A stretch of DNA of 64,000 bases. Source: Symploca sp. SIO2C1 (lineage in GTDB: Bacteria; Cyanobacteriota; Cyanobacteriia; Cyanobacteriales; Coleofasciculaceae). Both the position numbers and the translations under genes were made by a program. The DNA is taken from contig JAAHGL010000003.1 in assembly GCA_010692635.1 (NCBI GenBank), positions 1-64,000 of the forward strand, in the 5' to 3' direction. A model generated the notes under the pieces. That model saw nothing but the letters and a program-made list of their open reading frames with translations. It was not told where the DNA came from and made no database searches. This document shows, in pieces, positions 1-64,000 of the stretch. Positions within the stretch are counted from its first letter, which is position 1. Every line of letters begins with the position of its first letter.

Positions 1-86
1 CAAAATGTGTTTATTGGATTATCTGCGATCGCTTAATCTGGATTTGTTTTGGAAATCGGTGAAATACACTATATATAGCGTATAGC
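1..86. repeat. Interspersed repeat, inverted copy of 6453-6537
   Basis: Read on the minus strand, this segment matches 6453-6537 almost base for base: a TA-rich palindromic core (ctatatatag), then a HIP1 site (gcgatcgc) and an end in cacattttg. The two copies lie in opposite orientation and bracket the first 6.5 kb. Neither carries a gene. It is probably a miniature mobile element or the end of one; the outer boundary is cut by the window edge. Confidence 0.7.
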
Positions 87-128
87 AATTTTTCCTAACC
101 ACTAGACAAAATAAGCGAACGGTGAGTT

Positions 129-254
129 GTTACTCGTTACTTTTTACTTGTTACTCGTTACTTTTTACTTGTTACTCGTTACTTTTTACTTGTTACTCGT
201 TACTTTTTACTTGTTACTCGTTACTTTTTACTTGTTACTCGTTACTTTTTACTT
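129..254. repeat. Six perfect tandem copies of a 21-bp unit
   Basis: The unit gttactcgttactttttactt occurs six times head to tail without interruption. A single copy with the same downstream context (ttcagcaa...cct) occurs near 39920-39940, so the array grew from a dispersed element. The unit length is divisible by three, so it gives long but meaningless open frames; there is no start signal or homology behind them. There are no spacers, so it is not a CRISPR. Confidence 0.9.
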
Positions 255-292
255 CCTCAAGTCTCCTATTGGACTTACTCAGCAAGGCTTAC

Positions 293-1201
293 TTAATCAT
301 CCCACCAACTTGAGCGCCATGCAGCTTCAGCTAGAGCAACAGCTCGCTCTCGTTGTGTTGTGTGGTACTTTTTCCCTAGTTTTTTGAGCTTAGCTGTAAG
401 TTGCCTAATCTGATTGCGCCCAACATTCAAAGTAGGGTCAGCAAACTCAATCTCTGATAAACGCAGGTTAATGGCAATAATGTGGGTTATTTTCGGGTCT
501 TCATCCTCTTCATCACTATCTGTTCCCATCATTAAGTTTAAAAGATTGGGTGAGCTAGCTGTACCCTCGGCAGAACTTTCGACTTTGGCAGCGGTTTCTA
601 AAACTGCTGCTGACAATTTTTCCGGTAATATACCGCTTTTTTGCAACAGATGATTGGCTTCTCGAGAAATATGTTGCAAGGTTTTAACAATTGCCTTTTC
701 CTGCTGCTCCTGCCACCATATCAACTGCTCTATTTTTGTTAGCTCCTTCTTTTTACCTTGGGTGTCTTCTGAGATATCTGGTGAGTCATTGAAGCTTACC
801 AGCATTTCAAAAGCTTTCAACAACTGTTTTTGGTTAGTAGGAAAGGGTAAGTCACTATCGAGTTGTAACGGCTCAGGAGTTGATGGCTCTGAATCCTTGC
901 TGTCTGGAGCTGAAGTTGATGACTCCTCTAAGTTTGATAGCAACTGTTCTTGCGTTCGCTGTGCCAACTCCTTTAGCTGTTGCTGCAACTGTTGTCGGGT
1001 ATTGAGAGATAAACCTAAAAAAGACTCAGGATACCCTTGAGTACAAACCTGATAGCTTGCCATAATCAGCTGCTGCCGCACGGCTTGCCCTAATAAGGTT
1101 AGATACTGGGAGTAAGTACTCTGGAGTTCTTGGGTTAACAGAGCTAACTTTTCCTCAAGTACTACCAAATCTTGCTCAATTTGCTCGGCTGGTCTGATCA
1201 T
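293..1201 (-). CDS. Hypothetical coiled-coil protein
   Basis: 302 residues starting at an ATG. I do not recognise the family. The first ~100 residues are rich in Leu, Gln and Glu with heptad character (likely coiled coil). A Ser/Glu/Pro-rich acidic linker follows at about 95-125, then a second helical region. An acidic stretch (DSDEEDEDP) near residue 230 precedes a basic C-terminal part. No signal peptide or membrane segment is visible, so a soluble structural or partner protein is likely. The gene stands alone, with a miniature element upstream. Composition is normal for the window. Coding status is well supported by length and by the lack of competing frames; function is unknown. Confidence 0.75.
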   Translation of the reverse strand: MIRPAEQIEQDLVVLEEKLALLTQELQSTYSQYLTLLGQAVRQQLIMASYQVCTQGYPESFLGLSLNTRQQLQQQLKELAQRTQEQLLSNLEESSTSAPDSKDSEPSTPEPLQLDSDLPFPTNQKQLLKAFEMLVSFNDSPDISEDTQGKKKELTKIEQLIWWQEQQEKAIVKTLQHISREANHLLQKSGILPEKLSAAVLETAAKVESSAEGTASSPNLLNLMMGTDSDEEDEDPKITHIIAINLRLSEIEFADPTLNVGRNQIRQLTAKLKKLGKKYHTTQRERAVALAEAAWRSSWWDD

Positions 1202-1269
1202 AGTCTTGCTAGCTATCCCATTAAAGATTGAAGTTAGACTCTACTACAGGATAGCGACTGAGAACCAAG

Positions 1270-1368
1270 ACTAGTGCCGCTGCGCGGAATTAAGAATTAA
1301 GAATGCTTATAGAGTAAGGATTCTATCGCTCTCAAACTGGTCAGCTATTTCTGCCGCGCTGCACTAGT
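1270..1368. mobile_element. Miniature element with ACTAGTGC termini, copy 1
   Basis: The ends are inverted: ACTAGTGCCGCTGCGCGG at the left and its near-complement CCGCGCTGCACTAGT at the right. The interior (actctataagcattc in one orientation) is shared with the copy at 8466-8577, and a fragment lies at about 5766-5802. It contains no coding sequence, so it is a non-autonomous element. Confidence 0.75.
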
Positions 1369-1643
1369 CATCCCCTAACAGAACGATTGTTTAGAAGTAG
1401 TGAGAGCATAACTTCCTCCGGAGTAAATGCAGTGACGAGACTGGTATTCCCAACAATCAAACCAAATTGCAGCCAGCTGGCGGGGCTAGGAGAGCTGGGG
1501 GAGTACAATAATTGTAGGGGTGGGTTTAGCTAAGACGCTTGCTATTGCGCTGTTTCGTAATTTGTAATAATAACAAAGTGATTTTTGATACATCGACCTC
1601 GATTCTCTGATAGAAGATCAACAGGCAATAGGGAAAAACAACT

Positions 1644-2519
1644 ATGCTGCAATTAAATAACGAAATTAGAGATATAGTTAAAAACCTAGAAGAAGAACCG
1701 CTTACTAAATTTATAAATGACATCAAAAAAAAGCTAGAAAAAAGCGTAGGGAGTGATTCTTACTCAGAATTTATCAAAAGTAAAAATGCTCAACTAGAAC
1801 AATTGATAGCACAAATAATTAACGAAACATCATTTAAAAAGAAAAGCCAAAAATTTGAAGAAATAGAAATAATAACGACTGAAATATTAACAAGAATTAA
1901 TAAATATAATACATCAACAAATTTACGCAATAATTACCTGCATCTTAGACAGGACTCTAGAAGTTTTAGCCAAACTTACTTAGGTCTTGATTGCATAACA
2001 AAGACCATTGTACCAAGAAAAACGTCAGAACAGGTTAGTGATCTAACCCTGGGCTTTTACTTAATCTCCAATTCCATACATAGTAACCCAAGGATTTTTA
2101 TCTATCCTTTAGTCTTAATCGGATTAGATCTTCTTTGTCGAGATGTGTTAGAACAACTCGATAATTTTTGTTTTGCAAGTCCAAGAGCTAAAGATAATTA
2201 TCAATTTGAATACAATAAAAACACTTTACGAAATTCTTTAGTATCAATACGTTGGCAAGTAAGTGAATTATTCAAAATGGTTGACTCAAAAGAAGTCAAT
2301 ACTCAGGAAGAATTTTTGCCAAAAATAAAAACCAATTCAAGACTTGTACAACTCTTAGACTCTTGGGAAAAAGAAGGAGATAGAGAGGAGCAAAAAGCAA
2401 CCTTAAACTGCATTAAAAATGTTGACAAATACAGAACTAGAAAATTATTTAAAGAAAATAATAATAACCAATTACCAATAACTTATTCTCCTTCACCAAA
2501 TAAATCAATACTTTGTTGA
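1644..2519 (+). CDS. Hypothetical protein, AT-rich orphan
   Basis: 291 residues from an ATG. No family is recognised. The first ~100 residues are Lys/Glu/Ile/Asn-rich and strongly helical. A more hydrophobic middle segment (about 140-175) could be a buried helix rather than a clear membrane span. The C-terminus is charged. The gene is visibly more AT-rich than its neighbours, which suggests acquisition or relaxed selection. Its last 37 bases overlap, tail to tail, the end of the translocator gene on the other strand, so the C-terminal dozen residues are constrained by that gene. Coding is likely from the long uninterrupted frame; function is unknown. Confidence 0.6.
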   Translation: MLQLNNEIRDIVKNLEEEPLTKFINDIKKKLEKSVGSDSYSEFIKSKNAQLEQLIAQIINETSFKKKSQKFEEIEIITTEILTRINKYNTSTNLRNNYLHLRQDSRSFSQTYLGLDCITKTIVPRKTSEQVSDLTLGFYLISNSIHSNPRIFIYPLVLIGLDLLCRDVLEQLDNFCFASPRAKDNYQFEYNKNTLRNSLVSIRWQVSELFKMVDSKEVNTQEEFLPKIKTNSRLVQLLDSWEKEGDREEQKATLNCIKNVDKYRTRKLFKENNNNQLPITYSPSPNKSILC

Positions 2520-5359
2520 TAATTAACTTGAAAATAAAAGCCCTCATCCTGAGCATTTTCTCCCCGATCATCCAAGTCAAAGAAAGGAAACGCATAATCC
2601 AAATGGAAACTCAAACCCTCAATCCCCCCAGCATTCAACCACCGTAATCCTAAACCAGCTCCCACTAAAAATCTCTGGTCTGGTAACACATTGGGATTAT
2701 CTGACACATTCCAAATGGCTCCAAGATCAACAAACGGTACAATCTGCCATGTGGCTTCTCCTCCCTCATCCCGCGCGATCGTAAATCGGTCTTCAATAGA
2801 GAAACGAAACCCATTATCCCCACTCCGAGCATTCTGCCGATACCCCCGCAAAGATTGCCCTCCACCAATAACAAATTGATGAGCAGGTAACAAACTATCC
2901 GGCGTCAGCTGTAAATCTGCTTGAATCACCAACAAATGATCCTCTCCCAATCGCTGCACCCGCTGCAATTGACCTAACCAACTAAAGAACTGTCCATCGG
3001 GAATAGAACCTTCATTCGTGGTAGCATCGAATAAGCTAGTGCCAAAGCTAAACTCAGAGCGCAAAGACCAAGCTCCCTGAGAGTCACGCCTAACATAATC
3101 CTGACCAAATTTAAACACACTGGTGCGAGACACACCATCTTCATCTGGTCCAATGCCAAAGCCAAAGGGTTCTCTATCGAACAAAAATGTCTGACCATCT
3201 TGATAGGAAAAACCCACTGAGAGCGCCAACTCTTCCCTAGTTGTGCGCACCAACGGCTGGCGGAAAAAGATTTCATACAGCTCCCTTTCTCCCCGAATTC
3301 CCAACGCTTGAAACTCCGACTGAGTGACTTCATTACGATTCGGTCCTACCCTCACCAAAAAAGCACCCTCCATCGGATTAACAGGCACCTTCCAGCTAAA
3401 GTCAAATACCTCCGCTCCCCCTGTCGTTGAACGGGAATAGGAACCAGATAGTTCATCCCCCAATCCCGTTAAATTGCGGTATAACAAACCAATCCCCAAT
3501 CGTTCAGAACCCACACTAGGGGGAGAGTAGTTGTCCACACTTAAGTTCAATACCAAAGGAGCTGCTTCTGTAACTGTAACGATCAGATCACTCTCACCCT
3601 CAATGATCAGATTATTCTCATCATTTCTGAAAGTACCAAGGAGACTTGCCTCCACATTTTCAAAGAGGGGATTACCCCGTAGCAGCCTCAGTTGCTCTTC
3701 GAGTTGAGTAGTATTGAGGGGAATTCCCACACCTAAGCCGATGCGACTGCAAATATAATTCTTGTTTAACCGCTTTCTTCCCTTAATTTCAATCTCCCTT
3801 AAACGACCTTCAATAACTTCAATCTCCACAATGTCATTGGTAATATCCCGGTTAGCTGTAGCTCTGGAAGTAATGTAGCCTTTTTCCAGATAAAGCTGAG
3901 TAATTTGATTATTTATTTCTTCAATAAGCTTTTCTTCCCTTATTTCTTCTGTTTCAGATTTCTCAATAATTGGAGTAACTGCCTTTTTAATCTCATCACT
4001 TCCAAAAACTGTACTACCCTTAACCTGGATTGAGATATTCTTACCCTTAATCTCAATAGGTTCAGCTGTTGCTTGCTCCTCAGAGTGATTTTTACATAAC
4101 TCTCTTGGCTCCTGTGAGTCAGATTCGGAGGCAGAGGAATTATCTGATTCAACCGGCTCCCCCTCCTGATTAATTGCCAACACTGCTGGACTAGCATTGT
4201 CCCCTGTCGAAACTACCCCAGGCTTCAATGCTGCCGTTGCCGTACTAATAATCGGCGTCTGATTTGCCATCGAAAGCGCCATCCAAAGAATATTCTGCCG
4301 CTCCTGAGCCGAAAACCGCACCGTGTAAAACCGACCATCCTGCCGCCACATTACCGAATAAAATTGACTAGGCGGGTTAGGGATAAAAGGTTCCAATCGC
4401 TGATATCCCCGCACATCGGGAGCCAGAGTAATCGGTGCTGCTGATGCCCGATGTTGCCAGAACCGACGCTGAGCCTCCTCGGAAGTCTCACTCTCAACGG
4501 AAAAACTACCTACTAAGCAAGAGAACAAGTCATCATTACAAGTGAAAATACCTACAGTGAGTCCGACTCCAGCCGGAGGAGACAACACTTGTGCATGGTA
4601 CTTCTTCTCCCCAACCTCTGAATTCTCCCTCAACAACACCTCATCAGGCAAAAGCATCCCCCAACCTGCTGGCAAACTAGCCTTAATTTCCTCCAAAACA
4701 GGGGTCAAAATCTCTGCTGGCAGAGCCACTTGTTCTACCCTAGGCAAAGCTGATGGAGTAGCAACTATCGGTTTATCCCCTTGATCTCCCCCAGCCACTT
4801 CACTAGCAATCGGCGTCTGATTCGCCATCGCATAAGCCATCCAGAGAATATTCTGCCGCTCCTGAGCCAGAAACTGCGCCGTATAAATCAGCCCATTCTG
4901 CTCCCACATCACTGAAGAAAATCGACTAGCTGGATTCTGTCTCGAACCATCCAAAAAATACCCCTGAACACCTTTGGCTAGGGTAATTGGAGCCGCACCT
5001 ACTTGATGCTGCTGCCAAGCCTCCTGAGCCAAAGCTGGAGAATTCACGGCAAAGCTGCCTACTAAACAACCAGGGGACTCATCCTCACAATTGAACAGAC
5101 TAACCGTTAAGCCAGCTGCCTCCTCCCCAGACATTACCCGCACCTTGTATTGACTCTGTGCCTCCTCCTCTAAACCCCTAGAGGGTACTTCAGAGGGTAA
5201 ACGCATCAACCAACCCGACGGTAGGCTCTCCCTAATCTCCTCCCGGTAGGGAGCAAAAATATCCTCAGAGCCAGCAGCCACCCTCAATCCAGTGGCTACT
5301 AAAATCAGAAGAGTTGCTGGTAAAATCGACAATCTGTGCCATAAGCAGCGATGCATCAC
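2483..5359 (-). CDS. TpsB/FhaC-type outer-membrane translocator with duplicated N-terminal domain
   Basis: 958 residues. The order is: signal peptide (about 1-30); two homologous domains (about 33-180 and 213-365), each running from (E)EI+ASLP.GW through a Cys-containing strand to an almost identical ERQNILWMA.(S)MANQTPI segment; a Ser/Glu-rich linker; two POTRA-like modules (about 425-560); and a 16-strand-type barrel. The barrel carries the diagnostic SLRGY loop-6 motif near residue 835 and ends in aromatic residues. Two-partner secretion translocators (ShlB, FhaC) move a TpsA protein across the outer membrane. No TpsA gene is nearby. The duplicated N-terminal domain is unusual; known relatives begin directly with POTRA. 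Confidence in the family is high; the substrate is unknown. Confidence 0.9.
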   Translation of the reverse strand: MMHRCLWHRLSILPATLLILVATGLRVAAGSEDIFAPYREEIRESLPSGWLMRLPSEVPSRGLEEEAQSQYKVRVMSGEEAAGLTVSLFNCEDESPGCLVGSFAVNSPALAQEAWQQHQVGAAPITLAKGVQGYFLDGSRQNPASRFSSVMWEQNGLIYTAQFLAQERQNILWMAYAMANQTPIASEVAGGDQGDKPIVATPSALPRVEQVALPAEILTPVLEEIKASLPAGWGMLLPDEVLLRENSEVGEKKYHAQVLSPPAGVGLTVGIFTCNDDLFSCLVGSFSVESETSEEAQRRFWQHRASAAPITLAPDVRGYQRLEPFIPNPPSQFYSVMWRQDGRFYTVRFSAQERQNILWMALSMANQTPIISTATAALKPGVVSTGDNASPAVLAINQEGEPVESDNSSASESDSQEPRELCKNHSEEQATAEPIEIKGKNISIQVKGSTVFGSDEIKKAVTPIIEKSETEEIREEKLIEEINNQITQLYLEKGYITSRATANRDITNDIVEIEVIEGRLREIEIKGRKRLNKNYICSRIGLGVGIPLNTTQLEEQLRLLRGNPLFENVEASLLGTFRNDENNLIIEGESDLIVTVTEAAPLVLNLSVDNYSPPSVGSERLGIGLLYRNLTGLGDELSGSYSRSTTGGAEVFDFSWKVPVNPMEGAFLVRVGPNRNEVTQSEFQALGIRGERELYEIFFRQPLVRTTREELALSVGFSYQDGQTFLFDREPFGFGIGPDEDGVSRTSVFKFGQDYVRRDSQGAWSLRSEFSFGTSLFDATTNEGSIPDGQFFSWLGQLQRVQRLGEDHLLVIQADLQLTPDSLLPAHQFVIGGGQSLRGYRQNARSGDNGFRFSIEDRFTIARDEGGEATWQIVPFVDLGAIWNVSDNPNVLPDQRFLVGAGLGLRWLNAGGIEGLSFHLDYAFPFFDLDDRGENAQDEGFYFQVNYQQSIDLFGEGE

Positions 5360-5770
5360 CTTTGCCCCCTGTATTCAAAATGCTTCAGCAAACCTCAAGA
5401 ACATTGTCAAGACTAATACGATGTCCAGAGAAAAACTTCAGTGAATATACGATTTGACTAAGAATGCGATCGCTATCTACAACAATGACAACTGCCCAGG
5501 AGAGACATTAGACAAACCCCCCTGATGATCAGCCAGGTGACACCCGGTACAGAGTGCGACTAAGTTTTCAGGGCGATTATCCTCTTTTTGCGATCGCTTA
5601 ATTCTATCCCTTTAGACTAGAAAACGTAAATCTAGATATAGAAAGAGTTAGAGATATGTATTGCACTTGTAATGTGCAGTCTTCCTAAAAGAGCCGCACC
5701 CATTTAATTTCGCGAACAAAATCCCTAATATATCCTACTTTTCTCCTGCCTTAAGTTGATAGCCCCATTC
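5360..5770. other. Intergenic stretch, two HIP1 sites and an element fragment
   Basis: No gene is supported here. It contains two HIP1 octamers (5466-5473 and 5590-5597) and, at the right end running into the next gene, a fragment (aattccgcgcagcggtactag) of the ACTAGTGC element family. Confidence 0.6.
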
Positions 5771-6367
5771 TTAATTCTTAATTCCGCGCAGCGGTACTAG
5801 TTCTGAAACATTCTTGAAATAGCAACGATAGCTATCATCACCAAAACAAACAAATATTACTTGCTCAAAACTCAAATTTTCCCTCAGAAATTGCTTCACT
5901 TCATTGATAGCAATCTTGGTGGCTCTATCTAGAGGAAATCGATAAACTCCGGTACTAATTGCGGGAAAGGCAATTGTCCGAATTCCTTTCTTCTCGGCTA
6001 AGTTGAGGCTATGGCGATAACAAGAACGCAGTAAATCATCTTCTCCATTATTACCACCGCGCCAAATAGGACCAACGGTGTGAATCACCCATTTAGCTGG
6101 AAGCTTATAGCCTTTAGTAATTTTTGCCTCTCCGCTGGAACAACCTCCAAGAGTACGGCACTCTTCGAGTAATTGCTTTCCTGCTGCTCGATGAATCGCT
6201 CCATCCACACCCCCTCCTCCTAGTAAAGATTCATTAGCCGCATTAACAATGGCATCAACCTGTTGTTGGGTTATATCTCCTTGAATGACATCAATTCTTG
6301 CTGATAAGTTATGATTGAGTTGGTTGGAAGATTTCATGTCTAAACTAATTTGCTCCAGGCGTTTCAA
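5771..6367 (-). CDS. Macro-domain O-acetyl-ADP-ribose deacetylase
   Basis: 198 residues forming a single YmdB-type macro domain. Visible motifs are GDIT near residue 31, the NAAN(E)[13 protein letters not shown] loop that holds ADP-ribose, and GEAKIT and PAISTGVY further on. The family hydrolyses O-acetyl-ADP-ribose and removes ADP-ribose from acidic side chains or RNA ends. The start could be either of two Met codons ten residues apart. The last residues and the stop codon fall in a fragment of a dispersed ACTAGTGC-type element, so the natural C-terminus was probably replaced; the catalytic core is intact. No toxin or DarT-like partner is adjacent. Confidence 0.92.
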
Positions 6368-6452
6368 GATTGCCAGAATATGACCATTTGATTGGCAAAC
6401 AAAGGTAAAAAGGCTAATACTCGGTTTAGTCTTTGAATTATAATGTCTTGCT

Positions 6453-6537
6453 CCATACGCTATATATAGTGTATTTCAGCGATTTTAAAAACATCTCCAG
6501 ATTAAGCGATCGCAGATAATCCCATGTACACATTTTG
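6453..6537. repeat. Interspersed repeat, inverted partner of 1-86
   Basis: This copy runs from a TA-rich palindrome (ctatatatag) through a HIP1 octamer to cacattttg and is the reverse complement of the window start. It lies upstream of the macro-domain gene, where it may influence the promoter. Confidence 0.7.
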
Positions 6538-6575
6538 TAAAAATAAATGCTCCCATTTGACTTATTCAGCAAGCC

Positions 6576-7472
6576 CTATTTATGATTATTAAATCCAGGC
6601 TCTAGCTCTAACTGTCGCTGTCTTTCCTGCTGACGCGCCCTTTTTTCTGGTGTGAGGTGAGCAAAACAATGGGGGCAAGAAATGCCTTCCTGATATTGAG
6701 GAGTGGTTTTATCAGATTCTGAGACTGGATGCCCACAACTACGGCAGAGATCATAAGTTCCTGATGCCAAACCGTGGGTAACGGCGATACGTTGATCAAA
6801 GACAAAACATTCCCCTTGCCACAGGCTTTCTGCGGTTGGGACTTCTTCCAAGTACTTAAGGATGCCACCTTTGAGATGGTACACCTCCTGAAAACCTTGA
6901 CTCAACATCAAAGATGAGGCTTTTTCACAGCGAATGCCCCCTGTACAAAATAAGGCAACTTTTTTATGTTTAGTTGGATCTAGATGCTGGTGAACGTAAT
7001 CAGGAAATTGTCGGAATGAGTCAGTTTGGGGATTTTGTGCACCCTCGAATGTGCCGATATCTACTTCATAGGTATTACGGGTGTCAATAACCAGTACTTC
7101 TGGATCAGAGATTAGGGCATTCCAATCTTGGGGGCTGATGTATGTCCCTACTTCCTGGTTTGGGTTAACTTCAGGCATTCCCAAGGTAACAATTTCTTGT
7201 TTCAGCCGGACTTTTAGCCGGTCAAATGGGTAGGAGTTAGTGTAGGATTCTTTGAGTTCTAGATCGGATAAGTGGGGGTCTAACCCTAGAAAGGTTAAGA
7301 CTGAATCAATCCCTTGACGTGAACCTGCGATTGTGCCGTTAATACCTTCTGGGGCTAAAAGAATCGTTCCTTTTATATCTTGCTCTTGGCAGTGTGCCAG
7401 AAGAGGGCTTTGTTTCTCTGCAAAGTCCGGTAAGCTGACAAACTTATAAAATGCTGCAACTACTAGAGCCAT
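6576..7472 (-). CDS. trhO: tRNA uridine(34) hydroxylase TrhO (rhodanese family)
   Basis: 298 residues, the family's normal length. An N-terminal ferredoxin-like half (FYKFV at the start, then [14 protein letters not shown]) is followed by a rhodanese domain with the active-site loop [10 protein letters not shown], and a C-terminal Cys-rich tail with CRSCGHP and CPHC pairs. TrhO makes 5-hydroxyuridine at the wobble position of certain tRNAs using oxygen. A tRNA-Ala(UGC) gene, whose wobble base is a uridine, lies divergently just upstream. This is probably coincidence but fits the substrate class. Confidence 0.95.
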
Positions 7473-7637
7473 TTTCCCTTTTTAATTCAGATATACAAGG
7501 TTCTACATTAGGCTTTTCTAGATCAACTTTAACAAGAGTGAGATTCTTCCAGATATTTTTTTCCATACCCCTATGCAAAACCACAGAAAAGGGTATAATA
7601 GCAAAGGTACATTAATTTAACCGAGTTATTAAGGCTT

Positions 7638-7710
7638 GGGGGTATAGCTCAGTTGGTAGAGCGCCTGCTTTGCAAGCAGGATGTCAGCGGTTCGAGTCCG
7701 CTTATCTCCA
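7638..7710 (+). tRNA. tRNA-Ala (anticodon UGC)
   Basis: A 73-base cloverleaf. The acceptor strands are GGGGGTA and TATCTCC with A as discriminator; the D arm has AGCTCAGTTGGTAGAGC; the anticodon stem cctgc/gcagg encloses loop tttgcaa, giving anticodon TGC; the T loop is ttcgagt. The 3' CCA is not encoded. It stands alone, not within an rRNA operon. Confidence 0.97.
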
Positions 7711-7932
7711 TTAGTACCCTCTTTATTTTAATGCTTATTCCTGAAGCTACAGAGTCTCTTAGCTAACGCTACACTTAAATAGTGAGCATTTTTCCAACAT
7801 CCATCCCACGGCTTGAGTTTGCCTGATGCCTCATTTGGGCAGATGAAGCAGTAGGAATGTCAAACCTAGGTTAAACTTAATTTCAAGAACTCAACTTGTC
7901 CGTAACAATTTAGCAAGAAAGCTCTTAAACTT

Positions 7933-8214
7933 ATGCCAGCACAGCTACTAATTGCAAGTATCGCTCAATTCTTCGAGCTGTACATGATTCTCCTAGTGGT
8001 TAGAATTTTGTTAACCTGGTTTCAAACGTTCAACTGGGCAAACCAGGTTGCTTCTTTCTTAAGTCCCATCACAGACCCCTATCTGAACATTTTTCGTTCA
8101 TTCATTCCACCACTGGGTGGTCTGGATTTTTCTCCAATCATCGCAATTTTTGTGCTACAGATAGTGTCTGAATTGTTTACTTCTGCAGCTCGCTCACTAG
8201 TCTCACCATTCTGA
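7933..8214 (+). CDS. YggT/Ycf19-family membrane protein
   Basis: 93 residues with two long hydrophobic segments (about 8-30 and 66-88) and the family hallmark between them: WFQTFNW, then SFLSPITDPYLNIFRSFIPPLGGLDFSP. Ycf19/YggT proteins are integral membrane proteins implicated in thylakoid or division-site organisation in cyanobacteria and plastids. Length and motifs are complete. It is monocistronic, followed directly by a mobile element. Confidence 0.92.
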   Translation: MPAQLLIASIAQFFELYMILLVVRILLTWFQTFNWANQVASFLSPITDPYLNIFRSFIPPLGGLDFSPIIAIFVLQIVSELFTSAARSLVSPF

Positions 8215-8253
8215 GAAGAGGCATCCCAAAAACTGCATTCGGCATCCTTAACT

Positions 8254-8456
8254 AGGGCTTGCTGAATAAGTCGTAATTTTCGGGTTCCATAGGTGTTAGG
8301 TGTTAGGTGTTAGGTTTTAGGTGTTAGGTTTTAGGAATTTTCCACTTGCGGTGCAAGGTTTTTGAACTAAAAGATACCATTTCCTTGTACTTGGGCTCGG
8401 GAAAAATGATTGAAAGCCTTTTATAGCATAGCTTCCACACTTATACAGCAAACCCT
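8254..8456. mobile_element. Miniature element with AGGGYTTGCTG termini and AACT duplication
   Basis: Left end AGGGCTTGCTGAAT and right end ATACAGCAAACCCT are inverted repeats, bordered on both sides by AACT (8250-8253 and 8457-8460), the likely target duplication. The interior holds ggtgtta-type tandem repeats and a segment shared with 63041-63209. There is no coding sequence. Solo ends of the same type occur near 270-290, 6562-6580, 39959-39978 and 54430-54440. Confidence 0.7.
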
Positions 8457-8465
8457 AACTATCGC

Positions 8466-8577
8466 ACTAGTGCAGCGCGGCAAAAGTAACTGACCAGTTT
8501 GAGATCGTTAGAATCCTTACTCTATAAGCATTCTAAATTCTAAATTCTAAATTCTAAATTCCGCGCAGCGGCACTAG
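8466..8577. mobile_element. Miniature element with ACTAGTGC termini, copy 2
   Basis: Same family as 1270-1368 but in opposite orientation: ACTAGTGCAGCGCGGC at the left, CCGCGCAGCGGCACTAG at the right, with a shared interior (ctgaccagtttgaga, then cttactctataagcattc). The four-fold taaattc repeat near the right end is a local expansion. Confidence 0.78.
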
Positions 8578-8673
8578 GGATTTTAGTAAGCAGGGAACAG
8601 GGGGAGATAAGGGAGACAGGGAAGCATTCCCAATTCCCAATTCCCAATTCTCACCAAGCAACTATGACTGTGT

Positions 8674-9114
8674 TCAGCGGCGTACTCTGCCGGTAAAACC
8701 AGATGCTTTAAATTGCTTGAGCTGTAGCGGTGTTGGTTGACTAGAAGGAACAGTAATCCTCAGTTCAAAATCACTGACGCCCGGTGGTACCTCTTCGATC
8801 GAGCCTAACCGAGTACGATTTTGCATGACCGGATTACCATTGGCATCGTAGATACGACCAAAAATGTCAGCATTGACAAGAAGTTTACCAGACTTGTTAA
8901 CAGCTTTCCCTGTAACTAGGAAGCAATTAGCTGCTCTTCCAGAACTACCACCAGGTATTACAGTCCCTTTTGCTATTTCTGGGGGACATTCATGGTAAGA
9001 AAGGTCTGAGAGTTGAATCTTGGTTAATGCTAGAGCAGGAGGAGTAAACCAACAACTAGCAACTAAAAAAATACAAGCAGTAACAGTAGTAGCTAACCAA
9101 CCTCGAAATCCCAT
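8674..9114 (-). CDS. Exported hypothetical protein
   Basis: 146 residues from the Met followed by a classic signal peptide (positive start, hydrophobic core ATTVTACIFLVASCWF, then PALA). The mature part is a single beta-rich domain with two Cys (YHECPPE and AANCFLV) and motifs typical of a FxLyD/TRAF-like beta-sandwich (GKAVNKSGKLLVNADIFGRI). It looks like a periplasmic or lumenal protein; the family is not firmly recognised. An open frame runs 39 codons further upstream, but that part overlaps a miniature element (9145-9273) and would bury the signal peptide, so I place the start here. Confidence 0.75.
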   Translation of the reverse strand: MGFRGWLATTVTACIFLVASCWFTPPALALTKIQLSDLSYHECPPEIAKGTVIPGGSSGRAANCFLVTGKAVNKSGKLLVNADIFGRIYDANGNPVMQNRTRLGSIEEVPPGVSDFELRITVPSSQPTPLQLKQFKASGFTGRVRR

Positions 9115-9144
9115 AGGTTTGTTGAAAATATTATTTGACTCTAA

Positions 9145-9273
9145 TACCGTGGCACGACTAAAACAGTAGGTTGGGTGGAACGATAGTGAAACCCAACTTT
9201 TCTCTGACTGGCGTTGGGTTTCCTTCCTCAACCCAAGCTACACCTAACACACCATCTTAGCTGTGCCACGGTA
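9145..9273. mobile_element. Miniature element with TACCGTGGCAC termini, CTAA duplication
   Basis: The ends TACCGTGGCACGACTAA and TTAGCTGTGCCACGGTA are inverted, and CTAA flanks both sides (9141-9144 and 9274-9277). The interior has the cyanobacterial palindrome built from gttgggttt/aaacccaac. It lies immediately upstream of the exported-protein gene and gives it a false N-terminal extension. Confidence 0.85.
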
Positions 9274-9474
9274 CTAAGCTTAGCGTGAATTGGTTGTTTG
9301 TTGTTTGTCATTGGTTATTTATCATAGTTACTGCCCGTCCTAGAATTTATTCACAGTCGTCAGGTAATTCGATGAATTATCGCCCACATGCTCTGCCCCT
9401 AGATCAGATTTTTGAATTTGAAGACACGCTCTAGTGATCCTTTTGCCTGCTCCCTATTCCCTATTCCCAATTGC

Positions 9475-10971
9475 CTATTCCTTAACTACTTTTAAAGTCC
9501 TTAAGCTAGGATCACTGCAACCCGTAACTTCTCCACCTAAGGTAAGTACTTGTTGCAGGTATTCAATAGCAGCAGGATTGATCATTTCTCCTGGCATTAA
9601 AGCTGGAATACCTGGTGGATAGGGACAGATTAACTCAGCACTGATCCGATCTGAGGTCTTTTCTACGGGAATAGTTTCCGTGGGAGCGAAGAAAGCCTCA
9701 CGAGGCGAGATTGCAGGGCAAAGGATAAAGGATGAAGGATGAATGAACAACAATTGCTCACTCCATTTTTGGAGTACATTTTGTAAACTGCCTGTAGCTC
9801 TAGAAAGGTAATTATCTTGAGTAATAGTTGTGAATGCTTGGACTAACTGCTCAATATCCCCTTCTGTATTGCCCAAACTAATGAGAAAAGTTAGATGTTG
9901 GAGGGTTGGTAACTCGGCTGTTACTCCTAGTTGCTGATGAAACATTTGATCTACTTCAAACCCACTTAAACCTAAATCACTAACTGTTACCGTTAGTCGT
10001 GTGCAGTCAAGAGCCCTGAAACCTGGGGTGTTAGCAGCTTCCAACACTGATAAATTGGGAATCTGGCTGATGTGATTTCTGGCTTTATTCGCCAGCTGCA
10101 AAGTTCGGTTCATCAACTGTTCCCCGTACAGTGCCATTTGTTGCCGTGCTGCATCTAGGGAAGCCAGTAGTAAATAATTAGCACTAGTAGACTGCACAAG
10201 TTGCAAGACTTTACTCAATTTTTGGGCATCTATCCGGTTACCTTGCAGGTGTAACATGGATGCCTGAGTCATTGCTCCGAGAACTTTATGAGTAGATTGG
10301 ACAGCTATATCAGCTCCACAGGAAAGAGCAGAAGGTGGTAATTCTGGATGAAAGGCGAAGTGGGGACCATGAGCTTCATCTACCAAAAGAGGGATATTGT
10401 ATTGATGGGCTAGTTGGGCGATCGCTCTGACATCTCCACAAACACCGTGATAAGTTGGATATACCATCATCACGGCTTTAGCATCGGGATGCTGCTCTAG
10501 AGCTCCCGCTACGGCTGCTGGAGTGATACTATTGGCGAGGTAAGCAGAAGGGTCGTATTCAGGATTAATAAAGACTGGTACAGCTCCAGAGAGAACTAAA
10601 CCTGCGATCGCACATTGGTGGATATTCCGAGGCAGAATAATTTTATCTCCTGTGCTACAGGTAGCTAAAATTGCCGCCATCACTCCGGCAGTGGAACCAT
10701 TAACTAAAAACCAAGTTTTATGGGCACCAAAAGCCTCAGCAGCAAGTTGTTGTGCCTTCTGGATGACACCTGTAGGGGCAAACAAATTATCCAACTCAGG
10801 CAATTCTGGTAAATCTGCCTGAAATACAGATTTGCCTAACCAATCAGCCAAGGGTTGAGGGATTCCCTGTCCCCGCTTATGTCCGGGGGTGTAAAAAGGA
10901 GCATGATGCCGTTGGGCAGAGGCTTGCAAGGTTTTTAGTAACGGAACAGCTGTTTGATCAAGCATTAGCAA
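9475..10971 (-). CDS. Orn/Lys/Arg decarboxylase-fold PLP enzyme
   Basis: 498 residues, the short form of the family. Visible are the N-terminal substrate segment FYTPGHKRG, the PLP-fold motifs WFLVNGSTAGVMAA, the Asp-bearing VDEAHGPHFAFHP, and the lysine that forms the Schiff base in QSTHKVLGAMTQAS. The C-terminal Orn_DC_C domain is present (CPYPPGIPALMPGE). Such enzymes decarboxylate ornithine, lysine or arginine for polyamine synthesis; the exact substrate cannot be read from sequence. A short insertion near residue 410 is encoded by a low-complexity stretch (ggatgaagg-type repeats). It stands alone, facing divergently from ychF. Confidence 0.9.
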   Translation of the reverse strand: MLMLDQTAVPLLKTLQASAQRHHAPFYTPGHKRGQGIPQPLADWLGKSVFQADLPELPELDNLFAPTGVIQKAQQLAAEAFGAHKTWFLVNGSTAGVMAAILATCSTGDKIILPRNIHQCAIAGLVLSGAVPVFINPEYDPSAYLANSITPAAVAGALEQHPDAKAVMMVYPTYHGVCGDVRAIAQLAHQYNIPLLVDEAHGPHFAFHPELPPSALSCGADIAVQSTHKVLGAMTQASMLHLQGNRIDAQKLSKVLQLVQSTSANYLLLASLDAARQQMALYGEQLMNRTLQLANKARNHISQIPNLSVLEAANTPGFRALDCTRLTVTVSDLGLSGFEVDQMFHQQLGVTAELPTLQHLTFLISLGNTEGDIEQLVQAFTTITQDNYLSRATGSLQNVLQKWSEQLLFIHPSSFILCPAISPREAFFAPTETIPVEKTSDRISAELICPYPPGIPALMPGEMINPAAIEYLQQVLTLGGEVTGCSDPSLRTLKVVKE

Positions 10972-11271
10972 GTTAGCAGGTTATCAGATCAGTTGGCAAA
11001 CACACTTGTTAACCTGGAAAAACTGAATTAAGAGAGTTATCTGAAACAAAGGGTACTAGCACAAAATACCATGACAGATCGCAAAGATAACTCATCTTGT
11101 TAGTTTGGTGTAAAAGACAAACCCTTTTTCTGGTAAAAATTCCCTTCCCCTTAACCGACAACTATTGCAGCACCTCCTTAGCGCTGTTGAATCCACAATC
11201 CCAGGCAGAGTCCTACAATCAAGAAGAATAGTTTTCATCTAACCACTAACACAACTCATTTTCAGACTGCC

Positions 11272-12363
11272 ATGCTAAGAGCCGGAATTGTCGGATTGCC
11301 GAATGTTGGTAAATCTACCTTATTTAATGCCCTGGTTGCCAATGCCAAGGCTAATGCTGCTAACTTCCCTTTCTGTACAATTGAACCGAATGTCGGTGTT
11401 GTTGCCGTGCCAGATGAGCGGCTGGAAGTTTTAGCAAAGATGTCTGAATCTAAGCAAATTGTGCCAACTCGTGTGGAATTTGTCGATATTGCTGGTTTAG
11501 TCAAAGGAGCCAGTAAAGGGGAAGGCTTGGGCAATCAATTCTTAGCCAATATTCGGGAAGTAGATGCGATTGTCCATGTGGTTCGCTGCTTTGATGATGA
11601 TGATATTATCCATGTTTCCGGTTCCGTTGACCCAGTGCGGGATATTGAAGTGATTAATCTGGAGTTGGGTTTAGCAGATTTGGCACAAGTCGAGCGCCGG
11701 ATAGAGCGTACCCGCAAGCAAGCTCGCAGTAATAAGGATGCCAAGTTAGAGCTAGAGCTACTGGAAAAGTTTAGTGCTGCTTTGAATGAAGGCAAGGCTG
11801 TGCGACAGATTAACCTAACCGAAGAAGAAGTTGAGTTAGTCAAACAGTTGGGACTACTTACCAGTAAGCCTGTGATTTATGCTGCTAATGTCACCGAAGA
11901 TGACTTAGCAACTGGCAACGAATGGGTGGAGCAAGTAAAGCAAATTGCTGCCACTGAATCAGCTCAAGTGGTAGTTGTCTCTGCTCAAGTGGAATCAGAA
12001 CTCATCGAGTTACCAGAAGAAGAGCGAGATGATTTCTTAGAGTCCCTTGGTGTAGAAGAAGGGGGTCTAAAATCCTTAATTCGTGCTACTTATGAAATTT
12101 TGGGCTTGCGTACGTTTTTAACTACGGGACCCCAAGAAACCCGTGCTTGGACAATTTATACTGGCATGAAGGCACCCCAAGCAGCGGGTACAATCCACAC
12201 TGATTTCGAGCGGGGTTTTATTCGGGCAGAAACCGTTGCTTACCAAGATTTGGTGACAGCTGGTTCCATGACAGCAGCCAAAGAGAAAGGTTTAGTGCGC
12301 TCAGAAGGTAAAGAATATGTCGTTGAGGAGGGTGATGTGATGCTGTTCCGGTTTAATGTGTAG
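11272..12363 (+). CDS. ychF: Redox-regulated ATPase YchF (Obg family)
   Basis: 363 residues, full length. G1 GLPNVGKST is at residues 8-16, followed by DIAGLVKGASKGEGLGNQFL (G3 region) and an altered G4, as expected for an ATP-preferring member, then the coiled-coil insert and the C-terminal TGS domain ending VMLFRFNV. YchF binds the ribosome and modulates translation and stress responses. The gene is followed after 27 bases by a small membrane-protein gene and may be cotranscribed with it. Confidence 0.97.
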   Translation: MLRAGIVGLPNVGKSTLFNALVANAKANAANFPFCTIEPNVGVVAVPDERLEVLAKMSESKQIVPTRVEFVDIAGLVKGASKGEGLGNQFLANIREVDAIVHVVRCFDDDDIIHVSGSVDPVRDIEVINLELGLADLAQVERRIERTRKQARSNKDAKLELELLEKFSAALNEGKAVRQINLTEEEVELVKQLGLLTSKPVIYAANVTEDDLATGNEWVEQVKQIAATESAQVVVVSAQVESELIELPEEERDDFLESLGVEEGGLKSLIRATYEILGLRTFLTTGPQETRAWTIYTGMKAPQAAGTIHTDFERGFIRAETVAYQDLVTAGSMTAAKEKGLVRSEGKEYVVEEGDVMLFRFNV

Positions 12364-12390
12364 GTAAGTAAGAATCAGGAGTTACATCCT

Positions 12391-12753
12391 ATGGATATTA
12401 TTAGTCTTCTCATTGCATGGCTAATTACCTCTGTCAGTTTGTTTATCATTTCCAAGCTACCGACCGGCGTTGAGATTGACAGTTTTCAGAAAGCGATAAT
12501 TTCCGCAGCAGTTTTCGGACTTTTGAATGCCCTCTTGCGTCCGATTCTGGGTTTTCTGGCTTTCCCTATTACCTTCCTTACTTTTGGCTTATTTGCCATT
12601 GTGCTCAACGCGATTATTTTTGGCTTAGCGGCTTATTTAGTAACGGGATTTCGCTTGCGCTGGGGATTTTGGAGCGCATTAATCGGAGCACTTGCCCTTG
12701 GTTTTATCAACTCCGTAATGTATCACCTGCTGGAAAAATTTATTAATGTTTAA
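12391..12753 (+). CDS. Phage-holin-IV-superfamily small membrane protein
   Basis: 120 residues with four hydrophobic segments (about 3-22, 33-50, 58-80 and 90-112). The motif GVEIDSFQKAIISAAVFGLLNALLRPIL is typical of the widespread bacterial DUF360/holin superfamily IV proteins; these are chromosomal membrane proteins of unknown role, not necessarily phage-derived. It follows ychF closely. Confidence 0.88.
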   Translation: MDIISLLIAWLITSVSLFIISKLPTGVEIDSFQKAIISAAVFGLLNALLRPILGFLAFPITFLTFGLFAIVLNAIIFGLAAYLVTGFRLRWGFWSALIGALALGFINSVMYHLLEKFINV

Positions 12754-12964
12754 CTTATCACTCAGGTAAAGCAGGGGTAATTTCGTGTTACTGGTTCTTG
12801 TTTGTTAGGTGTTTGTGAAGAAATACAAATAACTAACAACAAACAAGCAAGTGGCGGGCGGCTATCCCTTCCATCTACAGAAGGAATGGGCTTGCCGCCG
12901 CTTTTGGTGATTACAGAGATTTTGTTTGGTATTTTGCCTAACAAGTACGGGAGAGCTGAAAGAT

Positions 12965-13498
12965 CTAAAGCTCCCGCTCTATTACCTGATTAATAAATTG
13001 TTCCCATGTCTTATTTGGAGTCCATATTTTCTGTAACTCTATTTGTGCTTGCTCATCACTAAAACCATCATGAATTCTGCGATAGAGATACATGAAACTG
13101 GATACACGTAGGTTACCTGCACAATGAACAAAAACAGGTTTCTGACTATTTTCTTGCATATTCCTGTAAAATTTGTCAAAATCTTTCATTGTTGGATTGT
13201 TAAAATCCACAGGAAGATGAATATATTTCATTCCCAATGATTCAACAGCTTCTTTTTCATCAGGCAAAGCATTTAGGGCTGTTTTTGGAGACAAGTTAAC
13301 AACGACTTTATAGCCTGCATTTTTAATTAATAGGAGCTGCTTCTTAGTCGGTTGACCCGCCGTGGCGACAGAATTAGTGAGCTTCAAAAAGTTAAAAATA
13401 TCCTCTAGTTGTCCTCTTACTAAGTAAACTTTTGTATATCGACTGATGGATAATTTTAAGAAATTAAAGACAGTCTCGAGAGGCTTCGCCAGTTCCAT
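12965..13498 (-). CDS. DUF442/BLH-type phosphatase
   Basis: 177 residues. After an N-terminal 45-residue stretch that partly repeats itself (two F(N)FLKL segments), the fold begins with TAGQPTKKQLLLIKNAGYKVVVNL, typical of the beta-lactamase-hydrolase-associated phosphatase family. The catalytic loop reads FVHCAGNLRVSSF: Cys and Arg are both present, separated by four residues as in DUF442 members, but with the Gly displaced. Such proteins act as protein-tyrosine-phosphatase-like or sulfide-pathway enzymes. The duplicated N-terminal segment is odd and the true start could be the later in-frame region. It stands alone. Confidence 0.8.
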   Translation of the reverse strand: MELAKPLETVFNFLKLSISRYTKVYLVRGQLEDIFNFLKLTNSVATAGQPTKKQLLLIKNAGYKVVVNLSPKTALNALPDEKEAVESLGMKYIHLPVDFNNPTMKDFDKFYRNMQENSQKPVFVHCAGNLRVSSFMYLYRRIHDGFSDEQAQIELQKIWTPNKTWEQFINQVIEREL

Positions 13499-13541
13499 TG
13501 TCTATACTCCAATAGATCATCAAAAAGCTAATCAGAGCTAA

Positions 13542-13691
13542 TTAAATAAATGGTAACAAATCGAACTCTTGACGTATTTCCCACAGAGAACGATCAAGTA
13601 AAGGTTTATAGTCAAGAAATGGATAGTAGTTTCTTTTGCCACGAGTTTTAAACCAGATCACAATTACTTCCGGTAACAGTCGTGGTAACAC
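13542..13691 (-). CDS. Possible small protein or gene remnant
   Basis: A 49-codon frame starts at GTG (protein begins VLPRLLPEVIVIWF) and ends DLLPFI. The composition (Trp, Tyr, Pro, Leu, Arg in sensible proportions) looks protein-like rather than random. There is no clear ribosome-binding site, and the upstream side runs straight into an AT-rich tandem repeat (ttgataa units, 13697-13735), so it may be the tail of a broken gene. Family not recognised. Confidence 0.3.
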   Translation of the reverse strand: MLPRLLPEVIVIWFKTRGKRNYYPFLDYKPLLDRSLWEIRQEFDLLPFI

Positions 13692-13757
13692 AAACAAAAT
13701 TGATAATTGATAATTGATAATTGATAATTGATTAATTAGGATAAATTGCTAACCCAG

Positions 13758-14453
13758 CTAAAAATCTTCATCGTCAAAGTCCCAATCTTCTTCATTTTCT
13801 GTCTGTTCAATTGGTTGCTTATAAGGGGGTCTAATCAGGCGATAGTTGGCATCGTATATCTCATCAGTTTTGCCAACGCCTGAATCTTTTTGTTCCTTTT
13901 CCCGATAGCTGTAGGAGTAAACAGAACCAATTTTCGAGCTAGTTTTTGGTTCTTGTGGCACTTCGTAGTTAGTACGAACGCTAACCTGTTTGCCTTCAGT
14001 AAAATCGCGCTCAAAATCTGGTTGGGTGGATTTTGAGGAAGCTGGCTCCTCGTCTAATTCCCAATCTCGATCAATCTTCGTATCCCAATCCGATACAGCT
14101 CTACTAGAACTACCATCTACTTTTGGGGGTTCTGGAGTATCAGGAGTTTCATACTCAGAAGTATCATTTTGGGGAGCCTCACGACGAACAGAGCGAGTTT
14201 GGGGTGGCACTTCCCGAAATTCTCTCAGATTCTGATTGGAGTAACCTTTTGGCACTTGGTTCAGGAGTTGCAAGCAAAAGCTAGTGATTGCTCCAGCTGC
14301 GATCGCACTTGCAATCCAAACTATTAGGGGTAGTGTAGCTATCTCCCTATTCAAAAATACCAGAGTTACCTGCTCCGATGGCCAATTTGAAGAGGCAAAC
14401 AAAACTAGTCCACCCACGATTACAACTAGCAACCAAATCCGATTTACAGGCAT
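13758..14453 (-). CDS. Two-TM LapA-like membrane protein with acidic tail
   Basis: 231 residues. Two hydrophobic helices (about 6-22 and 40-62), separated by a short NREIATLPL-type loop, resemble the LapA/DUF1049 membrane module. The remaining ~165 residues are hydrophilic, Asp/Glu/Ser-rich and probably disordered, ending in an acidic DWDFDDEDF. Topology suggests an anchored cytosolic tail. It lies 45 bases downstream of the WD40 kinase gene on the same strand and may be cotranscribed with it. Function unknown. Confidence 0.75.
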   Translation of the reverse strand: MPVNRIWLLVVIVGGLVLFASSNWPSEQVTLVFLNREIATLPLIVWIASAIAAGAITSFCLQLLNQVPKGYSNQNLREFREVPPQTRSVRREAPQNDTSEYETPDTPEPPKVDGSSSRAVSDWDTKIDRDWELDEEPASSKSTQPDFERDFTEGKQVSVRTNYEVPQEPKTSSKIGSVYSYSYREKEQKDSGVGKTDEIYDANYRLIRPPYKQPIEQTENEEDWDFDDEDF

Positions 14454-14498
14454 CAGAACTTATTCCTCAAAAATGTACAAAAATGAGATACTCCCTTG

Positions 14499-16484
14499 CT
14501 AAGGACCAAAGCCAAACTGCCAAATCTTAACAGTTTTATCCTGAGAACCACTGGCAAAGGTGGAACCATTAGGACTGATAGCTACCGCAGTTACACCGGC
14601 TGTATGCTCACAGATGGTATGCAGGAGTTTACCACTACCGGGATGCCAAATTTTGATAGTTTGGTCAGCACTGCCACTGATGAGAGTATTACCTTGAGCA
14701 TTGATGGCAATAGTATTAACTGCTGCTGAATGACCCTTCAGAGTATTTAACAAGTTACCATTACTCAAATTCCAGATTTTAATCGTCTTGTCGGTACTAC
14801 CACTAATCATAATTTGACTGCTAGGGCTAAAGCTGAGTGAATTAACTGTATCTGTATGTCCTCGGAGAGTAACCTTTATCTGATCATTGCTCAAATCCCA
14901 GATGTTAATCTCTTGATCCGCACCACCACTAGCGAGAATTTGTCCAGTTATACTGATGGCAAGAGCCTGAACTGCATCAGTATGTCCCTTGAGGGTTGCT
15001 TTGAGTGAGGCACTCTCCAAATCCCAAACCTTAATAGTTTTATCAGCACTACCGCTGACAAGGGTTTTTCCATCCTGACTAATCACCACCGACTTAATCC
15101 AACCGGAATGTTCAGTAAGGGTGTGAAGCAATTTTCCTGTAGCTAGATGCCAAATCTTAATTGTGTGATCCCAACTACCACTAGCCAGGATGGCTCCATC
15201 TGGACTGAGGGCGACTGTATCGATTAAACTTAAATGCCCAGAAAGAGTGCAGCACAAGGTAGCTAAGAAACCGGGTTTCTTTTGAGTAAATGCTGATATT
15301 TCATTATCGTCTTCACGAGAAACCTGATTTCTAGGAATTAGACTCCACAGTTTAATAGTTTTGTCAGCACTACCACTAGCTAAGGTTTTGCCATCTGGAG
15401 TAAAAGCTAGGGAATTAATAGAACTCAAGTGACTTGTGAGAGTGCTAAGGCATTGCCAAGTTGGGATAATTGATTTGGGAGCAATATTTGGTACAGGGAG
15501 ACTCGGCTGGACAAATGTTACTAGATTCCCTGACGGATCTAGATCTTCAAGAATGGCGGCTGCTGATTGGTAGCGGTGCTTGACAGCACTTTCCAACATT
15601 TTGTTGAGTATTTGACGTAGTTCATCACTCACTGGCTGAGTCAGGTAATCTTGCCAAACCCAGACTCCTTCCAGGCTATTAAATAAGTCAAAGGGGTGAA
15701 TATGGGTAAGTAAGTGAATACAGGTTACCCCTAGACTGTATAAGTCACTGCTGGGAAGAGCTTTACCCATCAGTTGTTCTTGAGCAGTGTAGGCAGCAGA
15801 ACCAACCACTGTGCCAGTTTTTGCTAGAGCAGTTTTGGAAGTGAATTTCGCTGTAGAGAAATCGACAAGTACAAATTGCTCTCCATTCTTCCCTGTTTTT
15901 ACTTCCCCACCTGTAACACTCTCCCCCACTAACGGAACATTGGGAGAGATGCAGCGGATGATATTGTCAGGATTGATATCCCGATGGATTACCTTCCGAC
16001 TATGAACAAACTGTAGTACAGGCAGCAGCTGAGTGAGAATTTGCCGAATCTGGGTTTCACTAAAAGTCCCTTCTGCTTTTAGTTGCTGTGCTAAGCTTTG
16101 TCCCTCAATATAACTTTGCACTATAGCGAAGGTACCACCTAGTCCCACCTGACTATCTGGTTCAAAATATGCTAAGAATTGAGGAATTTGGGGATGTTGT
16201 CCCAACTCTTGTAGCCGTACTGCTTCTTGACGACATAACTCAGCAGCTTGTTTAGTATTGCTCGTGCCCTGATGCTTGAGAGGAAACTGCTTGATCACAC
16301 ACTGGGGTTTATTTGCCTGTTGTTCATCTACAGCCAGAAAAGTACGACCAATACCACCTTGACTAATCAATCTTAAGGCACGATAGCGATCGCCTAAGAG
16401 CAACCTTGAGCCACAAGTTGAACAAAACTTAGCATTATTTGGGTTCTGGGGCTTTGGGCAAACAGGGTTGAGGCAATAACTCAT
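14499..16484 (-). CDS. Ser/Thr protein kinase with zinc ribbon and seven WD40 repeats
   Basis: 661 residues. Cys4, Cys9, Cys21 and Cys24 form a zinc ribbon. The kinase domain (about 32-310) has a glycine loop (SQGGIGRTF), catalytic HRDINPDN and, at the metal-binding position, DFS in place of DFG. After a short linker come seven WD40 repeats (about 350-661), each ending in (I/V)K(I/V)W or similar: a complete propeller. This Pkn2-type architecture is common in filamentous cyanobacteria. The kinase is soluble; the propeller probably recruits substrates. The DFS variant may alter activity, although HRD and the N residue are intact. Confidence 0.92.
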   Translation of the reverse strand: MSYCLNPVCPKPQNPNNAKFCSTCGSRLLLGDRYRALRLISQGGIGRTFLAVDEQQANKPQCVIKQFPLKHQGTSNTKQAAELCRQEAVRLQELGQHPQIPQFLAYFEPDSQVGLGGTFAIVQSYIEGQSLAQQLKAEGTFSETQIRQILTQLLPVLQFVHSRKVIHRDINPDNIIRCISPNVPLVGESVTGGEVKTGKNGEQFVLVDFSTAKFTSKTALAKTGTVVGSAAYTAQEQLMGKALPSSDLYSLGVTCIHLLTHIHPFDLFNSLEGVWVWQDYLTQPVSDELRQILNKMLESAVKHRYQSAAAILEDLDPSGNLVTFVQPSLPVPNIAPKSIIPTWQCLSTLTSHLSSINSLAFTPDGKTLASGSADKTIKLWSLIPRNQVSREDDNEISAFTQKKPGFLATLCCTLSGHLSLIDTVALSPDGAILASGSWDHTIKIWHLATGKLLHTLTEHSGWIKSVVISQDGKTLVSGSADKTIKVWDLESASLKATLKGHTDAVQALAISITGQILASGGADQEINIWDLSNDQIKVTLRGHTDTVNSLSFSPSSQIMISGSTDKTIKIWNLSNGNLLNTLKGHSAAVNTIAINAQGNTLISGSADQTIKIWHPGSGKLLHTICEHTAGVTAVAISPNGSTFASGSQDKTVKIWQFGFGP

Positions 16485-16600
16485 AAGGGAAAGGATGTAG
16501 CACCAGTTGACTCCATCCTAGCGTTCAGGGTAGGGTAAGCCGGTACATTGGTGTACGAATTTATATTTTGTAGCTGTCTCAATAATCGTAAGGAAAAACT

Positions 16601-17020
16601 ATGACCCGCGCCATCATGGAAACAGACCAGGGCACTATCAACCTGGAATTATTTGATAAAGATGCACCTAACACTGTGAAAAATTTCGTTGAGCTCAGTG
16701 AAAAAGGCTTTTACGACGGACTTAATTTTCACCGAGTAATCCCTAATTTTATGATTCAGGGTGGCTGTCCGTTGGGAACTGGTACCGGAGATCCTGGCTA
16801 TAAAATCAAATGTGAAATTAACTCTAATAAACATTTGGCAGGGACTTTATCTATGGCTCATGCGGGGCGTGATACAGGAGGAAGTCAGTTTTTTATTTGC
16901 CACTCTCCCCAACCTCATTTAGATGGAGTCCACACTACTTTTGGTAAGACTGAGGATATGGATGTAGTCAATGCAATCTCCAAAGGAGATAAGATTCTTT
17001 CTGTTAAGATTGAGCACTAA
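16601..17020 (+). CDS. Peptidyl-prolyl cis-trans isomerase, cyclophilin type
   Basis: 139 residues of minimal bacterial cyclophilin. The hallmark segments [30 protein letters not shown] and [11 protein letters not shown] are present, including the catalytic Arg and the Phe/Trp-pocket residues; the usual Trp in the C-terminal part is replaced by His (HLDGVH). No signal peptide, so cytosolic. Single gene, divergent from the WD40 kinase. Confidence 0.95.
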
Positions 17021-17210
17021 CCTCAGCTGAGGACTAGGGAGATGGGGGGGTGTAGGGAGTGTGAGGAGATGGGGAGGACAAGGAAGACAAGGGAGCAGGG
17101 GAGCAGGAAAGGGCTTTACGACTGACTAACTGTTCGTTGATGATCTCCACTATACCGATTTCATCTACCAGTCCCCCTACTAAGCCTAGATGATTCACCA
17201 CTATTGGTTT

Positions 17211-17537
17211 TTATTCACCTTCCTCTTTTTCTAAAATCCCTTCAATATCCCGTGCAGCATGGAGAATTCGGACTATTTCAATGTAGTTATCAAAAGACAA
17301 ATAAAAAATTTGATGCTTCTTAAATCCCTTAACTGGCCACTTCCGCAAACCTTCTAGGCGGGGATTAGTTGATGGATAAGCGCTGCCCATCCCTGACATT
17401 TGAGCTAATTTAGCAAACGTCTGACGTACTGCGTCAAAAAATTTCAGGGCTAAATCAGGGTTGTTCTGAGCAATGTAAGCAAAGTGTTCGTCTAGATCTT
17501 GGCTTGCCCTTGGCCTAATGACAATGGCTTTGGTCAT
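17211..17537 (-). CDS. ParE/RelE-family toxin
   Basis: 108 residues with the ParE signature: IRPRASQDLDEHFAYIAQNN, a helical middle (KFFDAVRQTFAKLAQ), then GLRKWPVKGFKKHQIFY and VRILHAARDIEGIL. ParE toxins poison DNA gyrase. The gene lies 12 bases downstream of the ribbon-helix-helix antitoxin gene on the same strand, the standard order. The toxin is intact. Confidence 0.93.
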   Translation of the reverse strand: MTKAIVIRPRASQDLDEHFAYIAQNNPDLALKFFDAVRQTFAKLAQMSGMGSAYPSTNPRLEGLRKWPVKGFKKHQIFYLSFDNYIEIVRILHAARDIEGILEKEEGE

Positions 17538-17549
17538 TCTTGAAGTCTA

Positions 17550-17789
17550 TCAAAGTCCTTGTAATAACTGAGTGCGTTTTTCCTCCCACCAATCATCGGT
17601 CACTTCTATGGGTTCGCCACTATCCAAGCCCTCTAGTAAGAGTGCCTCAATCGGTGCAGCTTTGGCTTGTTCTTGGAGAATAAGGTGGAGGATATATTCC
17701 GACACATTGCTGTAACCTCCCTTAGCAACTTGTTGCTCGACAAACGTTTGAATGGTCTCAGGAAGCAAAATATTGAGCGTAGTCATCAC
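17550..17789 (-). CDS. ParD-family antitoxin
   Basis: 79 residues: MTTLNILLPETIQTFVEQQVAKGGYSN... is a ribbon-helix-helix DNA-binding start followed by an acidic C-terminal toxin-binding tail. Two adjacent Met codons could start the protein. Antitoxins of this type repress their own operon, so an operator probably lies just upstream, in 17790-17850. It precedes the toxin by 12 bases and should be cotranscribed. Confidence 0.92.
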   Translation of the reverse strand: MMTTLNILLPETIQTFVEQQVAKGGYSNVSEYILHLILQEQAKAAPIEALLLEGLDSGEPIEVTDDWWEEKRTQLLQGL

Positions 17790-17905
17790 TTTTTTACCGA
17801 TTCGGTCATCCTTAGTAAAATTGCTTAATTTTTAACTTACCAGAAGTATTTTAGGTTTGGAGATTTGACTAAGGCAGTGTTTGATACAGATGCTTTGATA
17901 CTGTC

Positions 17906-18445
17906 TTAAGCTAATAATTCTTCAACGGCTACACTAAAACCTGGCAATACTTTTTGTGTACTAACCTTACTAGGGGGGGTAAACATCAATCCACTTTCTG
18001 AAGTAATTACCATTACCCAACCACTTTCGGGGTAAACTAGCCAAACTTCTTCACCTCCAGACTCTAAATACTCTTGAGCTTTGAGCAATACGTTTTCAGC
18101 TAAATCGGTGGGAGAAACTATCTCAGCACAGAGGGGGAAACTCTGGGGTAAAGTTGCTACATTGCCATACTGCGCCACTAATTCGGGGGTAAGGTAGGCT
18201 ACGTCAGGAGAGCGCCCTTGCTTGTGAGTACGACAGGGTACATCGGTATAAACTTTGCCACCAATGCCGCTAGAGTCTTGGAAGTCTTGCCAATAGCGAC
18301 CGAGCCTCAACTGAATTTCACCGTGCCTCAAGGTCATGTCATTTTTCTCTACTAGTTGACCGTCTACCCACTCCATCTTATCTGGAGGATTGGTAATAAA
18401 GTCTTCTAGAGAGAAATTGTCTTTGACAGCAACAACGGAGATCAT
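17906..18445 (-). CDS. Uma2-family (DUF820) nuclease-fold protein
   Basis: 179 residues. The family pattern is visible: MEWVDGQLVEK (catalytic Glu region), LRLGRYWQDF, then the PD-(D/E)XK-like core RSPDVAYLTPE ... AEIVSPTDLAENVLLKAQEYLESGGEEVWLVYPESG. Uma2 proteins are very numerous in cyanobacteria; most are of unknown function, and some derive from restriction-endonuclease folds linked to transposition. Intact, standing alone. Confidence 0.93.
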   Translation of the reverse strand: MISVVAVKDNFSLEDFITNPPDKMEWVDGQLVEKNDMTLRHGEIQLRLGRYWQDFQDSSGIGGKVYTDVPCRTHKQGRSPDVAYLTPELVAQYGNVATLPQSFPLCAEIVSPTDLAENVLLKAQEYLESGGEEVWLVYPESGWVMVITSESGLMFTPPSKVSTQKVLPGFSVAVEELLA

Positions 18446-18589
18446 TTCTTTGCCTCAATCTTGATTAACAGCAGAGACATGCGATCGCTTATCTCTTCCT
18501 ATAGTAAATGCGATCGCACTCATCCTCAATTCCCAATTCTAAATTCATCTCCTATAGCTTTTCTTTTATGCTATAGCATGAATGATGTA

Positions 18590-18645
18590 GGGGCGGGTTC
18601 GCCCGAAATTTGGCAACCAGACGATAATTGCTCTAAACCCGCCCC
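18590..18645. mobile_element. Short palindromic element with GGGGCGGGTT termini
   Basis: A 56-base element with inverted ends GGGGCGGGTT and AACCCGCCCC around a short unique centre. A diverged half-site (gtaggggtgggttta) lies near 1513-1528. It sits just 3' of the patatin gene and could also fold as a transcript-end hairpin. Confidence 0.65.
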
Positions 18646-18664
18646 AAAACAAAAAATGACAATT

Positions 18665-19654
18665 TTAAATTCCCAAAAACTTTTCCAATAATTGTTGGTT
18701 GGTAAATTTTGGTTGTTGGTAACTTCGAGATTGCAGGTATTTTCCAGTCAAATCCATTAAGCCATTAATATTTTCTGTACTAGCATTATCTATTTGATCT
18801 AGTTCAAGTTTGGGCTCAAGACGTAAATAACGTCCACAATGGCGATCAGTTTCAATGTCCGGCTCACTCATTACCTGCCTAGTGATGTAGTTATGAATAT
18901 CAGAGGAGGCATCAAACATCACCTCAATTAATCTCCCTTCCCATCCCCAGTTAGCTAATCCCCAGAAACCTGCCTTCTTCCAGGGAATGGGACGAGATGC
19001 ATCTCCGGTACCAATTGAGAGTACTGAGATTTCCTCAATTGGGTGTTGTAACCGGATGGCTTCAGCAATAGCACAGGCAGAAGGATTAGTGGCTCCCATA
19101 CCACCATCAATTGCAGAGTAACTCCTACCTTGAGTATTCAGCAAATGAGCAGGGAAATAGGTTGGAGCAGATGCAGAACAGACACAAGCTTCCCATAAAC
19201 AAACATCACCATACTTTTCCTTCCAGCTTTTAAAGACAATCGGCTTTCTAGCTAGGGTGTCGTAGGAGACAATTATTAACTTGAGGAAATCAGGGATATC
19301 AGAGAGCTTGTTTACAGTACCAAACTGCTCTTGCATCACTTCAATTAGACCCTGATCAGAAAACTTAGGAGCTGAGATACCATACTTAAAGAGTAATTTC
19401 AGTCGTTTTAAGGAAAAGCGACTTTGATAAGGGAAGATATTTTTTCCTTTCTCTTGATAGAGTCTGATAATCTGTTGGGATGTGCTTCCAGTAGCAATAG
19501 CCGTCGCTAGAAGTGAGCCGGTGGAAGTACCTGCAATCAAATCAAAATACTGATTTAAAGGCTGATTAATAAGTTTTTCTACTTCCGCTAGGATTACTGC
19601 CGAAATTATGCCTCGAATCCCGCCGCCATCTAAGCTCAAAATGCGATAACTCAA
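18665..19654 (-). CDS. Patatin-like phospholipase
   Basis: 329 residues. The oxyanion motif DGGGIRG (residues 9-15), the nucleophile motif GTSTGS (residues 43-48, Ser45) and the catalytic Asp in AIDGGMGATNPS (near 183) are all present, so the lipid acyl hydrolase should be active. The protein is about the size of bacterial patatins used in lipid turnover and in CBASS defence; no cyclic-nucleotide synthase is adjacent, so a defence role is not supported. It follows a histidine kinase gene on the same strand after 47 bases. Confidence 0.93.
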   Translation of the reverse strand: MSYRILSLDGGGIRGIISAVILAEVEKLINQPLNQYFDLIAGTSTGSLLATAIATGSTSQQIIRLYQEKGKNIFPYQSRFSLKRLKLLFKYGISAPKFSDQGLIEVMQEQFGTVNKLSDIPDFLKLIIVSYDTLARKPIVFKSWKEKYGDVCLWEACVCSASAPTYFPAHLLNTQGRSYSAIDGGMGATNPSACAIAEAIRLQHPIEEISVLSIGTGDASRPIPWKKAGFWGLANWGWEGRLIEVMFDASSDIHNYITRQVMSEPDIETDRHCGRYLRLEPKLELDQIDNASTENINGLMDLTGKYLQSRSYQQPKFTNQQLLEKFLGI

Positions 19655-19701
19655 GGGTACTTTGCTCCCAAAAACTCTGCATTATCATAAATTCTCTAAT
19701 T

Positions 19702-21039
19702 TTAAACAATTTCTCGTGGTAAGAAAATAATAAATTCAGTGTAGGCTCCCAGTTCACTTTTTACTTTAATTTTTCCTTGATGCTGACCAACTATAATATC
19801 ATGAGTCATGGATAAACCTAGTCCTGTACCTTCTCCTGTGGGCTTGGTGGTAAAAAATGGTTCAAAAATTTTATCTAGTAACTCAGGTGGTATACCTTGA
19901 CCATTATCCCGAATGCGGACTTCTACTCCCTTATTTAAGTTGTTTGTCTTGATGGTAAGCAATGGCTCAAATTTCTGAGACATTGCTTTCTTTTTGCTAT
20001 TGGCAGCATAGCAAGCATTATTAATGAGATTGATAAATCCTCTACTGAGAGATTGGGGAATTATCTCTAGCTGCTCAACTGAGTCATCGTAATCGGTTTC
20101 TATCTGAATACTAAATTTATTCACAGTTGCTCGAAAACTCTTCACCGCAAATTGTACTGATTCAGCCAATAAAACATTAAGCTCAGTTGATTGTCGTTTA
20201 CTACTTTCCTGTCTAGCATGCATCAACATACTGCTAATAATATTATCAGCTCTTTGTCCTTGTTGATTGATAGAATTAACACTTTCCTCAATATCAGTTA
20301 AAATTTCTCTGACAGTTACCAATTCTGATTCAGGTAAAGCTTTGAATTTTTGGTCCATTTCTGGCATTAATTCTTGGCATAAGTCAGCAGCAATAACGGC
20401 AAAGTTATTAATCAGGTTGAGAGGATTTTTGAGTTCATGGGCAATCCCAGCAGTTAAAGAACCTAGAGAAGCAAGCTTTTCTTTGGCAATAATCTGTTTT
20501 TGAGCCGCTTTTAGCTGGGTTAGCGTCTTTTTCAACTCCCTTTCAGCTTCCATTCGCTGTTCAATTTCTTTTTTGAGAACTATATTTTGCTCCTCCAAAG
20601 CTTTAGTTAAGTTGCGCAGCTGCAAATGGGTTCTAACTCTGGCTAATACTTCCTCTTGCTGAAAGGGTTTCGTAATGTAATCTACTGCTCCTATTGATAA
20701 CCCTTTGACCTTATCCATCGGATCACTGAGCGCCGTCATAAAAATCACCGGAATGTCTTGGGTTGAAGCAGAATCCTTTAGCAGTTGACAGGTTTCAAAT
20801 CCATCAACTCCTGGCATGATAACATCCAATAAAATCAAATCTGGTGGGTTATATTTAACCTGTTCAATCGCACTTTCGCCATCCGTTTCGATAGCAACAG
20901 TAAAACCAGCACCCTTCAATGCTTCTGATAGTACTGATAAGTTGGTGGGAGTATCATCAACAACTAAAATTAGACCAGTTTCTGGATTTTGAACCACTTT
21001 TGTATTTTCCCTGTTCAATAATTGCTCAAAATTTATCAA
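19702..21039 (-). CDS. Response regulator-histidine kinase hybrid (REC-HisKA-HATPase)
   Basis: 445 residues: a receiver domain (Asp72 in LILLDVIMPG, TKPF lysine), a coiled-coil linker (about 145-190), a phospho-acceptor segment SLTAGIAHELKNPLN (His201), then a HATPase with NACYA(A) (N box), RIRDNGQGIPPE (G1), FTTKPTGEGTGLGLSM (G2). No membrane segment, so cytosolic. A receiver-first layout suggests it receives phosphate from another kinase. Directly upstream is an H-NOX remnant, the typical sensor partner of such kinases. Confidence 0.95.
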   Translation of the reverse strand: MINFEQLLNRENTKVVQNPETGLILVVDDTPTNLSVLSEALKGAGFTVAIETDGESAIEQVKYNPPDLILLDVIMPGVDGFETCQLLKDSASTQDIPVIFMTALSDPMDKVKGLSIGAVDYITKPFQQEEVLARVRTHLQLRNLTKALEEQNIVLKKEIEQRMEAERELKKTLTQLKAAQKQIIAKEKLASLGSLTAGIAHELKNPLNLINNFAVIAADLCQELMPEMDQKFKALPESELVTVREILTDIEESVNSINQQGQRADNIISSMLMHARQESSKRQSTELNVLLAESVQFAVKSFRATVNKFSIQIETDYDDSVEQLEIIPQSLSRGFINLINNACYAANSKKKAMSQKFEPLLTIKTNNLNKGVEVRIRDNGQGIPPELLDKIFEPFFTTKPTGEGTGLGLSMTHDIIVGQHQGKIKVKSELGAYTEFIIFLPREIV

Positions 21040-21126
21040 CTATAAGTATTATTTTGTTATTAAGTCAGATGTAAATTAATTGGTATCTATAGATGTCAAA
21101 GCCGATAGGTTTGAGTAAGTTGACTG

Positions 21127-21309
21127 CTACTGCTGAATTTTGATGGCACTCATCGCGTTTCTTGATGGTATCAAAATCAACTTGATGCCAGTATGAACAT
21201 TATCAAAATTTTCCATGAACCCTGGCAGATCGTTGCCACCCATGTCCATAATCTCGCCATAACCTTCCTTAGCTGTGTATTGTACCCAATATTCTCCAAA
21301 AGCTTGCAT
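21127..21309 (-). pseudogene. H-NOX (heme nitric-oxide/oxygen sensor) gene remnant
   Basis: The first ~45 residues match the heme-proximal part of H-NOX: QAFGEYWVQYTAKEGYGEIM, then LPGFMENFDNVHTG, where the His is the heme ligand (the NLDNLH motif). The usual ~100 residues before it (helical bundle) and the domain after it are absent, and after VHTG the sequence becomes unrelated and stops. It is therefore a relic of a ~180-residue gene. It lies 88 bases upstream of the REC-histidine kinase gene, the arrangement of H-NOX/HnoK operons. It is followed on the same strand by kinase and upstream by a GGDEF gene. Confidence 0.75.
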
Positions 21310-21628
21310 AAAATTTGATACTTAATCCCGGCTAGTCATAACAAATCCCGGTTAGACACGCCGTTTATCTTAAACTGAGATCTTGCACTGCTAATGATTG
21401 GTGACATTGCCAGAGTGAGGAAAGTCAGCCTCCATGTGTAGGGTGTGTTAGCGTAGCGTAAGGCACCTTTTGCATTCTTCATTCTGCATTCTGTATTTTT
21501 AATTCTCTACACATAGCTCCGGTGGGGCAGCACGAAGAAGTAAAATAAAAGCTCGTGAAATGTCCGACGGGTTGCCGGGAGTCAACGAGAAGACCGCGCT
21601 ATAGCCATAGGGTTAGCGACGGGAGCTG

Positions 21629-23026
21629 TCACTTGAGCTCTCTAATGATTACGCGATCGCCTCCTTCCGACTTTGCCTGGGTAAGTGCTTCTTTTGCTGC
21701 TGCCATCAGCATGGCTGAGGAAGAATCTGACTGAGGAACCATGCTAGCAACACCAAAACTCAATGTCACGTAATTATTCACAGTTGAACCAACATGGGTA
21801 AGCTTGAGTTGCTTGAGCCGCGCACGTATTTTCTGAGCTAACCACATCCCACCGGTAACCCTAATATTTGGCAAAACTACTACAAACTCCTCTCCACTGT
21901 AGCGAGCTAAGAAGTTTTCTGGACACTCAACTACTTGACGGATAGCACAAGCAACTTTTTGCAAACAATCATTTCCAGCCTGATAACCATAAATTTGATT
22001 GAAAGCTTTGAAAAAGTCGAGATCACACAAAATCAAGGATATCGGAGCCTCTCCTCCTGCCAACTTATTCCACTCTCGCTCGAAGTAATTATCAAAGTAG
22101 TGTCGATTAGCAACTTTGGTTAAATTATCAATCGAGGCAGCGGACTGCAATTCTCGCTGAGCTACTGCTACAGCTTGGTAAGATTCTCTCTTCTGGGTGC
22201 TCATGCTTACCTTAGCTACTAATGTTTTAGGCAAGTTAACTTCCCGTTGTTGAAGTGGGATATCTACTTGTTGGTGCTTAGTAATATTCTGAAAAACGAT
22301 GATGCTCCCTACAATCTCACCATTGCTATTTCTGATAAGGGCAGCTGTTTCATTAATCGGTATTTTTTGACCATTTTTGGTCAGCAATAAGCAAGAATTA
22401 GGAAATTTGACATCTCTTCCTCTTGGCATTCCCTCTACCAGCGGATTCTCAATCTCTTCATGGGTTTCTGGGTTAATGAGGGTTAAGACTTGACTGATAT
22501 TTTTACCTATAGCTTTTTTTTGACGCCAGCCAGTGAGGGATGCTGCTGCTAAATTAATAAAAGTAATATAGCCCCTATAATCAGTGGCAATAATCGGGTC
22601 TCTAATACTAGTTAAAGTATTAACCAGCTGTTGTTTGGTCTCTTCTAAACACTTCTCTATGTGATGTTGGCGTAGGGCAATTGCGATGGTTGTATGTAAT
22701 TGTTTTTCTTGAAAAGGTTTAATAAGATAACCAAAGGGATTCGTATTAAGTGCCCGTTTTAATGTATCTTCATCTGAATGAGCTGTGAGATAAATTACAG
22801 GAATATCATAGCGATCGCGAATTTCTCTAGCGGCAGCTATGCCATCAAAATTGTCTTCTAGCTGAATATCCATTAAGACCAAATCTGGTTTGATAGCAGC
22901 TGGAACTTGAATTGCTTCCATTCCAGAAGTTACACTAGCTATAATGTTATGCCCTAACTTCTCTAATGCTTCTTGAATGTGCCAAGCAACAATCATTTCA
23001 TTTTCGACAATTAATATTTTGGCCAT
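21629..23026 (-). CDS. REC-PAS-GGDEF response regulator (diguanylate cyclase)
   Basis: 465 residues. The receiver domain (Asp53 in LVLMDIQL) has the FGYLIKPF signature; a PAS domain follows (about 135-250, ATDYRGYITFINLAAASLTGW). The GGDEF domain (about 300-462) has DLDFFKAFN for metal binding and an active-site loop ARYSGEEFVVVLP, i.e. SGEEF, a variant usually still active. It should make cyclic-di-GMP in response to phosphorylation and a PAS input. No EAL domain. It belongs to the signalling island with two histidine kinases. Confidence 0.95.
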   Translation of the reverse strand: MAKILIVENEMIVAWHIQEALEKLGHNIIASVTSGMEAIQVPAAIKPDLVLMDIQLEDNFDGIAAAREIRDRYDIPVIYLTAHSDEDTLKRALNTNPFGYLIKPFQEKQLHTTIAIALRQHHIEKCLEETKQQLVNTLTSIRDPIIATDYRGYITFINLAAASLTGWRQKKAIGKNISQVLTLINPETHEEIENPLVEGMPRGRDVKFPNSCLLLTKNGQKIPINETAALIRNSNGEIVGSIIVFQNITKHQQVDIPLQQREVNLPKTLVAKVSMSTQKRESYQAVAVAQRELQSAASIDNLTKVANRHYFDNYFEREWNKLAGGEAPISLILCDLDFFKAFNQIYGYQAGNDCLQKVACAIRQVVECPENFLARYSGEEFVVVLPNIRVTGGMWLAQKIRARLKQLKLTHVGSTVNNYVTLSFGVASMVPQSDSSSAMLMAAAKEALTQAKSEGGDRVIIRELK

Positions 23027-23100
23027 GATTTATCAATGGATAATTGATAATTGATAATTGATAATTGATAATTGGTTAATTTGGTCTAAGACCTCTTCAT

Positions 23101-23203
23101 TTATGAAGAAAACAAAAAGAAAATATTTTCCTGATTGTCAATCCTCTTCTTTCAAGGAGAGGTAATTATCCATTATCCATTGTTCATTATCAATTGTTGA
23201 ACA
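23101..23203. repeat. Dispersed repeat, direct copy of 52467-52566
   Basis: The segment from atgaagaaaa through ttttcctgattgtcaatc and aaggagaggtaattatcc to a run of attatcca/ttgttc units is nearly identical to 52467-52566. Just before it lies a tandem ttgataa block (23038-23077). There is no gene in this stretch. Confidence 0.7.
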
Positions 23204-23299
23204 GCTGGATTGTTTCCCAAGGAATGAAAGCCTCTCTGCTCCATTTTTCATTCCCATTTTTTATTTTTCAAATTAGCCAATTTAGTTGTTATTTCAAAA

Positions 23300-24304
23300 C
23301 TAAATAATAAATTTAATCTTAAAGACTGCTACTTCTTCTTGGTTCACTTCAATAGTGCCTTTGAGTTGTTTAACTAACGTCATGACTAGCCTAAGTCCCA
23401 TGGATTGAGTGTTTTGTAGATCTAAGTCTACCGGTAGGTTCTGACTGCTGTTACCAACCCTAAGGATGATTTGACTATTGGGGCTCCGTTCAATTTTTAG
23501 GGAAATTTCACCTTGATTGCAGGTCATAAAACTATGTTTTAAGGCATTGGTAATCAGTTCATTGATGATCAATCCACAAGGAATAGCTTTATCAAGATTA
23601 ATGAAGATATCTGTTGGCGCACTAATTCTCAAGGCAATATTACTCGGTTGTACGTTATAGATGCTGAACAAGTTAGTTGCCAGATTATGTACATACTCAG
23701 TAAAGTTAATTTTGGTAAGCTCACCAGAACGAGACAAACTCTCGTGTACCAGTGCCATTGATTCAACTCGGTTGCGACTTTCCTGAAGAATGGCATGCAC
23801 CTGAGGGTCATTGCTTCTGTTGGCTTGTAAGTAAAGTAGGCTAGAAACAATTTGTAAGTTATTTTTTACCCGATGGTGAATTTCCTCAACCAAGATTTCT
23901 TGTTCTTGTAAGGATGTCCGTAGTTGTTCTGGTGTTTGCTGGCTTTGCGTAGTTTGTCGATCGGTTTTACTAATGTCTTCAATTCCTGGAGTCGCTTGCT
24001 CAAAGTTAGTGCAGTCACCTTCGTCATACTCCTGTGGAGTTTCCGCCACTGGCTTAGATTTTCTTACCTCAGTTTGCAGTTGCTTACTAACTCTCTGTAA
24101 CTCGGCTGTCTGTTGCCAAAATTTGTACTCTAATTGCTCCTGTGCTATCTCCAGCACTTCTAAACTAGTATGGAGTTCTGCAAAAGTTTGTGCTAGCCAT
24201 TCTGCTTGCTCCTGCGTGTGAGGTAACTCGTTGAGCCATTGATACACTGTTCTCAGGCGAGTGCGCAGATCTTCTGTCGCTTGAGCTAACTGGTTCTCTA
24301 TCAT
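23300..24304 (-). CDS. HisKA_2-type cytosolic histidine kinase
   Basis: 334 residues from the ATG encoding MIENQLAQ. N-terminal helices (about 1-75) form a probable coiled coil, then a Gln-rich linker. The HisKA_2 dimerisation segment EEIHHRVKNNLQIVSSLL (His143/144) is followed by the HATPase (NELITNALKHSF). No sensor domain or membrane span is visible. This class of kinase often works with a response regulator on the same strand; the REC-PAS-GGDEF gene follows directly. An open frame extends 55 codons further upstream but lies in a miniature element and repeats (24436-24559), so I reject that start. Confidence 0.93.
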   Translation of the reverse strand: MIENQLAQATEDLRTRLRTVYQWLNELPHTQEQAEWLAQTFAELHTSLEVLEIAQEQLEYKFWQQTAELQRVSKQLQTEVRKSKPVAETPQEYDEGDCTNFEQATPGIEDISKTDRQTTQSQQTPEQLRTSLQEQEILVEEIHHRVKNNLQIVSSLLYLQANRSNDPQVHAILQESRNRVESMALVHESLSRSGELTKINFTEYVHNLATNLFSIYNVQPSNIALRISAPTDIFINLDKAIPCGLIINELITNALKHSFMTCNQGEISLKIERSPNSQIILRVGNSSQNLPVDLDLQNTQSMGLRLVMTLVKQLKGTIEVNQEEVAVFKIKFII

Positions 24305-24435
24305 GATATAGCGTTTCTCATTTGGATGAGATACAAAGTTCTTGGTTGTTGGGAATGAGGAATAGGGAATAGGTGGTGAAAGTTGGATGTACTTCACCGA
24401 AAGCGGCGGGAAGCCCATTCCTTTAGGGATGGGAG

Positions 24436-24559
24436 GGGTGAGCGAAATTAGGGAAGGAATTTCTAGCAAAGTATCCTCTCAAATCATTATTTCTCCTTTG
24501 TTTACCTATCTCCCCATCTCCCCATTTCCCTATCTCCCCAACCTTTTTTTCGCTCACCC
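24436..24559. mobile_element. 124-bp miniature element with 9-bp target duplication, copy 1
   Basis: Ends GGGTGAGCGAAA and TTTTTTTCGCTCACCC are inverted repeats, and the flanks GGATGGGAG (24427-24435 and 24560-24568) match exactly. The interior (tcatta...ctcctttgtttacc) matches 50037-50160 in the opposite orientation. It has no gene. It overlaps the false upstream extension of the HisKA_2 kinase frame. Confidence 0.9.
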
Positions 24560-24760
24560 GGATGGGAGGGATAGCCGCCCGCCGCTTGGTTGGCAAGTTA
24601 TTTGTTATTTGTACAAACTAACAACAAATAACACTTGCATCCCCCGTGCTATCTTCCGAGGGATGAGTTAAGCTTTGCGAGAACTGCTATAAATATCTTG
24701 AATCATCTGGGTATCTTAAAATGATTTGACAATCCCCGGTTTGATGAACGAAAAATTTAT

Positions 24761-25756
24761 TTAGTTTCCAGCAAAAACTGTCTGGGGAGCCAGTAATAGC
24801 CCTCCTTCTGAAGGAATCACCTGACCAATACCCAAAAACTTTCCGGTTTTACTATGATCTGCTTGCAGCAGCGCTTCGCTACCGCACCAAGCTTCGCTTT
24901 TTTGGTGAACCCGTACTATATGAGATTTGGAATTATTAGATGATAGTTCGATACCCTCGACAGCTGTCTCATCACTCTCTAATATCTCCTCTTGCCAAGG
25001 AATACGCTGTCCTTGACACCAGCGATGAGCGATTGTTGCTGGTAAGATGACTGCCGGTAAATGCTGTAGTGGTGTTGCTGGTGATACTGGCTCAAATGTT
25101 CCTTGCTGTAGCTGCTGTGTCAGTTCTTCCAATGTCAAGCTCTCTGCAAGCTGGAAGCTACTGCTTTGGATACGAGTCAGAGAAGCTAATGTGCCACCAG
25201 TATCAAGAGAAACTCCCAAATCACGAGCGATTGCGCGAATATAGGTTCCAGCACCACAGGCAATTTCCACCTCTAGTTCCGGAAACTCCCCCGGATGCCA
25301 AGCCAACACTTTTAACTGATATACTTCCACTGTCCGCTCTGGCACTTCGGCAGTTTTCCCAGCTCTGGCTAACTCATACAGTCGTTTTCCTTTGACCTGA
25401 ATCGCACTGTACATTGGTGGTATTTGCTGAATTTTGCCCTCAAACTGTTTAAGGTAAGGCAAAACTTTCTCTAACGTCAATCCAGCAGCTGAGTGAGTAG
25501 CGATAACTTCTCCTTCCAAATCATCTGTAGTTGTCTTCACTCCTAATCGAATAGTTGCAGTATATGCTTTATCCTGGGGGAGATACTGCAACAACTTGGT
25601 TGCCTTCCCCAAGGCAATTGGTAAAACACCAGTAGCAGCCGGATCTAAAGTTCCCCCATGGCCTACCCGCTTCAAGTGCAGAATACCTCGCACTTTGGCA
25701 ACGCAATCATGGGAAGTCCACCCCGCTGGTTTGTTGAGATTCAAAAATCCTTCCAT
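24761..25756 (-). CDS. truB: tRNA pseudouridine(55) synthase TruB
   Basis: 331 residues from [17 protein letters not shown]. The catalytic motif [15 protein letters not shown] (Asp) is near residue 40, followed by motifs of the family ([28 protein letters not shown]). A C-terminal PUA-like part is present. It isomerises U55 in the T loop of all tRNAs. An ATG 15 codons upstream is in frame but does not match the usual N-terminus. Alone, AT-rich region upstream. Confidence 0.95.
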
Positions 25757-25859
25757 AAATGAATCACTCCCAGTAATTGCACCAAAAAGATTAAGCAACA
25801 TCCTTAACAGACAAATTTGAGGACGTTGCTTACTAAGAAATTTATATCATGTTCTGTTG

Positions 25860-26282
25860 CTTATTTAATGTATTTATGCCCTAAGATAGATGTAGAGATA
25901 AGTATTATTTGTAATTAAAATAGCATTTATGGTTTGTTAAGAAATACTAAGGAATGGAAACGACCACCGATTTTTGTTCATGAATTTTGCTTCCTGAAAT
26001 GTTTAATTTAAAATCCAGTTTACTACCCCCTTTATTTATCACTATAAAGTGACTTTAAATATAGCACTTGAACCATTGATTCAAGATTGGTTATGAAAGC
26101 GGATTTAGTATAAGCTAAGAGTTTTATATACTTTTTTTATATATTGAATTAATTAAAGATTAGGTAAACAACAGCTCTATCCCTTGCAATCGGTCAAAAA
26201 ACTAAGCTAATTTGTATTTAGCTTGATAGGCAGTAATGACTAATCAGCTAAACAGATAGTTTCCGGTAAAACAAAAAAAATT
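25860..26282. promoter_or_regulatory. AT-rich leader region of the RiPP cluster
   Basis: 420 bases without a gene between divergent truB and the PqqD-like gene. It is much more AT-rich than its surroundings, and it must hold the promoter for the cluster. I see no unambiguous -35/-10 pair, operator or riboswitch. Stretches such as tatatacttttttttatatatt near 26125-26150 could be promoter or AT-hook-like targets. Confidence 0.4.
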
Positions 26283-26588
26283 ATGAGTTTGGATTGCACG
26301 ATTTCAAAATCTTCAATTGTAGTAGTAACTAAAGAGCAAGTATCTTCAGAGCTCAATGGAGAAGCAGTAATACTTGATATGAAATCTGGTACTTACTATG
26401 GTCTAAATTCTATCGGTGCTAGTATCTGGAATTTGCTCCAGCAACCCAAAAGCGTCGCAGAAATTCGGGATTCTTTATTAGCAGAATATGAGGTTGAGCC
26501 AGAGCAATGCGATCGCGAACTGTTGGCACTACTCCAAGACCTAGGAACAAAAGGGTTAATTGAGATCAAAGATGAGACGGTTGCGTAA
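26283..26588 (+). CDS. PqqD-like RiPP recognition element (lasso B1-type)
   Basis: 101 residues, a complete stand-alone PqqD/RRE fold: an N-terminal beta hairpin (AVILDMKSGTYYGLNSIGASIWNLL is the family core around residues 28-52), then helices with EYEV...ELLALLQDLGTKGLIEI. Such proteins bind a leader peptide and deliver it to a modifying enzyme. The next gene overlaps it by 17 bases and encodes the B2 protease, so this pair is the usual lasso B1/B2 arrangement. It is the first gene of the RiPP cluster. Confidence 0.92.
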   Translation: MSLDCTISKSSIVVVTKEQVSSELNGEAVILDMKSGTYYGLNSIGASIWNLLQQPKSVAEIRDSLLAEYEVEPEQCDRELLALLQDLGTKGLIEIKDETVA

Positions 26589-27015
26589 ATTTATATACCT
26601 AAGTGCGAGCGAACGGCAACTTCTGATAAAAACTTTCGTCTTACTGGGATTCATTAGATTAGGGCTCTTGCTACTACCATTTCGTACCTTGCATCAGCAA
26701 CTAGTAAACATGAGTCAACCATACTCCACATCCCCAAAAGTTGCTACTTCTAGCATTGACGAAATTGTTTGGGCTGTAGATATTAGCACTCACTATACCC
26801 CTGGTGGTGCCAAATGTTTAGCTCGCGCTTTGACTACCCAGTTTCTGATGACTCGGCACGGTTACTCCCCGGAACTCTGCATCGGGGTTGCCAAAGGAGA
26901 AGCAGGAAAGCTTGAGGCTCATGCTTGGGTCAAAAGTCAAGGAGAAGTGGTAATTGGTCATTTAGGAAACCTTTCTCGCTTTACCTTACTTCCCTCTATA
27001 GAAAAGGGCAAGTAG
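26572..27015 (+). CDS. Lasso-type B2 leader peptidase (transglutaminase fold)
   Basis: 147 residues from the ATG (MRRLRKFIYL). N-terminal hydrophobic helix (about 20-38), then the transglutaminase-like catalytic part: CLARAL carries the Cys nucleophile (Cys82), and EAHAWVKSQGEVVIG carries the His (His117). I cannot assign the third catalytic residue with confidence. B2 enzymes cut the leader from a lasso precursor once B1 has bound it. The start overlaps the B1 gene by 17 bases (translational coupling). Four precursor genes follow 220 bases downstream. Confidence 0.92.
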   Translation: MRRLRKFIYLSASERQLLIKTFVLLGFIRLGLLLLPFRTLHQQLVNMSQPYSTSPKVATSSIDEIVWAVDISTHYTPGGAKCLARALTTQFLMTRHGYSPELCIGVAKGEAGKLEAHAWVKSQGEVVIGHLGNLSRFTLLPSIEKGK

Positions 27016-27150
27016 ATACCAAAGCCAGGTTAGATATTCTCTTGATCTAAAAAGAGCAAAGAGCAGGGAGAGTGTCGGGAGACACAGGGACACGGAAAGC
27101 AATTCCCAATTCCCAATTCCCAATTCCCAATTCCCAAAGAGTGTTATCTA

Positions 27151-27205
27151 CCTTTAAATTATGTGAATTTCTTATTTAAGCACTTATCTATGAGTGCATT
27201 CAGCT
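27151..27205 (+). repeat. Duplicated leader block (partner at 27651-27705)
   Basis: About 50 bases (aattatgtgaatttctt, then aagcacttatctatgagtgcattca) are repeated before the first and the second precursor gene. Within it gcactta...gagtgc can pair as a short hairpin. It marks the left edge of a duplicated unit containing leader, precursor gene and 3' hairpin. It probably acts in the 5' untranslated region. Confidence 0.7.
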
Positions 27206-27239
27206 GATGCTGAATTGTTGTTTACCTGGAGAATAAAAA

Positions 27240-27461
27240 ATGCTGAAGAGTTGGAATACCCCTCAATTGAGCGTTCAAGGTTCTGTTGAGCAACTAACCC
27301 AACAAGGTCCTGTGGATGTTTCCTCTGGTATGCCCCCTCGCGGTGGACGCGGTGGACGCGGTGGACGCGGTGGACGCGGTGGACGCGGTGGACGCGGTGG
27401 CCGTGGCGGTCGCGGTGGACGCGGTGGACGCGGTGGCCGTGGCGGCCGTGGTGCTCTCTAA
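27240..27461 (+). CDS. RiPP precursor 1: lasso-like leader, 12 Gly-Gly-Arg repeats
   Basis: 73 residues: leader MLKSWNTPQLSVQGSVEQLT (1-20), short core QQGPVDVSSGMPPR, then twelve perfect GGR repeats and a terminal GAL. The leader has the lasso pattern W/Y-x-x-P-x-L ... G ... L-T. It lacks four residues found in copies 2-4 before VDVSSGMPPR, so Asp sits only 4-5 residues from any plausible cleavage point and could not close a 7- to 9-residue lasso ring. Ribosome-binding site ggag 8 bases before the ATG. Codons within the GGR repeats vary between synonyms (ggtggacgc, ggtggccgt, ggcggtcgc). Confidence 0.88.
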   Translation: MLKSWNTPQLSVQGSVEQLTQQGPVDVSSGMPPRGGRGGRGGRGGRGGRGGRGGRGGRGGRGGRGGRGGRGAL

Positions 27462-27610
27462 GAAACATTGACGGAGAGTTAACCTCTCTCAACTAGTAGT
27501 TCGTCGTATTAGTTTTGAGAGCAATCTAAATCCAGAAAACCTATTCCTATGGTGATTTTGGGTATAGATGACCCCTGATAATTAATCCGACAGACTATTA
27601 GAACCACCTA

Positions 27611-27643
27611 AGGAGTGTACCTAGCTGCAACTAGGTACCTCCC
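27611..27643 (+). terminator. Hairpin after precursor 1
   Basis: ggag-tgtacctag (27612-27624) pairs with ctaggtac-ctcc (27631-27642) around a ctgcaa loop. No T-run follows, so it may be a terminator of the factor-independent type only weakly, or an RNA-stabilising structure. A near-copy after precursor 4 keeps the fold through a G-U pair. Confidence 0.55.
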
Positions 27644-27712
27644 CTAACTAACCTTAAATTATGTGAATTTCTTATTTAAGCACTTATCTATGAGTGCATT
27701 CAACCTGAGCTG

Positions 27713-27817
27713 ATACCAAATCCGCTTTACCAAGGGTCTATTAAAAAAAATCAAAGCCTTTGTCTGGAAAAGATTTGGTGATTTTGATAAGTACCCCACA
27801 ATAACCGGATTTGGTAT
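27713..27817. mobile_element. 105-bp miniature element with ATACCAAATCCG termini
   Basis: The ends ATACCAAATCCG and CGGATTTGGTAT are a perfect 12-base inverted repeat. The element interrupts the duplicated leader block, splitting sequence that is continuous before precursor 1 (gctgaattgttgtttac). TGA or TA flanks both sides, compatible with a short target duplication. It lies 28 bases before the start of precursor 2, so it is within the likely leader RNA of that gene. Confidence 0.88.
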
Positions 27818-27845
27818 GAATTGTTGTTTACTTGGAGAATCAAAA

Positions 27846-28052
27846 ATGTTGAAGACTTGGAATACCCCTGAATTGACTGTTCAAGGTTCTGTTGAGGAAC
27901 TAACCCAAGGTATTAACGCACGTCCTCCTGTGGATGTTTCCTCTGGTATGCCTCCTCGCGGTGGACGCGGTGGACGCGGTGGACGCGGTGGCCGTGGTGG
28001 CCGTGGTGGCCGTGGTGGACGCGGTGGCCGTGGCGGTCGCGGTGGACGCTAA
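27846..28052 (+). CDS. RiPP precursor 2: lasso-like leader, 10 Gly-Gly-Arg repeats
   Basis: 68 residues: leader to Thr20 (WNTPELTVQGSVEELT), then Gln21, core GINARPPVDVSSGMPPR and ten perfect GGR repeats. With cleavage after Gln21 the core begins with Gly1 and has Asp at position 9, exactly the spacing lasso rings use (7-9). I chose the ATG at the ggag site that copies 1, 3 and 4 share; an in-frame ATG ten codons upstream falls inside the miniature element's border. Confidence 0.9.
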   Translation: MLKTWNTPELTVQGSVEELTQGINARPPVDVSSGMPPRGGRGGRGGRGGRGGRGGRGGRGGRGGRGGR

Positions 28053-28126
28053 AAAACCTTTGCACAGAATTAATCTCTGTTAACTAGAAGCACTAACTCA
28101 ATTGTTATTTACTTGGAGAATCAAAA

Positions 28127-28330
28127 ATGTTGAAGACTTGGAATACCCCCGAATTGACTGTTCAAGGTTCTGTTGAGGAACTAACCCAAGGTATTAACGC
28201 ACGTCCTCCTGTGGATGTTTCCTCTGGTATGCCTCCTCGTGGCGGACGCGGTGGACGCGGCGGCCGTGGTGGACGCGGCGGTCGCGGTGGACGCGGTGGT
28301 CGTGGCGGACGCGGTGGTCGCCCTGAATAA
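28127..28330 (+). CDS. RiPP precursor 3: lasso-like leader, 9 Gly-Gly-Arg repeats
   Basis: 67 residues. Leader and core are identical in protein to copy 2 through SSGMPPR (Gly1 and Asp9 spacing kept), followed by nine GGR repeats and a terminal Pro-Glu. Ribosome-binding site ggag before the ATG is conserved. The repeats differ from copy 2 mainly at third codon positions, so the amino-acid repeat is under selection or is homogenised without nucleotide identity. Spacing to copies 2 and 4 is about 75 bases. Confidence 0.9.
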   Translation: MLKTWNTPELTVQGSVEELTQGINARPPVDVSSGMPPRGGRGGRGGRGGRGGRGGRGGRGGRGGRPE

Positions 28331-28405
28331 GAAACCTTGGTACAGAGTTAATCTGTGTGAACTAGAAGCACTAACTCAATTATTGTTTACTTGGAGAATA
28401 CAAAA

Positions 28406-28612
28406 ATGTTGAAGACTTGGAATACCCCCGAATTGACTGTTCAAGGTTCTGTTGAGGAACTAACCCAAGGTATTAACGCACGTCCTCCTGTGGATGTTTC
28501 CTCTGGTATGCCCCCTCGTGGTGGACGCGGTGGTCGTGGTGGTCGTGGTGGACGCGGTGGTCGTGGCGGTCGCGGTGGTCGCGGTGGTCGCGGTGGCCGT
28601 GGTGGACGCTAA
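28406..28612 (+). CDS. RiPP precursor 4: lasso-like leader, 10 Gly-Gly-Arg repeats
   Basis: 68 residues with the same leader and GINARPPVDVSSGMPPR core as copies 2 and 3 and ten GGR repeats ending in Arg. The ATG follows the shared ggag site; a TTG-initiated extension five codons upstream is possible but would put the ribosome-binding site inside the gene. The stop is followed by the same 3' block (aaaaaacctttg...) as the other copies, then by the hairpin at 28762-28795. Confidence 0.9.
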   Translation: MLKTWNTPELTVQGSVEELTQGINARPPVDVSSGMPPRGGRGGRGGRGGRGGRGGRGGRGGRGGRGGR

Positions 28613-28761
28613 AAAACCTTTGCTCAGAGTTAATCTCCTCGAACTGGTGGTTATTACGGCATAAGTTTTGACAGTAATCTAAATCTAGAAAACCTATCGC
28701 TATGGTGATTGTAGATATAGATAAGCCCTAATAATTAACCCAACAGACTACCGGAACCACC

Positions 28762-28795
28762 TAAGGAGTGTACCTAGCTGCAACTGGGTACCTCC
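28762..28795 (+). terminator. Hairpin after precursor 4, copy of 27611-27643
   Basis: Same structure: ggag-tgtacctag and ctgggtac-ctcc around ctgcaa. One base differs from the first copy (a to g), and that position can still pair with U, which suggests the RNA fold is maintained. The duplicated 3' block begins near 28677. Confidence 0.55.
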
Positions 28796-28926
28796 CTTAA
28801 CTACTCATTATACCTTTTCTTTGTGAAGTAGGTAGGCATAAAAGTGATTTGGGAGAGGTTGAAATCCTCTTCCTCACTCACTATTGCCTATTGCTTATTG
28901 CCTTTGAACGTTATAGAGAATCAAAA

Positions 28927-29838
28927 GTGTTTTCCTATTTTGCTTATGGTTTAGGTATTCAATCTGAATTACCCATACCAGAATTTATTCCCGCACAAGT
29001 AGAGTGTGATGTTACTCTCTACTTCGAGAAAGACTCCACACTTAGTGACTATCTACTAGAAGATGAGATTGAAGAGCCTTGGTCTTTTGACATAACTCGT
29101 GAGGAGGCATTTCTCTACATTAAAGATATCGGTGTTTTTATTGTCGAAGAAGGCGATACTATTACAGTTGTTCCAGCCCCCGGTGTTTCCGAACAACACC
29201 TAAGATTACATCTGGTGGGAAATATTATGTCCATTGTCCTCTATCAGCGAGGGCTATTGGCACTCCATGCTAGTGTAGTTAAGATTAATGGAGGAGCTGT
29301 TGCCTTCCTCGGAGAATCAGGTCAAGGGAAATCTTCCACTGCGGCTGCGTTCCATAGACATGGATACACCATTATTACTGATGATGTTGCCCCTGTAACC
29401 TTAGAGGAAAAACCAGTTACCATCACCCCTGGATTTCCTCAGATTAAAATGGGTCGAGAAACCGCTGCTATTTTGGGGTGTGATTTTGACTCTCTGCACA
29501 TACTACACCCCTCCCATCCAAAACGAGGTTATCGCCTAACCGGAGACTTTCCTCAAACCCCTCTACCAATCCGGGGTATTTATGTACTTGCCTATGATGA
29601 GGAGTTTGGGGTTGAACCATTAACACATCAGGAAGCGGTGATTGAACTTTCCCGTTATGCTCATCCTGAGTGCTTATTTTACTCAAGAGACCCTGCCCAC
29701 TTTCTCCAGTGCGCAGCTCTAGCTAAAGAATGTACTATCTATCGCCTCAAAAGGCCCCGGAATCTGAGTTTATTGCCTGAATTAGTTAAACAGGTGGAAC
29801 AACACCTCAGCAACAATCTACAACCGGTAACAGTTTGA
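28927..29838 (+). CDS. HPr-kinase-like kinase of the RiPP cluster
   Basis: 303 residues from a GTG (VFSYFAYGLGIQ). A variable N-terminal domain (about 1-105) precedes a HprK-type kinase core: Walker A GESGQGKSS (residues 129-137), ITDDVAPV with the acidic pair at 152-153, and a nucleotide-binding LHASVV before it. Related kinases in paeninodin- and pseudomycoidin-type lasso clusters phosphorylate the peptide. Candidate targets here are the core Ser-Ser in VDVSSG. The frame is open for 26 codons upstream, but that part is a low-complexity intergenic repeat (ctattgc units), so I reject it. Confidence 0.87.
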   Translation: MFSYFAYGLGIQSELPIPEFIPAQVECDVTLYFEKDSTLSDYLLEDEIEEPWSFDITREEAFLYIKDIGVFIVEEGDTITVVPAPGVSEQHLRLHLVGNIMSIVLYQRGLLALHASVVKINGGAVAFLGESGQGKSSTAAAFHRHGYTIITDDVAPVTLEEKPVTITPGFPQIKMGRETAAILGCDFDSLHILHPSHPKRGYRLTGDFPQTPLPIRGIYVLAYDEEFGVEPLTHQEAVIELSRYAHPECLFYSRDPAHFLQCAALAKECTIYRLKRPRNLSLLPELVKQVEQHLSNNLQPVTV

Positions 29839-29857
29839 TACCGAAATTCTAACTTTC

Positions 29858-30856
29858 ATGAAGATTAGTCACCGTCTTGTTTCACAGAGCAAGTCAGTTA
29901 GTGCAGTTCTCCTGTTCGGAGGGTTAGTCTATCTTATCGTTCATTGGCTCCAAAGTTGGTTATTGCCAATTTGGATAGATTTGCCAGTCTTAGAAGGATT
30001 GAAGACAACTTACCGTGGCAGATTAATTTGGATTACCTTTTATCAAATCATTTTTGATGTTTTTCTGAATCCTTACTTTTATCTGCCAGTGATTGGGATA
30101 TTTTATCTGGAATTAATTATCCCAGCCAAAAAGGAGCAAAAAGTGTTCTCTGTAGGAATGCTTCAAGATTTCATTTGGTTTATTGCCGATATTGTCTTCT
30201 TCACTATCGTAATTTCACCTTATATTCTCTGGATAAGATTTATTTGCGATCAATACCTTGGCTTCCTCAAGATCGATGCTCTAACTAACTTAACTTACCC
30301 TCTACCATTGATTATTGCTATATTTGCCAGTGATTTTTTAATTTGGTTGAGTCACTTGGTGCGACATAAAGTGAAATATTTATGGTATTTTCACTCAGTA
30401 CATCATTCTCAAACAGAACTCAATCTCTTTACTGACCTCAGGTTTCATACTATTGATACTTTAATAGCAATAACAACGGCAATTATTCCCCTACAATTAC
30501 TGCAAATTGCTACACCGACAACGATTTATTACTTATTTATTCAGAAATGGTACTTGAGACTTTATCATGCTAACATTAAAAGTAATTATGGATTTTTAAA
30601 ATATCTCCTGGTTACTCCCCAGTCTCATCGTGTTCACCATTCCTTTGAAGCGAAACACTGTGATAAAAACTTTGGGACTATCTTCAGCATTTGGGATTAT
30701 CTATTTAAAACACAGTACAAACAATACAACGAATATCCTGATACTGGCATCAATGAACCTAGATTTCCGTTAGAGAAAAGTTCCAAACTACCCAGTTTGC
30801 TTAAGACGTACTGGTTACAGTTCATATATCCCTTTCAGTCAATTGTAGGTAAATAA
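29858..30856 (+). CDS. Fatty-acid hydroxylase/sterol desaturase-fold membrane enzyme
   Basis: 332 residues with several hydrophobic spans in the N-terminal 150 residues and the family's histidine cluster: HLVRH, then HSVHH (near residue 185), and HRVHH (near 265), giving the di-iron ligand set HxxxH, HxxHH, HxxHH. The family hydroxylates or desaturates lipids and related substrates using oxygen. It lies 19 bases after the kinase gene and is therefore very probably part of the RiPP operon; a lipid-like or peptide side-chain modification would be new for such clusters. Role here is inferred. Confidence 0.88.
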   Translation: MKISHRLVSQSKSVSAVLLFGGLVYLIVHWLQSWLLPIWIDLPVLEGLKTTYRGRLIWITFYQIIFDVFLNPYFYLPVIGIFYLELIIPAKKEQKVFSVGMLQDFIWFIADIVFFTIVISPYILWIRFICDQYLGFLKIDALTNLTYPLPLIIAIFASDFLIWLSHLVRHKVKYLWYFHSVHHSQTELNLFTDLRFHTIDTLIAITTAIIPLQLLQIATPTTIYYLFIQKWYLRLYHANIKSNYGFLKYLLVTPQSHRVHHSFEAKHCDKNFGTIFSIWDYLFKTQYKQYNEYPDTGINEPRFPLEKSSKLPSLLKTYWLQFIYPFQSIVGK

Positions 30857-30997
30857 AATAACTTGTTGTTTGGGAATTGAGAATTAGGTGTTAGGTGTTT
30901 CCTCTATCTCTCCCAGCTCCCCTAACTCCGGCAGCTTCTCCAGCTCCCTACTTAACTGATTTCAAATTTTAATTATTTTTCTAGGTAAATTGCAACT

Positions 30998-32815
30998 ATG
31001 CCGGTAGGCAAAATCTTAAACATTAAACTAAAAGAAAGCTTACGTTTTTTGCCAGCTTTGCGCCTTGTTTGGCAAAGTGCTCCTGCTTGGACGATGGCGC
31101 GTGTCGTGCTCTTAATTATTCAGGGGGTTTTGCCCTTAGGAGCTCTGTATTTAACTAAACTTTTAGTAGATACAATAACCGATAGCTTCACCATTGCTGA
31201 TAAAACAATTGTTATCCGTGAAGTTACGCTTCTCGTTGTCCTTGCAGGTGGAGTTGTCCTGTTAACTACCCTATCTACCTCCCTGTCAGATCTCGTAAGT
31301 ACTGCCCAATCCCAACGAGTTACTGATTATATGCAGGGTATTGTCCAAGCTAAATCTATTGAAGTAGACCTAGAGTACTACGAAGATTCTAAATACCATG
31401 ATACCTTGCAACGGGCTCAAGAAGAAGCCCCTTTTCGACCTACCCAAATCCTGGAGCGCTTAGCACAACTTGCTCAGAATACCATTTCTTTGGTAGTAAT
31501 GGTTGGTTTACTACTCTCACTCCACTGGGGAATTGCTGGGATTTTATTTGTAGGTGCCATTCCCGCTGTATTGGTGCGGATTAAATATGCTGAAATCACC
31601 TATCATTGGGAACGTGAGCGAACAGAACTAGGGCGCAAAGCCGGGTACTTTGATTGGCTAATCACTGACAGTAGCATTGCCAAAGAAATCCGTTTGTTTA
31701 ATTTAGGGTCTTTGTTCAGTCAAAGGTTTCGCCAGCTACGAGAGCAACTCTATCAAGAAAAATTAAAAATCCACACTAAGCTCTTTTTTACTTACTTAAC
31801 AGCACAAGCATTAGCAGGAATTTTATTGTTTGCTGCCTATGGCTTTATCATCTATCAAACTATCCAAGGAACCCTCCGTCTAGGAGACTTAGTACTTTAC
31901 CACCAAGCATTGCAACGGGGACAGAATGCCCTCAAAGGATTCTTAGCCGACTTATCTGGACTCTATGAAGATAACTTATTTTTGGCAGACCTCTACGAAT
32001 TCCTGGAACTCAAACCCAAAATCATTGATCCTCAATATCCTAAACCCATTCCCCAACCGATGCAAACTGGCATTGTTTTTAACAATGTGAGTTTCCAATA
32101 TAGTGGCACTACTCGCCAAGCTCTTAAGGATATCAACTTTACCATTCGACCTAGAGAAACTATTGCCTTAGTGGGAGAAAATGGTTCCGGTAAAACCACA
32201 CTTATCAAACTTCTCTGCCGCTTATACAGTCCCACTAGTGGGAGTATTACTATGGATGGCATTGATGTAGGGGAATTTGAAATTGCTGCCCTACGCCGCC
32301 AAATCAGTGTCATTTTCCAAGACTATGTCCAGTACGATCTCAGTGCTCAAGACAATATTTGGTTAGGCAATATTGATCTACCACCAACCAATGAAAGCAT
32401 CGCTGCCGCTGCCAGTCGTTCAGGTGCCGATGCAGTGATTAATAGTTTACCTCAAGGGTATGACACTATTCTTGGCACCTGGTTTGAAGATGGGGAAGAA
32501 CTAAGTATAGGTCAATGGCAAAAAGTTGCTCTAGCAAGGGCATTTTTAAGAGACTCCCAGCTCATTGTCTTAGACGAACCTACCAGTGCTATGGATCCTA
32601 AGGCAGAATACGAGGTTTTTAATCAATTTCGCCAACTGATCAAAGACCAAGCTGCTATCCTCATTACCCATCGTTTATCTACTGTCAAAATGGCTGATCG
32701 CATCTATGTAATGGATAAGGGCACAATTGTTGAAAACGGTACCCATGAGGAACTCATGCAACTTGGAGGTACCTATGCCCATTTGTTTGAAATTCAAGCA
32801 AAAAATTACCGTTAA
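30998..32815 (+). CDS. ABC exporter, fused membrane and ATP-binding domains
   Basis: 605 residues: a six-helix membrane domain (about 20-330) and a complete nucleotide-binding domain with Walker A GENGSGKTT, signature LSIGQWQKVALA, and Walker B LIVLDEPTSAMDP. No peptidase C39 domain, so it exports an already-cut peptide, in line with the separate B2 protease. Lasso clusters carry the same kind of D-type exporter. Its stop codon lies in a heptamer array that separates it from the last cluster gene. Confidence 0.93.
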   Translation: MPVGKILNIKLKESLRFLPALRLVWQSAPAWTMARVVLLIIQGVLPLGALYLTKLLVDTITDSFTIADKTIVIREVTLLVVLAGGVVLLTTLSTSLSDLVSTAQSQRVTDYMQGIVQAKSIEVDLEYYEDSKYHDTLQRAQEEAPFRPTQILERLAQLAQNTISLVVMVGLLLSLHWGIAGILFVGAIPAVLVRIKYAEITYHWERERTELGRKAGYFDWLITDSSIAKEIRLFNLGSLFSQRFRQLREQLYQEKLKIHTKLFFTYLTAQALAGILLFAAYGFIIYQTIQGTLRLGDLVLYHQALQRGQNALKGFLADLSGLYEDNLFLADLYEFLELKPKIIDPQYPKPIPQPMQTGIVFNNVSFQYSGTTRQALKDINFTIRPRETIALVGENGSGKTTLIKLLCRLYSPTSGSITMDGIDVGEFEIAALRRQISVIFQDYVQYDLSAQDNIWLGNIDLPPTNESIAAAASRSGADAVINSLPQGYDTILGTWFEDGEELSIGQWQKVALARAFLRDSQLIVLDEPTSAMDPKAEYEVFNQFRQLIKDQAAILITHRLSTVKMADRIYVMDKGTIVENGTHEELMQLGGTYAHLFEIQAKNYR

Positions 32816-32903
32816 TGGCTAATGGCTAATGGCTAATGGTTAATGGCTAATGGCTAATGGCTAATGGCTAATGGCTAATGGCTAATGGCTAATGGCTAAT
32901 AGC
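32813..32903. repeat. Thirteen tandem heptamers (taatggc)
   Basis: Units of taatggc run from the transporter's stop codon for about 91 bases; unit 4 is taatggt and unit 13 taatagc. Such heptamer arrays are frequent in filamentous cyanobacteria and have no known function. A shorter array of the same unit lies at 38519-38552. Confidence 0.92.
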
Positions 32904-32945
32904 TAACATCTAACACCTAACACCTAACATCAATGACTAACATCA

Positions 32946-34043
32946 ATGACTAACCTATCCCATACCCTAATTCGTACCGCTCTGAAAACGCCTGACTCTG
33001 ATTGGATTAACCAAGTTCAACATCAGCTTAGTTGTGCCACTGAGTTGGAGTGGGAAGATAGCTTAGACACCCTAGCTCTGCACCGGTTGCTTCCACTAGT
33101 ATTCTATACCCTAGAAGCTCAAGGTCTTAGCAAAAGTGTACCCCAGCCTTATTTAGATGAGATTCAGACCGCCTATAACAAAACACGGGCTCAGAATACC
33201 ATCTTATTGCTCACCTTAGATGGCATCCTTCAGGCAATGCAAGAGCGTAATCTGCACCCCGTAATCTGGAAAGGCATAGCACTAGCGGATAGTTTCTATC
33301 CCGATCCTGGAACACGACTAATGGCAGATATCGATTTTGCCATACCAGGAGATGAAATGGAGGAGGCAACCGAAGTTTTCAGATCCTTGGGATTGTTGCC
33401 GCAACCTCAAGTCGAAACACCTAACGCAGTATACTTTGCTAATCCAATGGGGGTTATGTGCGATGTTCACCATCGTGTTGAGCTGTTTGAAGGCAAAGAG
33501 TCAATGAACCTCATTACCAACCTCAAACCACAGCACCTTAAAACATCAGCTTTGCCTGTACTGGAACCCAATGCTATGTTAGTTCATCTAACCGTCCACA
33601 TGGATGAGCATCGTAACGAAACTGGTCCTCTGCTATTTTGGATTTTTGATATAGCTTTTGTACTCCGCAAATGGGGTGCTTTGCTCGAACCTGAGCAACT
33701 TGAGAAACTAATGCCAGCCAAAGAGCATTTCGTTTCTCTGTTTCGCACCATCCGTTTCCTAGAAAAGGAGTTCGGCGAAAAGACACCGGAATGCTTAGCT
33801 GAAGTTGTAAAGAGTTTTGAACCATTTACGATCGAAGAGGTTCTCCGGCAGCGAAGATTAGCAATGTGGGGTTTACCCTGCCCTCGTGGATGGCTGCGAC
33901 TGGGTGCAAGCCAATTAGGCTTCGAGCTACCTGATAGTCGTCCTGATCTGCCTGTAAGAGATTTAATCCTGTGGTTTACAGACGCTATAAGAAGTCAAGG
34001 AGCAAGTTTGAAACCAATCCCCAAATTATCGGTAAAAGCTTAG
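32946..34043 (+). CDS. NTP_transf_5-family nucleotidyltransferase of the RiPP cluster
   Basis: 365 residues. The core reads VIWKGIALADSF...GTRLMADIDFAIP (about 100-135), which carries the Asp pair of the nucleotidyltransferase fold (PF14907-like). Related genes accompany kinases in paeninodin/pseudomycoidin-type lasso clusters, where they modify the phosphorylated peptide. The start codon lies after a 13-base tandem duplication (catcaatgactaa), which gives a second ATG 13 bases upstream in another frame that stops at once. Last gene of the cluster by function. Confidence 0.87.
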   Translation: MTNLSHTLIRTALKTPDSDWINQVQHQLSCATELEWEDSLDTLALHRLLPLVFYTLEAQGLSKSVPQPYLDEIQTAYNKTRAQNTILLLTLDGILQAMQERNLHPVIWKGIALADSFYPDPGTRLMADIDFAIPGDEMEEATEVFRSLGLLPQPQVETPNAVYFANPMGVMCDVHHRVELFEGKESMNLITNLKPQHLKTSALPVLEPNAMLVHLTVHMDEHRNETGPLLFWIFDIAFVLRKWGALLEPEQLEKLMPAKEHFVSLFRTIRFLEKEFGEKTPECLAEVVKSFEPFTIEEVLRQRRLAMWGLPCPRGWLRLGASQLGFELPDSRPDLPVRDLILWFTDAIRSQGASLKPIPKLSVKA

Positions 34044-34175
34044 GAGAAGACAGGAGTTCCTTTTCACAGCCGCCTCTGCAAGGGGTGAGCGAAAAAAGGG
34101 TGGGGAGATGAGGAAATAGGGAAATAGGGAAACAAAGGAGAACTAGAACACCGATTCACTAACCAGAATTAGATG

Positions 34176-34244
34176 TAGGGGCGAAGCATTCAGGCAATAT
34201 TTTATCCCTCAAACCCTAGTTTGTCTGTCCGAATGCTTCGCCCT
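34176..34244. mobile_element. Short palindromic element with GGGGCGAAGCATTC termini
   Basis: GGGGCGAAGCATTCAGG at the left and CCGAATGCTTCGCCC at the right pair over 13-14 bases around a central AT-rich stretch. Just before it (34085-34160) lies a partial copy of the GGGTGAGCG element family without its right end. The 270-base gap downstream of the RiPP cluster is made of such repeats and has no gene. Confidence 0.7.
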
Positions 34245-34314
34245 GAGATGTCAATAATAAAAGGAGATTTATTTCTTAATTTTCCAGACCTCTCTATGAA
34301 AGCATGGGATGAGC

Positions 34315-35010
34315 TTAATCTTGCCTTTTAATTTGTCCTTGTCTCTCCTTTTGTTCCAATGCCTTCCGAGGAGACTGTCGTCGCCGTCGATACCAAGTTG
34401 CTCCACCAACTAGCATCCCTATCAAAGCCAAGGCACACATTAAGGGTAAGATATTACCACTTCTGAGAGCCTGCAAGCCAGAACCCATCATCACAAAGGG
34501 TAAGATTCCTGGGACTGTGCCTAGGAGAGTACCGATAAGATAGTCTCGGAAACGGATCGACGTTAAACCAGCTGCAAAATTGACTAATCCGTAGGGGATA
34601 ATCGGCAACAGCCGAATGGCAAACAGATAAAACAAGCCCCCTTGACGCATCTCAGCATCCATCGCTTCCCAACGCCCTGCTAACTTACTTGCTACCAAAT
34701 CTCGTCCTACAGTACGAGTAAAAGCAAAAGCCACTACTGCGGCAACTACAGCAGCAAGACTTGTCCAAAGAGTACCCCACCAGACACCAAAAATTGCACC
34801 ACCGCTGAGATTGAGTGGTGTTGAGGGCAAGATTAATATCGTCCCCACCGTATAAAGGATGATATAAATAATTGGTGTCCAAATGCCTGCTTGTTGGAGT
34901 AAAGCCTGCAACTGTTCTTGATCGATACCTCCTAGCAGATAAACCCCCAATCCCGTCACGACTATGCAGAAGACGGTAAGCAGGAAAATGCTACTTTTAA
35001 AATTCAACAC
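34315..35010 (-). CDS. TVP38/TMEM64-family membrane protein
   Basis: 231 residues, with hydrophobic segments at about 8-26, 44-62, 72-100, 135-155, 165-185 and 190-208. The family signature is GGAIFGVWWGTLWTSLAAVVAA...AFTRTVGRD...LLPIIPYGLVNFAAGLTSIRFRDYLIGTLLGTVPG. Bacterial members are DedA-like proteins implicated in lipid or ion handling; function is not settled. Complete, alone. Confidence 0.92.
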   Translation of the reverse strand: MLNFKSSIFLLTVFCIVVTGLGVYLLGGIDQEQLQALLQQAGIWTPIIYIILYTVGTILILPSTPLNLSGGAIFGVWWGTLWTSLAAVVAAVVAFAFTRTVGRDLVASKLAGRWEAMDAEMRQGGLFYLFAIRLLPIIPYGLVNFAAGLTSIRFRDYLIGTLLGTVPGILPFVMMGSGLQALRSGNILPLMCALALIGMLVGGATWYRRRRQSPRKALEQKERQGQIKRQD

Positions 35011-35125
35011 AACGATCAGGGGATTGTAGATTGGGTGATTTTAGATTTTAGATTGACCCTGGCTGAAAAGACAAGAGTTTGGGATTGTAGATTGGGTGAT
35101 TCTAGATTGAAAGCATGATACCGTT

Positions 35126-36118
35126 CTAAGATCTGCGGTGCTCACAAATCTGACAAAGCTGTATCACCTTAGTTTGCAGAGTTGAAAGAGGTTCTGCTCC
35201 TGTTTTTAGGCTAACTTCTAACTCGAGTAGCACACCCAAGGTTGAGATTAGTTGCTCTAGGTGAAGGGAGCTAACTTCTTTGGAGAGGAAGTAAATGCGT
35301 TTGGGGTTACCTACCTCAGCAGCAGTAGCAATTACTTTTTGATCCTTCTCTCCTTCACTAATCATCAGTTTCACCCATAGCCAGGTACGAAACTGTCCAA
35401 TTAAAGTAGCAACAATTTTCAAAGCTGGTTCATTTTTGTTAATCAAGTCAGCAACTAACTCCAACGCTTTAGCTCCATGTCCTTGACGAATTGCTGCTGC
35501 CAGTTGCAGACTATTTTGAGTATTGGAGACTACTAAAGTACCCACAGTAGTATCATCCAAGGGTGTGGAAGTATTTCCAGCATAGATGCGTAACTTTTCC
35601 AATTCGTTGAACAGTTGCCGCGTTTGGTTACCTACTGACTGTGCTAAGAGTTCCGTAGCAGCAGGAGTGAGTTTAACCCCAACTTCCCTAGAGCAGGATT
35701 TTACCCGCTGCACCAGTTGTTCAGTCTTCCAAGGGGGGATGAGAGAAAACTCCCGAATGTGAGCGTATTTTTGTAGTAGTTTAGTCGATTTGAGCCGTCC
35801 ATCCGGTCGATTACGACTCGTTAGTAACAAAACTGACTCTTGAGGAATCTGCGGTAGAGTACGATTTAGTTCTGCTAGCAAGTTTTCTGAACATTGCTGG
35901 CATAGGGGTGTATCAACTAACCAAACTAAACGCCCACCCATACCAAAGGGTGGAGTCATTGCCTGATTGAGTGCCTGAATCAGGGCATCTGGTTGTTCTG
36001 GAGAAATTTTGTCATAGTTAAAGCTAATCCAGCTGGGATCAAGTACTGATTCACGCAGTTTGCTTACAGCTTGAGCTATGGCAAAGTCATCTTCTCCCCA
36101 GTAGAGGTAAATTGTCAT
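35126..36118 (-). CDS. holA: DNA polymerase III delta subunit
   Basis: 330 residues from MTIYLYWGEDDFAI. It has the clamp-loader delta layout: an N-terminal AAA+-like domain without a Walker A motif (expected for delta), then helical collar regions including QTRQLFNELEKLRIYA, and IVATLIGQFRTWLWVK near the middle. Delta opens the sliding clamp during replication. An ATG three codons upstream is possible. It starts 11 bases from the divergent GTG of the next gene, so the two share a very tight promoter region. Confidence 0.93.
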   Translation of the reverse strand: MTIYLYWGEDDFAIAQAVSKLRESVLDPSWISFNYDKISPEQPDALIQALNQAMTPPFGMGGRLVWLVDTPLCQQCSENLLAELNRTLPQIPQESVLLLTSRNRPDGRLKSTKLLQKYAHIREFSLIPPWKTEQLVQRVKSCSREVGVKLTPAATELLAQSVGNQTRQLFNELEKLRIYAGNTSTPLDDTTVGTLVVSNTQNSLQLAAAIRQGHGAKALELVADLINKNEPALKIVATLIGQFRTWLWVKLMISEGEKDQKVIATAAEVGNPKRIYFLSKEVSSLHLEQLISTLGVLLELEVSLKTGAEPLSTLQTKVIQLCQICEHRRS

Positions 36119-36129
36119 AAGAACCACAA

Positions 36130-36933
36130 GTGAGGGGATCGAGATTGGACGATACTTATCAAACTTATCTCAATCGAGTAGCGCGGCTGCTCCTACCAAC
36201 TGCCTATCAGTCTCAGTTGCAGCATATCCAAGAGTCACCTAAGTTTCAGCTTCTGCCAGATGGCACTAGAGGGGCAGCACCTTTTCCTGGCTATACGGTG
36301 ATTACACCACCTTGGGAAGAAGACTTGGAGAATTCCGAATTCTACACTTGCTTAAAAGAGTTACAACAAAAACTCTTGCAGCAACTAGACCAGGGTTTAA
36401 TAGTAACAATACCTCCCGATAGCTTTCATTTAACTTTGGCCGACTTAATTTGGGAGAATGCTTATCGTGAACGCCAAGCAGAAAATCCCGAGTATGAGCA
36501 GCAACTACAACAACTGATAGCACAAAGCTTTCAGAAGTATCAGCAGTCAACTTCTAGCAGTAATACCATTAGCTGGCAGTTATTAGGTTTGATGGTAATG
36601 CCTAGAGCTATAGGTGTGTGTTTAGCTCCCAATAACCAAGACTCCTACGAACAGATTAAGCAATTTCGCAGGTCAATTTATCAAAATCGCGGTTTGATTG
36701 GTTTAGGAGTTCAACAGCAGTACCATTTTACTGCTCATGTTACTTTAGGATATTTTGCTGAGATTCCACCACACCTAGAACGCGATCGCCTCGGCAATAT
36801 TTTGTCAGAATTGAATAGCCAAGTATTACCCCAAAAAGCGATCGCTTTTTGTATTCGACGGGCAGAATTGCGAAAGTTTGACGATATGACGCACTACTAT
36901 CGGGAATCTGAATGGCCAGTATTGGAGTTCTAA
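36130..36933 (+). CDS. DUF1868-type 2H phosphoesterase-like protein
   Basis: 267 residues from a GTG (MRGSRLDDTYQ). Two H-x-T/S motifs, FHLTLADL (near residue 99) and AHVTLGYF (near 202), have the spacing of 2H phosphoesterases (2'-5' RNA ligase/cyclic phosphodiesterase fold). The family is common in cyanobacteria; substrate unknown. Divergent from holA with only a few bases between starts. Confidence 0.85.
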   Translation: MRGSRLDDTYQTYLNRVARLLLPTAYQSQLQHIQESPKFQLLPDGTRGAAPFPGYTVITPPWEEDLENSEFYTCLKELQQKLLQQLDQGLIVTIPPDSFHLTLADLIWENAYRERQAENPEYEQQLQQLIAQSFQKYQQSTSSSNTISWQLLGLMVMPRAIGVCLAPNNQDSYEQIKQFRRSIYQNRGLIGLGVQQQYHFTAHVTLGYFAEIPPHLERDRLGNILSELNSQVLPQKAIAFCIRRAELRKFDDMTHYYRESEWPVLEF

Positions 36934-37134
36934 TATCAAAATATTTTTCTGATCCCCTGCTCCGGAGCTCCCTTGTTGCTTGAAAGCGCCCAAAGAACGC
37001 TTCGCCAGCCAATTCAATGGGAGAAACAATATGTCCTTCCTTCCTTTCTTCTACCTCCTCCCTCGCCTTCTGCCTCCTGCCTCCTGACTCCTGCCTTTTG
37101 TCTCAAGAGTGGCCTGAAGTCAACCCTCATACAA

Positions 37135-37206
37135 AGCGGATGATCGGACTCGAACCGACGACATTCAGCTTGGGAAGCTGACGTTCTACCACTGAACTAC
37201 ACCCGC
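37135..37206 (-). tRNA. tRNA-Gly (anticodon CCC)
   Basis: 72 bases on the minus strand: acceptor GCGGGTG/CATCCGC with T as discriminator, D arm GTTCAGTGGTAGAAC, anticodon stem TCAGC/GCTGA enclosing loop TTCCCAA (anticodon CCC), T loop TTCGAGT. CCA not encoded. Confidence 0.95.
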
Positions 37207-37629
37207 GAAGTTCTCAAAGTAAGAATGTGTACACCATTATACTCAAGATTTTCCAAGTTAGATTGACCTAAGCGGCTAGATCTCCCATCCCTTTCTCAAC
37301 ATGTAACCTAACCCCTTGTTTATCACTGGCAAGAGCATCTTGACAAAGATAAAATGTATGTATCAAAAAACTAACATCTTGCGCTGTGGGGAATCTATCT
37401 TTTTAATAGAAGTATGATTTTTTGGCGGTTATCTGTAAGATGTAAGAATTGTAAAAATGTTGTGCTGCTGAGGTCAAAGCTAAGCCCTATTCTTCTAAGG
37501 GAGTGGGTTAGAGTCAAATCAAAGCATTTAGGGGAAAGAAGTTTAACCAGCAACAGGCTTTTCCAGTATTGTTATCACGATTTAGCAATGCTCTAAAAAC
37601 ATTGCACTCAGTAAGGGTGAGTATCAAGC
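37207..37629. other. Intergenic stretch without recognised features
   Basis: Between the tRNA and the HD-domain gene. A short open frame at 37414-37596 has no ribosome-binding site and no protein-like conservation that I recognise. No tandem repeat or inverted element is clear. It presumably contains the promoters of the tRNA and the HD gene. Confidence 0.4.
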
Positions 37630-38505
37630 ATGTTTAACGCAACTGAGATTTTGATCGATTCGTTTGTGGAAAAACTTCGGGTAGGCTATCGCCGGACTTA
37701 CGGAGGGCTGAATACAAACTACGAAGATATTATTGCCTGGGCTGGAAACATGGCAATGGAAAATATTGCCAACAGCGATGCCCTCTATCACAATGTCGAA
37801 CATTCAATCCTGGTTGCCTTAGTGGGACAGGAAATTTTGCGATGTAAACAGATCCGGGAAGGCAAAGTTACCCCTGATGACTGGTTACATTTTATTATTT
37901 CTCTGGTATGCCATGAAATTGGCTATGTTAAGGGAGTATGTCGCGACGATAAAGATTCTGAAAGACTTTACGCAACGGGAAAAAATGACGAGATGGTTCA
38001 CCTGTCCCCAGGAGCTACCGATGCGGCTTTAACTCCTTATCATGTAGACCGGGCAAAATTATTTATCGATGAGCGCTTTGGTGGTCACAAAATAATTGAT
38101 GCTGAGTATATCAAGCGTAATATTGAACTAACTCGTTTTCCTGTGCCCCATGAGGGAGATCATAAAGATACAGTTAATTACCCTGGCTTGATTCGTGCCT
38201 CTAATCTAATTGGTCAAATGTGTGACCCCCACTATCTCAAGAAAATAGGTGCTTTGTACCACGAGTTTGAAGAAACGGGAGTGAACAAAATTCTAGGATA
38301 TCGCCATCCTGGAGAACTACGGCGCAACTATCCTAAATTTTACTGGAATGGAGTTTATCCTTATGTCAAGGATGCTCTGCGCTATCTGTCTCTCACGCAA
38401 CAAGGTCAACAAATAGAAGCAAACCTTTACTCAAATGTGTTTGTTGTTGAACATGAAGCATCTGAAGAGGAATCTAAGGAACTAGCTCAACAGCTTAACT
38501 CTTGA
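37630..38505 (+). CDS. Npun_R2479-type HD-domain metalloprotein
   Basis: 291 residues. The metal-binding residues are visible: H in YHNVEHSILVALVGQEILR, then VCHEIGY (HD-equivalent HE), and later HEGDH. The family is a cyanobacterial HD-fold group of probable phosphohydrolases, without known substrate. Start ATG is well placed. Followed by a heptamer repeat (taatggc). Confidence 0.87.
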   Translation: MFNATEILIDSFVEKLRVGYRRTYGGLNTNYEDIIAWAGNMAMENIANSDALYHNVEHSILVALVGQEILRCKQIREGKVTPDDWLHFIISLVCHEIGYVKGVCRDDKDSERLYATGKNDEMVHLSPGATDAALTPYHVDRAKLFIDERFGGHKIIDAEYIKRNIELTRFPVPHEGDHKDTVNYPGLIRASNLIGQMCDPHYLKKIGALYHEFEETGVNKILGYRHPGELRRNYPKFYWNGVYPYVKDALRYLSLTQQGQQIEANLYSNVFVVEHEASEEESKELAQQLNS

Positions 38506-38605
38506 GAAACACGCTCAAAGCTAATGGCTAATGGCTAATGGCTAATGGCTAATTTCTGAATAAACACCGAGTCTCCGAGTCAGGCAACAGGAAAGAGGAC
38601 TCCAA

Positions 38606-38660
38606 GGCTCGAAGGCAGTCCCGATAAAAACAATTTCACCACCATGCATGAAAATTCATT
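38606..38660. repeat. Interspersed repeat, inverted copy of 53886-53940
   Basis: The segment aggcagtcccgataaaaac, aatttcaccaccatgcatg, aaaattca is the near-complement of 53886-53940 (ttttcatacatggtggtgaa ... accgggactgcct). It lies upstream of the ABC permease gene. No gene. Confidence 0.7.
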
Positions 38661-38747
38661 TCTCCGGGTCCTCGCATCTATTTTCAGGTCATAAACCAAC
38701 GCTAACTTAGTTTAGTGTGGGTATATATCGGTCAATTTAAAACAAGT

Positions 38748-39818
38748 ATGAACTGGTGGCAGAGACTCAAAAAGAACCCCCTCGCTCGTTTAGGAGCATT
38801 ACTACTACTTATTTTTTATTTGAGTGTCATCGCGGCTGACTTTGTCGCCCCCTATGATCCTTATACATCCCAGCCAGATGGTTCTCTGCTACCACCAACT
38901 CAGATTTATTGGCGTAATCAGCAAACAGGGAAATTTATTGGTCCCCACGTTTATCCGACAACCCAGGGACCTACAAGTCTGGAAACTGGCGATCGCGAAT
39001 TGATTGTAGATCAACAAATGCCCTCACCGATACGGTTATTTGTTCAAGGCTCCGAATACAAACTGCTTTGGGTAATACCCGCAAATCTGCACTTATTTGG
39101 CACAGTTGGTGAAGGCAAAATTAACATATTAGGTACAGATGAGCAGGCTCGTGATCAATTCAGTCGTCTAGTGTATGGCGGTCGTATCAGCCTTAGCATT
39201 GGTTTAGTCGGAATTGCTATCTCTTTTCCTCTCGGCTTATTAATTGGTGGCATATCCGGTTACTTCGGTGGCTGGGTAGATGCTATCTTGATGCGCATCG
39301 CAGAAGTGTTAATGACAATTCCTGGTATTTACCTATTGGTAGCCCTTGCCGCTGTGCTACCACCAGGATTGACTAGCGCCCAGCGGTTTTTATTAATTGT
39401 CATGATTACCTCTTTCATTAGTTGGGCTGGATTAGCAAGGGTAATTCGTGGACAAGTATTGTCGATTAAAGAACGGGAATTTGTTCAGGCGGCACGAGCT
39501 ATGGGCGCTAAACCCTTTTACATTATCGTTCGCCACGTTTTACCTCAGACAGTGACCTATGTAATTATTTCAGCAACTCTAGCAATTCCTAGCTTCATTG
39601 TGGCAGAATCGGTGCTTAGTTTGATTGGATTAGGAATTCAGCAACCTGACCCCTCCTGGGGTAATCTGCTATCCATTGCTACGAATGCTTCAATTTTAGT
39701 GCTACAACCCTGGTTGATTTGGCCTCCAGCATTGTTGATTATTCTGACAGTGTTAGCATTTAATCTGCTAGGGGATGGTCTTCGTGATGCTCTTGATCCT
39801 CGATCTCTTCAGCGCTAG
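38748..39818 (+). CDS. Oligopeptide/dipeptide-type ABC transporter permease (DppC/OppC-like)
   Basis: 356 residues from MNWWQRLKKNPLARLG, the usual start of the family. The N-terminal helix and a long periplasmic loop (about 30-125) precede five further membrane helices; the EAA-type loop reads EFVQAARAMGAKPFYIIVRHVLPQ. The C-terminus LLGDGLRDALDPR is typical of OppC/DppC. The partner permease, solute-binding and ATPase genes are not adjacent. A GTG eleven codons upstream is in frame but unlikely. Confidence 0.93.
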   Translation: MNWWQRLKKNPLARLGALLLLIFYLSVIAADFVAPYDPYTSQPDGSLLPPTQIYWRNQQTGKFIGPHVYPTTQGPTSLETGDRELIVDQQMPSPIRLFVQGSEYKLLWVIPANLHLFGTVGEGKINILGTDEQARDQFSRLVYGGRISLSIGLVGIAISFPLGLLIGGISGYFGGWVDAILMRIAEVLMTIPGIYLLVALAAVLPPGLTSAQRFLLIVMITSFISWAGLARVIRGQVLSIKEREFVQAARAMGAKPFYIIVRHVLPQTVTYVIISATLAIPSFIVAESVLSLIGLGIQQPDPSWGNLLSIATNASILVLQPWLIWPPALLIILTVLAFNLLGDGLRDALDPRSLQR

Positions 39819-40052
39819 CTAACTCATCACTCTTATTGAAAAAAGGCAGAAGGGAAAAGAAGGAAATTGAGCCCATCTGTACAATTTCCCTGCGCTTTCG
39901 TTGAGATTAACTCAAAACTTGTTACTCGTTACTTTTTACTTCCTTAAATGCTCCCATTTGACTTATTCAGCAAACCCTGCCTAATAGTGCGATCGCTTAT
40001 TCTCAACAATCATCGGTAGTAGCAAAGCGATCGCACTTACTTCTAATACCAA

Positions 40053-42125
40053 TTAAGCAATAGGATTAATAAAATCCTCCGGATCTAATGGCATATTATC
40101 CCGCCGAACTTCAAAATGTAGGTGTGGTCCTGTGGAACGACCTGTACTGCCCATCGTACCAATACGCTGACCTCTGGTCACCTGATTGCCACGACTGACT
40201 TCCACACTTTGCAAGTGAGCATAAATAGTTAATAGACCTAGAGCAGGATGATCGATGTAGATCACATTACCAAAACCACCCCCACAACTAGGAAAACCTT
40301 CCTGACAATTATTGACAACAAAAGTAACTGTACCAGCAGCAACAGCATAAATCGGTGTGCCTCTGTCTGCACCAATGTCAACTCCATTGTGAGTGGGACG
40401 ATTGGGGGGTCTGAAGCCACTAGTTTTGAAACCTCCACGCACTGGTTTAACAAATTTAGTACCAATTAGAACACTAATTAGATTTGGTTCAAAATCTAGG
40501 GAATTGCCCTCAGCCCCCATACCTTCTGCAACAATTTCACGCTCTCCCCCTGTATTAAAGACTACCGGAACTGACCACTGACCATCAATCACCTTAACTG
40601 CACCGAGGGGAAAACTTATGCTACTAAAAGGACTATACAAACTGACATTAGCTACCTCATCTTTAGCAGTTCCTGCCACAGTAAATGGTTGTTCTACTTC
40701 AAATTCATCACCATCCTGCGGTTGAGTAATGTTGACTGATTGTTCGTGAGTTTCTTCATCAGGAACATCAGGTCCATCCATGTCAGACATTTCATAGAGC
40801 CGCTTAAGAATAGATAAAATCTTACTACCATAATCTGGATCTACGGCCCAACGTCCGCTTAAATCATTGACAGTAGGAGCAATTCCTCGGGTAACTAAAT
40901 CAAAGCGGGGGTCTACAATGGGTGGCTTGGCAATTGGGTCAGTACTGGCGTAGGCTTTCAGATGTTGAATCTGAGCTTTAACTCCTGTTCGAGGATTAGG
41001 GAAAAAAGCTCCTTGGGCACCACCACCAACAGCTCCGATACCAGCAAAATTATTTTGGGTGGGGTCTACGTCACCACCAAACCGAAGAAAAGCTGTTTCC
41101 AGGCACATTTGGCAAAATGCAATGTCATGATTGACTCCTTCATCGGCAGCTTCTTCGATATAAAGCTTGGGTAAGTCAGGAAATTTGCTGACAAAGTTTC
41201 CCTGATTATTAGCTCGCAAAAAGCGGTTTAGTTCAGCTTCTGACGCCTTCCCACTGCTCATAATTTGATCAAGCTGTTCTTGTGGGAAAGCATTGAGGAC
41301 TACTGTTCTAGTCGCGGTATACCAACCAACGGTGACATTAAATTGCTGTAGATCAACCGCTTTAACGTAGACAACACCACCCTGACTAACTCGCCGCACC
41401 TCAGTTCCTGGAGGTAATTCAATTCCTAAACTATCTACTAGGTCAACAGGAACATAGGAATTACTATTCACCAGAATTCCCTTGTCTGAGTAAGGCTCTC
41501 CATTCACTTCGATACCAATATTGGGGAAGACAGATCCTCCACTCCTGAGAATTTCTATATCCCTGTAAGCAATTAGACCTTCGGCAATGCCTTTGGCAAA
41601 CTTGCGGCGTTGATTTTGCAGTAGAAGCAAGTCTGGGAGATTATCCAGAAAACACAACTCTAACAGCAGAGAAGGTATCCTAATCTGCCGAATAAAGCCC
41701 AAAATACCAACAAAGGTGGCTGTGTCTGGCTTAGCTCCGCGATTAATCAGCTCAGGTACTTCTTGCAGCAGACTATCTAAGATAAGCTCGGCATCTCCAC
41801 GGCGCTCATTGTTGCCATCAATATAAAAACACTCTGTCCCTCTTGCTTGACCATTAGCGGCATTTCCGTGGATTTCCAATGCTACATCACCAGCCACAGC
41901 ACGGGCATTAATCCAGCTAATGGTTGGTCCAAGGTCAATCGTATCAGGCACTGAGAGAAAATCTTGACCTGCCTGCAAACCTTTTAATTCGAGTTCCTCC
42001 AAGATCAAGTCACGGGTTTGGATCATTTCTTGTGCTTCTGTTGTGCGTAAAGCAGAGGAGGCTCCAGGGTCTTGAAAATAGTGACCTGCTGAAATAAAGA
42101 TTTTTCCCATTGGATTAACCGACAA
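40053..42125 (-). CDS. Peptidoglycan hydrolase: amidase, glucosaminidase-like and M23 domains in one chain
   Basis: 690 residues. Order: amidase_3-like domain (about 6-200, SAGHYFQDPG zinc His, ALEIHGNA, IPSLLLELCFLD); a copper-amine-oxidase-like stalk (about 205-290); a glucosaminidase domain (about 310-450, AFCQMCLETAFLRFGGDV, NNFAGIGAVGGG); an Ig-like domain (about 465-555); and an M23 endopeptidase (about 565-690, THNGVDIGADRG, GPHLHFEVR). All three catalytic parts look complete. I see no signal peptide at either Met start, so export is unexplained. It might act in cell separation or septal-junction work. Confidence 0.93.
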   Translation of the reverse strand: MSVNPMGKIFISAGHYFQDPGASSALRTTEAQEMIQTRDLILEELELKGLQAGQDFLSVPDTIDLGPTISWINARAVAGDVALEIHGNAANGQARGTECFYIDGNNERRGDAELILDSLLQEVPELINRGAKPDTATFVGILGFIRQIRIPSLLLELCFLDNLPDLLLLQNQRRKFAKGIAEGLIAYRDIEILRSGGSVFPNIGIEVNGEPYSDKGILVNSNSYVPVDLVDSLGIELPPGTEVRRVSQGGVVYVKAVDLQQFNVTVGWYTATRTVVLNAFPQEQLDQIMSSGKASEAELNRFLRANNQGNFVSKFPDLPKLYIEEAADEGVNHDIAFCQMCLETAFLRFGGDVDPTQNNFAGIGAVGGGAQGAFFPNPRTGVKAQIQHLKAYASTDPIAKPPIVDPRFDLVTRGIAPTVNDLSGRWAVDPDYGSKILSILKRLYEMSDMDGPDVPDEETHEQSVNITQPQDGDEFEVEQPFTVAGTAKDEVANVSLYSPFSSISFPLGAVKVIDGQWSVPVVFNTGGEREIVAEGMGAEGNSLDFEPNLISVLIGTKFVKPVRGGFKTSGFRPPNRPTHNGVDIGADRGTPIYAVAAGTVTFVVNNCQEGFPSCGGGFGNVIYIDHPALGLLTIYAHLQSVEVSRGNQVTRGQRIGTMGSTGRSTGPHLHFEVRRDNMPLDPEDFINPIA

Positions 42126-42565
42126 AACTGCTACACATCATAGCTGTCTTGTTATCCTCCTAGCTACAGCTTAAAACCCCTAATTTGAGAATGGGGATGA
42201 GAGAAGGGGTGAATGAAAAAAAGGGTAGGGAAACGAGAAAGTAGACACGGAGACGCGGACACGCGGAGACGTGGAGAATAGGGAGATGAGGAGAAAAAAA
42301 GATAAAGTTAATTTTTTCTGATCTTTGGGGAACTTTGAGGAACATGGTCTGTTCCTTAAAAGTAGTTTTGCATACATGTGCATGGACATGAGGTTGTAGC
42401 TTCTAGCCCTCTGCCCCTACACTTCCTATACTTGGAGCCTTTATTTGGTCAATTATTTCTCTCTTAATGCACTAGACAAAAAGACACTAATAGTTATTTT
42501 TTTGAACCAATCAACACCAACGGTTGTTAATCTAAGTACAATCACTAATTGCTCATCACAAAATA
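42126..42565. other. Intergenic stretch with degenerate GGGTGAGCG-type element
   Basis: A partial, diverged element of the 9-bp-duplication family begins near 42206 (ggggtgaatgaaaaaaagg) and runs through cggagac-type tandem units (to about 42275); its right end is not recognisable. Nothing else is supported. Promoter of the M61 gene presumably lies in the last 100 bases. Confidence 0.5.
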
Positions 42566-44347
42566 ATGACTGAAGTAATAACAGTTCGTCCCAATAGCAC
42601 TACCAGCACCACACCGGCAATTCACTATCAAGTAGCAATGCCTCAACCGGAATCTCACCTGTTTGAGGTAACCTTGCAAGTTCAAAGCTGGCAACAAAGG
42701 ATGCTAGACTTGAAAATGCCGGTTTGGACTCCCGGTTCTTACCTGGTTAGGGAGTATGCCAAACATCTACAGGATTTTTCTGCGGATATTGGTGAAGGTA
42801 AGCAGACTTTGCCTTGGCGCAAATGTAGTAAAAATCACTGGCAAGTTGAGACGGGGACAGCTTCAGTCATCAGGGTTCACTATCGGATATTTGCCAATGA
42901 ATTAACCGTGCGGACAAATCATCTAGATCATACTCATGGTTATTTCAATGGTGCTGCTTTGTTCTTCTTTATCCCTGGATTTGAGCAACAGCGTATTTGG
43001 GTGACTATTCTACCAGCACAACCAGACTGGCACATCACGACAGCTTTGCCAGAGGTTCCAGGAAAAAGCAACACTTTTGAGTCGGTAGATTTTGACACTC
43101 TGGTGGACAGTCCCTTTGAGATTGGTTGTCAACGGCTACATGATTTTGAAGTGCTCGGAAAACCTCATCAATTGGCAATTTGGGGACGAGGTAATGCTGA
43201 GCCAGAGCGTATCGTTGCTGATACTAAGAAAATTGTTGAAGTGGAAGCCGAGTTGTATGGAGGTTTACCCTATGACCATTATCTGTTTTTACTGCATCTA
43301 ACGGGTAGTGGTTTTGGAGGTCTCGAACATAAGTATAGCTGTTCGTTAATTTTCCCCCGCTTCGGTTTTCGGGCAAAGGAACAGTACCATCGGTTTATGC
43401 AGCTGGTGGCTCACGAATTTTTTCACCTCTGGAACGTCAAGCGAATTCGACCAAAAGCTTTGGAGGTGTTCGATTATGAGCAGGAAAATTACACAAGTTG
43501 CCTCTGGTTTTGTGAAGGGGCAACAAGTTACTATGACTTAATGATTCCCCAGCGAGCAGGTATCTATGATACCAAGACTTTGTTAGAGAACTTGGCTAAG
43601 GAGATTACCCGATTGCAAAAAACCCCAGGTCGTAAGTTACAGCCAGCGAGTGAGTCGAGTTTGGATGCCTGGATTAAACTTTATCGCCGGGATGCCAATA
43701 GTGACAATTGCCAGATTTCCTACTACTTGAAAGGAGAAATGGTTTGCTTGTTGCTGGATTTGCTGATCCGCACACGTCACGAAAACCAGCGATCGCTTGA
43801 TGATGTGATGCGTCAGATGTGGGAGCAATTTGGCAAGCAAGAAATTGGCTATACTGCCCAACAGCTGCAAAAGGTGATCGAGTCGGTAGCTGGTTTAAAT
43901 TTAAGTGGTTTCTTCGAGCATTACATTGATGGTACTACTGAACTACCTTTCAATGAGTATCTAGAACCCTTTGGTTTAAAGGTAGTTGCGGCTCAAGAGG
44001 AACCCGTACCTTTCCTCGGTATGAAAGTGAAGCCAAAGCAGGGTAAAGAATTAATTGAGTTTGTTGAAGCGGGCTCTCCAGCTGAGGTAGCAGGAGTTAA
44101 TGCTGGTGATGAGTTGCTGGCAATTGACGGATTGCGAGTCATCGCTGAACAACTTAGCGATCGCCTAAAAGATTATGAGGTTGCTGACACCCTTGAGTTA
44201 AGTGTATTTCACAAAGACGAGCTCCGCACTTTACTGGTTACTTTAGGGGCACCGCAACCCAGTCGCTACCAGATTGTGTCCGTGGAGAATCCAACTCAAG
44301 CTCAAAAGCAGCATTTTGCTGGATGGCTAGGAACTTCTTTAAGTTAG
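42566..44347 (+). CDS. M61-family metallopeptidase with PDZ domain
   Basis: 593 residues. N-terminal beta domain, then the zinc site LVAHEFFHLWNVKRIRP (HEFFH, near residue 290) with the downstream Glu in CEGATSYYD; a PDZ domain follows (about 480-570, AGSPAEVAGVNAGDELLAID). The family contains glycyl aminopeptidases. No signal peptide. Complete and of normal length. Confidence 0.95.
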   Translation: MTEVITVRPNSTTSTTPAIHYQVAMPQPESHLFEVTLQVQSWQQRMLDLKMPVWTPGSYLVREYAKHLQDFSADIGEGKQTLPWRKCSKNHWQVETGTASVIRVHYRIFANELTVRTNHLDHTHGYFNGAALFFFIPGFEQQRIWVTILPAQPDWHITTALPEVPGKSNTFESVDFDTLVDSPFEIGCQRLHDFEVLGKPHQLAIWGRGNAEPERIVADTKKIVEVEAELYGGLPYDHYLFLLHLTGSGFGGLEHKYSCSLIFPRFGFRAKEQYHRFMQLVAHEFFHLWNVKRIRPKALEVFDYEQENYTSCLWFCEGATSYYDLMIPQRAGIYDTKTLLENLAKEITRLQKTPGRKLQPASESSLDAWIKLYRRDANSDNCQISYYLKGEMVCLLLDLLIRTRHENQRSLDDVMRQMWEQFGKQEIGYTAQQLQKVIESVAGLNLSGFFEHYIDGTTELPFNEYLEPFGLKVVAAQEEPVPFLGMKVKPKQGKELIEFVEAGSPAEVAGVNAGDELLAIDGLRVIAEQLSDRLKDYEVADTLELSVFHKDELRTLLVTLGAPQPSRYQIVSVENPTQAQKQHFAGWLGTSLS

Positions 44348-44535
44348 ATTGAAGGTTGAAGGTTAAAACTTTACCTTTCCAACTTAATAGTTGAAGGCTA
44401 TTATATTATGGAACTACAAGCAATAAAGTATCCAATTTGCAATTCTAGCTCCCTCAGCTTCATAGCTCCGTGAGTGATTGGATATTTTTTGATTTTGAAG
44501 TTCCTGATTATTAGCCTTCAGGGTTTACTTGAAAA

Positions 44536-45450
44536 ATGCATAACTTTTTACCATTTGCTTACTTCCAAAATCAATTTGTCCCTTTTAACGAAGCCAAAAT
44601 TTCCATTGCTACCCATGCCTTACATTATGGAACGGGAGCTTTTGGAGGGTTACGAGCTATTCCTGAACCCAAAAATCCTCAGCAAATACTCCTTTTCAGA
44701 TTAGAGCGTCATTGCCAAAGATTAAGTCGCAGTGCCAAACTACTCCAATATGACTTGCCTGCAGATAAAATAGAAAAAATTATTGTTGACTTTGTTCAAA
44801 AAAATCAACCAGATAAATCTTGTTATATTCGACCTTTTATCTACAATTCTGGGTTGGGAATTTCTCCAAGACTGCATAATATTGAAAAAGATTTTTTTGT
44901 TTATGGTTTAGAGTTAGGGGATTATTTATCTCCTGAAGGAGTTAGTTGCCGCATTAGCTCTTGGTATAGGCAGGAAGATCGTAGCTTACCCCTGAGAGGT
45001 AAAATTAGTGGTGCATATATTACTTCTTCTTTAGCTAAAAGTGAAGCTGTAGAATCTGGTTTCGATGAGGCTCTTCTCTTAAACTCTCAGGGGAAAATTA
45101 GTGAAGCCTCAGGAATGAATGTATTTGTCGTGAGAGCTGGTAAACTGATTACCCCTGGATTTGACCAAGATATCTTGGAAGGAATTACGAGAGATAGTAT
45201 TATCACCATTGCTAAGGACTTAGGCATTGAGACTATCGAAAGACCAGTTGATCGTTCCGAACTTTTGATTGCTGATGAAGTTTTTCTCAGTGGGACAGCA
45301 GCTAAAATTAGCCCAGTTAAAAGAATTGAAAACTATGAATTACCCACAATGCGACCCATAACCGATCAACTTCAAGAAAAACTGGCTGCAATTACCAAAA
45401 ATCAAGAACCTAGGTACAAAGATTGGGTATATACAATTCCTCTAGCATAA
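44536..45450 (+). CDS. ilvE: Branched-chain amino acid aminotransferase
   Basis: 304 residues, fold-type IV PLP enzyme. The PLP lysine is in PLRGKISGAYITS (about residue 157), with EASGMNVFVVRAGKLITP and FLSGTAAKISPVKRI further on, the IlvE-specific pattern. It transfers amino groups to the keto acids of Leu, Ile and Val. Convergent with the PEP-CTERM gene downstream; a hairpin lies between them. Confidence 0.93.
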   Translation: MHNFLPFAYFQNQFVPFNEAKISIATHALHYGTGAFGGLRAIPEPKNPQQILLFRLERHCQRLSRSAKLLQYDLPADKIEKIIVDFVQKNQPDKSCYIRPFIYNSGLGISPRLHNIEKDFFVYGLELGDYLSPEGVSCRISSWYRQEDRSLPLRGKISGAYITSSLAKSEAVESGFDEALLLNSQGKISEASGMNVFVVRAGKLITPGFDQDILEGITRDSIITIAKDLGIETIERPVDRSELLIADEVFLSGTAAKISPVKRIENYELPTMRPITDQLQEKLAAITKNQEPRYKDWVYTIPLA

Positions 45451-45475
45451 TACCACCTGATTTTATTCACCCAAG

Positions 45476-45497
45476 CCCCCGCAAGACAGCACGGGGG
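45476..45497. terminator. Hairpin between convergent ilvE and the PEP-CTERM gene
   Basis: CCCCCG and CGGGGG pair over six bases around a ten-base loop. There is no T-run, so it may terminate or stabilise transcripts in both directions; that role is inferred from position. Confidence 0.45.
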
Positions 45498-45513
45498 ATA
45501 AGTTAACTAAGTT

Positions 45514-47073
45514 TTAGCGACGTTTGCCTTTGAGGAAAGCACCAATACCGAAAGCACCAATACTGAGAAGGCTCAGCACTGAAGATGGTTCAGGTACTGC
45601 GCTAACGGTAAAGGAACCAAAGGCAAAACCCCCATCACCATCAGAGACGCGCAATGCTACATCATAGGTACCGGATGAACCAAAAGACCACTGTCCACTT
45701 GTACCAGTGAAGTCATCAAAGATGCCATCCATATCAAAATCCCAATCAAAGGTGAGAATGTCCAAGATTCCCGGATCTGTGGCAGTAGCGGAAAAATCAA
45801 ACAACTCATTGGTATTAACAACTAAGTCTTGAGTAAGCTGGGTAATGGTGGGAGCCACATTTAAGACGGTTAGTTGCTGGGTAGAGGTATTACTGAAAGC
45901 ACCGTCTTTATCCTGTGCTTGACCCGTATAGGTGAAAGTACCTTCATCAGCAAAAACACCTAGATTCTTGCTAGCTGTCCGAGTTCCTGAGATATTCCCA
46001 TCAGTGCCAACATTTTCACCGTTGAGGAAGAAACTGATAGCATCTGCTCCCGGATCTATAGCAGACAGGGAGGCGGTAGCAGATTGTCCTTCGTAAATGA
46101 CATTACTTGAAAGGCTCAGATTACTCAGAGTTGGTGCGACATTTTCGACAATTAAGTTTCGAGTAACAAGGTTGCTTAATCCTCCCTGGGAATCCCTAGC
46201 TTGAGCTGTATAGGTATGAACACCATTATCGGCAAACTGACCGAGGTTAGCAGTAAATGAGCGGGTTCCCGATGTACTACTATCGATGCCTACCTGGGAG
46301 CCATTCAGTAAAAAAGCGATCGCATCTGGATTGGGGTCTTGAGCAGACAGGAAGGCGGTAGCAGATTGTCCTTCTTTAATTTTGGGAATATTTAAACCAA
46401 CGAGGGTTGGTGTTGTATTTGGCGGCGGTGGTGGTGGCGGTGGTGGTGGCGGTGGTGGTGGCGGTGGTGGTGGTGGCACCGGTTCTTCAGATTGGACAGG
46501 ATCAAAGGTAGTACCGCTATCAGTATCTGTCAAAAATCCCATTAACCCTGAAAATCCAGTGTTCCAGAACAAGGAAAGACGACCAAAGAGGTCTCCTCGG
46601 GAGATGTCGATTGGTACAGAATAGTTATGGGAAGTTGGTCCTATCCCATAGGCTGTCTGAAAGGCCCAACCATCAGCTGAACCTGGTGTTTGAGAGGGAC
46701 CTTCGCGGTCAGGCAAAATATCAAATACGGTGTTACCAGGGATAGCATCAATAATTAAGGCGGCAACGCTACTGCTACCACCGTAGCTGAAGTTCCAGGG
46801 ATTACCGAAGGAACCGAAAGTATTACCTGATTGAGTCAAGGACCAACCAGTACCGAATGCACCTCCGGAAACACCACCTGTAGGAAACCAGGTTGAGGTT
46901 TGGGAGGTACCATCAAAGAAATTTACGGTTACCTGCATCCCTCCCATATCGCTGCCGACTGTTTGAAAGCCGGTGAGGGTGGTTGCTGTGGAGGGAGCAG
47001 CAGCGGTTCCTAGAAGGATAAATGTAGCACCAAGAATTAAACTGGATGGGTTTTTCCATAAAGAGCTAGTCAT
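45514..47073 (-). CDS. PEP-CTERM exported protein with PKD-type repeats and proline tract
   Basis: 519 residues from the second Met of a signal peptide (MTSSLWKNPSSLILGATFIL, then TAAAPSTA); an ATG three codons upstream (47082) is also possible, but its aggag site would be too close. An N-terminal domain is followed by a run of about 20 Pro encoded by ccacca-type repeats, two related Ig/cadherin-like repeats (SGTRSF/SGTRTA pattern), a PKD-like domain, and the sorting signal VPEPSSVLSLLSIGAFGIG with a basic tail. The exosortase gene is not in the window. Confidence 0.92.
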   Translation of the reverse strand: MTSSLWKNPSSLILGATFILLGTAAAPSTATTLTGFQTVGSDMGGMQVTVNFFDGTSQTSTWFPTGGVSGGAFGTGWSLTQSGNTFGSFGNPWNFSYGGSSSVAALIIDAIPGNTVFDILPDREGPSQTPGSADGWAFQTAYGIGPTSHNYSVPIDISRGDLFGRLSLFWNTGFSGLMGFLTDTDSGTTFDPVQSEEPVPPPPPPPPPPPPPPPPPPPNTTPTLVGLNIPKIKEGQSATAFLSAQDPNPDAIAFLLNGSQVGIDSSTSGTRSFTANLGQFADNGVHTYTAQARDSQGGLSNLVTRNLIVENVAPTLSNLSLSSNVIYEGQSATASLSAIDPGADAISFFLNGENVGTDGNISGTRTASKNLGVFADEGTFTYTGQAQDKDGAFSNTSTQQLTVLNVAPTITQLTQDLVVNTNELFDFSATATDPGILDILTFDWDFDMDGIFDDFTGTSGQWSFGSSGTYDVALRVSDGDGGFAFGSFTVSAVPEPSSVLSLLSIGAFGIGAFLKGKRR

Positions 47074-47373
47074 AGAACCCATTACTCCTGTAAGGGTAGA
47101 TGTTGAAGTCACACTTATGTTGAGGCACTTTGCCTCAAAACTGTTCCAAATAAGTAGATCGGCACCATTCAAGTTAATTGGTCATTGGTCATTGGTCATT
47201 GGTCATTAGTCATTCGTTATTAGCACAAACTACAAAAGACAAATAACCAATAACAAAGCACCTACTCCGATTTTAGTGACAATGCTGGCAATCATTTCTC
47301 TCCACCAGCAGGAAGCTTGTAGACCCTACAATAATGCTCAACCCTTAGACTATCCTGAATTACAGATAAAAAT

Positions 47374-48357
47374 TTAGCTAGAACCTTGCAAAAACTTATC
47401 TAGATCTTCATAATTACCAGCGTAGGTAATTGTGGGAGCATCATAACCCTTCAGATTAACTGTATATTGCTCGAAGACTAGCTCAGTATTCCCGAGAGCT
47501 GAAACGTAGCGGTAAGTATCTTCTCCTAAAGCTATATTTAGACCAATTTGCTTGGTGGCAGATTCTAGGCGAAAAGCTGCATTCACTGTATCACCAATAG
47601 CTGTATAGTCAGGACGATCGCCACTACCAGTGTTCCCAACCATAGCATAACCAGTATTAATTCCCGTCCCAATTCGCAGTGGGAAGGGTAAAGTAAACTC
47701 CTGGGAGAGAGCCGCAGTCATTTTGTGAGTATTACTCACCGCTTGTAAAATGTTAAGGGCTTCTTCCTTGCTCAATCCCTGGGAATCATGGAACCAAATA
47801 GCCATGACTGCATCGCCGATATATTTATCCACCCAGCTGCCAGATTTGCTGATGATATCACCAACATGGCGAAACCAAGTGCCAATTAAAGCTGAAAGAA
47901 CTTTTTCATCAAGCTGACGTGTTAGCACGGTAAAGTCACGGATGTCAACTACCATCACTGACATCAGGCGACGTACATGCAAAGTTGAAGTCATGGTTTC
48001 ATGTTCAGAAACCTCAGGCAAATCCTCTTTTTGGTCTTTAGATGGACAATAAAACTCTAGCTCAGTTTGACCGAAGGTAATGCGGTCAGAATTGCGCAAA
48101 GTAACTGGAACGGTGACCCGACGTCCATTAACAAAAGTGCCATTACGGCTACCCAAATCGATAAGATAAAAATCACCGGCTTCCGTACACTGAAACATCG
48201 CGTGGTTTCGGGAAATCCAGCGATTTGGTAGTACGAAGTTATTATCATCACTACGACCAACAGTCCAACAATTACTACCTACCAAAGGCAGATAGCGATT
48301 GCCAGTTTCAGTCTGAAGAAGTAGGTAGGGAGTGGAGCGCAAAGTCACCACAGGCAT
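47374..48357 (-). CDS. FHA domain-class III adenylate cyclase
   Basis: 327 residues. An N-terminal FHA domain (about 28-100, TVGRSDDNNFVL, WISRNHAMF, DLGSRNGTFVNG) is joined to a class III cyclase domain (about 125-300) with VVDIRDFT (metal Asp), VDKYIGDAVMA and the purine-binding region DYTAIGDTVNAAFRLE. The residues of an active adenylate cyclase are present. FHA binds phosphothreonine, so it may be controlled by Ser/Thr kinases; a kinase gene is at 14.5 kb but not adjacent. Confidence 0.94.
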   Translation of the reverse strand: MPVVTLRSTPYLLLQTETGNRYLPLVGSNCWTVGRSDDNNFVLPNRWISRNHAMFQCTEAGDFYLIDLGSRNGTFVNGRRVTVPVTLRNSDRITFGQTELEFYCPSKDQKEDLPEVSEHETMTSTLHVRRLMSVMVVDIRDFTVLTRQLDEKVLSALIGTWFRHVGDIISKSGSWVDKYIGDAVMAIWFHDSQGLSKEEALNILQAVSNTHKMTAALSQEFTLPFPLRIGTGINTGYAMVGNTGSGDRPDYTAIGDTVNAAFRLESATKQIGLNIALGEDTYRYVSALGNTELVFEQYTVNLKGYDAPTITYAGNYEDLDKFLQGSS

Positions 48358-48488
48358 AGAAGCGACGACAAGTTTAAAAGCAATATTGAGAATATATTTA
48401 CTCTCAAAATCAAATCAATTATGCTCGATTGATTCAAAACCAACCAGGTTTGATAGAAAAATTATCCATAGTAAACATTTAACTACAT

Positions 48489-49244
48489 TTAAGCGATAGA
48501 AGCTGCTATCCAAAACAGACTATCTACCAAAATTGTACTCAATACTGCGCCACTAAATGCCTTCCAGTGCAATTGATTTTTGCTCAAAGGCCAAAGACCT
48601 ATGACCAGAAGCGTAACAATTAATACAATTGAACAAGTAATTCCCCAAGGGGTCTTAACTTGTGCGATCGCACTTTGAAGTATTGGTGTAGCTAGGGCTG
48701 AGTCAACTTGCATTACCTGACGCCAGTAAGGAATTAGATCAGTTAAATAAAAATATATATCTGTTAAGGCTGTACCAACTAGCGAACCCAAGTAAAACAA
48801 ATTTCCAATTTTCCCCCAACCACACCATAAACCCCAAAGAGCAAATGGTAAACCAATTGCTTCTACTGGTAGATGGATTAGGGGTTCCCAACGGAACCAA
48901 CCCCAATAAATTGAGCCAGCTAGCCAACTCCAGCTAAACCCTAGCAGTAAATCTCCCCAGGTGCGAGTTGCTGGTTCCTTGAAGAGGGTTAATCCTAGCC
49001 ATACCCAAAAGAGGGTCATTAGTAAGCTCAGTAGGGGTAGCTGACGTACTAACGGTGCTTGAGCAAACACTGGTACGGAAACCAAGAAAGAAGCAGCAGC
49101 GAACACTAACCAAGCTTTTCTCCTGGCATACCATACTGTCTGAAGGTAGTTGACAATTGGATGAGTTTCCTGAGGTGGGCAAAATTGCCCTGATTGGCAT
49201 AATAAGCTCGAAACAGCAGCAGAAAAGAAAATATTGTTAAGCAA
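48489..49244 (-). CDS. DUF3120-family membrane protein
   Basis: 251 residues with about six hydrophobic helices. The motif set SWLAGSIYWGWFRWEP, LPFALWGLWCGWGKIGNLFYLGSLVGTALTD and YFYLTDLIPYWR is typical of a cyanobacterium-restricted family of unknown function. The first ~35 residues (rich in Cys and Ser) may not be translated if a later Met or Val is used. Confidence 0.85.
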   Translation of the reverse strand: MLNNIFFSAAVSSLLCQSGQFCPPQETHPIVNYLQTVWYARRKAWLVFAAASFLVSVPVFAQAPLVRQLPLLSLLMTLFWVWLGLTLFKEPATRTWGDLLLGFSWSWLAGSIYWGWFRWEPLIHLPVEAIGLPFALWGLWCGWGKIGNLFYLGSLVGTALTDIYFYLTDLIPYWRQVMQVDSALATPILQSAIAQVKTPWGITCSIVLIVTLLVIGLWPLSKNQLHWKAFSGAVLSTILVDSLFWIAASIA

Positions 49245-49421
49245 AATTTTATTATTCTTTACTTATGTTCATATTCCTCAAGATATCATATTGAGAATTG
49301 GGAATTGGGAATTGCTAATTGCTAATTGCTAATTGGTGATTGCTAATCGGGAATTTCTCCTTCTCTCCCCATCTTCCCCAGCTTCCCCAGCTCCCCCAGC
49401 TCCCTTGCCTTCAAAAAGTCC

Positions 49422-49919
49422 CTAGCGGCAACCTAAAGATTCGCTAGTAGCAACCCTAGTCTTGGAATTAACGCCAGAAGCTCTAGTGCAGAGTTTTTGT
49501 ACTTGAGGACCATCTAACACCGCATTGGTAAAGTCTGCGCCAGTGATATCAACATCATCAAAGGTTGAGCGGAGCATAATCGCTTCGACAAAAATTCCAT
49601 CACTTAAATCAGCGCCAGTTAAGTCAACCAAATGAGTGATCCCATAGGTAAAATTTGCTCCGTGCAAATTTGCCTTATTGATTACTGAATCTTTAAAAAC
49701 TGCACCGCGTAGGTCAGCATTGCTAAAATTACTGGACTCCAAATTTACATTAGAAAACTCCCGTTCTCGCAAGTTTTGACCAGAAAAATCTTGACCACTG
49801 AGATCTTTTGCTCTTTCGGAGCGTAAAACCTTAGAAGAGGTGGCTGCCTGTGCTGAGAGAGGGAAGAGCAGAAATACTATAACTAACAGCAATACTAATA
49901 ATCGATGAAAATGCTTCAT
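49422..49919 (-). CDS. Exported pentapeptide-repeat protein
   Basis: 165 residues: a signal peptide (MKHFHRLLVLLLVIVFLLF...SAQA), then pentapeptide repeats A(D/N)LXX from about residue 38 to 140 (DFSGQNL, NFSNADLRGAVF, NLHGANF, DLTGADLSDGIF, DITGADFTNAVL), and a C-terminal two-Cys tail (LCTRASG, ESLGCR). It resembles thylakoid-lumen pentapeptide proteins. Function unknown. Confidence 0.9.
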   Translation of the reverse strand: MKHFHRLLVLLLVIVFLLFPLSAQAATSSKVLRSERAKDLSGQDFSGQNLREREFSNVNLESSNFSNADLRGAVFKDSVINKANLHGANFTYGITHLVDLTGADLSDGIFVEAIMLRSTFDDVDITGADFTNAVLDGPQVQKLCTRASGVNSKTRVATSESLGCR

Positions 49920-50036
49920 GATGCTCGATACTTAACTTTGGGCTTGCTTGATTTTTGCCATGTTTTGGGAATAGTCCGTCTCTGAGCTTACCCCAATAAT
50001 GAAGATTTTTTTCAACTTGGTGAGCTGGGTGAGCAC

Positions 50037-50160
50037 GGGTGAGCGAAAAAAAGAGTGGGGAGATAGGGAGATGGGGAGATGGGGAGATAGGGAAACAAAG
50101 GAGAACTAATGATTTGAGAGGATAATTTGCTATAAATCCCACTTCATATTTCGTTCACCC
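50037..50160. mobile_element. 124-bp miniature element with 9-bp target duplication, copy 2
   Basis: Ends GGGTGAGCGAAAAA and ATTTCGTTCACCC; flanks ggtgagcac (50028-50036) and ggtgagtac (50161-50169) match at eight of nine positions. Interior matches 24436-24559 in reverse orientation. It lies in the promoter-side region of ftsH. Confidence 0.88.
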
Positions 50161-50298
50161 GGTGAGTACAATCAGATCCTCCTTTTAGAAAGTTAAACTA
50201 GAGAATAGTAAAGATATTTCAACTTCTCCTCAGACATTTAAAGCCTAAACAGCTTTAAATAGGAGTTCAACCAAGGCAGGACGCACAAGGAAATTCTT

Positions 50299-52281
50299 AT
50301 GAAGAGTAGTTCCTGGATGAGAACATGGATGAAACCTCAATCGGCAAGCCAACCGACAAATAAGCCAGTGATGCGAGCAGGTGTTTCTCAATCACTCAAG
50401 CAACGCACACCTCGTAAATTCTGGCGTCTTGCCGCCAGTTTACTCATTTTTCAAGGAGTAGTCTTTGGTGTCCCAGCTTACGCCCAGCAGACAGAACAGT
50501 CTACAAACCAGGAAAAACAAGCTGAAGACTCTCTAAACTATAGTCAGCTGTTACAGAAAATTGATGACGGCACAGTAAGCAAAGTAGAAATTGACGAAGG
50601 AACGAATGCGGCTAAAGTCACATTGAAGAACCAGCCAGAGGAGCCGAAGAAAGTTTTGCTGCTGGAGCAAAATCCGGAGCTGATTGAGAAACTCCGTAAC
50701 AATAACATTGAAGTCGATGTTAAGCGCTCTGCAGATAACTCTGCTGCCTTGGGACTGGTAGCAAACCTATTTTTGCTGATCCTGTTACTGGTAGGATTAA
50801 TGATGATTCTCCGTCGCTCCAGCAGTAATTCTGGTCAAGCAATGAACTTTGGCAAATCCCGAGCCAGGTTCCAAATGGAAGCGAAAACTGATGTTTTGTT
50901 CAACGATGTTGCCGGAGTTGAAGAAGCTAAAGAAGAACTGCAAGAAGTTGTTACTTTTCTCAAACAACCGGAACGGTTCACTGCTATAGGAGCACGAATT
51001 CCTAGAGGCGTTCTTCTGGTTGGTCCTCCAGGTACAGGCAAAACCCTCTTAGCAAAAGCAATCGCAGGAGAAGCGGGAGTTCCCTTCTTTAGTATTTCCG
51101 GCTCGGAATTTGTGGAAATGTTCGTTGGTGTTGGAGCCTCCCGGGTTCGTGACTTGTTCAAAAAAGCGAAAGAAAATGCTCCCTGTCTAGTCTTTATTGA
51201 TGAAATTGATGCCGTTGGACGTCAGCGAGGCACTGGTATCGGTGGTGGTAATGATGAGCGAGAGCAAACCCTCAACCAGTTGCTCACGGAAATGGACGGT
51301 TTTGAAGGCAACAGTGGCATCATTATTATTGCAGCTACTAACCGTCCCGATGTCTTAGATGCAGCACTATTACGTCCCGGTAGGTTTGACCGTCAAGTAA
51401 CGGTGGATCTTCCCGGATACAATGGTCGTCTGGGTATTTTGGATGTACATGCTCGTAACAAAAAGCTATCACCAGAGGTATCTTTAGAAAAACTGGCTCG
51501 TCGCACTCCTGGTTTGTCCGGTGCTGATTTAGCTAACTTGCTTAACGAAGCTGCCATCTTGACAGCACGACGGCGCAAAGAGGCGATTACTCCCCTAGAA
51601 ATTGACGATGCGATTGATCGAGTCACAATTGGTATGACCCTCAATCCCCTCTTAGATAGCAAGAAGAAGCGATTGATTGCCTATCATGAGGTGGGACATG
51701 CTTTATTAATGACTCTACTCAAAAATTCTGACCCCCTGAATAAAGTTACAATTATTCCTCGTTCTGGTGGGATTGGCGGTTTTGCTCAACAGATATTTAA
51801 TGAAGAAATGGTTGATAGTGGTCTTTTCAGTCGTGCCTGGCTCCTCGACCAAATTACAATTTACCTTGGAGGACGTGCTGCAGAAGAAGAAATTTTTGGT
51901 CCTGATGAGGTGACGGTGGGAGCCAGTAATGATATTAGAGCAGTAGCTGATAATGCCAGGAGGATGGTAACTCTCTATGGCATGTCTGATTTGGGAACAA
52001 TGGCTCTGGAAACTCCTGACAACGAAGTCTTTCTCGGTGGAGGTTGGACACCTCGCTCTGATTATTCAGAAGAGGTAGCAACCAAAATTGACCAGCAAGT
52101 GCAAGATATTGCGATAAGTTGTTATGAAGAAGCTCGTCGCCTCATCCGTGAAAATCGACCATTGGTAGACAAATTGGTTGATCTTTTGTTGTCTCAAGAA
52201 ACTATCGAGGGGGAGCAGTTCCGCAAAATCGTGGCTGAATACACCAAGTTACCAGAAAAACAATTGGTAGTTACTTCTTAA
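50299..52281 (+). CDS. ftsH: ATP-dependent zinc metalloprotease FtsH
   Basis: 660 residues. An N-terminal membrane anchor with a lumenal region (about 45-160, with a second membrane helix near 155-175) precedes the AAA+ domain: Walker A GPPGTGKT, Walker [12 protein letters not shown], second region of homology [19 protein letters not shown]. The protease zinc site is HEVGH, with the third ligand in AEEEIFG...D. It degrades damaged membrane proteins, such as photosystem II D1, in a hexamer. The stop codon lies within the 93-bp tandem repeat. Confidence 0.95.
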
Positions 52282-52463
52282 GTCTGAAATTTCCGGCAGC
52301 TCCCCGACTTCTTATTCCGGTTTGTCGAGTTAATCATAGTTTCAAAGAAGAAGTCGGGGAGCTTGGTTGCTTAAGTCTGAAATTTCCGGCAGCTCCCCGA
52401 CTTCTTATTCCGTTTTGTCGAGTTAATCATGGGTTCAAAGAAGAAGTCGGGGAGCTTGGTTGC
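52278..52463 (+). repeat. Two tandem 93-bp units, each with a perfect 16-bp hairpin
   Basis: The unit starts taagtctgaaatttccgg and contains AGCTCCCCGACTTCTT and, about 25-30 bases later, its exact complement AAGAAGTCGGGGAGCT. The copies differ in only a few bases. The ftsH stop codon opens the first copy. The hairpins probably act as the 3' end of the ftsH transcript. Confidence 0.85.
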
Positions 52464-52466
52464 TTT

Positions 52467-52566
52467 TATGAAGAAAATAAAAAGAAAATATTTTCCTGAT
52501 TGTCAATCTTCTTCTTTCAAGGAGAGGTAATTATCCATTATCCATTGTTCATTATCCATTGTTGAA
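52467..52566. repeat. Dispersed repeat, direct copy of 23101-23203
   Basis: atgaagaaaataaaaagaaa, then ttttcctgattgtcaatc, aaggagaggtaattatcc, and attatcca units match the copy at 23.1 kb. It lies directly before the CobT-like gene and carries a purine-rich stretch (caaggagagg) that is too far upstream to serve as its ribosome-binding site. Confidence 0.7.
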
Positions 52567-52571
52567 CGAGA

Positions 52572-53846
52572 GTGATTAGAGTTTATACCCAACCAGTCCA
52601 GGGAAATAGGTGGTTGCAACAGTATCAGGGACATCCACCTGTACTAGCTTGCATTTTAGGATTTACTGCTACTGCTTTGATCCCAGGTATTTCTACTGCT
52701 GGAGCAACACCCGAGGATCGTAAGTATACTGCGATCGCTGATGCAGAATTTTTGGTTAACGGAGTCACCGCACAACCTCAATATCCCCTCCCACCGCTGG
52801 AAGTTGGAGCATCACCTGTATTCATTTCCCGTGCTGTAGTTGAAGCATTCAACCTCCCTGTCTACCTCTTCAACGCTGGTTTACCTCAACCACCAGCTGT
52901 ACCAGTAATTGACTTGGCTGGTGTCCCTGCCTGCTGTCTCACTACTGGAAATGCTCTACCTCTTAAGACGGTTCAAGAGCTTTTTAAGCAAGGCTTAAAG
53001 TGGGGAAAAAAGTTAGCTAAAGTTGCCGGTGAAGGCTATCTGATTATTGGGGAGTGTGTAGTAGGAGGAACAACCACAGCCCTGAGTGTTCTCACCGGTT
53101 TAGGTATTGCGGCCGCTGGCAAAGTCAACAGCAGCCATCCTAGTTGTAACCATAGTCAAAAGTGGGACATTGTGCAACGAGGGCTAGATCAGGCACGATT
53201 GAGGAGATGGGGAGATGGGGGTGAGCGAAAAAAGGCGTGGGGAAACGAGTCAGCAGACACGGAGACGCGGAGACACGGAGACGCGGAGAATGGAAATCCC
53301 ACCTCATATTTCGTTCACCCGGGAGATGGGGAGAAAATTAGCCTTGCCTCAACTGGCAACAATTCCCTTACCTCCTTCAATCCTATGGAAGTAGTGGCTG
53401 CGGTGGGAGATCCCATGCAAATTGTGGCGGCTGGTATGGCAATGGCAGCTAGTAGCAGTTGTGGTGTCTTGCTGGCTGGTGGTACGCAAATGCTAGCTGT
53501 TTATGCTTTGGCACAGGCGTTGGCTTTACCTAGCTTTGGCATTCTTCAAAAATATTCCTTGAACTGGCAACCGACACAAGTGGTAGTGGGAACAACCCGT
53601 TGGGTTGCAGAAGATACCACTGGCGACACAGTGGGATTAGCACAAGAAATTGGCAATGTTCCTCTGGTAGCAACATTGTTGAGTTTTGTAGACTCTCGTT
53701 ATCCTCAGCTCAGATCATATGAGCAAGGATATGTCAAGGAAGGTGTGGCTGCTGGAGGATGTTCGATCTCAGCTCATCTATACCAAGGCTGGAACTCAGC
53801 TCAATTACTTCAAGCGATCGAAGCTTTAGTAGCGCAACGCACTTGA
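52572..53846 (+). CDS. CobT-like TIGR00303 protein with in-frame element insertion
   Basis: 424 residues from a GTG. The family (related to nicotinate-nucleotide dimethylbenzimidazole phosphoribosyltransferase, in cyanobacteria and archaea) shows GASPVFISRAVVEAF, GEGYLIIGECVVGGTTTALSVL, and DPMQIVAAGMAMAASSSCGVLLAGGTQMLAVYA. Between residues ~217 and ~253 lies a foreign segment (about RRHGDAENGNPTSYFVHP) encoded by a 102-base miniature element plus its 9-base duplication, 111 bases in all, divisible by three, so the frame is kept. Without it the protein is ~387 residues, near the family's usual length. Whether the enzyme still works is unknown. Confidence 0.9.
   Translation: MIRVYTQPVQGNRWLQQYQGHPPVLACILGFTATALIPGISTAGATPEDRKYTAIADAEFLVNGVTAQPQYPLPPLEVGASPVFISRAVVEAFNLPVYLFNAGLPQPPAVPVIDLAGVPACCLTTGNALPLKTVQELFKQGLKWGKKLAKVAGEGYLIIGECVVGGTTTALSVLTGLGIAAAGKVNSSHPSCNHSQKWDIVQRGLDQARLRRWGDGGERKKAWGNESADTETRRHGDAENGNPTSYFVHPGDGEKISLASTGNNSLTSFNPMEVVAAVGDPMQIVAAGMAMAASSSCGVLLAGGTQMLAVYALAQALALPSFGILQKYSLNWQPTQVVVGTTRWVAEDTTGDTVGLAQEIGNVPLVATLLSFVDSRYPQLRSYEQGYVKEGVAAGGCSISAHLYQGWNSAQLLQAIEALVAQRT
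53219..53320. mobile_element. Miniature element inserted inside the CobT-like gene
   Basis: Ends GGGTGAGCGAAAAAA and ATATTTCGTTCACCC, as at 50037-50160, flanked by exact copies of GGGAGATGG (53210-53218 and 53321-53329). Length 102 bases; the interior carries cggagac-type tandem units as in the degenerate copy near 42.2 kb. The insertion is in frame and contains no stop in the reading frame used. Confidence 0.93.
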
Positions 53847-54515
53847 AAATAGACGCACCGGACGCGGGGACGCCCAGACGCGGAGAGAGGGATTTTCATA
53901 CATGGTGGTGAAAAAAAATTTTTCACCGGGACTGCCTTGTTTCTTCAGAAAGCAACTGACTTTTCACGGTACGTCCTAAAGTCAGGAAGAAGTAATGACT
54001 CACCAGACTCCTAACCCTCAGGGGGTGACAAGCAGCTCAAAAGCCTTCTGAATTAAGCTTTTAACCCCATTGAACTCCAAAAAGATGAGCGCTTATTGAC
54101 AGGTTTATTGACAAAGAATCTGGGACACATACATCCGGGAGCACGAAATTTCCTGCTCTTGAGAGCCTCACTGGAGTTTAGACTAGTTCCCGGTGCAAAA
54201 CCCAAAAGTCTTACAGTCGGTAAGATAAAAAATCAATCAATCAATCTAACGATGGTGTCCCAAAAGTGCGTGAGATCGCTAATCCTGCATTCGACGCAGA
54301 TTTTTAAGAGCTACTTTCACTTCAATTAATTGCCTCAAAGAGTTGTGCAGCAAGCGATAGTACACTCTTTACTTATTACTTATTACTTATTACTTATTAC
54401 TTCAAAACCAGAAAATTACGACTTTTTCAGCAAGCCCTAATTGAGAATTTCTCCCTTGTTTCCCTCAGTTCCCCCATCTCCCCCAGCTCCCTCATCTCCC
54501 CATTCCCCCACACTG
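53847..54515. other. Intergenic stretch with two dispersed repeats
   Basis: No gene is supported over 670 bases. It contains a repeat (53886-53940) inverted relative to 38606-38660 and a second repeat (54017-54110) inverted relative to 60260-60353. A cttatta tandem run lies near 54370-54400, and an AGGGCTTGCTG-type end near 54430-54440. The frame at 54096-54329 overlaps repeats and lacks homology, so it is not called. Confidence 0.6.
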
Positions 54516-56069
54516 CTAGGGCAACCAGCGAGGCTTGAAACCTGGTAACAGCCTCTCTGGTTGTAGCTGAACTGGGGTTTGGGATGAGGTAGAATCAACT
54601 ACAGGCAATAACCAAAGCACTGCATCACTGATTGCTTGTCCCTCATCTGTCCTCAAACTATTATCAGCTGAGGGTGTTGTGCTAACTATCTGATCAAATA
54701 GTAGAGCTAAGCCGTCTGATGATAAACTTACTTTAATATCCCGTTGTTCGGGTAAAACCACCAACGGCTTCACTGGCAACTTCTCATTGTTCTTGGCAGC
54801 TTCGAGAGCAATAGCAGCGATAAACGGTTCTTCTACATATTCTTCCCCTTCAATTAATTGGGTAAGTAAGCAGTAGAGAATTTCTTTGTTGGGATTAAAT
54901 TCGCAACTGTTGATGGAACCAGTGGTGCGCAACAATTCTGTCTCATCCCCTTGGTTAGTTACCAAAAACAGGGATCGTGTGTAGTCAGCGTTAAACTGTA
55001 CCATTGTCGCGGCTGAACCATCCCGAGCAAAGCCCAGAACTACTCCAAATTTAGGTAGAAAATCTAGAGGTTTGGCTGCTGGTGTCAAGGGTAAAATTGC
55101 CACTCCCTGTCCCTGAGCCACTGCAACTGAGTTACTATCAGGGGTAATCAAAAAATCACCCCCTGGTTCATTTTCCAATGGTCTTGGTTTGGCATCAGGC
55201 TTTATAATCCACAGACCAAAGTCAGTGGCATTTTTTCGGTTCACTCGCTGGACAACAATCGTTTTCCCATCACTAGACAAATCAAATTTCAAATTTCGGT
55301 AGGCTTGATTATCCAAAACTCGATTAATTTTACCTACAGGTTCTTGCAAGTTGGACTTTGTCGTTGGAGATTGAAAAGATATTCCTGTAGTTACAGTGTA
55401 AAGCTGCTCTGCGAGTAAACCTCGACTCTGACTCAAGGGATCAGTGGCAAAAAACAAAATCTGCTCTCCATCTGGGTAAATCTTGAAATCCTTAACCAAC
55501 AAATCTTGGGGCGTCAGGGTAGTTTTTTGCTGTTGAGTTAGGTTGTAGAGAATTAATCGTCCTTCTTCTTCCCCTTCTACACCAATGTAGGCAAAAACGC
55601 GATCGCGAGTGCGGAATACAGCATTGAATGGCTCCATTTCTGTTCCCCGTTCTTCGTCAGTAAAACCACGTAAATCGTCTTTTGCCCCTTCGAGTTGCAC
55701 TTGATATCTACTGCCATAGGGTAGAGGAGAGTTGAAGGTAAAAGCCATTCGACGCCCAGCCCAGCTAATCTTTCCTTCAATAGGCTCACCTTCTGGCTGA
55801 GGTGGCTCTACTCCAGGAAGCAGTTGATTGACTTTGAGATTGTCTTCAACGCTAGCATGGTTCATTGGGCGGCTAAAGGTAAGTACAAAGCCAGTATCCT
55901 CTGCGCCTACTTGTTTTTCCTGCCAAGTGAAATCCCTAACCCGGGGTTTAGTGTGATTGCCACTCAACAGCAATATTCCAATCAATAGACTGAGCACAAT
56001 CATTACTCCCAAAGCCACACGATCAATGGGTTGGAGTGATTTTTTCTTAGTTGCGGTTGGAGCTGACAT
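54516..56069 (-). CDS. Membrane-anchored Ig-like/beta-propeller protein
   Basis: 517 residues. An N-terminal membrane helix (about 18-38) is followed by a SbsA Ig-like domain (about 50-155, VLTFSRPMNHASVEDNLKV) and a TolB/WD-like propeller region (about 160-517) with repeats of the form DGEQILFFATDP, SSDGKTIVVQR, TPDSNSVAVAQ and SSDGLALLFDQ. It looks like a periplasmic or membrane-bound protein conserved in cyanobacteria. Function unknown. Confidence 0.85.
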   Translation of the reverse strand: MSAPTATKKKSLQPIDRVALGVMIVLSLLIGILLLSGNHTKPRVRDFTWQEKQVGAEDTGFVLTFSRPMNHASVEDNLKVNQLLPGVEPPQPEGEPIEGKISWAGRRMAFTFNSPLPYGSRYQVQLEGAKDDLRGFTDEERGTEMEPFNAVFRTRDRVFAYIGVEGEEEGRLILYNLTQQQKTTLTPQDLLVKDFKIYPDGEQILFFATDPLSQSRGLLAEQLYTVTTGISFQSPTTKSNLQEPVGKINRVLDNQAYRNLKFDLSSDGKTIVVQRVNRKNATDFGLWIIKPDAKPRPLENEPGGDFLITPDSNSVAVAQGQGVAILPLTPAAKPLDFLPKFGVVLGFARDGSAATMVQFNADYTRSLFLVTNQGDETELLRTTGSINSCEFNPNKEILYCLLTQLIEGEEYVEEPFIAAIALEAAKNNEKLPVKPLVVLPEQRDIKVSLSSDGLALLFDQIVSTTPSADNSLRTDEGQAISDAVLWLLPVVDSTSSQTPVQLQPERLLPGFKPRWLP

Positions 56070-56881
56070 GCTGTAAATAGAGATATTCTAGAGTGTAGAA
56101 CTTATGTACTATGAATTAATTAAGCTTTACTTATAGCACTCATAATTTTTATGAAATCAAATATAACTTTACAGAAATACACATTGGCTTAGTAACATAC
56201 AATACAATACACTTATAGGTAAGTTGTTTTGCTAGGGGCTTGGGTAAAAATAGAGTACTAGCTATGCAATAGGTATCAACAACCTTGAGCATTTGGATTT
56301 ATACATTATTAACCTGCAAATCCCCTATAGCTCACAGCTTCAAAAACCCAATATAATCAAAACCATTCAACAGCTCGAACCTTATATAGGCTATTTGCCA
56401 ACATCGAAAAGTCGGTTCTAAGCTCTTTTACCAATTTGCCTTCCAATAACCATAATGTCTTTTGATAAAAATTATCAACATCTTTAGAGAAACTCAAAAC
56501 CAATGGCTAGCTAGAGCAATAGCTGAGTGCAGGTTTCATGAGTTTCAAAATCAATGTATCTACACAGGTTTGACTGGTATGGTTCAGAAGTTGTTTTAAC
56601 TGATTAGCTTGTATCCATCTAGTCAGTGTTGTCAATCATAGCTGGGATTAGAGTGAAGTAACAAGCAAACAGCAAAGTTTAGTCTATCCAACTTAACTTC
56701 GACTTGTATAGCTTTAACAAAATTCTTAAACAGCGGTAGAAACGGGTAGTGCATCTGGGGAGCAAAACTACCATTTTTTTTTATCTAAGAAGCTTTAATG
56801 CCTTCTTGAAGTCAAGACATAAAGGGTGCTCTATACAAAGTCGTACTAGCTAAGTCAATATCCCTTAGTTTATTTAATGCT
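56070..56881. other. Long AT-rich intergenic stretch, no gene found
   Basis: 810 bases between divergent genes. No open frame, RNA or repeat is convincing in either strand. It must carry the promoters of both genes, including that of the LOV kinase; a long 5' leader is possible. Poly-T tracts lie near 56770-56790. Confidence 0.5.
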
Positions 56882-59248
56882 ATGAATTTCAAGGCAAGCC
56901 AGCAAGCCACTTATAGTTCATTAGAAACAGCTCAAGAGAAAATAGGGGAACAATTGGATATGGCGGCATTCTGGTTATATAAGCGTGCTCTGGCAGCTAC
57001 TAGTTGTGGAATTGTCATCAGTGATGCTCGCCAACCTGATATTCCGGTAATCTATTGCAATCCTGCTTTTGAGAAAATCACCGGCTATTCTCGAGAGGAG
57101 ATAATTGGCAAGAACTGCCGATTCTTACAAGGAGCAGATACAGATCCGCAGACACTTGAGCAAATCAGACAGTCTCTGAGTGAAGGGAAAGAATGCCAAG
57201 TAGTGTTAAAGAATTATCGGAAAGATGGCACAGCTTTTTGGCATGAGCTAAAAATTTCGCCCATAAGAGACCCTAATGGATGTTTAACCCACTTTATCAG
57301 CATTCAGACAGATATAACCCAGCGCAAGCAAGCTCAACAGGCTCTCCAACGTAGTAAGGCTTTGTTGAGAGCACGACAAGAAGCTGATCTTGACGGCGTG
57401 TTAGTGATTGATGAACAAGGAGCAATCACTAACTACAATCGCCAATTCTGCGAAATGTGGGAAATTCCAGAGGAGTTGATGCGCTTTGGAAATAAGGACA
57501 AACTCATTGATGGTATCCTTCTCTTACTCACTGAACCCGAAGAAGTTTTGCGTCAGGTGAAACATCTAAAGGACAACCCTACCACTGCCAGCCGCAATGA
57601 ACTAAACCTCAATGATGGGAGGGTTTTTGATTGTTACTCAACTCCAGTATTATCACCCAATGGCGAATCCTATGGCAGAATCTGGTCTTTCCGCGATATC
57701 ACCCAACGCAAACAGACTGAAGCCAGACTAAGGAAACAAGCAGAGAGAGAGCAATTACTGGGGGAGATGAATCAGCGCATCCGCCAAACTTTGAACCTTG
57801 AAGAAGTGCTCAACACCACTGTAGACGAAGTACGACAATTTTTGGTCTGTGATCGAGCACTCATCTACCGTTTTAATCCAAATCTCACAGGAACGATGGT
57901 TGTCGAATCAGTGAGTGAAGAGTGGAAGTCTATTTTGGGAGAGCAGATTCAGGATAACTGTTTTCATAAAACCAAAGCTCCTTACTTCCGACAAGGTGGG
58001 ATTCGAGTAGTTGAGGATATCTATAATGCTGGTCTGCACAAGTGTTATGTGAAAATGTTAGAGCAGTTTCAGGTAAGAGCTAACTTAATGGTCCCCATCC
58101 TACAAAAAGATAAGCTCTGGGGACTACTAATTGCTCATCACTGTTCTGAGCCAAGGAAATGGAAAAAATCGTCAGTAGAATTACTCAGACAGTTAAGCGT
58201 ACAATTAAGTGTAGCAATTCAACAAGCAGCATTATTTGAACAGCTAGCAGGTGAGCTGAAAGAGCGCTCGGCGGCTGAAACTGCTTTACGAGAGTCGGAA
58301 ACAACTCTTATTCAGGAAAGAACCAAGCTAGAAGCAACTCTCTATCAACTCCAACAAACTCAACTACAGCTGATTCAGACGGAGAAAATGTCGAGCCTGG
58401 GACAATTAGTTGCTGGTGTTGCTCATGAAATTAATAACCCAGTTACTTTTATCCACGGTAATATCTCTCATGCCGACAACTATGCTCATGATTTGTTGAA
58501 ATTGGTACAACTTTATAACGAACAATATCCCCAACCTGTCAAGAAAATTGAAGAATTTACTAAAGATATTGACTTCGATTTTGTGGTAGAAGATTTTCCT
58601 AAGCTTTTGAGATCAATGGATATGGGAGCAAATCGTATTCGTCAGATTGTCCAAAGTTTAAAAAATTTTTCACGGTTAGAGCAAGCAGAGCGTAAAGCAG
58701 TAGATATTCATGAGGGTATTGAAAATACTCTGATGATTTTACAGCATCGATTGAAGCCTGCAGCCGCAAATATTAAGCTGATCAAAAATTACGGCTACTT
58801 ACCTCCAGTAGAGTGTTATGCAGGGCAGCTTAATCAAGTGTTTATGAATATTCTTAATAATGCAATTGATGCCCTTGAACAATATAATCGAGAGCGATGC
58901 TCCAGCAGTGATCCAAAGATTATTTTTGATCAGCTAGAGCGCAATCCCAGCACTATTAAAATCTCTACTGAGGTCGTAAACTATTGTTCAACAGACGCCT
59001 TCAGCTGTGATGTAACGCAAAACTGTCAAAGCGTTGTTATCAGAATTGCCGATAATGGTCCTGGTATTCCCGAAAAACTCCGGCAACGAATTTTTGATCA
59101 CTTTTTTACTACTAAACCTGTAGGAAAAGGTACTGGTTTAGGGTTGGCTATCAGCTATCAAATTGTCGTTGAAAAACATGGGGGGACGATACAGTGTTTA
59201 TCAGAGCAAGGAAAAGGTACTGAGTTTGTGGTGGAAATTCCTGTGTGA
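56882..59248 (+). CDS. LOV-PAS-GAF histidine kinase, possible dual photoreceptor
   Basis: 788 residues. LOV domain (about 35-150) with the photoactive motif GKNCRFLQG (Cys79), [31 protein letters not shown] and ISIQTDIT, all canonical for FMN binding. A PAS domain follows (about 160-275). The GAF domain (about 300-450) resembles phytochrome/cyanobacteriochrome GAFs: [20 protein letters not shown] places a Cys at the canonical bilin-binding position, and [15 protein letters not shown] is typical. The kinase part has [29 protein letters not shown] and [14 protein letters not shown]. Cytosolic. Blue-light input is well supported; bilin binding is inferred. Confidence 0.95.
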
Positions 59249-59681
59249 ATCTTAAAAAACAAGGGAGTAGGGAGTAGGGTACTTTTTGCTGCTTACCACC
59301 AATATGCCTTTGGAATAAACCTACCTAAGACAAAACCGCTTGAACAATACGTGCAATATTCCTTCCATCATCGTATCCCCCGATGATGCGTTCCTTCAAG
59401 TTCAAGTCACCCACATTTCTAACCTCACTCCTGAAAGAAGAAATACTCTCAACTTTTTCCCCGAACCTTGCCAACAATCAAACCTACAGAGGGAAAAAAA
59501 AACGAGTATTTATACTCATTGTTTTGGGGTCAATTTCCCAACAAGAATGTGTGTTCTTCAGTACAATACTTTTTGAAGTACGGAATGTAGATACAGGCTT
59601 CTAGTCTGTATAAAAAGTTTGCACTGGCAAGATCCCAGTTCCACAAGAGGAAAGATGATACGTCAAGCTTCTTGATTTTAG

Positions 59682-59936
59682 GAAGAGTACAATAGACTAT
59701 ATGCGCAGACTTTCTCCATCATTGATTGTAAAACTGGAGGCTACAATCTAGAAGGTTCAAAGGCTTCAATCGAGAGGTTAACAAGATTAGTAATGTTAAT
59801 AGCAATCGCTTACGTATATGCAGTATTACAAGGTCAGCAGTTAAAGCGAATAGGACAAGAAAAATATATAAATCGCCTGAAGGAGAGCAGACGATATGAG
59901 CAACGTCATAGTAGTTTTTGGGTAGGAATTTATTGA
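59682..59936 (+). pseudogene. Relic of an IS4-type transposase (C-terminal end)
   Basis: The frame encodes SIIDCKTGGYNLEGSKAS, then LVMLIAIAYVYAV, LQGQQLKRIGQEKYINRLKE and HSSFWVGIY before a stop. This matches the C-terminal region of IS4-family transposases from cyanobacteria ((D)LKSGGYNLEG ... LLIAIAY ... RPKESKR). The upstream catalytic regions are missing, so it cannot be active. It lies in a 1.16-kb gap (59249-60410) otherwise without genes. Confidence 0.78.
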
Positions 59937-60259
59937 TTAAATTGGATACTCGGCATAGAGCTTTGTCAAGATTTAGTTAACCAACTAATGAGTCTATCTT
60001 CCAACAAGATATCATATTTTCAGCGGGGATTGAGAGCCATGTCTCTGATACAACTAGCTATTCTTTAAATTAACTGAACATCATCTTTTATGATAGCGGA
60101 AAACAACTAAACATTGCATAGTATTTATTTATTTACTTAAATAAATTTTTTGTGTCTCAAATCCTATGATCTGAATAGAGTTGCGAGGGTTAGCGATCGC
60201 TAACCCTCCCCAAAAAAGATTATCATTATCATCAAATACTTGACATCAATCTTATTCTC

Positions 60260-60353
60260 AATAAGCCTGTCAATAAGAGTCCATCTTTGGGGAAGTCAAT
60301 GGGGTCAAAAGCTAACTCTCGCTAAGGCTTCAGCCTGCTTGTCACCCCCTGAG
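60260..60353. repeat. Interspersed repeat, inverted copy of 54017-54110
   Basis: caataagcctgtcaataag, gggaagtcaatggggtcaaa, then cctgcttgtcaccccctgag is the near-complement of 54017-54110. The copies face each other across 6 kb containing the propeller protein and the LOV kinase. Confidence 0.7.
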
Positions 60354-60410
60354 CTCCAGTCATTACTTCAAAACCGGAATCAATGGACTCGATGAGGCAA
60401 ACCCTAAATA

Positions 60411-63008
60411 TCAAAGTAATCCCCAGACTTTGATTGTCCTATCTCCACTACCACTAACCAAGGTCTGGCCCTTGGGACTGAAAGTAACAGAGACTACATC
60501 CCCTTCATGCTCCGAGAGAGTGCGTAAGAGTTCTCCTGTAGCTAAGTCCCAAAGATGGATCTTTCTGTAACTGCCACTAGCTAAAATCTGTCCATCGGGG
60601 CTGTAGGCAAGGGATAATATCTCACCGGCAAGTCCCGGTAGGGTATAGATAAGTTCCCCTGTACTTAGATCCCAAAGTTTGATGGTTTTGCCACTACCAC
60701 TGGCGAGCAACTGCCCATTGGGACTAATGGCAACTGTCACCACTAACTCTGAATGTCCAGAGAAGGTGTAGACTAGTTCCCTGGTTTCCAAATGCCAGAG
60801 TTTGATTTTTTTACCTCCACAGCTAACCAAAGTTTCCCCGTCGGGGGAAAATGCGATCGCTGCTATTCCTCCTGGATGAGCCATAAATCTAGTGGGAGTA
60901 GTCTTTGTGAATAGCTGCCGCAGTGTGATGAATTCTTCCCAACCAGCACTGGCTAAGGTTTGTCCATCAGGACTAAAAGTGATCGAAAAAACTGGAGCAG
61001 CATGTCCGGTGACGGTGCGTAGCCATTGTCCAGAACGTAGATGCCACAGCCGGATGGTTTTGTCTTGACTACTACTAGCAAGCAGCTTACCATCAGGACT
61101 AATTGTTAGGTCGGAAACAGCATCATTATGACTTGTGAGTAGGTGCAGGAATTGACCTGTTGGCAAATGCCACAAGCAGATAGTTTTGTCCCGACTGCCA
61201 CTAGCGAGAGTCTCTCCATCTGGGCTAATGGCAAGGGAGGTAACCCCTTCACGATGACTAGTGAGTTGGTAACGACATTGTAATAAATGCCAATCCACCT
61301 TTGGCTTTATCACCGGGGATTCAGATGCTGATGGTTCCCTTGTTTCTGACTCCCCCATAATGGTTTCCAACCGCTTCTTGGCTCCTGCAAGTCCTCCTAA
61401 AATGGCACCTTCAGGAGGGGCTGAACTGGGGCTTTCGGTAGGTTGGTGAAGATTGGCTTTCATTGCTCTTTGTTGTAGCAATACCTGTTGGGTAAGCAAA
61501 TCTTTTACTGTTAAAAGTAAGACCCGCTGAGCATTAATCTCACAGGTAAGCTGAATACGATCTACTCCAGTTTCACTTGTAGGAGTAAGGGGGATAACAC
61601 AAGCTTGCTGCGACTCTAGCTCCAAAAGCCGAAATTCGGTGGTTTGAGGAAGCTGGTTGCTGGTTATTGCCCCTTGCTCATCATAAGTAATTTCTACAGA
61701 TGCCTGTTCTCTAAGTTCTCCAATCTGGAGTCGCATCTTCCTTTGTTCATCGCTAATGACTTGCAGGTTGAGAGTTTTTGGCCTTTGACTGGGGTAACGG
61801 CTACCCTTCTCAAATAGGGGGAAATAGATAGTTGTCTCGGCTTTAGCATCCCACAAACGGATAGCATAACTGTGCTGGAGATAATCATCAATTCCGACTA
61901 TTTGCCCCACAGCCAAGGCTCCCTGAGCAACAGCTTCCAACGGCTGGTTGAGGGATACACGCTCTTGTCCAAATTGGGAAATGATTAGCTGTTGCACAGC
62001 AGGAATCTGACAACTCCCCCCTACCAACAAAACCTGATCAATTTCTTCTTGGCTAATACCTTTATTGAGAGCAAGTGCGAGTACTTCTTCTAAAGGTTGC
62101 TGTACTTGGGGAAGTAACTGGTGAGATCTCAAAATCTGCTCAAATTCTGTCCGAGTTAACTGCAATTGGTGAGATCTGGCTGCTTTAGTATCGCTCCAAG
62201 TAGCGATTGCCTCAGTGCTAGTGGAGAGTTGGATCTTAACTTGTTCTGCGGCTTCTAACAAATTCTGCCAGCTTTTCTTCGTCAGTTCTCTCCTTGAGGA
62301 ACCAATTGTTTGTAAGTACTGTTGGGCAATCCAGGTATCAATATCGATTCCTCCCACATAGGCATCTGCTTTGGCTAGGACTTCTGCTTGCAAAACCTTT
62401 TGACCTTTACTAGGAGCTGCTGTCTTAACTAAACTCAAATCCAAGGTACCACCACCAAAATCCACCACCAATACCACTGCTCCTGGCTTGCTTACCCCAT
62501 AGCCGAAAGCTGCGGCTGTGGACTCATCCACAATCTGAACTACAGGAAGATTGAGCTTCTGTTTCAAATCTTGAAACCAATTGAGGTAGCGCTTAAAGGC
62601 TCCCACTGGCACGGTAAAAATTACCCGATTTGGTTGCAGTTCTTGAGCAATTACTTGTTGCCAAATCTGCTGGAGAAAAACTTCTGTGATCGATTCAGGA
62701 CTATAGGTTGTACCATCAATTTGGCGATCCGGTGAGCGGTAGTCGGCTGCTAATTCTCGCTTAAAGGCACTAAAAAGTCGCTCTGGCTGCTCAATTCCCA
62801 ACTGTTGCACTCGCACTGGTTCACCGACAAGGAACTGCTCTGCTCCCTGGACAAATACCAGACTTGGCACTACATTAGCGATATCCTGGGTAGTCTCGAA
62901 ACAGCGTGAGATGGGCTTGATGTTCAGTGTCCTTGGGGTTTGAGTTGTATGATCCAAGGTACAGACAATTGTGTTACTGGTTCCGAAATCAATGGCAACA
63001 GTATTCAC
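60411..63008 (-). CDS. Hsp70-WD40 fusion protein
   Basis: 865 residues. N-terminal actin/Hsp70 ATPase (about 1-375): AIDFGTSNTIVC, VDESTAAAFGYG, VLVVDFGGGTLDLS, LLVGGSCQIPAV. A shortened substrate-binding-like region (about 380-510) and a linker follow, then seven WD40 repeats (about 580-865), each ending in (K/R)(T)I(K/C/H)(L/V)W. So the chaperone lid is replaced by a complete propeller. Typical of cyanobacteria; role unknown, possibly substrate capture by the propeller. Complete. Confidence 0.93.
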   Translation of the reverse strand: MNTVAIDFGTSNTIVCTLDHTTQTPRTLNIKPISRCFETTQDIANVVPSLVFVQGAEQFLVGEPVRVQQLGIEQPERLFSAFKRELAADYRSPDRQIDGTTYSPESITEVFLQQIWQQVIAQELQPNRVIFTVPVGAFKRYLNWFQDLKQKLNLPVVQIVDESTAAAFGYGVSKPGAVVLVVDFGGGTLDLSLVKTAAPSKGQKVLQAEVLAKADAYVGGIDIDTWIAQQYLQTIGSSRRELTKKSWQNLLEAAEQVKIQLSTSTEAIATWSDTKAARSHQLQLTRTEFEQILRSHQLLPQVQQPLEEVLALALNKGISQEEIDQVLLVGGSCQIPAVQQLIISQFGQERVSLNQPLEAVAQGALAVGQIVGIDDYLQHSYAIRLWDAKAETTIYFPLFEKGSRYPSQRPKTLNLQVISDEQRKMRLQIGELREQASVEITYDEQGAITSNQLPQTTEFRLLELESQQACVIPLTPTSETGVDRIQLTCEINAQRVLLLTVKDLLTQQVLLQQRAMKANLHQPTESPSSAPPEGAILGGLAGAKKRLETIMGESETREPSASESPVIKPKVDWHLLQCRYQLTSHREGVTSLAISPDGETLASGSRDKTICLWHLPTGQFLHLLTSHNDAVSDLTISPDGKLLASSSQDKTIRLWHLRSGQWLRTVTGHAAPVFSITFSPDGQTLASAGWEEFITLRQLFTKTTPTRFMAHPGGIAAIAFSPDGETLVSCGGKKIKLWHLETRELVYTFSGHSELVVTVAISPNGQLLASGSGKTIKLWDLSTGELIYTLPGLAGEILSLAYSPDGQILASGSYRKIHLWDLATGELLRTLSEHEGDVVSVTFSPKGQTLVSGSGDRTIKVWGLL

Positions 63009-63040
63009 TTACATTCTCCTGGGAAGGTGATTTTCATCCT

Positions 63041-63209
63041 TAGGTGTTAGGTGTTAGGTGTTAGGTTTTAGGTTTTAGGTAATTTCCCCTGAAGGTGCAA
63101 GGTTTTTGAGCCAAAAGATACAATTTCCTTGCAGTTGGCAAGATAAAAAATGATTGAAATGGAAAGCCTTGTCTGATAAAGCTTCCACACTCATGCAGCA
63201 AACCCTAAG
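63041..63209. repeat. Partial copy of the 8254-8456 element
   Basis: The ggtgtta tandem block followed by gtgcaaggtttttgag, aaaagata, aatttccttg and the end gcagcaaaccct matches 8287-8456 in the same orientation; the left end is missing. Confidence 0.7.
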
Positions 63210-63311
63210 TAAAACCCAACAAAGTATCCTCAAAAGCCCTAGTTTGACATCTAAATCATAGACAGATTGTCAACTCTAGAAGATTATAGAATATGATACC
63301 CAGCCAAAACT

Positions 63312-64000
63312 ATGCGAGAATTTTATCCCCCTATCCAACCCTACAACCAAGGAAACTTAAAGGTTTCTGAGCTTCACACTATTTACTTTGAAGAATCTGG
63401 GTTACCTCAAGGAAAGCCCGTTGTTGTGCTGCATGGGGGACCTGGAGGAGGAAGCCAACCTTCCTATCGCCAATACTTCAACCCAGAAAAATGGCGAATT
63501 GTCATGTTTGATCAACGGGGTTGTGGTAAAAGTACTCCTCATGCCGAACTCGAACAGAATACCACCTGGGACTTAGTCAGTGATATCGAAAAATTGCGAT
63601 CGCATCTGGGTATCGAGCAGTGGTTTGTTTTTGGCGGTAGTTGGGGTTCTACCCTATCTTTAGCTTACAGTCAAACTCATCCTGAATGCTGTCTGGGACT
63701 GATACTAAGAGGTATTTTTATGCTCAGGCAAAAGGAAATACGGTGGTTTTATCAAGAAGGAACCAGTTATATTTTCCCTGATGCTTGGGAAGAATATCTC
63801 AAGCCGATTCCCCCAGAGGAACGCCATGATTTAATTAAGGCTTACTACCAGCGCTTGACTAGTCCTGATACCCAAACTCGTTTGGAAGCTGCTCGTGCTT
63901 GGTCTGTTTGGGAAGCAAGTACTAGTAAACTCTTCCAAGATAATAACCTGATGCAAAGATTTGGTGATAACTACTTTGCTGCCGCTTTTGCCAGAATTGA
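63312..64000 (+). CDS. pip: Prolyl aminopeptidase (partial, cut by window end)
   Basis: At least 229 residues from ATG (MREFYPPIQPYNQG). The alpha/beta-hydrolase motifs of proline iminopeptidase are all there: VVLHGGPGGGSQPSYRQYF, FDQRGCGKSTPHAE, NTTWDLVSDIEKLR, FGGSWGSTLSLAY (catalytic Ser). It removes N-terminal Pro from peptides. The reading frame is still open at the last base of the window, so the C-terminal third with the catalytic Asp and His is not seen. Confidence 0.95.
   Translation, partial: MREFYPPIQPYNQGNLKVSELHTIYFEESGLPQGKPVVVLHGGPGGGSQPSYRQYFNPEKWRIVMFDQRGCGKSTPHAELEQNTTWDLVSDIEKLRSHLGIEQWFVFGGSWGSTLSLAYSQTHPECCLGLILRGIFMLRQKEIRWFYQEGTSYIFPDAWEEYLKPIPPEERHDLIKAYYQRLTSPDTQTRLEAARAWSVWEASTSKLFQDNNLMQRFGDNYFAAAFARI

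Follow-up and report, generated by a model that had tools for sequence, protein, structure and literature searches.

Linear polyphosphorylated peptides (LPP) of Bacillota, reported in 2026, are a precedent for linear phosphorylated lasso-like peptides made without a cyclase; the lppAKBSDN cluster of Paenibacillus alginolyticus encodes a PqqD-like RiPP recognition element (RRE), an HprK-like kinase, an MsbA-like exporter, an NTP transferase and the SpI-type signal peptidase LppS, its leader follows the pattern YxxPxVLxHQxIxFETxxS, and its linear product is phosphorylated at Ser3 (PMC13381572). Lasso clusters of the paeninodin/pseudomycoidin type (PadeK, PsmK, PsmN) combine B1, B2, a precursor, an HprK-like kinase, an exporter and a nucleotidyltransferase-like gene with a cyclase C (PMC9266682). 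We took a lasso cluster to have a discrete RRE, B1, with a WxxP or YxxP leader, a transglutaminase-fold B2 with Thr at leader position -2, and an asparagine-synthetase-like macrolactam cyclase C, with an Asp or Glu acceptor among core residues 7-9 and a threaded lariat as product. About half of the proteins from the discrete lasso RRE model of RRE-Finder lack peptidase and cyclase partners (PMC7470986).

Here we analyzed a window of 64,000 nucleotides from the marine cyanobacterium Symploca sp. SIO2C1. Like LPP, its RiPP cluster has a PqqD-like RRE, a leader of the [Y/W]xxP kind, an HprK-like kinase, an MsbA-like exporter, an NTP transferase and no macrolactam cyclase. It differs in using lasso B2 as the leader peptidase (no SpI-type LppS gene was found in the cluster), in having WxxP-type leaders (WNTPELTVQGSVEELTQ) that do not match the LPP leader motif, in a B1 nearer to PbaB1 than to LppB, in a core of Gly/Arg repeats, and in offering the Ser-Ser pair of a DVSSG block as its candidate phosphosite; its product is only predicted to be linear. 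The cluster thus works like LPP, but its B2 and its different leader keep it outside that family, and without a cyclase it does not fit the definition of a lasso cluster. The first-pass annotation had compared it with the paeninodin/pseudomycoidin type; the shared gene content was right, but LPP is nearer in logic (PMC13381572), and the window differs from that type in lacking cyclase C and the C-terminal Ser and in carrying a long Gly/Arg tail. With a probability of about 0.72, we read the locus as a cyanobacterial-type lasso cluster (B1-B2-C-A-kinase-exporter-NTP_transf_5) that lost its cyclase within the genus and now makes linear peptides.

Gene content of the cluster

The source genome is a draft of 8.17 Mb in 470 contigs (95.95% complete) and the window lies on a 78-kb contig; the closest named relative is a congener, Symploca sp. 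SIO2E6 (G002). From 26283 to 34043, B1, B2, four precursors, an HprK-like kinase, a FA_hydroxylase-fold protein, an MsbA-like exporter and an NTP_transf_5 protein are all encoded on the + strand (Table 1). ORF, Pfam and NCBIfam checks (cut-offs of 80 bits for lasso_PqqD_Bac and 33 bits for lasso_biosyn_B2) recovered every gene previously annotated, in place and on one strand, with all ORFs intact.

Table 1. Features of the cyclase-less cluster in the Symploca sp. SIO2C1 window
Feature	Coordinates	Strand	Evidence
B1, PqqD-like RiPP recognition element (leader-binding)	26283..26588	+	Pfam PqqD 1.4e-21; NCBIfam lasso_PqqD_Bac 80.1 bits
B2, transglutaminase-fold leader peptidase (C96)	26575..27015	+	lasso_biosyn_B2 116 bits, E 1.2e-33
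Precursor A1	27240..27461	+	translation; lasso_cyano leader match E 0.00046
Precursor A2	27846..28052	+	translation; lasso_leader_L3 at cut-off
Precursor A3	28127..28330	+	translation; lasso_leader_L3 at cut-off
Precursor A4	28406..28612	+	translation; lasso_leader_L3 at cut-off
HprK/PEPCK-fold kinase, cyanobacterial lasso-cluster type	28927..29838	+	54-63% identity to lasso-cluster kinases
Fatty-acid-hydroxylase-superfamily (di-iron) membrane protein; accessory, genome-specific operon insertion	29858..30856	+	Pfam FA_hydroxylase 3e-24
MsbA-like ABC exporter	30998..32815	+	ABC_tran 1.5e-33
NTP_transf_5 nucleotidyltransferase-like protein, PsmN/LppN type by Pfam family	32946..34043	+	Pfam NTP_transf_5 1.8e-39

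The only Rfam matches in the window were two tRNAs, and a plasmid collection gave no DNA match to it. Several repeats lie between the genes. Short tandem repeats at 27100-27140 (cccaattc...) and 32815-32935 (taatggctaatggc...) are of kinds frequent elsewhere in the genomes of the genus. A repeat of about 105 bp with inverted ends (ACCAAATC...GATTTGGT) at 27713-27817, directly upstream of A2, has dozens of near-identical copies in the source genome and a MITE-like look. The inverted repeat GTACCTAGCTGCAACTAGGTAC follows A1 (27617-27638) and, slightly altered, A4 (about 28768-28790); the same type occurs downstream of the SIO2E6 precursors (L171), and it may be a terminator or a processing hairpin that raises precursor expression.

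Absence of a lasso cyclase

In the lasso clusters of relatives the cyclase directly follows B2. Here the sequence from the end of B2 (27015) to the start of A1 (27240) is contiguous and the cyclase slot is empty, as it is at the same B2-to-precursor junction, also contiguous, of SIO2E6. No Ns occur between 26000 and 34200, and a tblastn search of the window for a cyclase or its remnant, including the B2-A1 gap, returned chance matches only (best E 0.5), in line with the earlier observation that the window has no cyclase.

To search beyond the window, we built a profile from 11 cyclases adjoining B1/B2 in relatives (alignment A1) and ran it against seven genomes. In G010, G055 and G019, true lasso cyclases reached 1003-1255 bits. 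The best hits were 185 bits in the source genome (an asparagine synthetase), 214 in SIO2E6 and 216 in UBA8803 (G011), values typical of ordinary asparagine synthetases. Of the 10 Asn_synthase matches in the source genome (96% complete), not one is a lasso cyclase, and the profile found none in SIO2E6; both Symploca genomes are drafts of about 96% completeness. The macrolact_Ik_Al model (NF033561) was uninformative, as it matched most control genomes weakly.

The core might still be cyclized in trans by an asparagine-synthetase-like enzyme encoded elsewhere or on an unassembled gene, and the missing 4% of the genome leaves room for the latter. Ten Asn_synthase matches are available, of which C401 and C428, on inspection, do not have the N-terminal Cys that true asparagine synthetases carry, and the Gly1/Asp9 spacing of A2-A4 suits cyclization. 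However, genome-wide searches by Asn_synthase family and by cyclase profile gave only generic or unrelated synthetases; no lasso genes lie near the C401 gene, and similar proteins of 570-582 aa score alike in other genomes, including the B2-less G001. The acceptor position varies across precursors (5, 7 or 9), A1 having none at 7-9, and SIO2E6 independently lacks a cyclase gene. We consider this explanation improbable. A distant cyclase, which the first-pass annotation had allowed for, was thus found in neither Symploca genome, and the source genome has a single B2; the conserved absence that it proposed to look for in homologous clusters does extend to SIO2E6.

Leader recognition and cleavage

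The closest PDB match of B1 is PbaB1 (9x90, 4.5e-15), followed by TbiB1 (5v1u); the match to LppB (9x8z) is weaker (4.1e-06). PbaB1 is an RRE from a paeninodin-like cluster and is specific for WxxP; the residue that contacts the leader aromatic is Q79 in PbaB1 and D70 in LppB (PMC13381572). Carried onto cyanobacterial B1 proteins by our own alignment, this position is Asp at 52 of 52 loci with YxxP leaders; at the 11 loci with WxxP leaders it is Glu in eight, Gly in two and Asp in one. The window has Glu at this position and a WNTP leader, so the B1-leader pair looks matched. From these residue patterns, Asp/Glu is likely a specificity switch for Tyr and Trp leaders in cyanobacteria, which would extend the 2026 specificity model to this phylum.

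The start of B2 overlaps the end of B1, and its Cys81 and His116 are invariant (alignment A2). Its profile found no solved relative in the PDB. VEELTQ precedes the predicted core, placing the conserved Thr at leader position -2.

Precursors and their Gly-Gly-Arg tails

A1 has the leader MLKSWNTPQLSVQGSVEQLTQ and the predicted core QGPVDVSSGMPPR(GGR)12GAL; A2 has the leader MLKTWNTPELTVQGSVEELTQ and the predicted core GINARPPVDVSSGMPPR(GGR)10. The A3 leader is that of A2, with a predicted core of GINARPPVDVSSGMPPR(GGR)9PE, and A4 is identical to A2 in both parts. All four match lasso_cyano weakly, under its cut-off, and A2-A4 also match lasso_leader_L3 at its cut-off, in each case over the leader region only. 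The 41 uninterrupted GGR units comprise seven nucleotide variants that differ only at codon position 3, which marks the tails as real coding sequence.

In SIO2E6 the precursors read TQ followed by a core of GYRGG(G/R)DVSSG(M/L) and GGRRGG-type repeats; the repeat unit is thus 18 bp, versus 9 bp for GGR in the source genome, and the tails are alike in composition. Among 391 genomes of the order the core is common to these two only. Other precursor matches end at the leader, and those inspected mostly lie beside a cyclase.

Ring geometry was compared across loci with kinship ignored: Asp or Glu occupies core positions 7-9, mostly 9, in 82 of the 91 precursors detected at cyclase-bearing loci, against 3 of 20 at cyclase-less loci. 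The Asp of the DVSSG block is at position 9 in A2-A4, 5 in A1 and 7 in SIO2E6. Gly1 with Asp9 in A2-A4, and with Asp7 in SIO2E6, fits a lasso ring and speaks against a linear product, so that judged by sequence a lasso is formally possible for A2-A4; a kept DVSSG block with variable ring spacing fits a relaxed ring constraint.

Conservation in SIO2E6 and selection

The SIO2E6 genes are spread over three contigs: B1-B2-A on one, A-A-HprK-ABC on another and NTP_transf_5 at the edge of a third. Codon comparison of the two genomes gave dN/dS of 0.14 for B1, 0.16 for B2, 0.22 for HprK and 0.11 for the ABC exporter, so purifying selection has acted on these genes in the absence of a cyclase from either genome, and the codons of the Gly/Arg tail show such selection as well. 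The cluster is real and under selection. The B2 tree joins the window to SIO2E6 with 100% support; between a single cyclase loss shared with Nostocaceae and a separate one, the AU test did not discriminate (p 0.41).

These data bear on whether the locus is simply decaying, its cyclase recently lost and no product made. The missing cyclase, the 105-bp element upstream of A2 and the richness of the precursor copies in simple repeats would suit decay, yet B1, B2, kinase and exporter have stayed under purifying selection after divergence from the likewise cyclase-less SIO2E6, the GGR units conserve codon positions 1 and 2, no ORF is broken, and the precursors have multiplied with tail composition kept in both genomes. 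We regard decay as very unlikely. The absence in SIO2E6 and the purifying selection instead support the lasso-derived, cyclase-free pathway first suggested for the locus.

Kinase, exporter and accessory genes

The most probable start of the kinase is GTG 28927, as supported by alignment, although the longest ORF begins at TTG 28849. Its Hpr_kinase_C match is sub-threshold (3e-06), and its profile matches HprK in the PDB (3.3e-06). The predicted structure matches HprK/PEPCK folds at low confidence (pLDDT 58.6) and lends weak fold support only. The similarity tabulated above is to kinases beside cyanobacterial lasso cyclases, and GxSGxGKS, DD and His are kept, the P-loop reading GESGQGKSS. These kept residues make phosphorylation, as originally proposed, plausible; against it, the precursors lack the C-terminal Ser that is the usual substrate of lasso kinases, so any phosphosite would need to lie in the DVSSG block. 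The exporter is 95% identical to the SIO2E6 protein and has counterparts of 64-70% identity in many lasso loci; the SIO2E6 copy of NTP_transf_5 is 86% identical.

The FA_hydroxylase gene begins 20 bp after the kinase gene, on the same strand and ahead of the exporter. As an integral tailoring enzyme it would yield a hydroxylated or lipid-linked peptide, and in Calothrix a homologue of 44% identity is found at a distance of about 9 kb from a lasso cluster. Enzymes of this Pfam family, however, act mostly on lipids, and SIO2E6 has no such gene between kinase and exporter, so we do not count it as core. Homologues at E <= 1e-40 occur in 3 of 391 genomes of the order; the two besides the source (G017, G020) carry them on contigs separate from their lasso clusters. 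Absence from the congener operon and this rarity rule it out as a core enzyme, and an integral tailoring role is improbable. Of the earlier suggestion of a perhaps oxidized product, the gene itself stands, with little support for the modification.

Other cyclase-less clusters in cyanobacteria

Lasso clusters of Moorena, Symploca SIO3C6/SIO2E9 and Nostoc (L098, L101, L115 and others) have orthologous B1, B2, kinase and exporter and the same leader type as the window; unlike it, they have a cyclase of 630-675 aa right after B2 and Asp or Glu at core positions 7-9. In a phylum sample of 386 genomes, 31 had B2 and 18 of these a strong cyclase match. Among the other 13, several had a divergent cyclase in the flanks; none was nearby for the window, the Nostocaceae glycosyltransferase clusters and one lone B1-B2 pair.

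The cyclase-less Nostocaceae clusters (L107, L108, L102, L095, L096, L113, L120, L135, L126, L214 and L215) resemble the window in B1, B2, HprK, exporter, NTP_transf_5 and lasso-like leaders, but also encode glycosyltransferases of the GT4 and GT2 types and, in most cases, an epimerase. Their order is B1, GT4, precursors (leaders ending in ...SGLTQ, cores beginning QVGGSGGFGTTT...), HprK, GT2, usually the epimerase, B2, exporter and NTP_transf_5, and their cores, such as QVGGSGGFGTTTGFP, have neither an acceptor nor a Gly/Arg tail. The lack of an Asp/Glu acceptor suggests linear, glycosylated and perhaps phosphorylated RiPPs.

Two further layouts were seen. Cyanobacteria bacterium UBA8803 (L133 / L057) has a compact cluster of B1, B2, two precursors, HprK and NTP_transf_5 with no cyclase and predicted cores of 9 and 11 residues (VPSGVVVPI and VPSGVPTTEVP). 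In Nostoc sp. UCD121 (L094), B1/B2-type genes have two ATP-grasp-like proteins as neighbours, one of which carries a fused PqqD domain, along with an HprK-like protein and long charged precursors; the stretch examined contains no lasso cyclase, and this is possibly another hybrid RiPP type. The literature covered by our searches contained no report of cyanobacterial B1/B2 clusters without a cyclase.

Proposed pathway and implications

By analogy with PadeK/PsmK/PsmN (PMC9266682) and LppK (PMC13381572), we infer phosphorylation, decoration, B2 cleavage and export as follows. B1 would bind the precursor leader at its WNTPxL motif, a Ser in the DVSSG(M/L) block would receive a phosphate from the HprK-like kinase, and the NTP_transf_5 protein may decorate this group. 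B2, assisted by B1, would cleave after Thr-Gln, and the ABC exporter would release a linear peptide of 46-52 residues with 11-13 Arg and a net charge of +9 to +12. The products are thus probably leader-cleaved, linear, cationic and phosphorylated, with a presumed biological role; lasso parts have apparently been repurposed to cut and export straight, highly cationic Gly-Gly-Arg repeat peptides.

More broadly, and with somewhat better than even odds, the window may be the polycationic Gly-Arg-repeat branch of a cyanobacterial linear RiPP class in which the lasso RRE/B2 pair serves as a stand-alone leader-removal module; a kinase, a nucleotidyltransferase and an exporter would accompany it, and tailoring enzymes, such as the glycosyltransferases of Nostocaceae, would be optional. 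Current annotation takes B2 peptidases to be lasso-specific, and mining tools treat cyclase-less B1/B2 pairs as false positives or broken clusters; the operon of the two congeners and the Nostocaceae set suggest instead that B1/B2 is a reusable leader-cleavage module. Cyclase-less cyanobacterial clusters also suggest that lasso peptides have linear relatives beyond Bacillota, and the natural uncoupling of B2 cleavage from cyclization becomes directly testable. The finding suggests that lasso machinery can stay under selection without making lassos.
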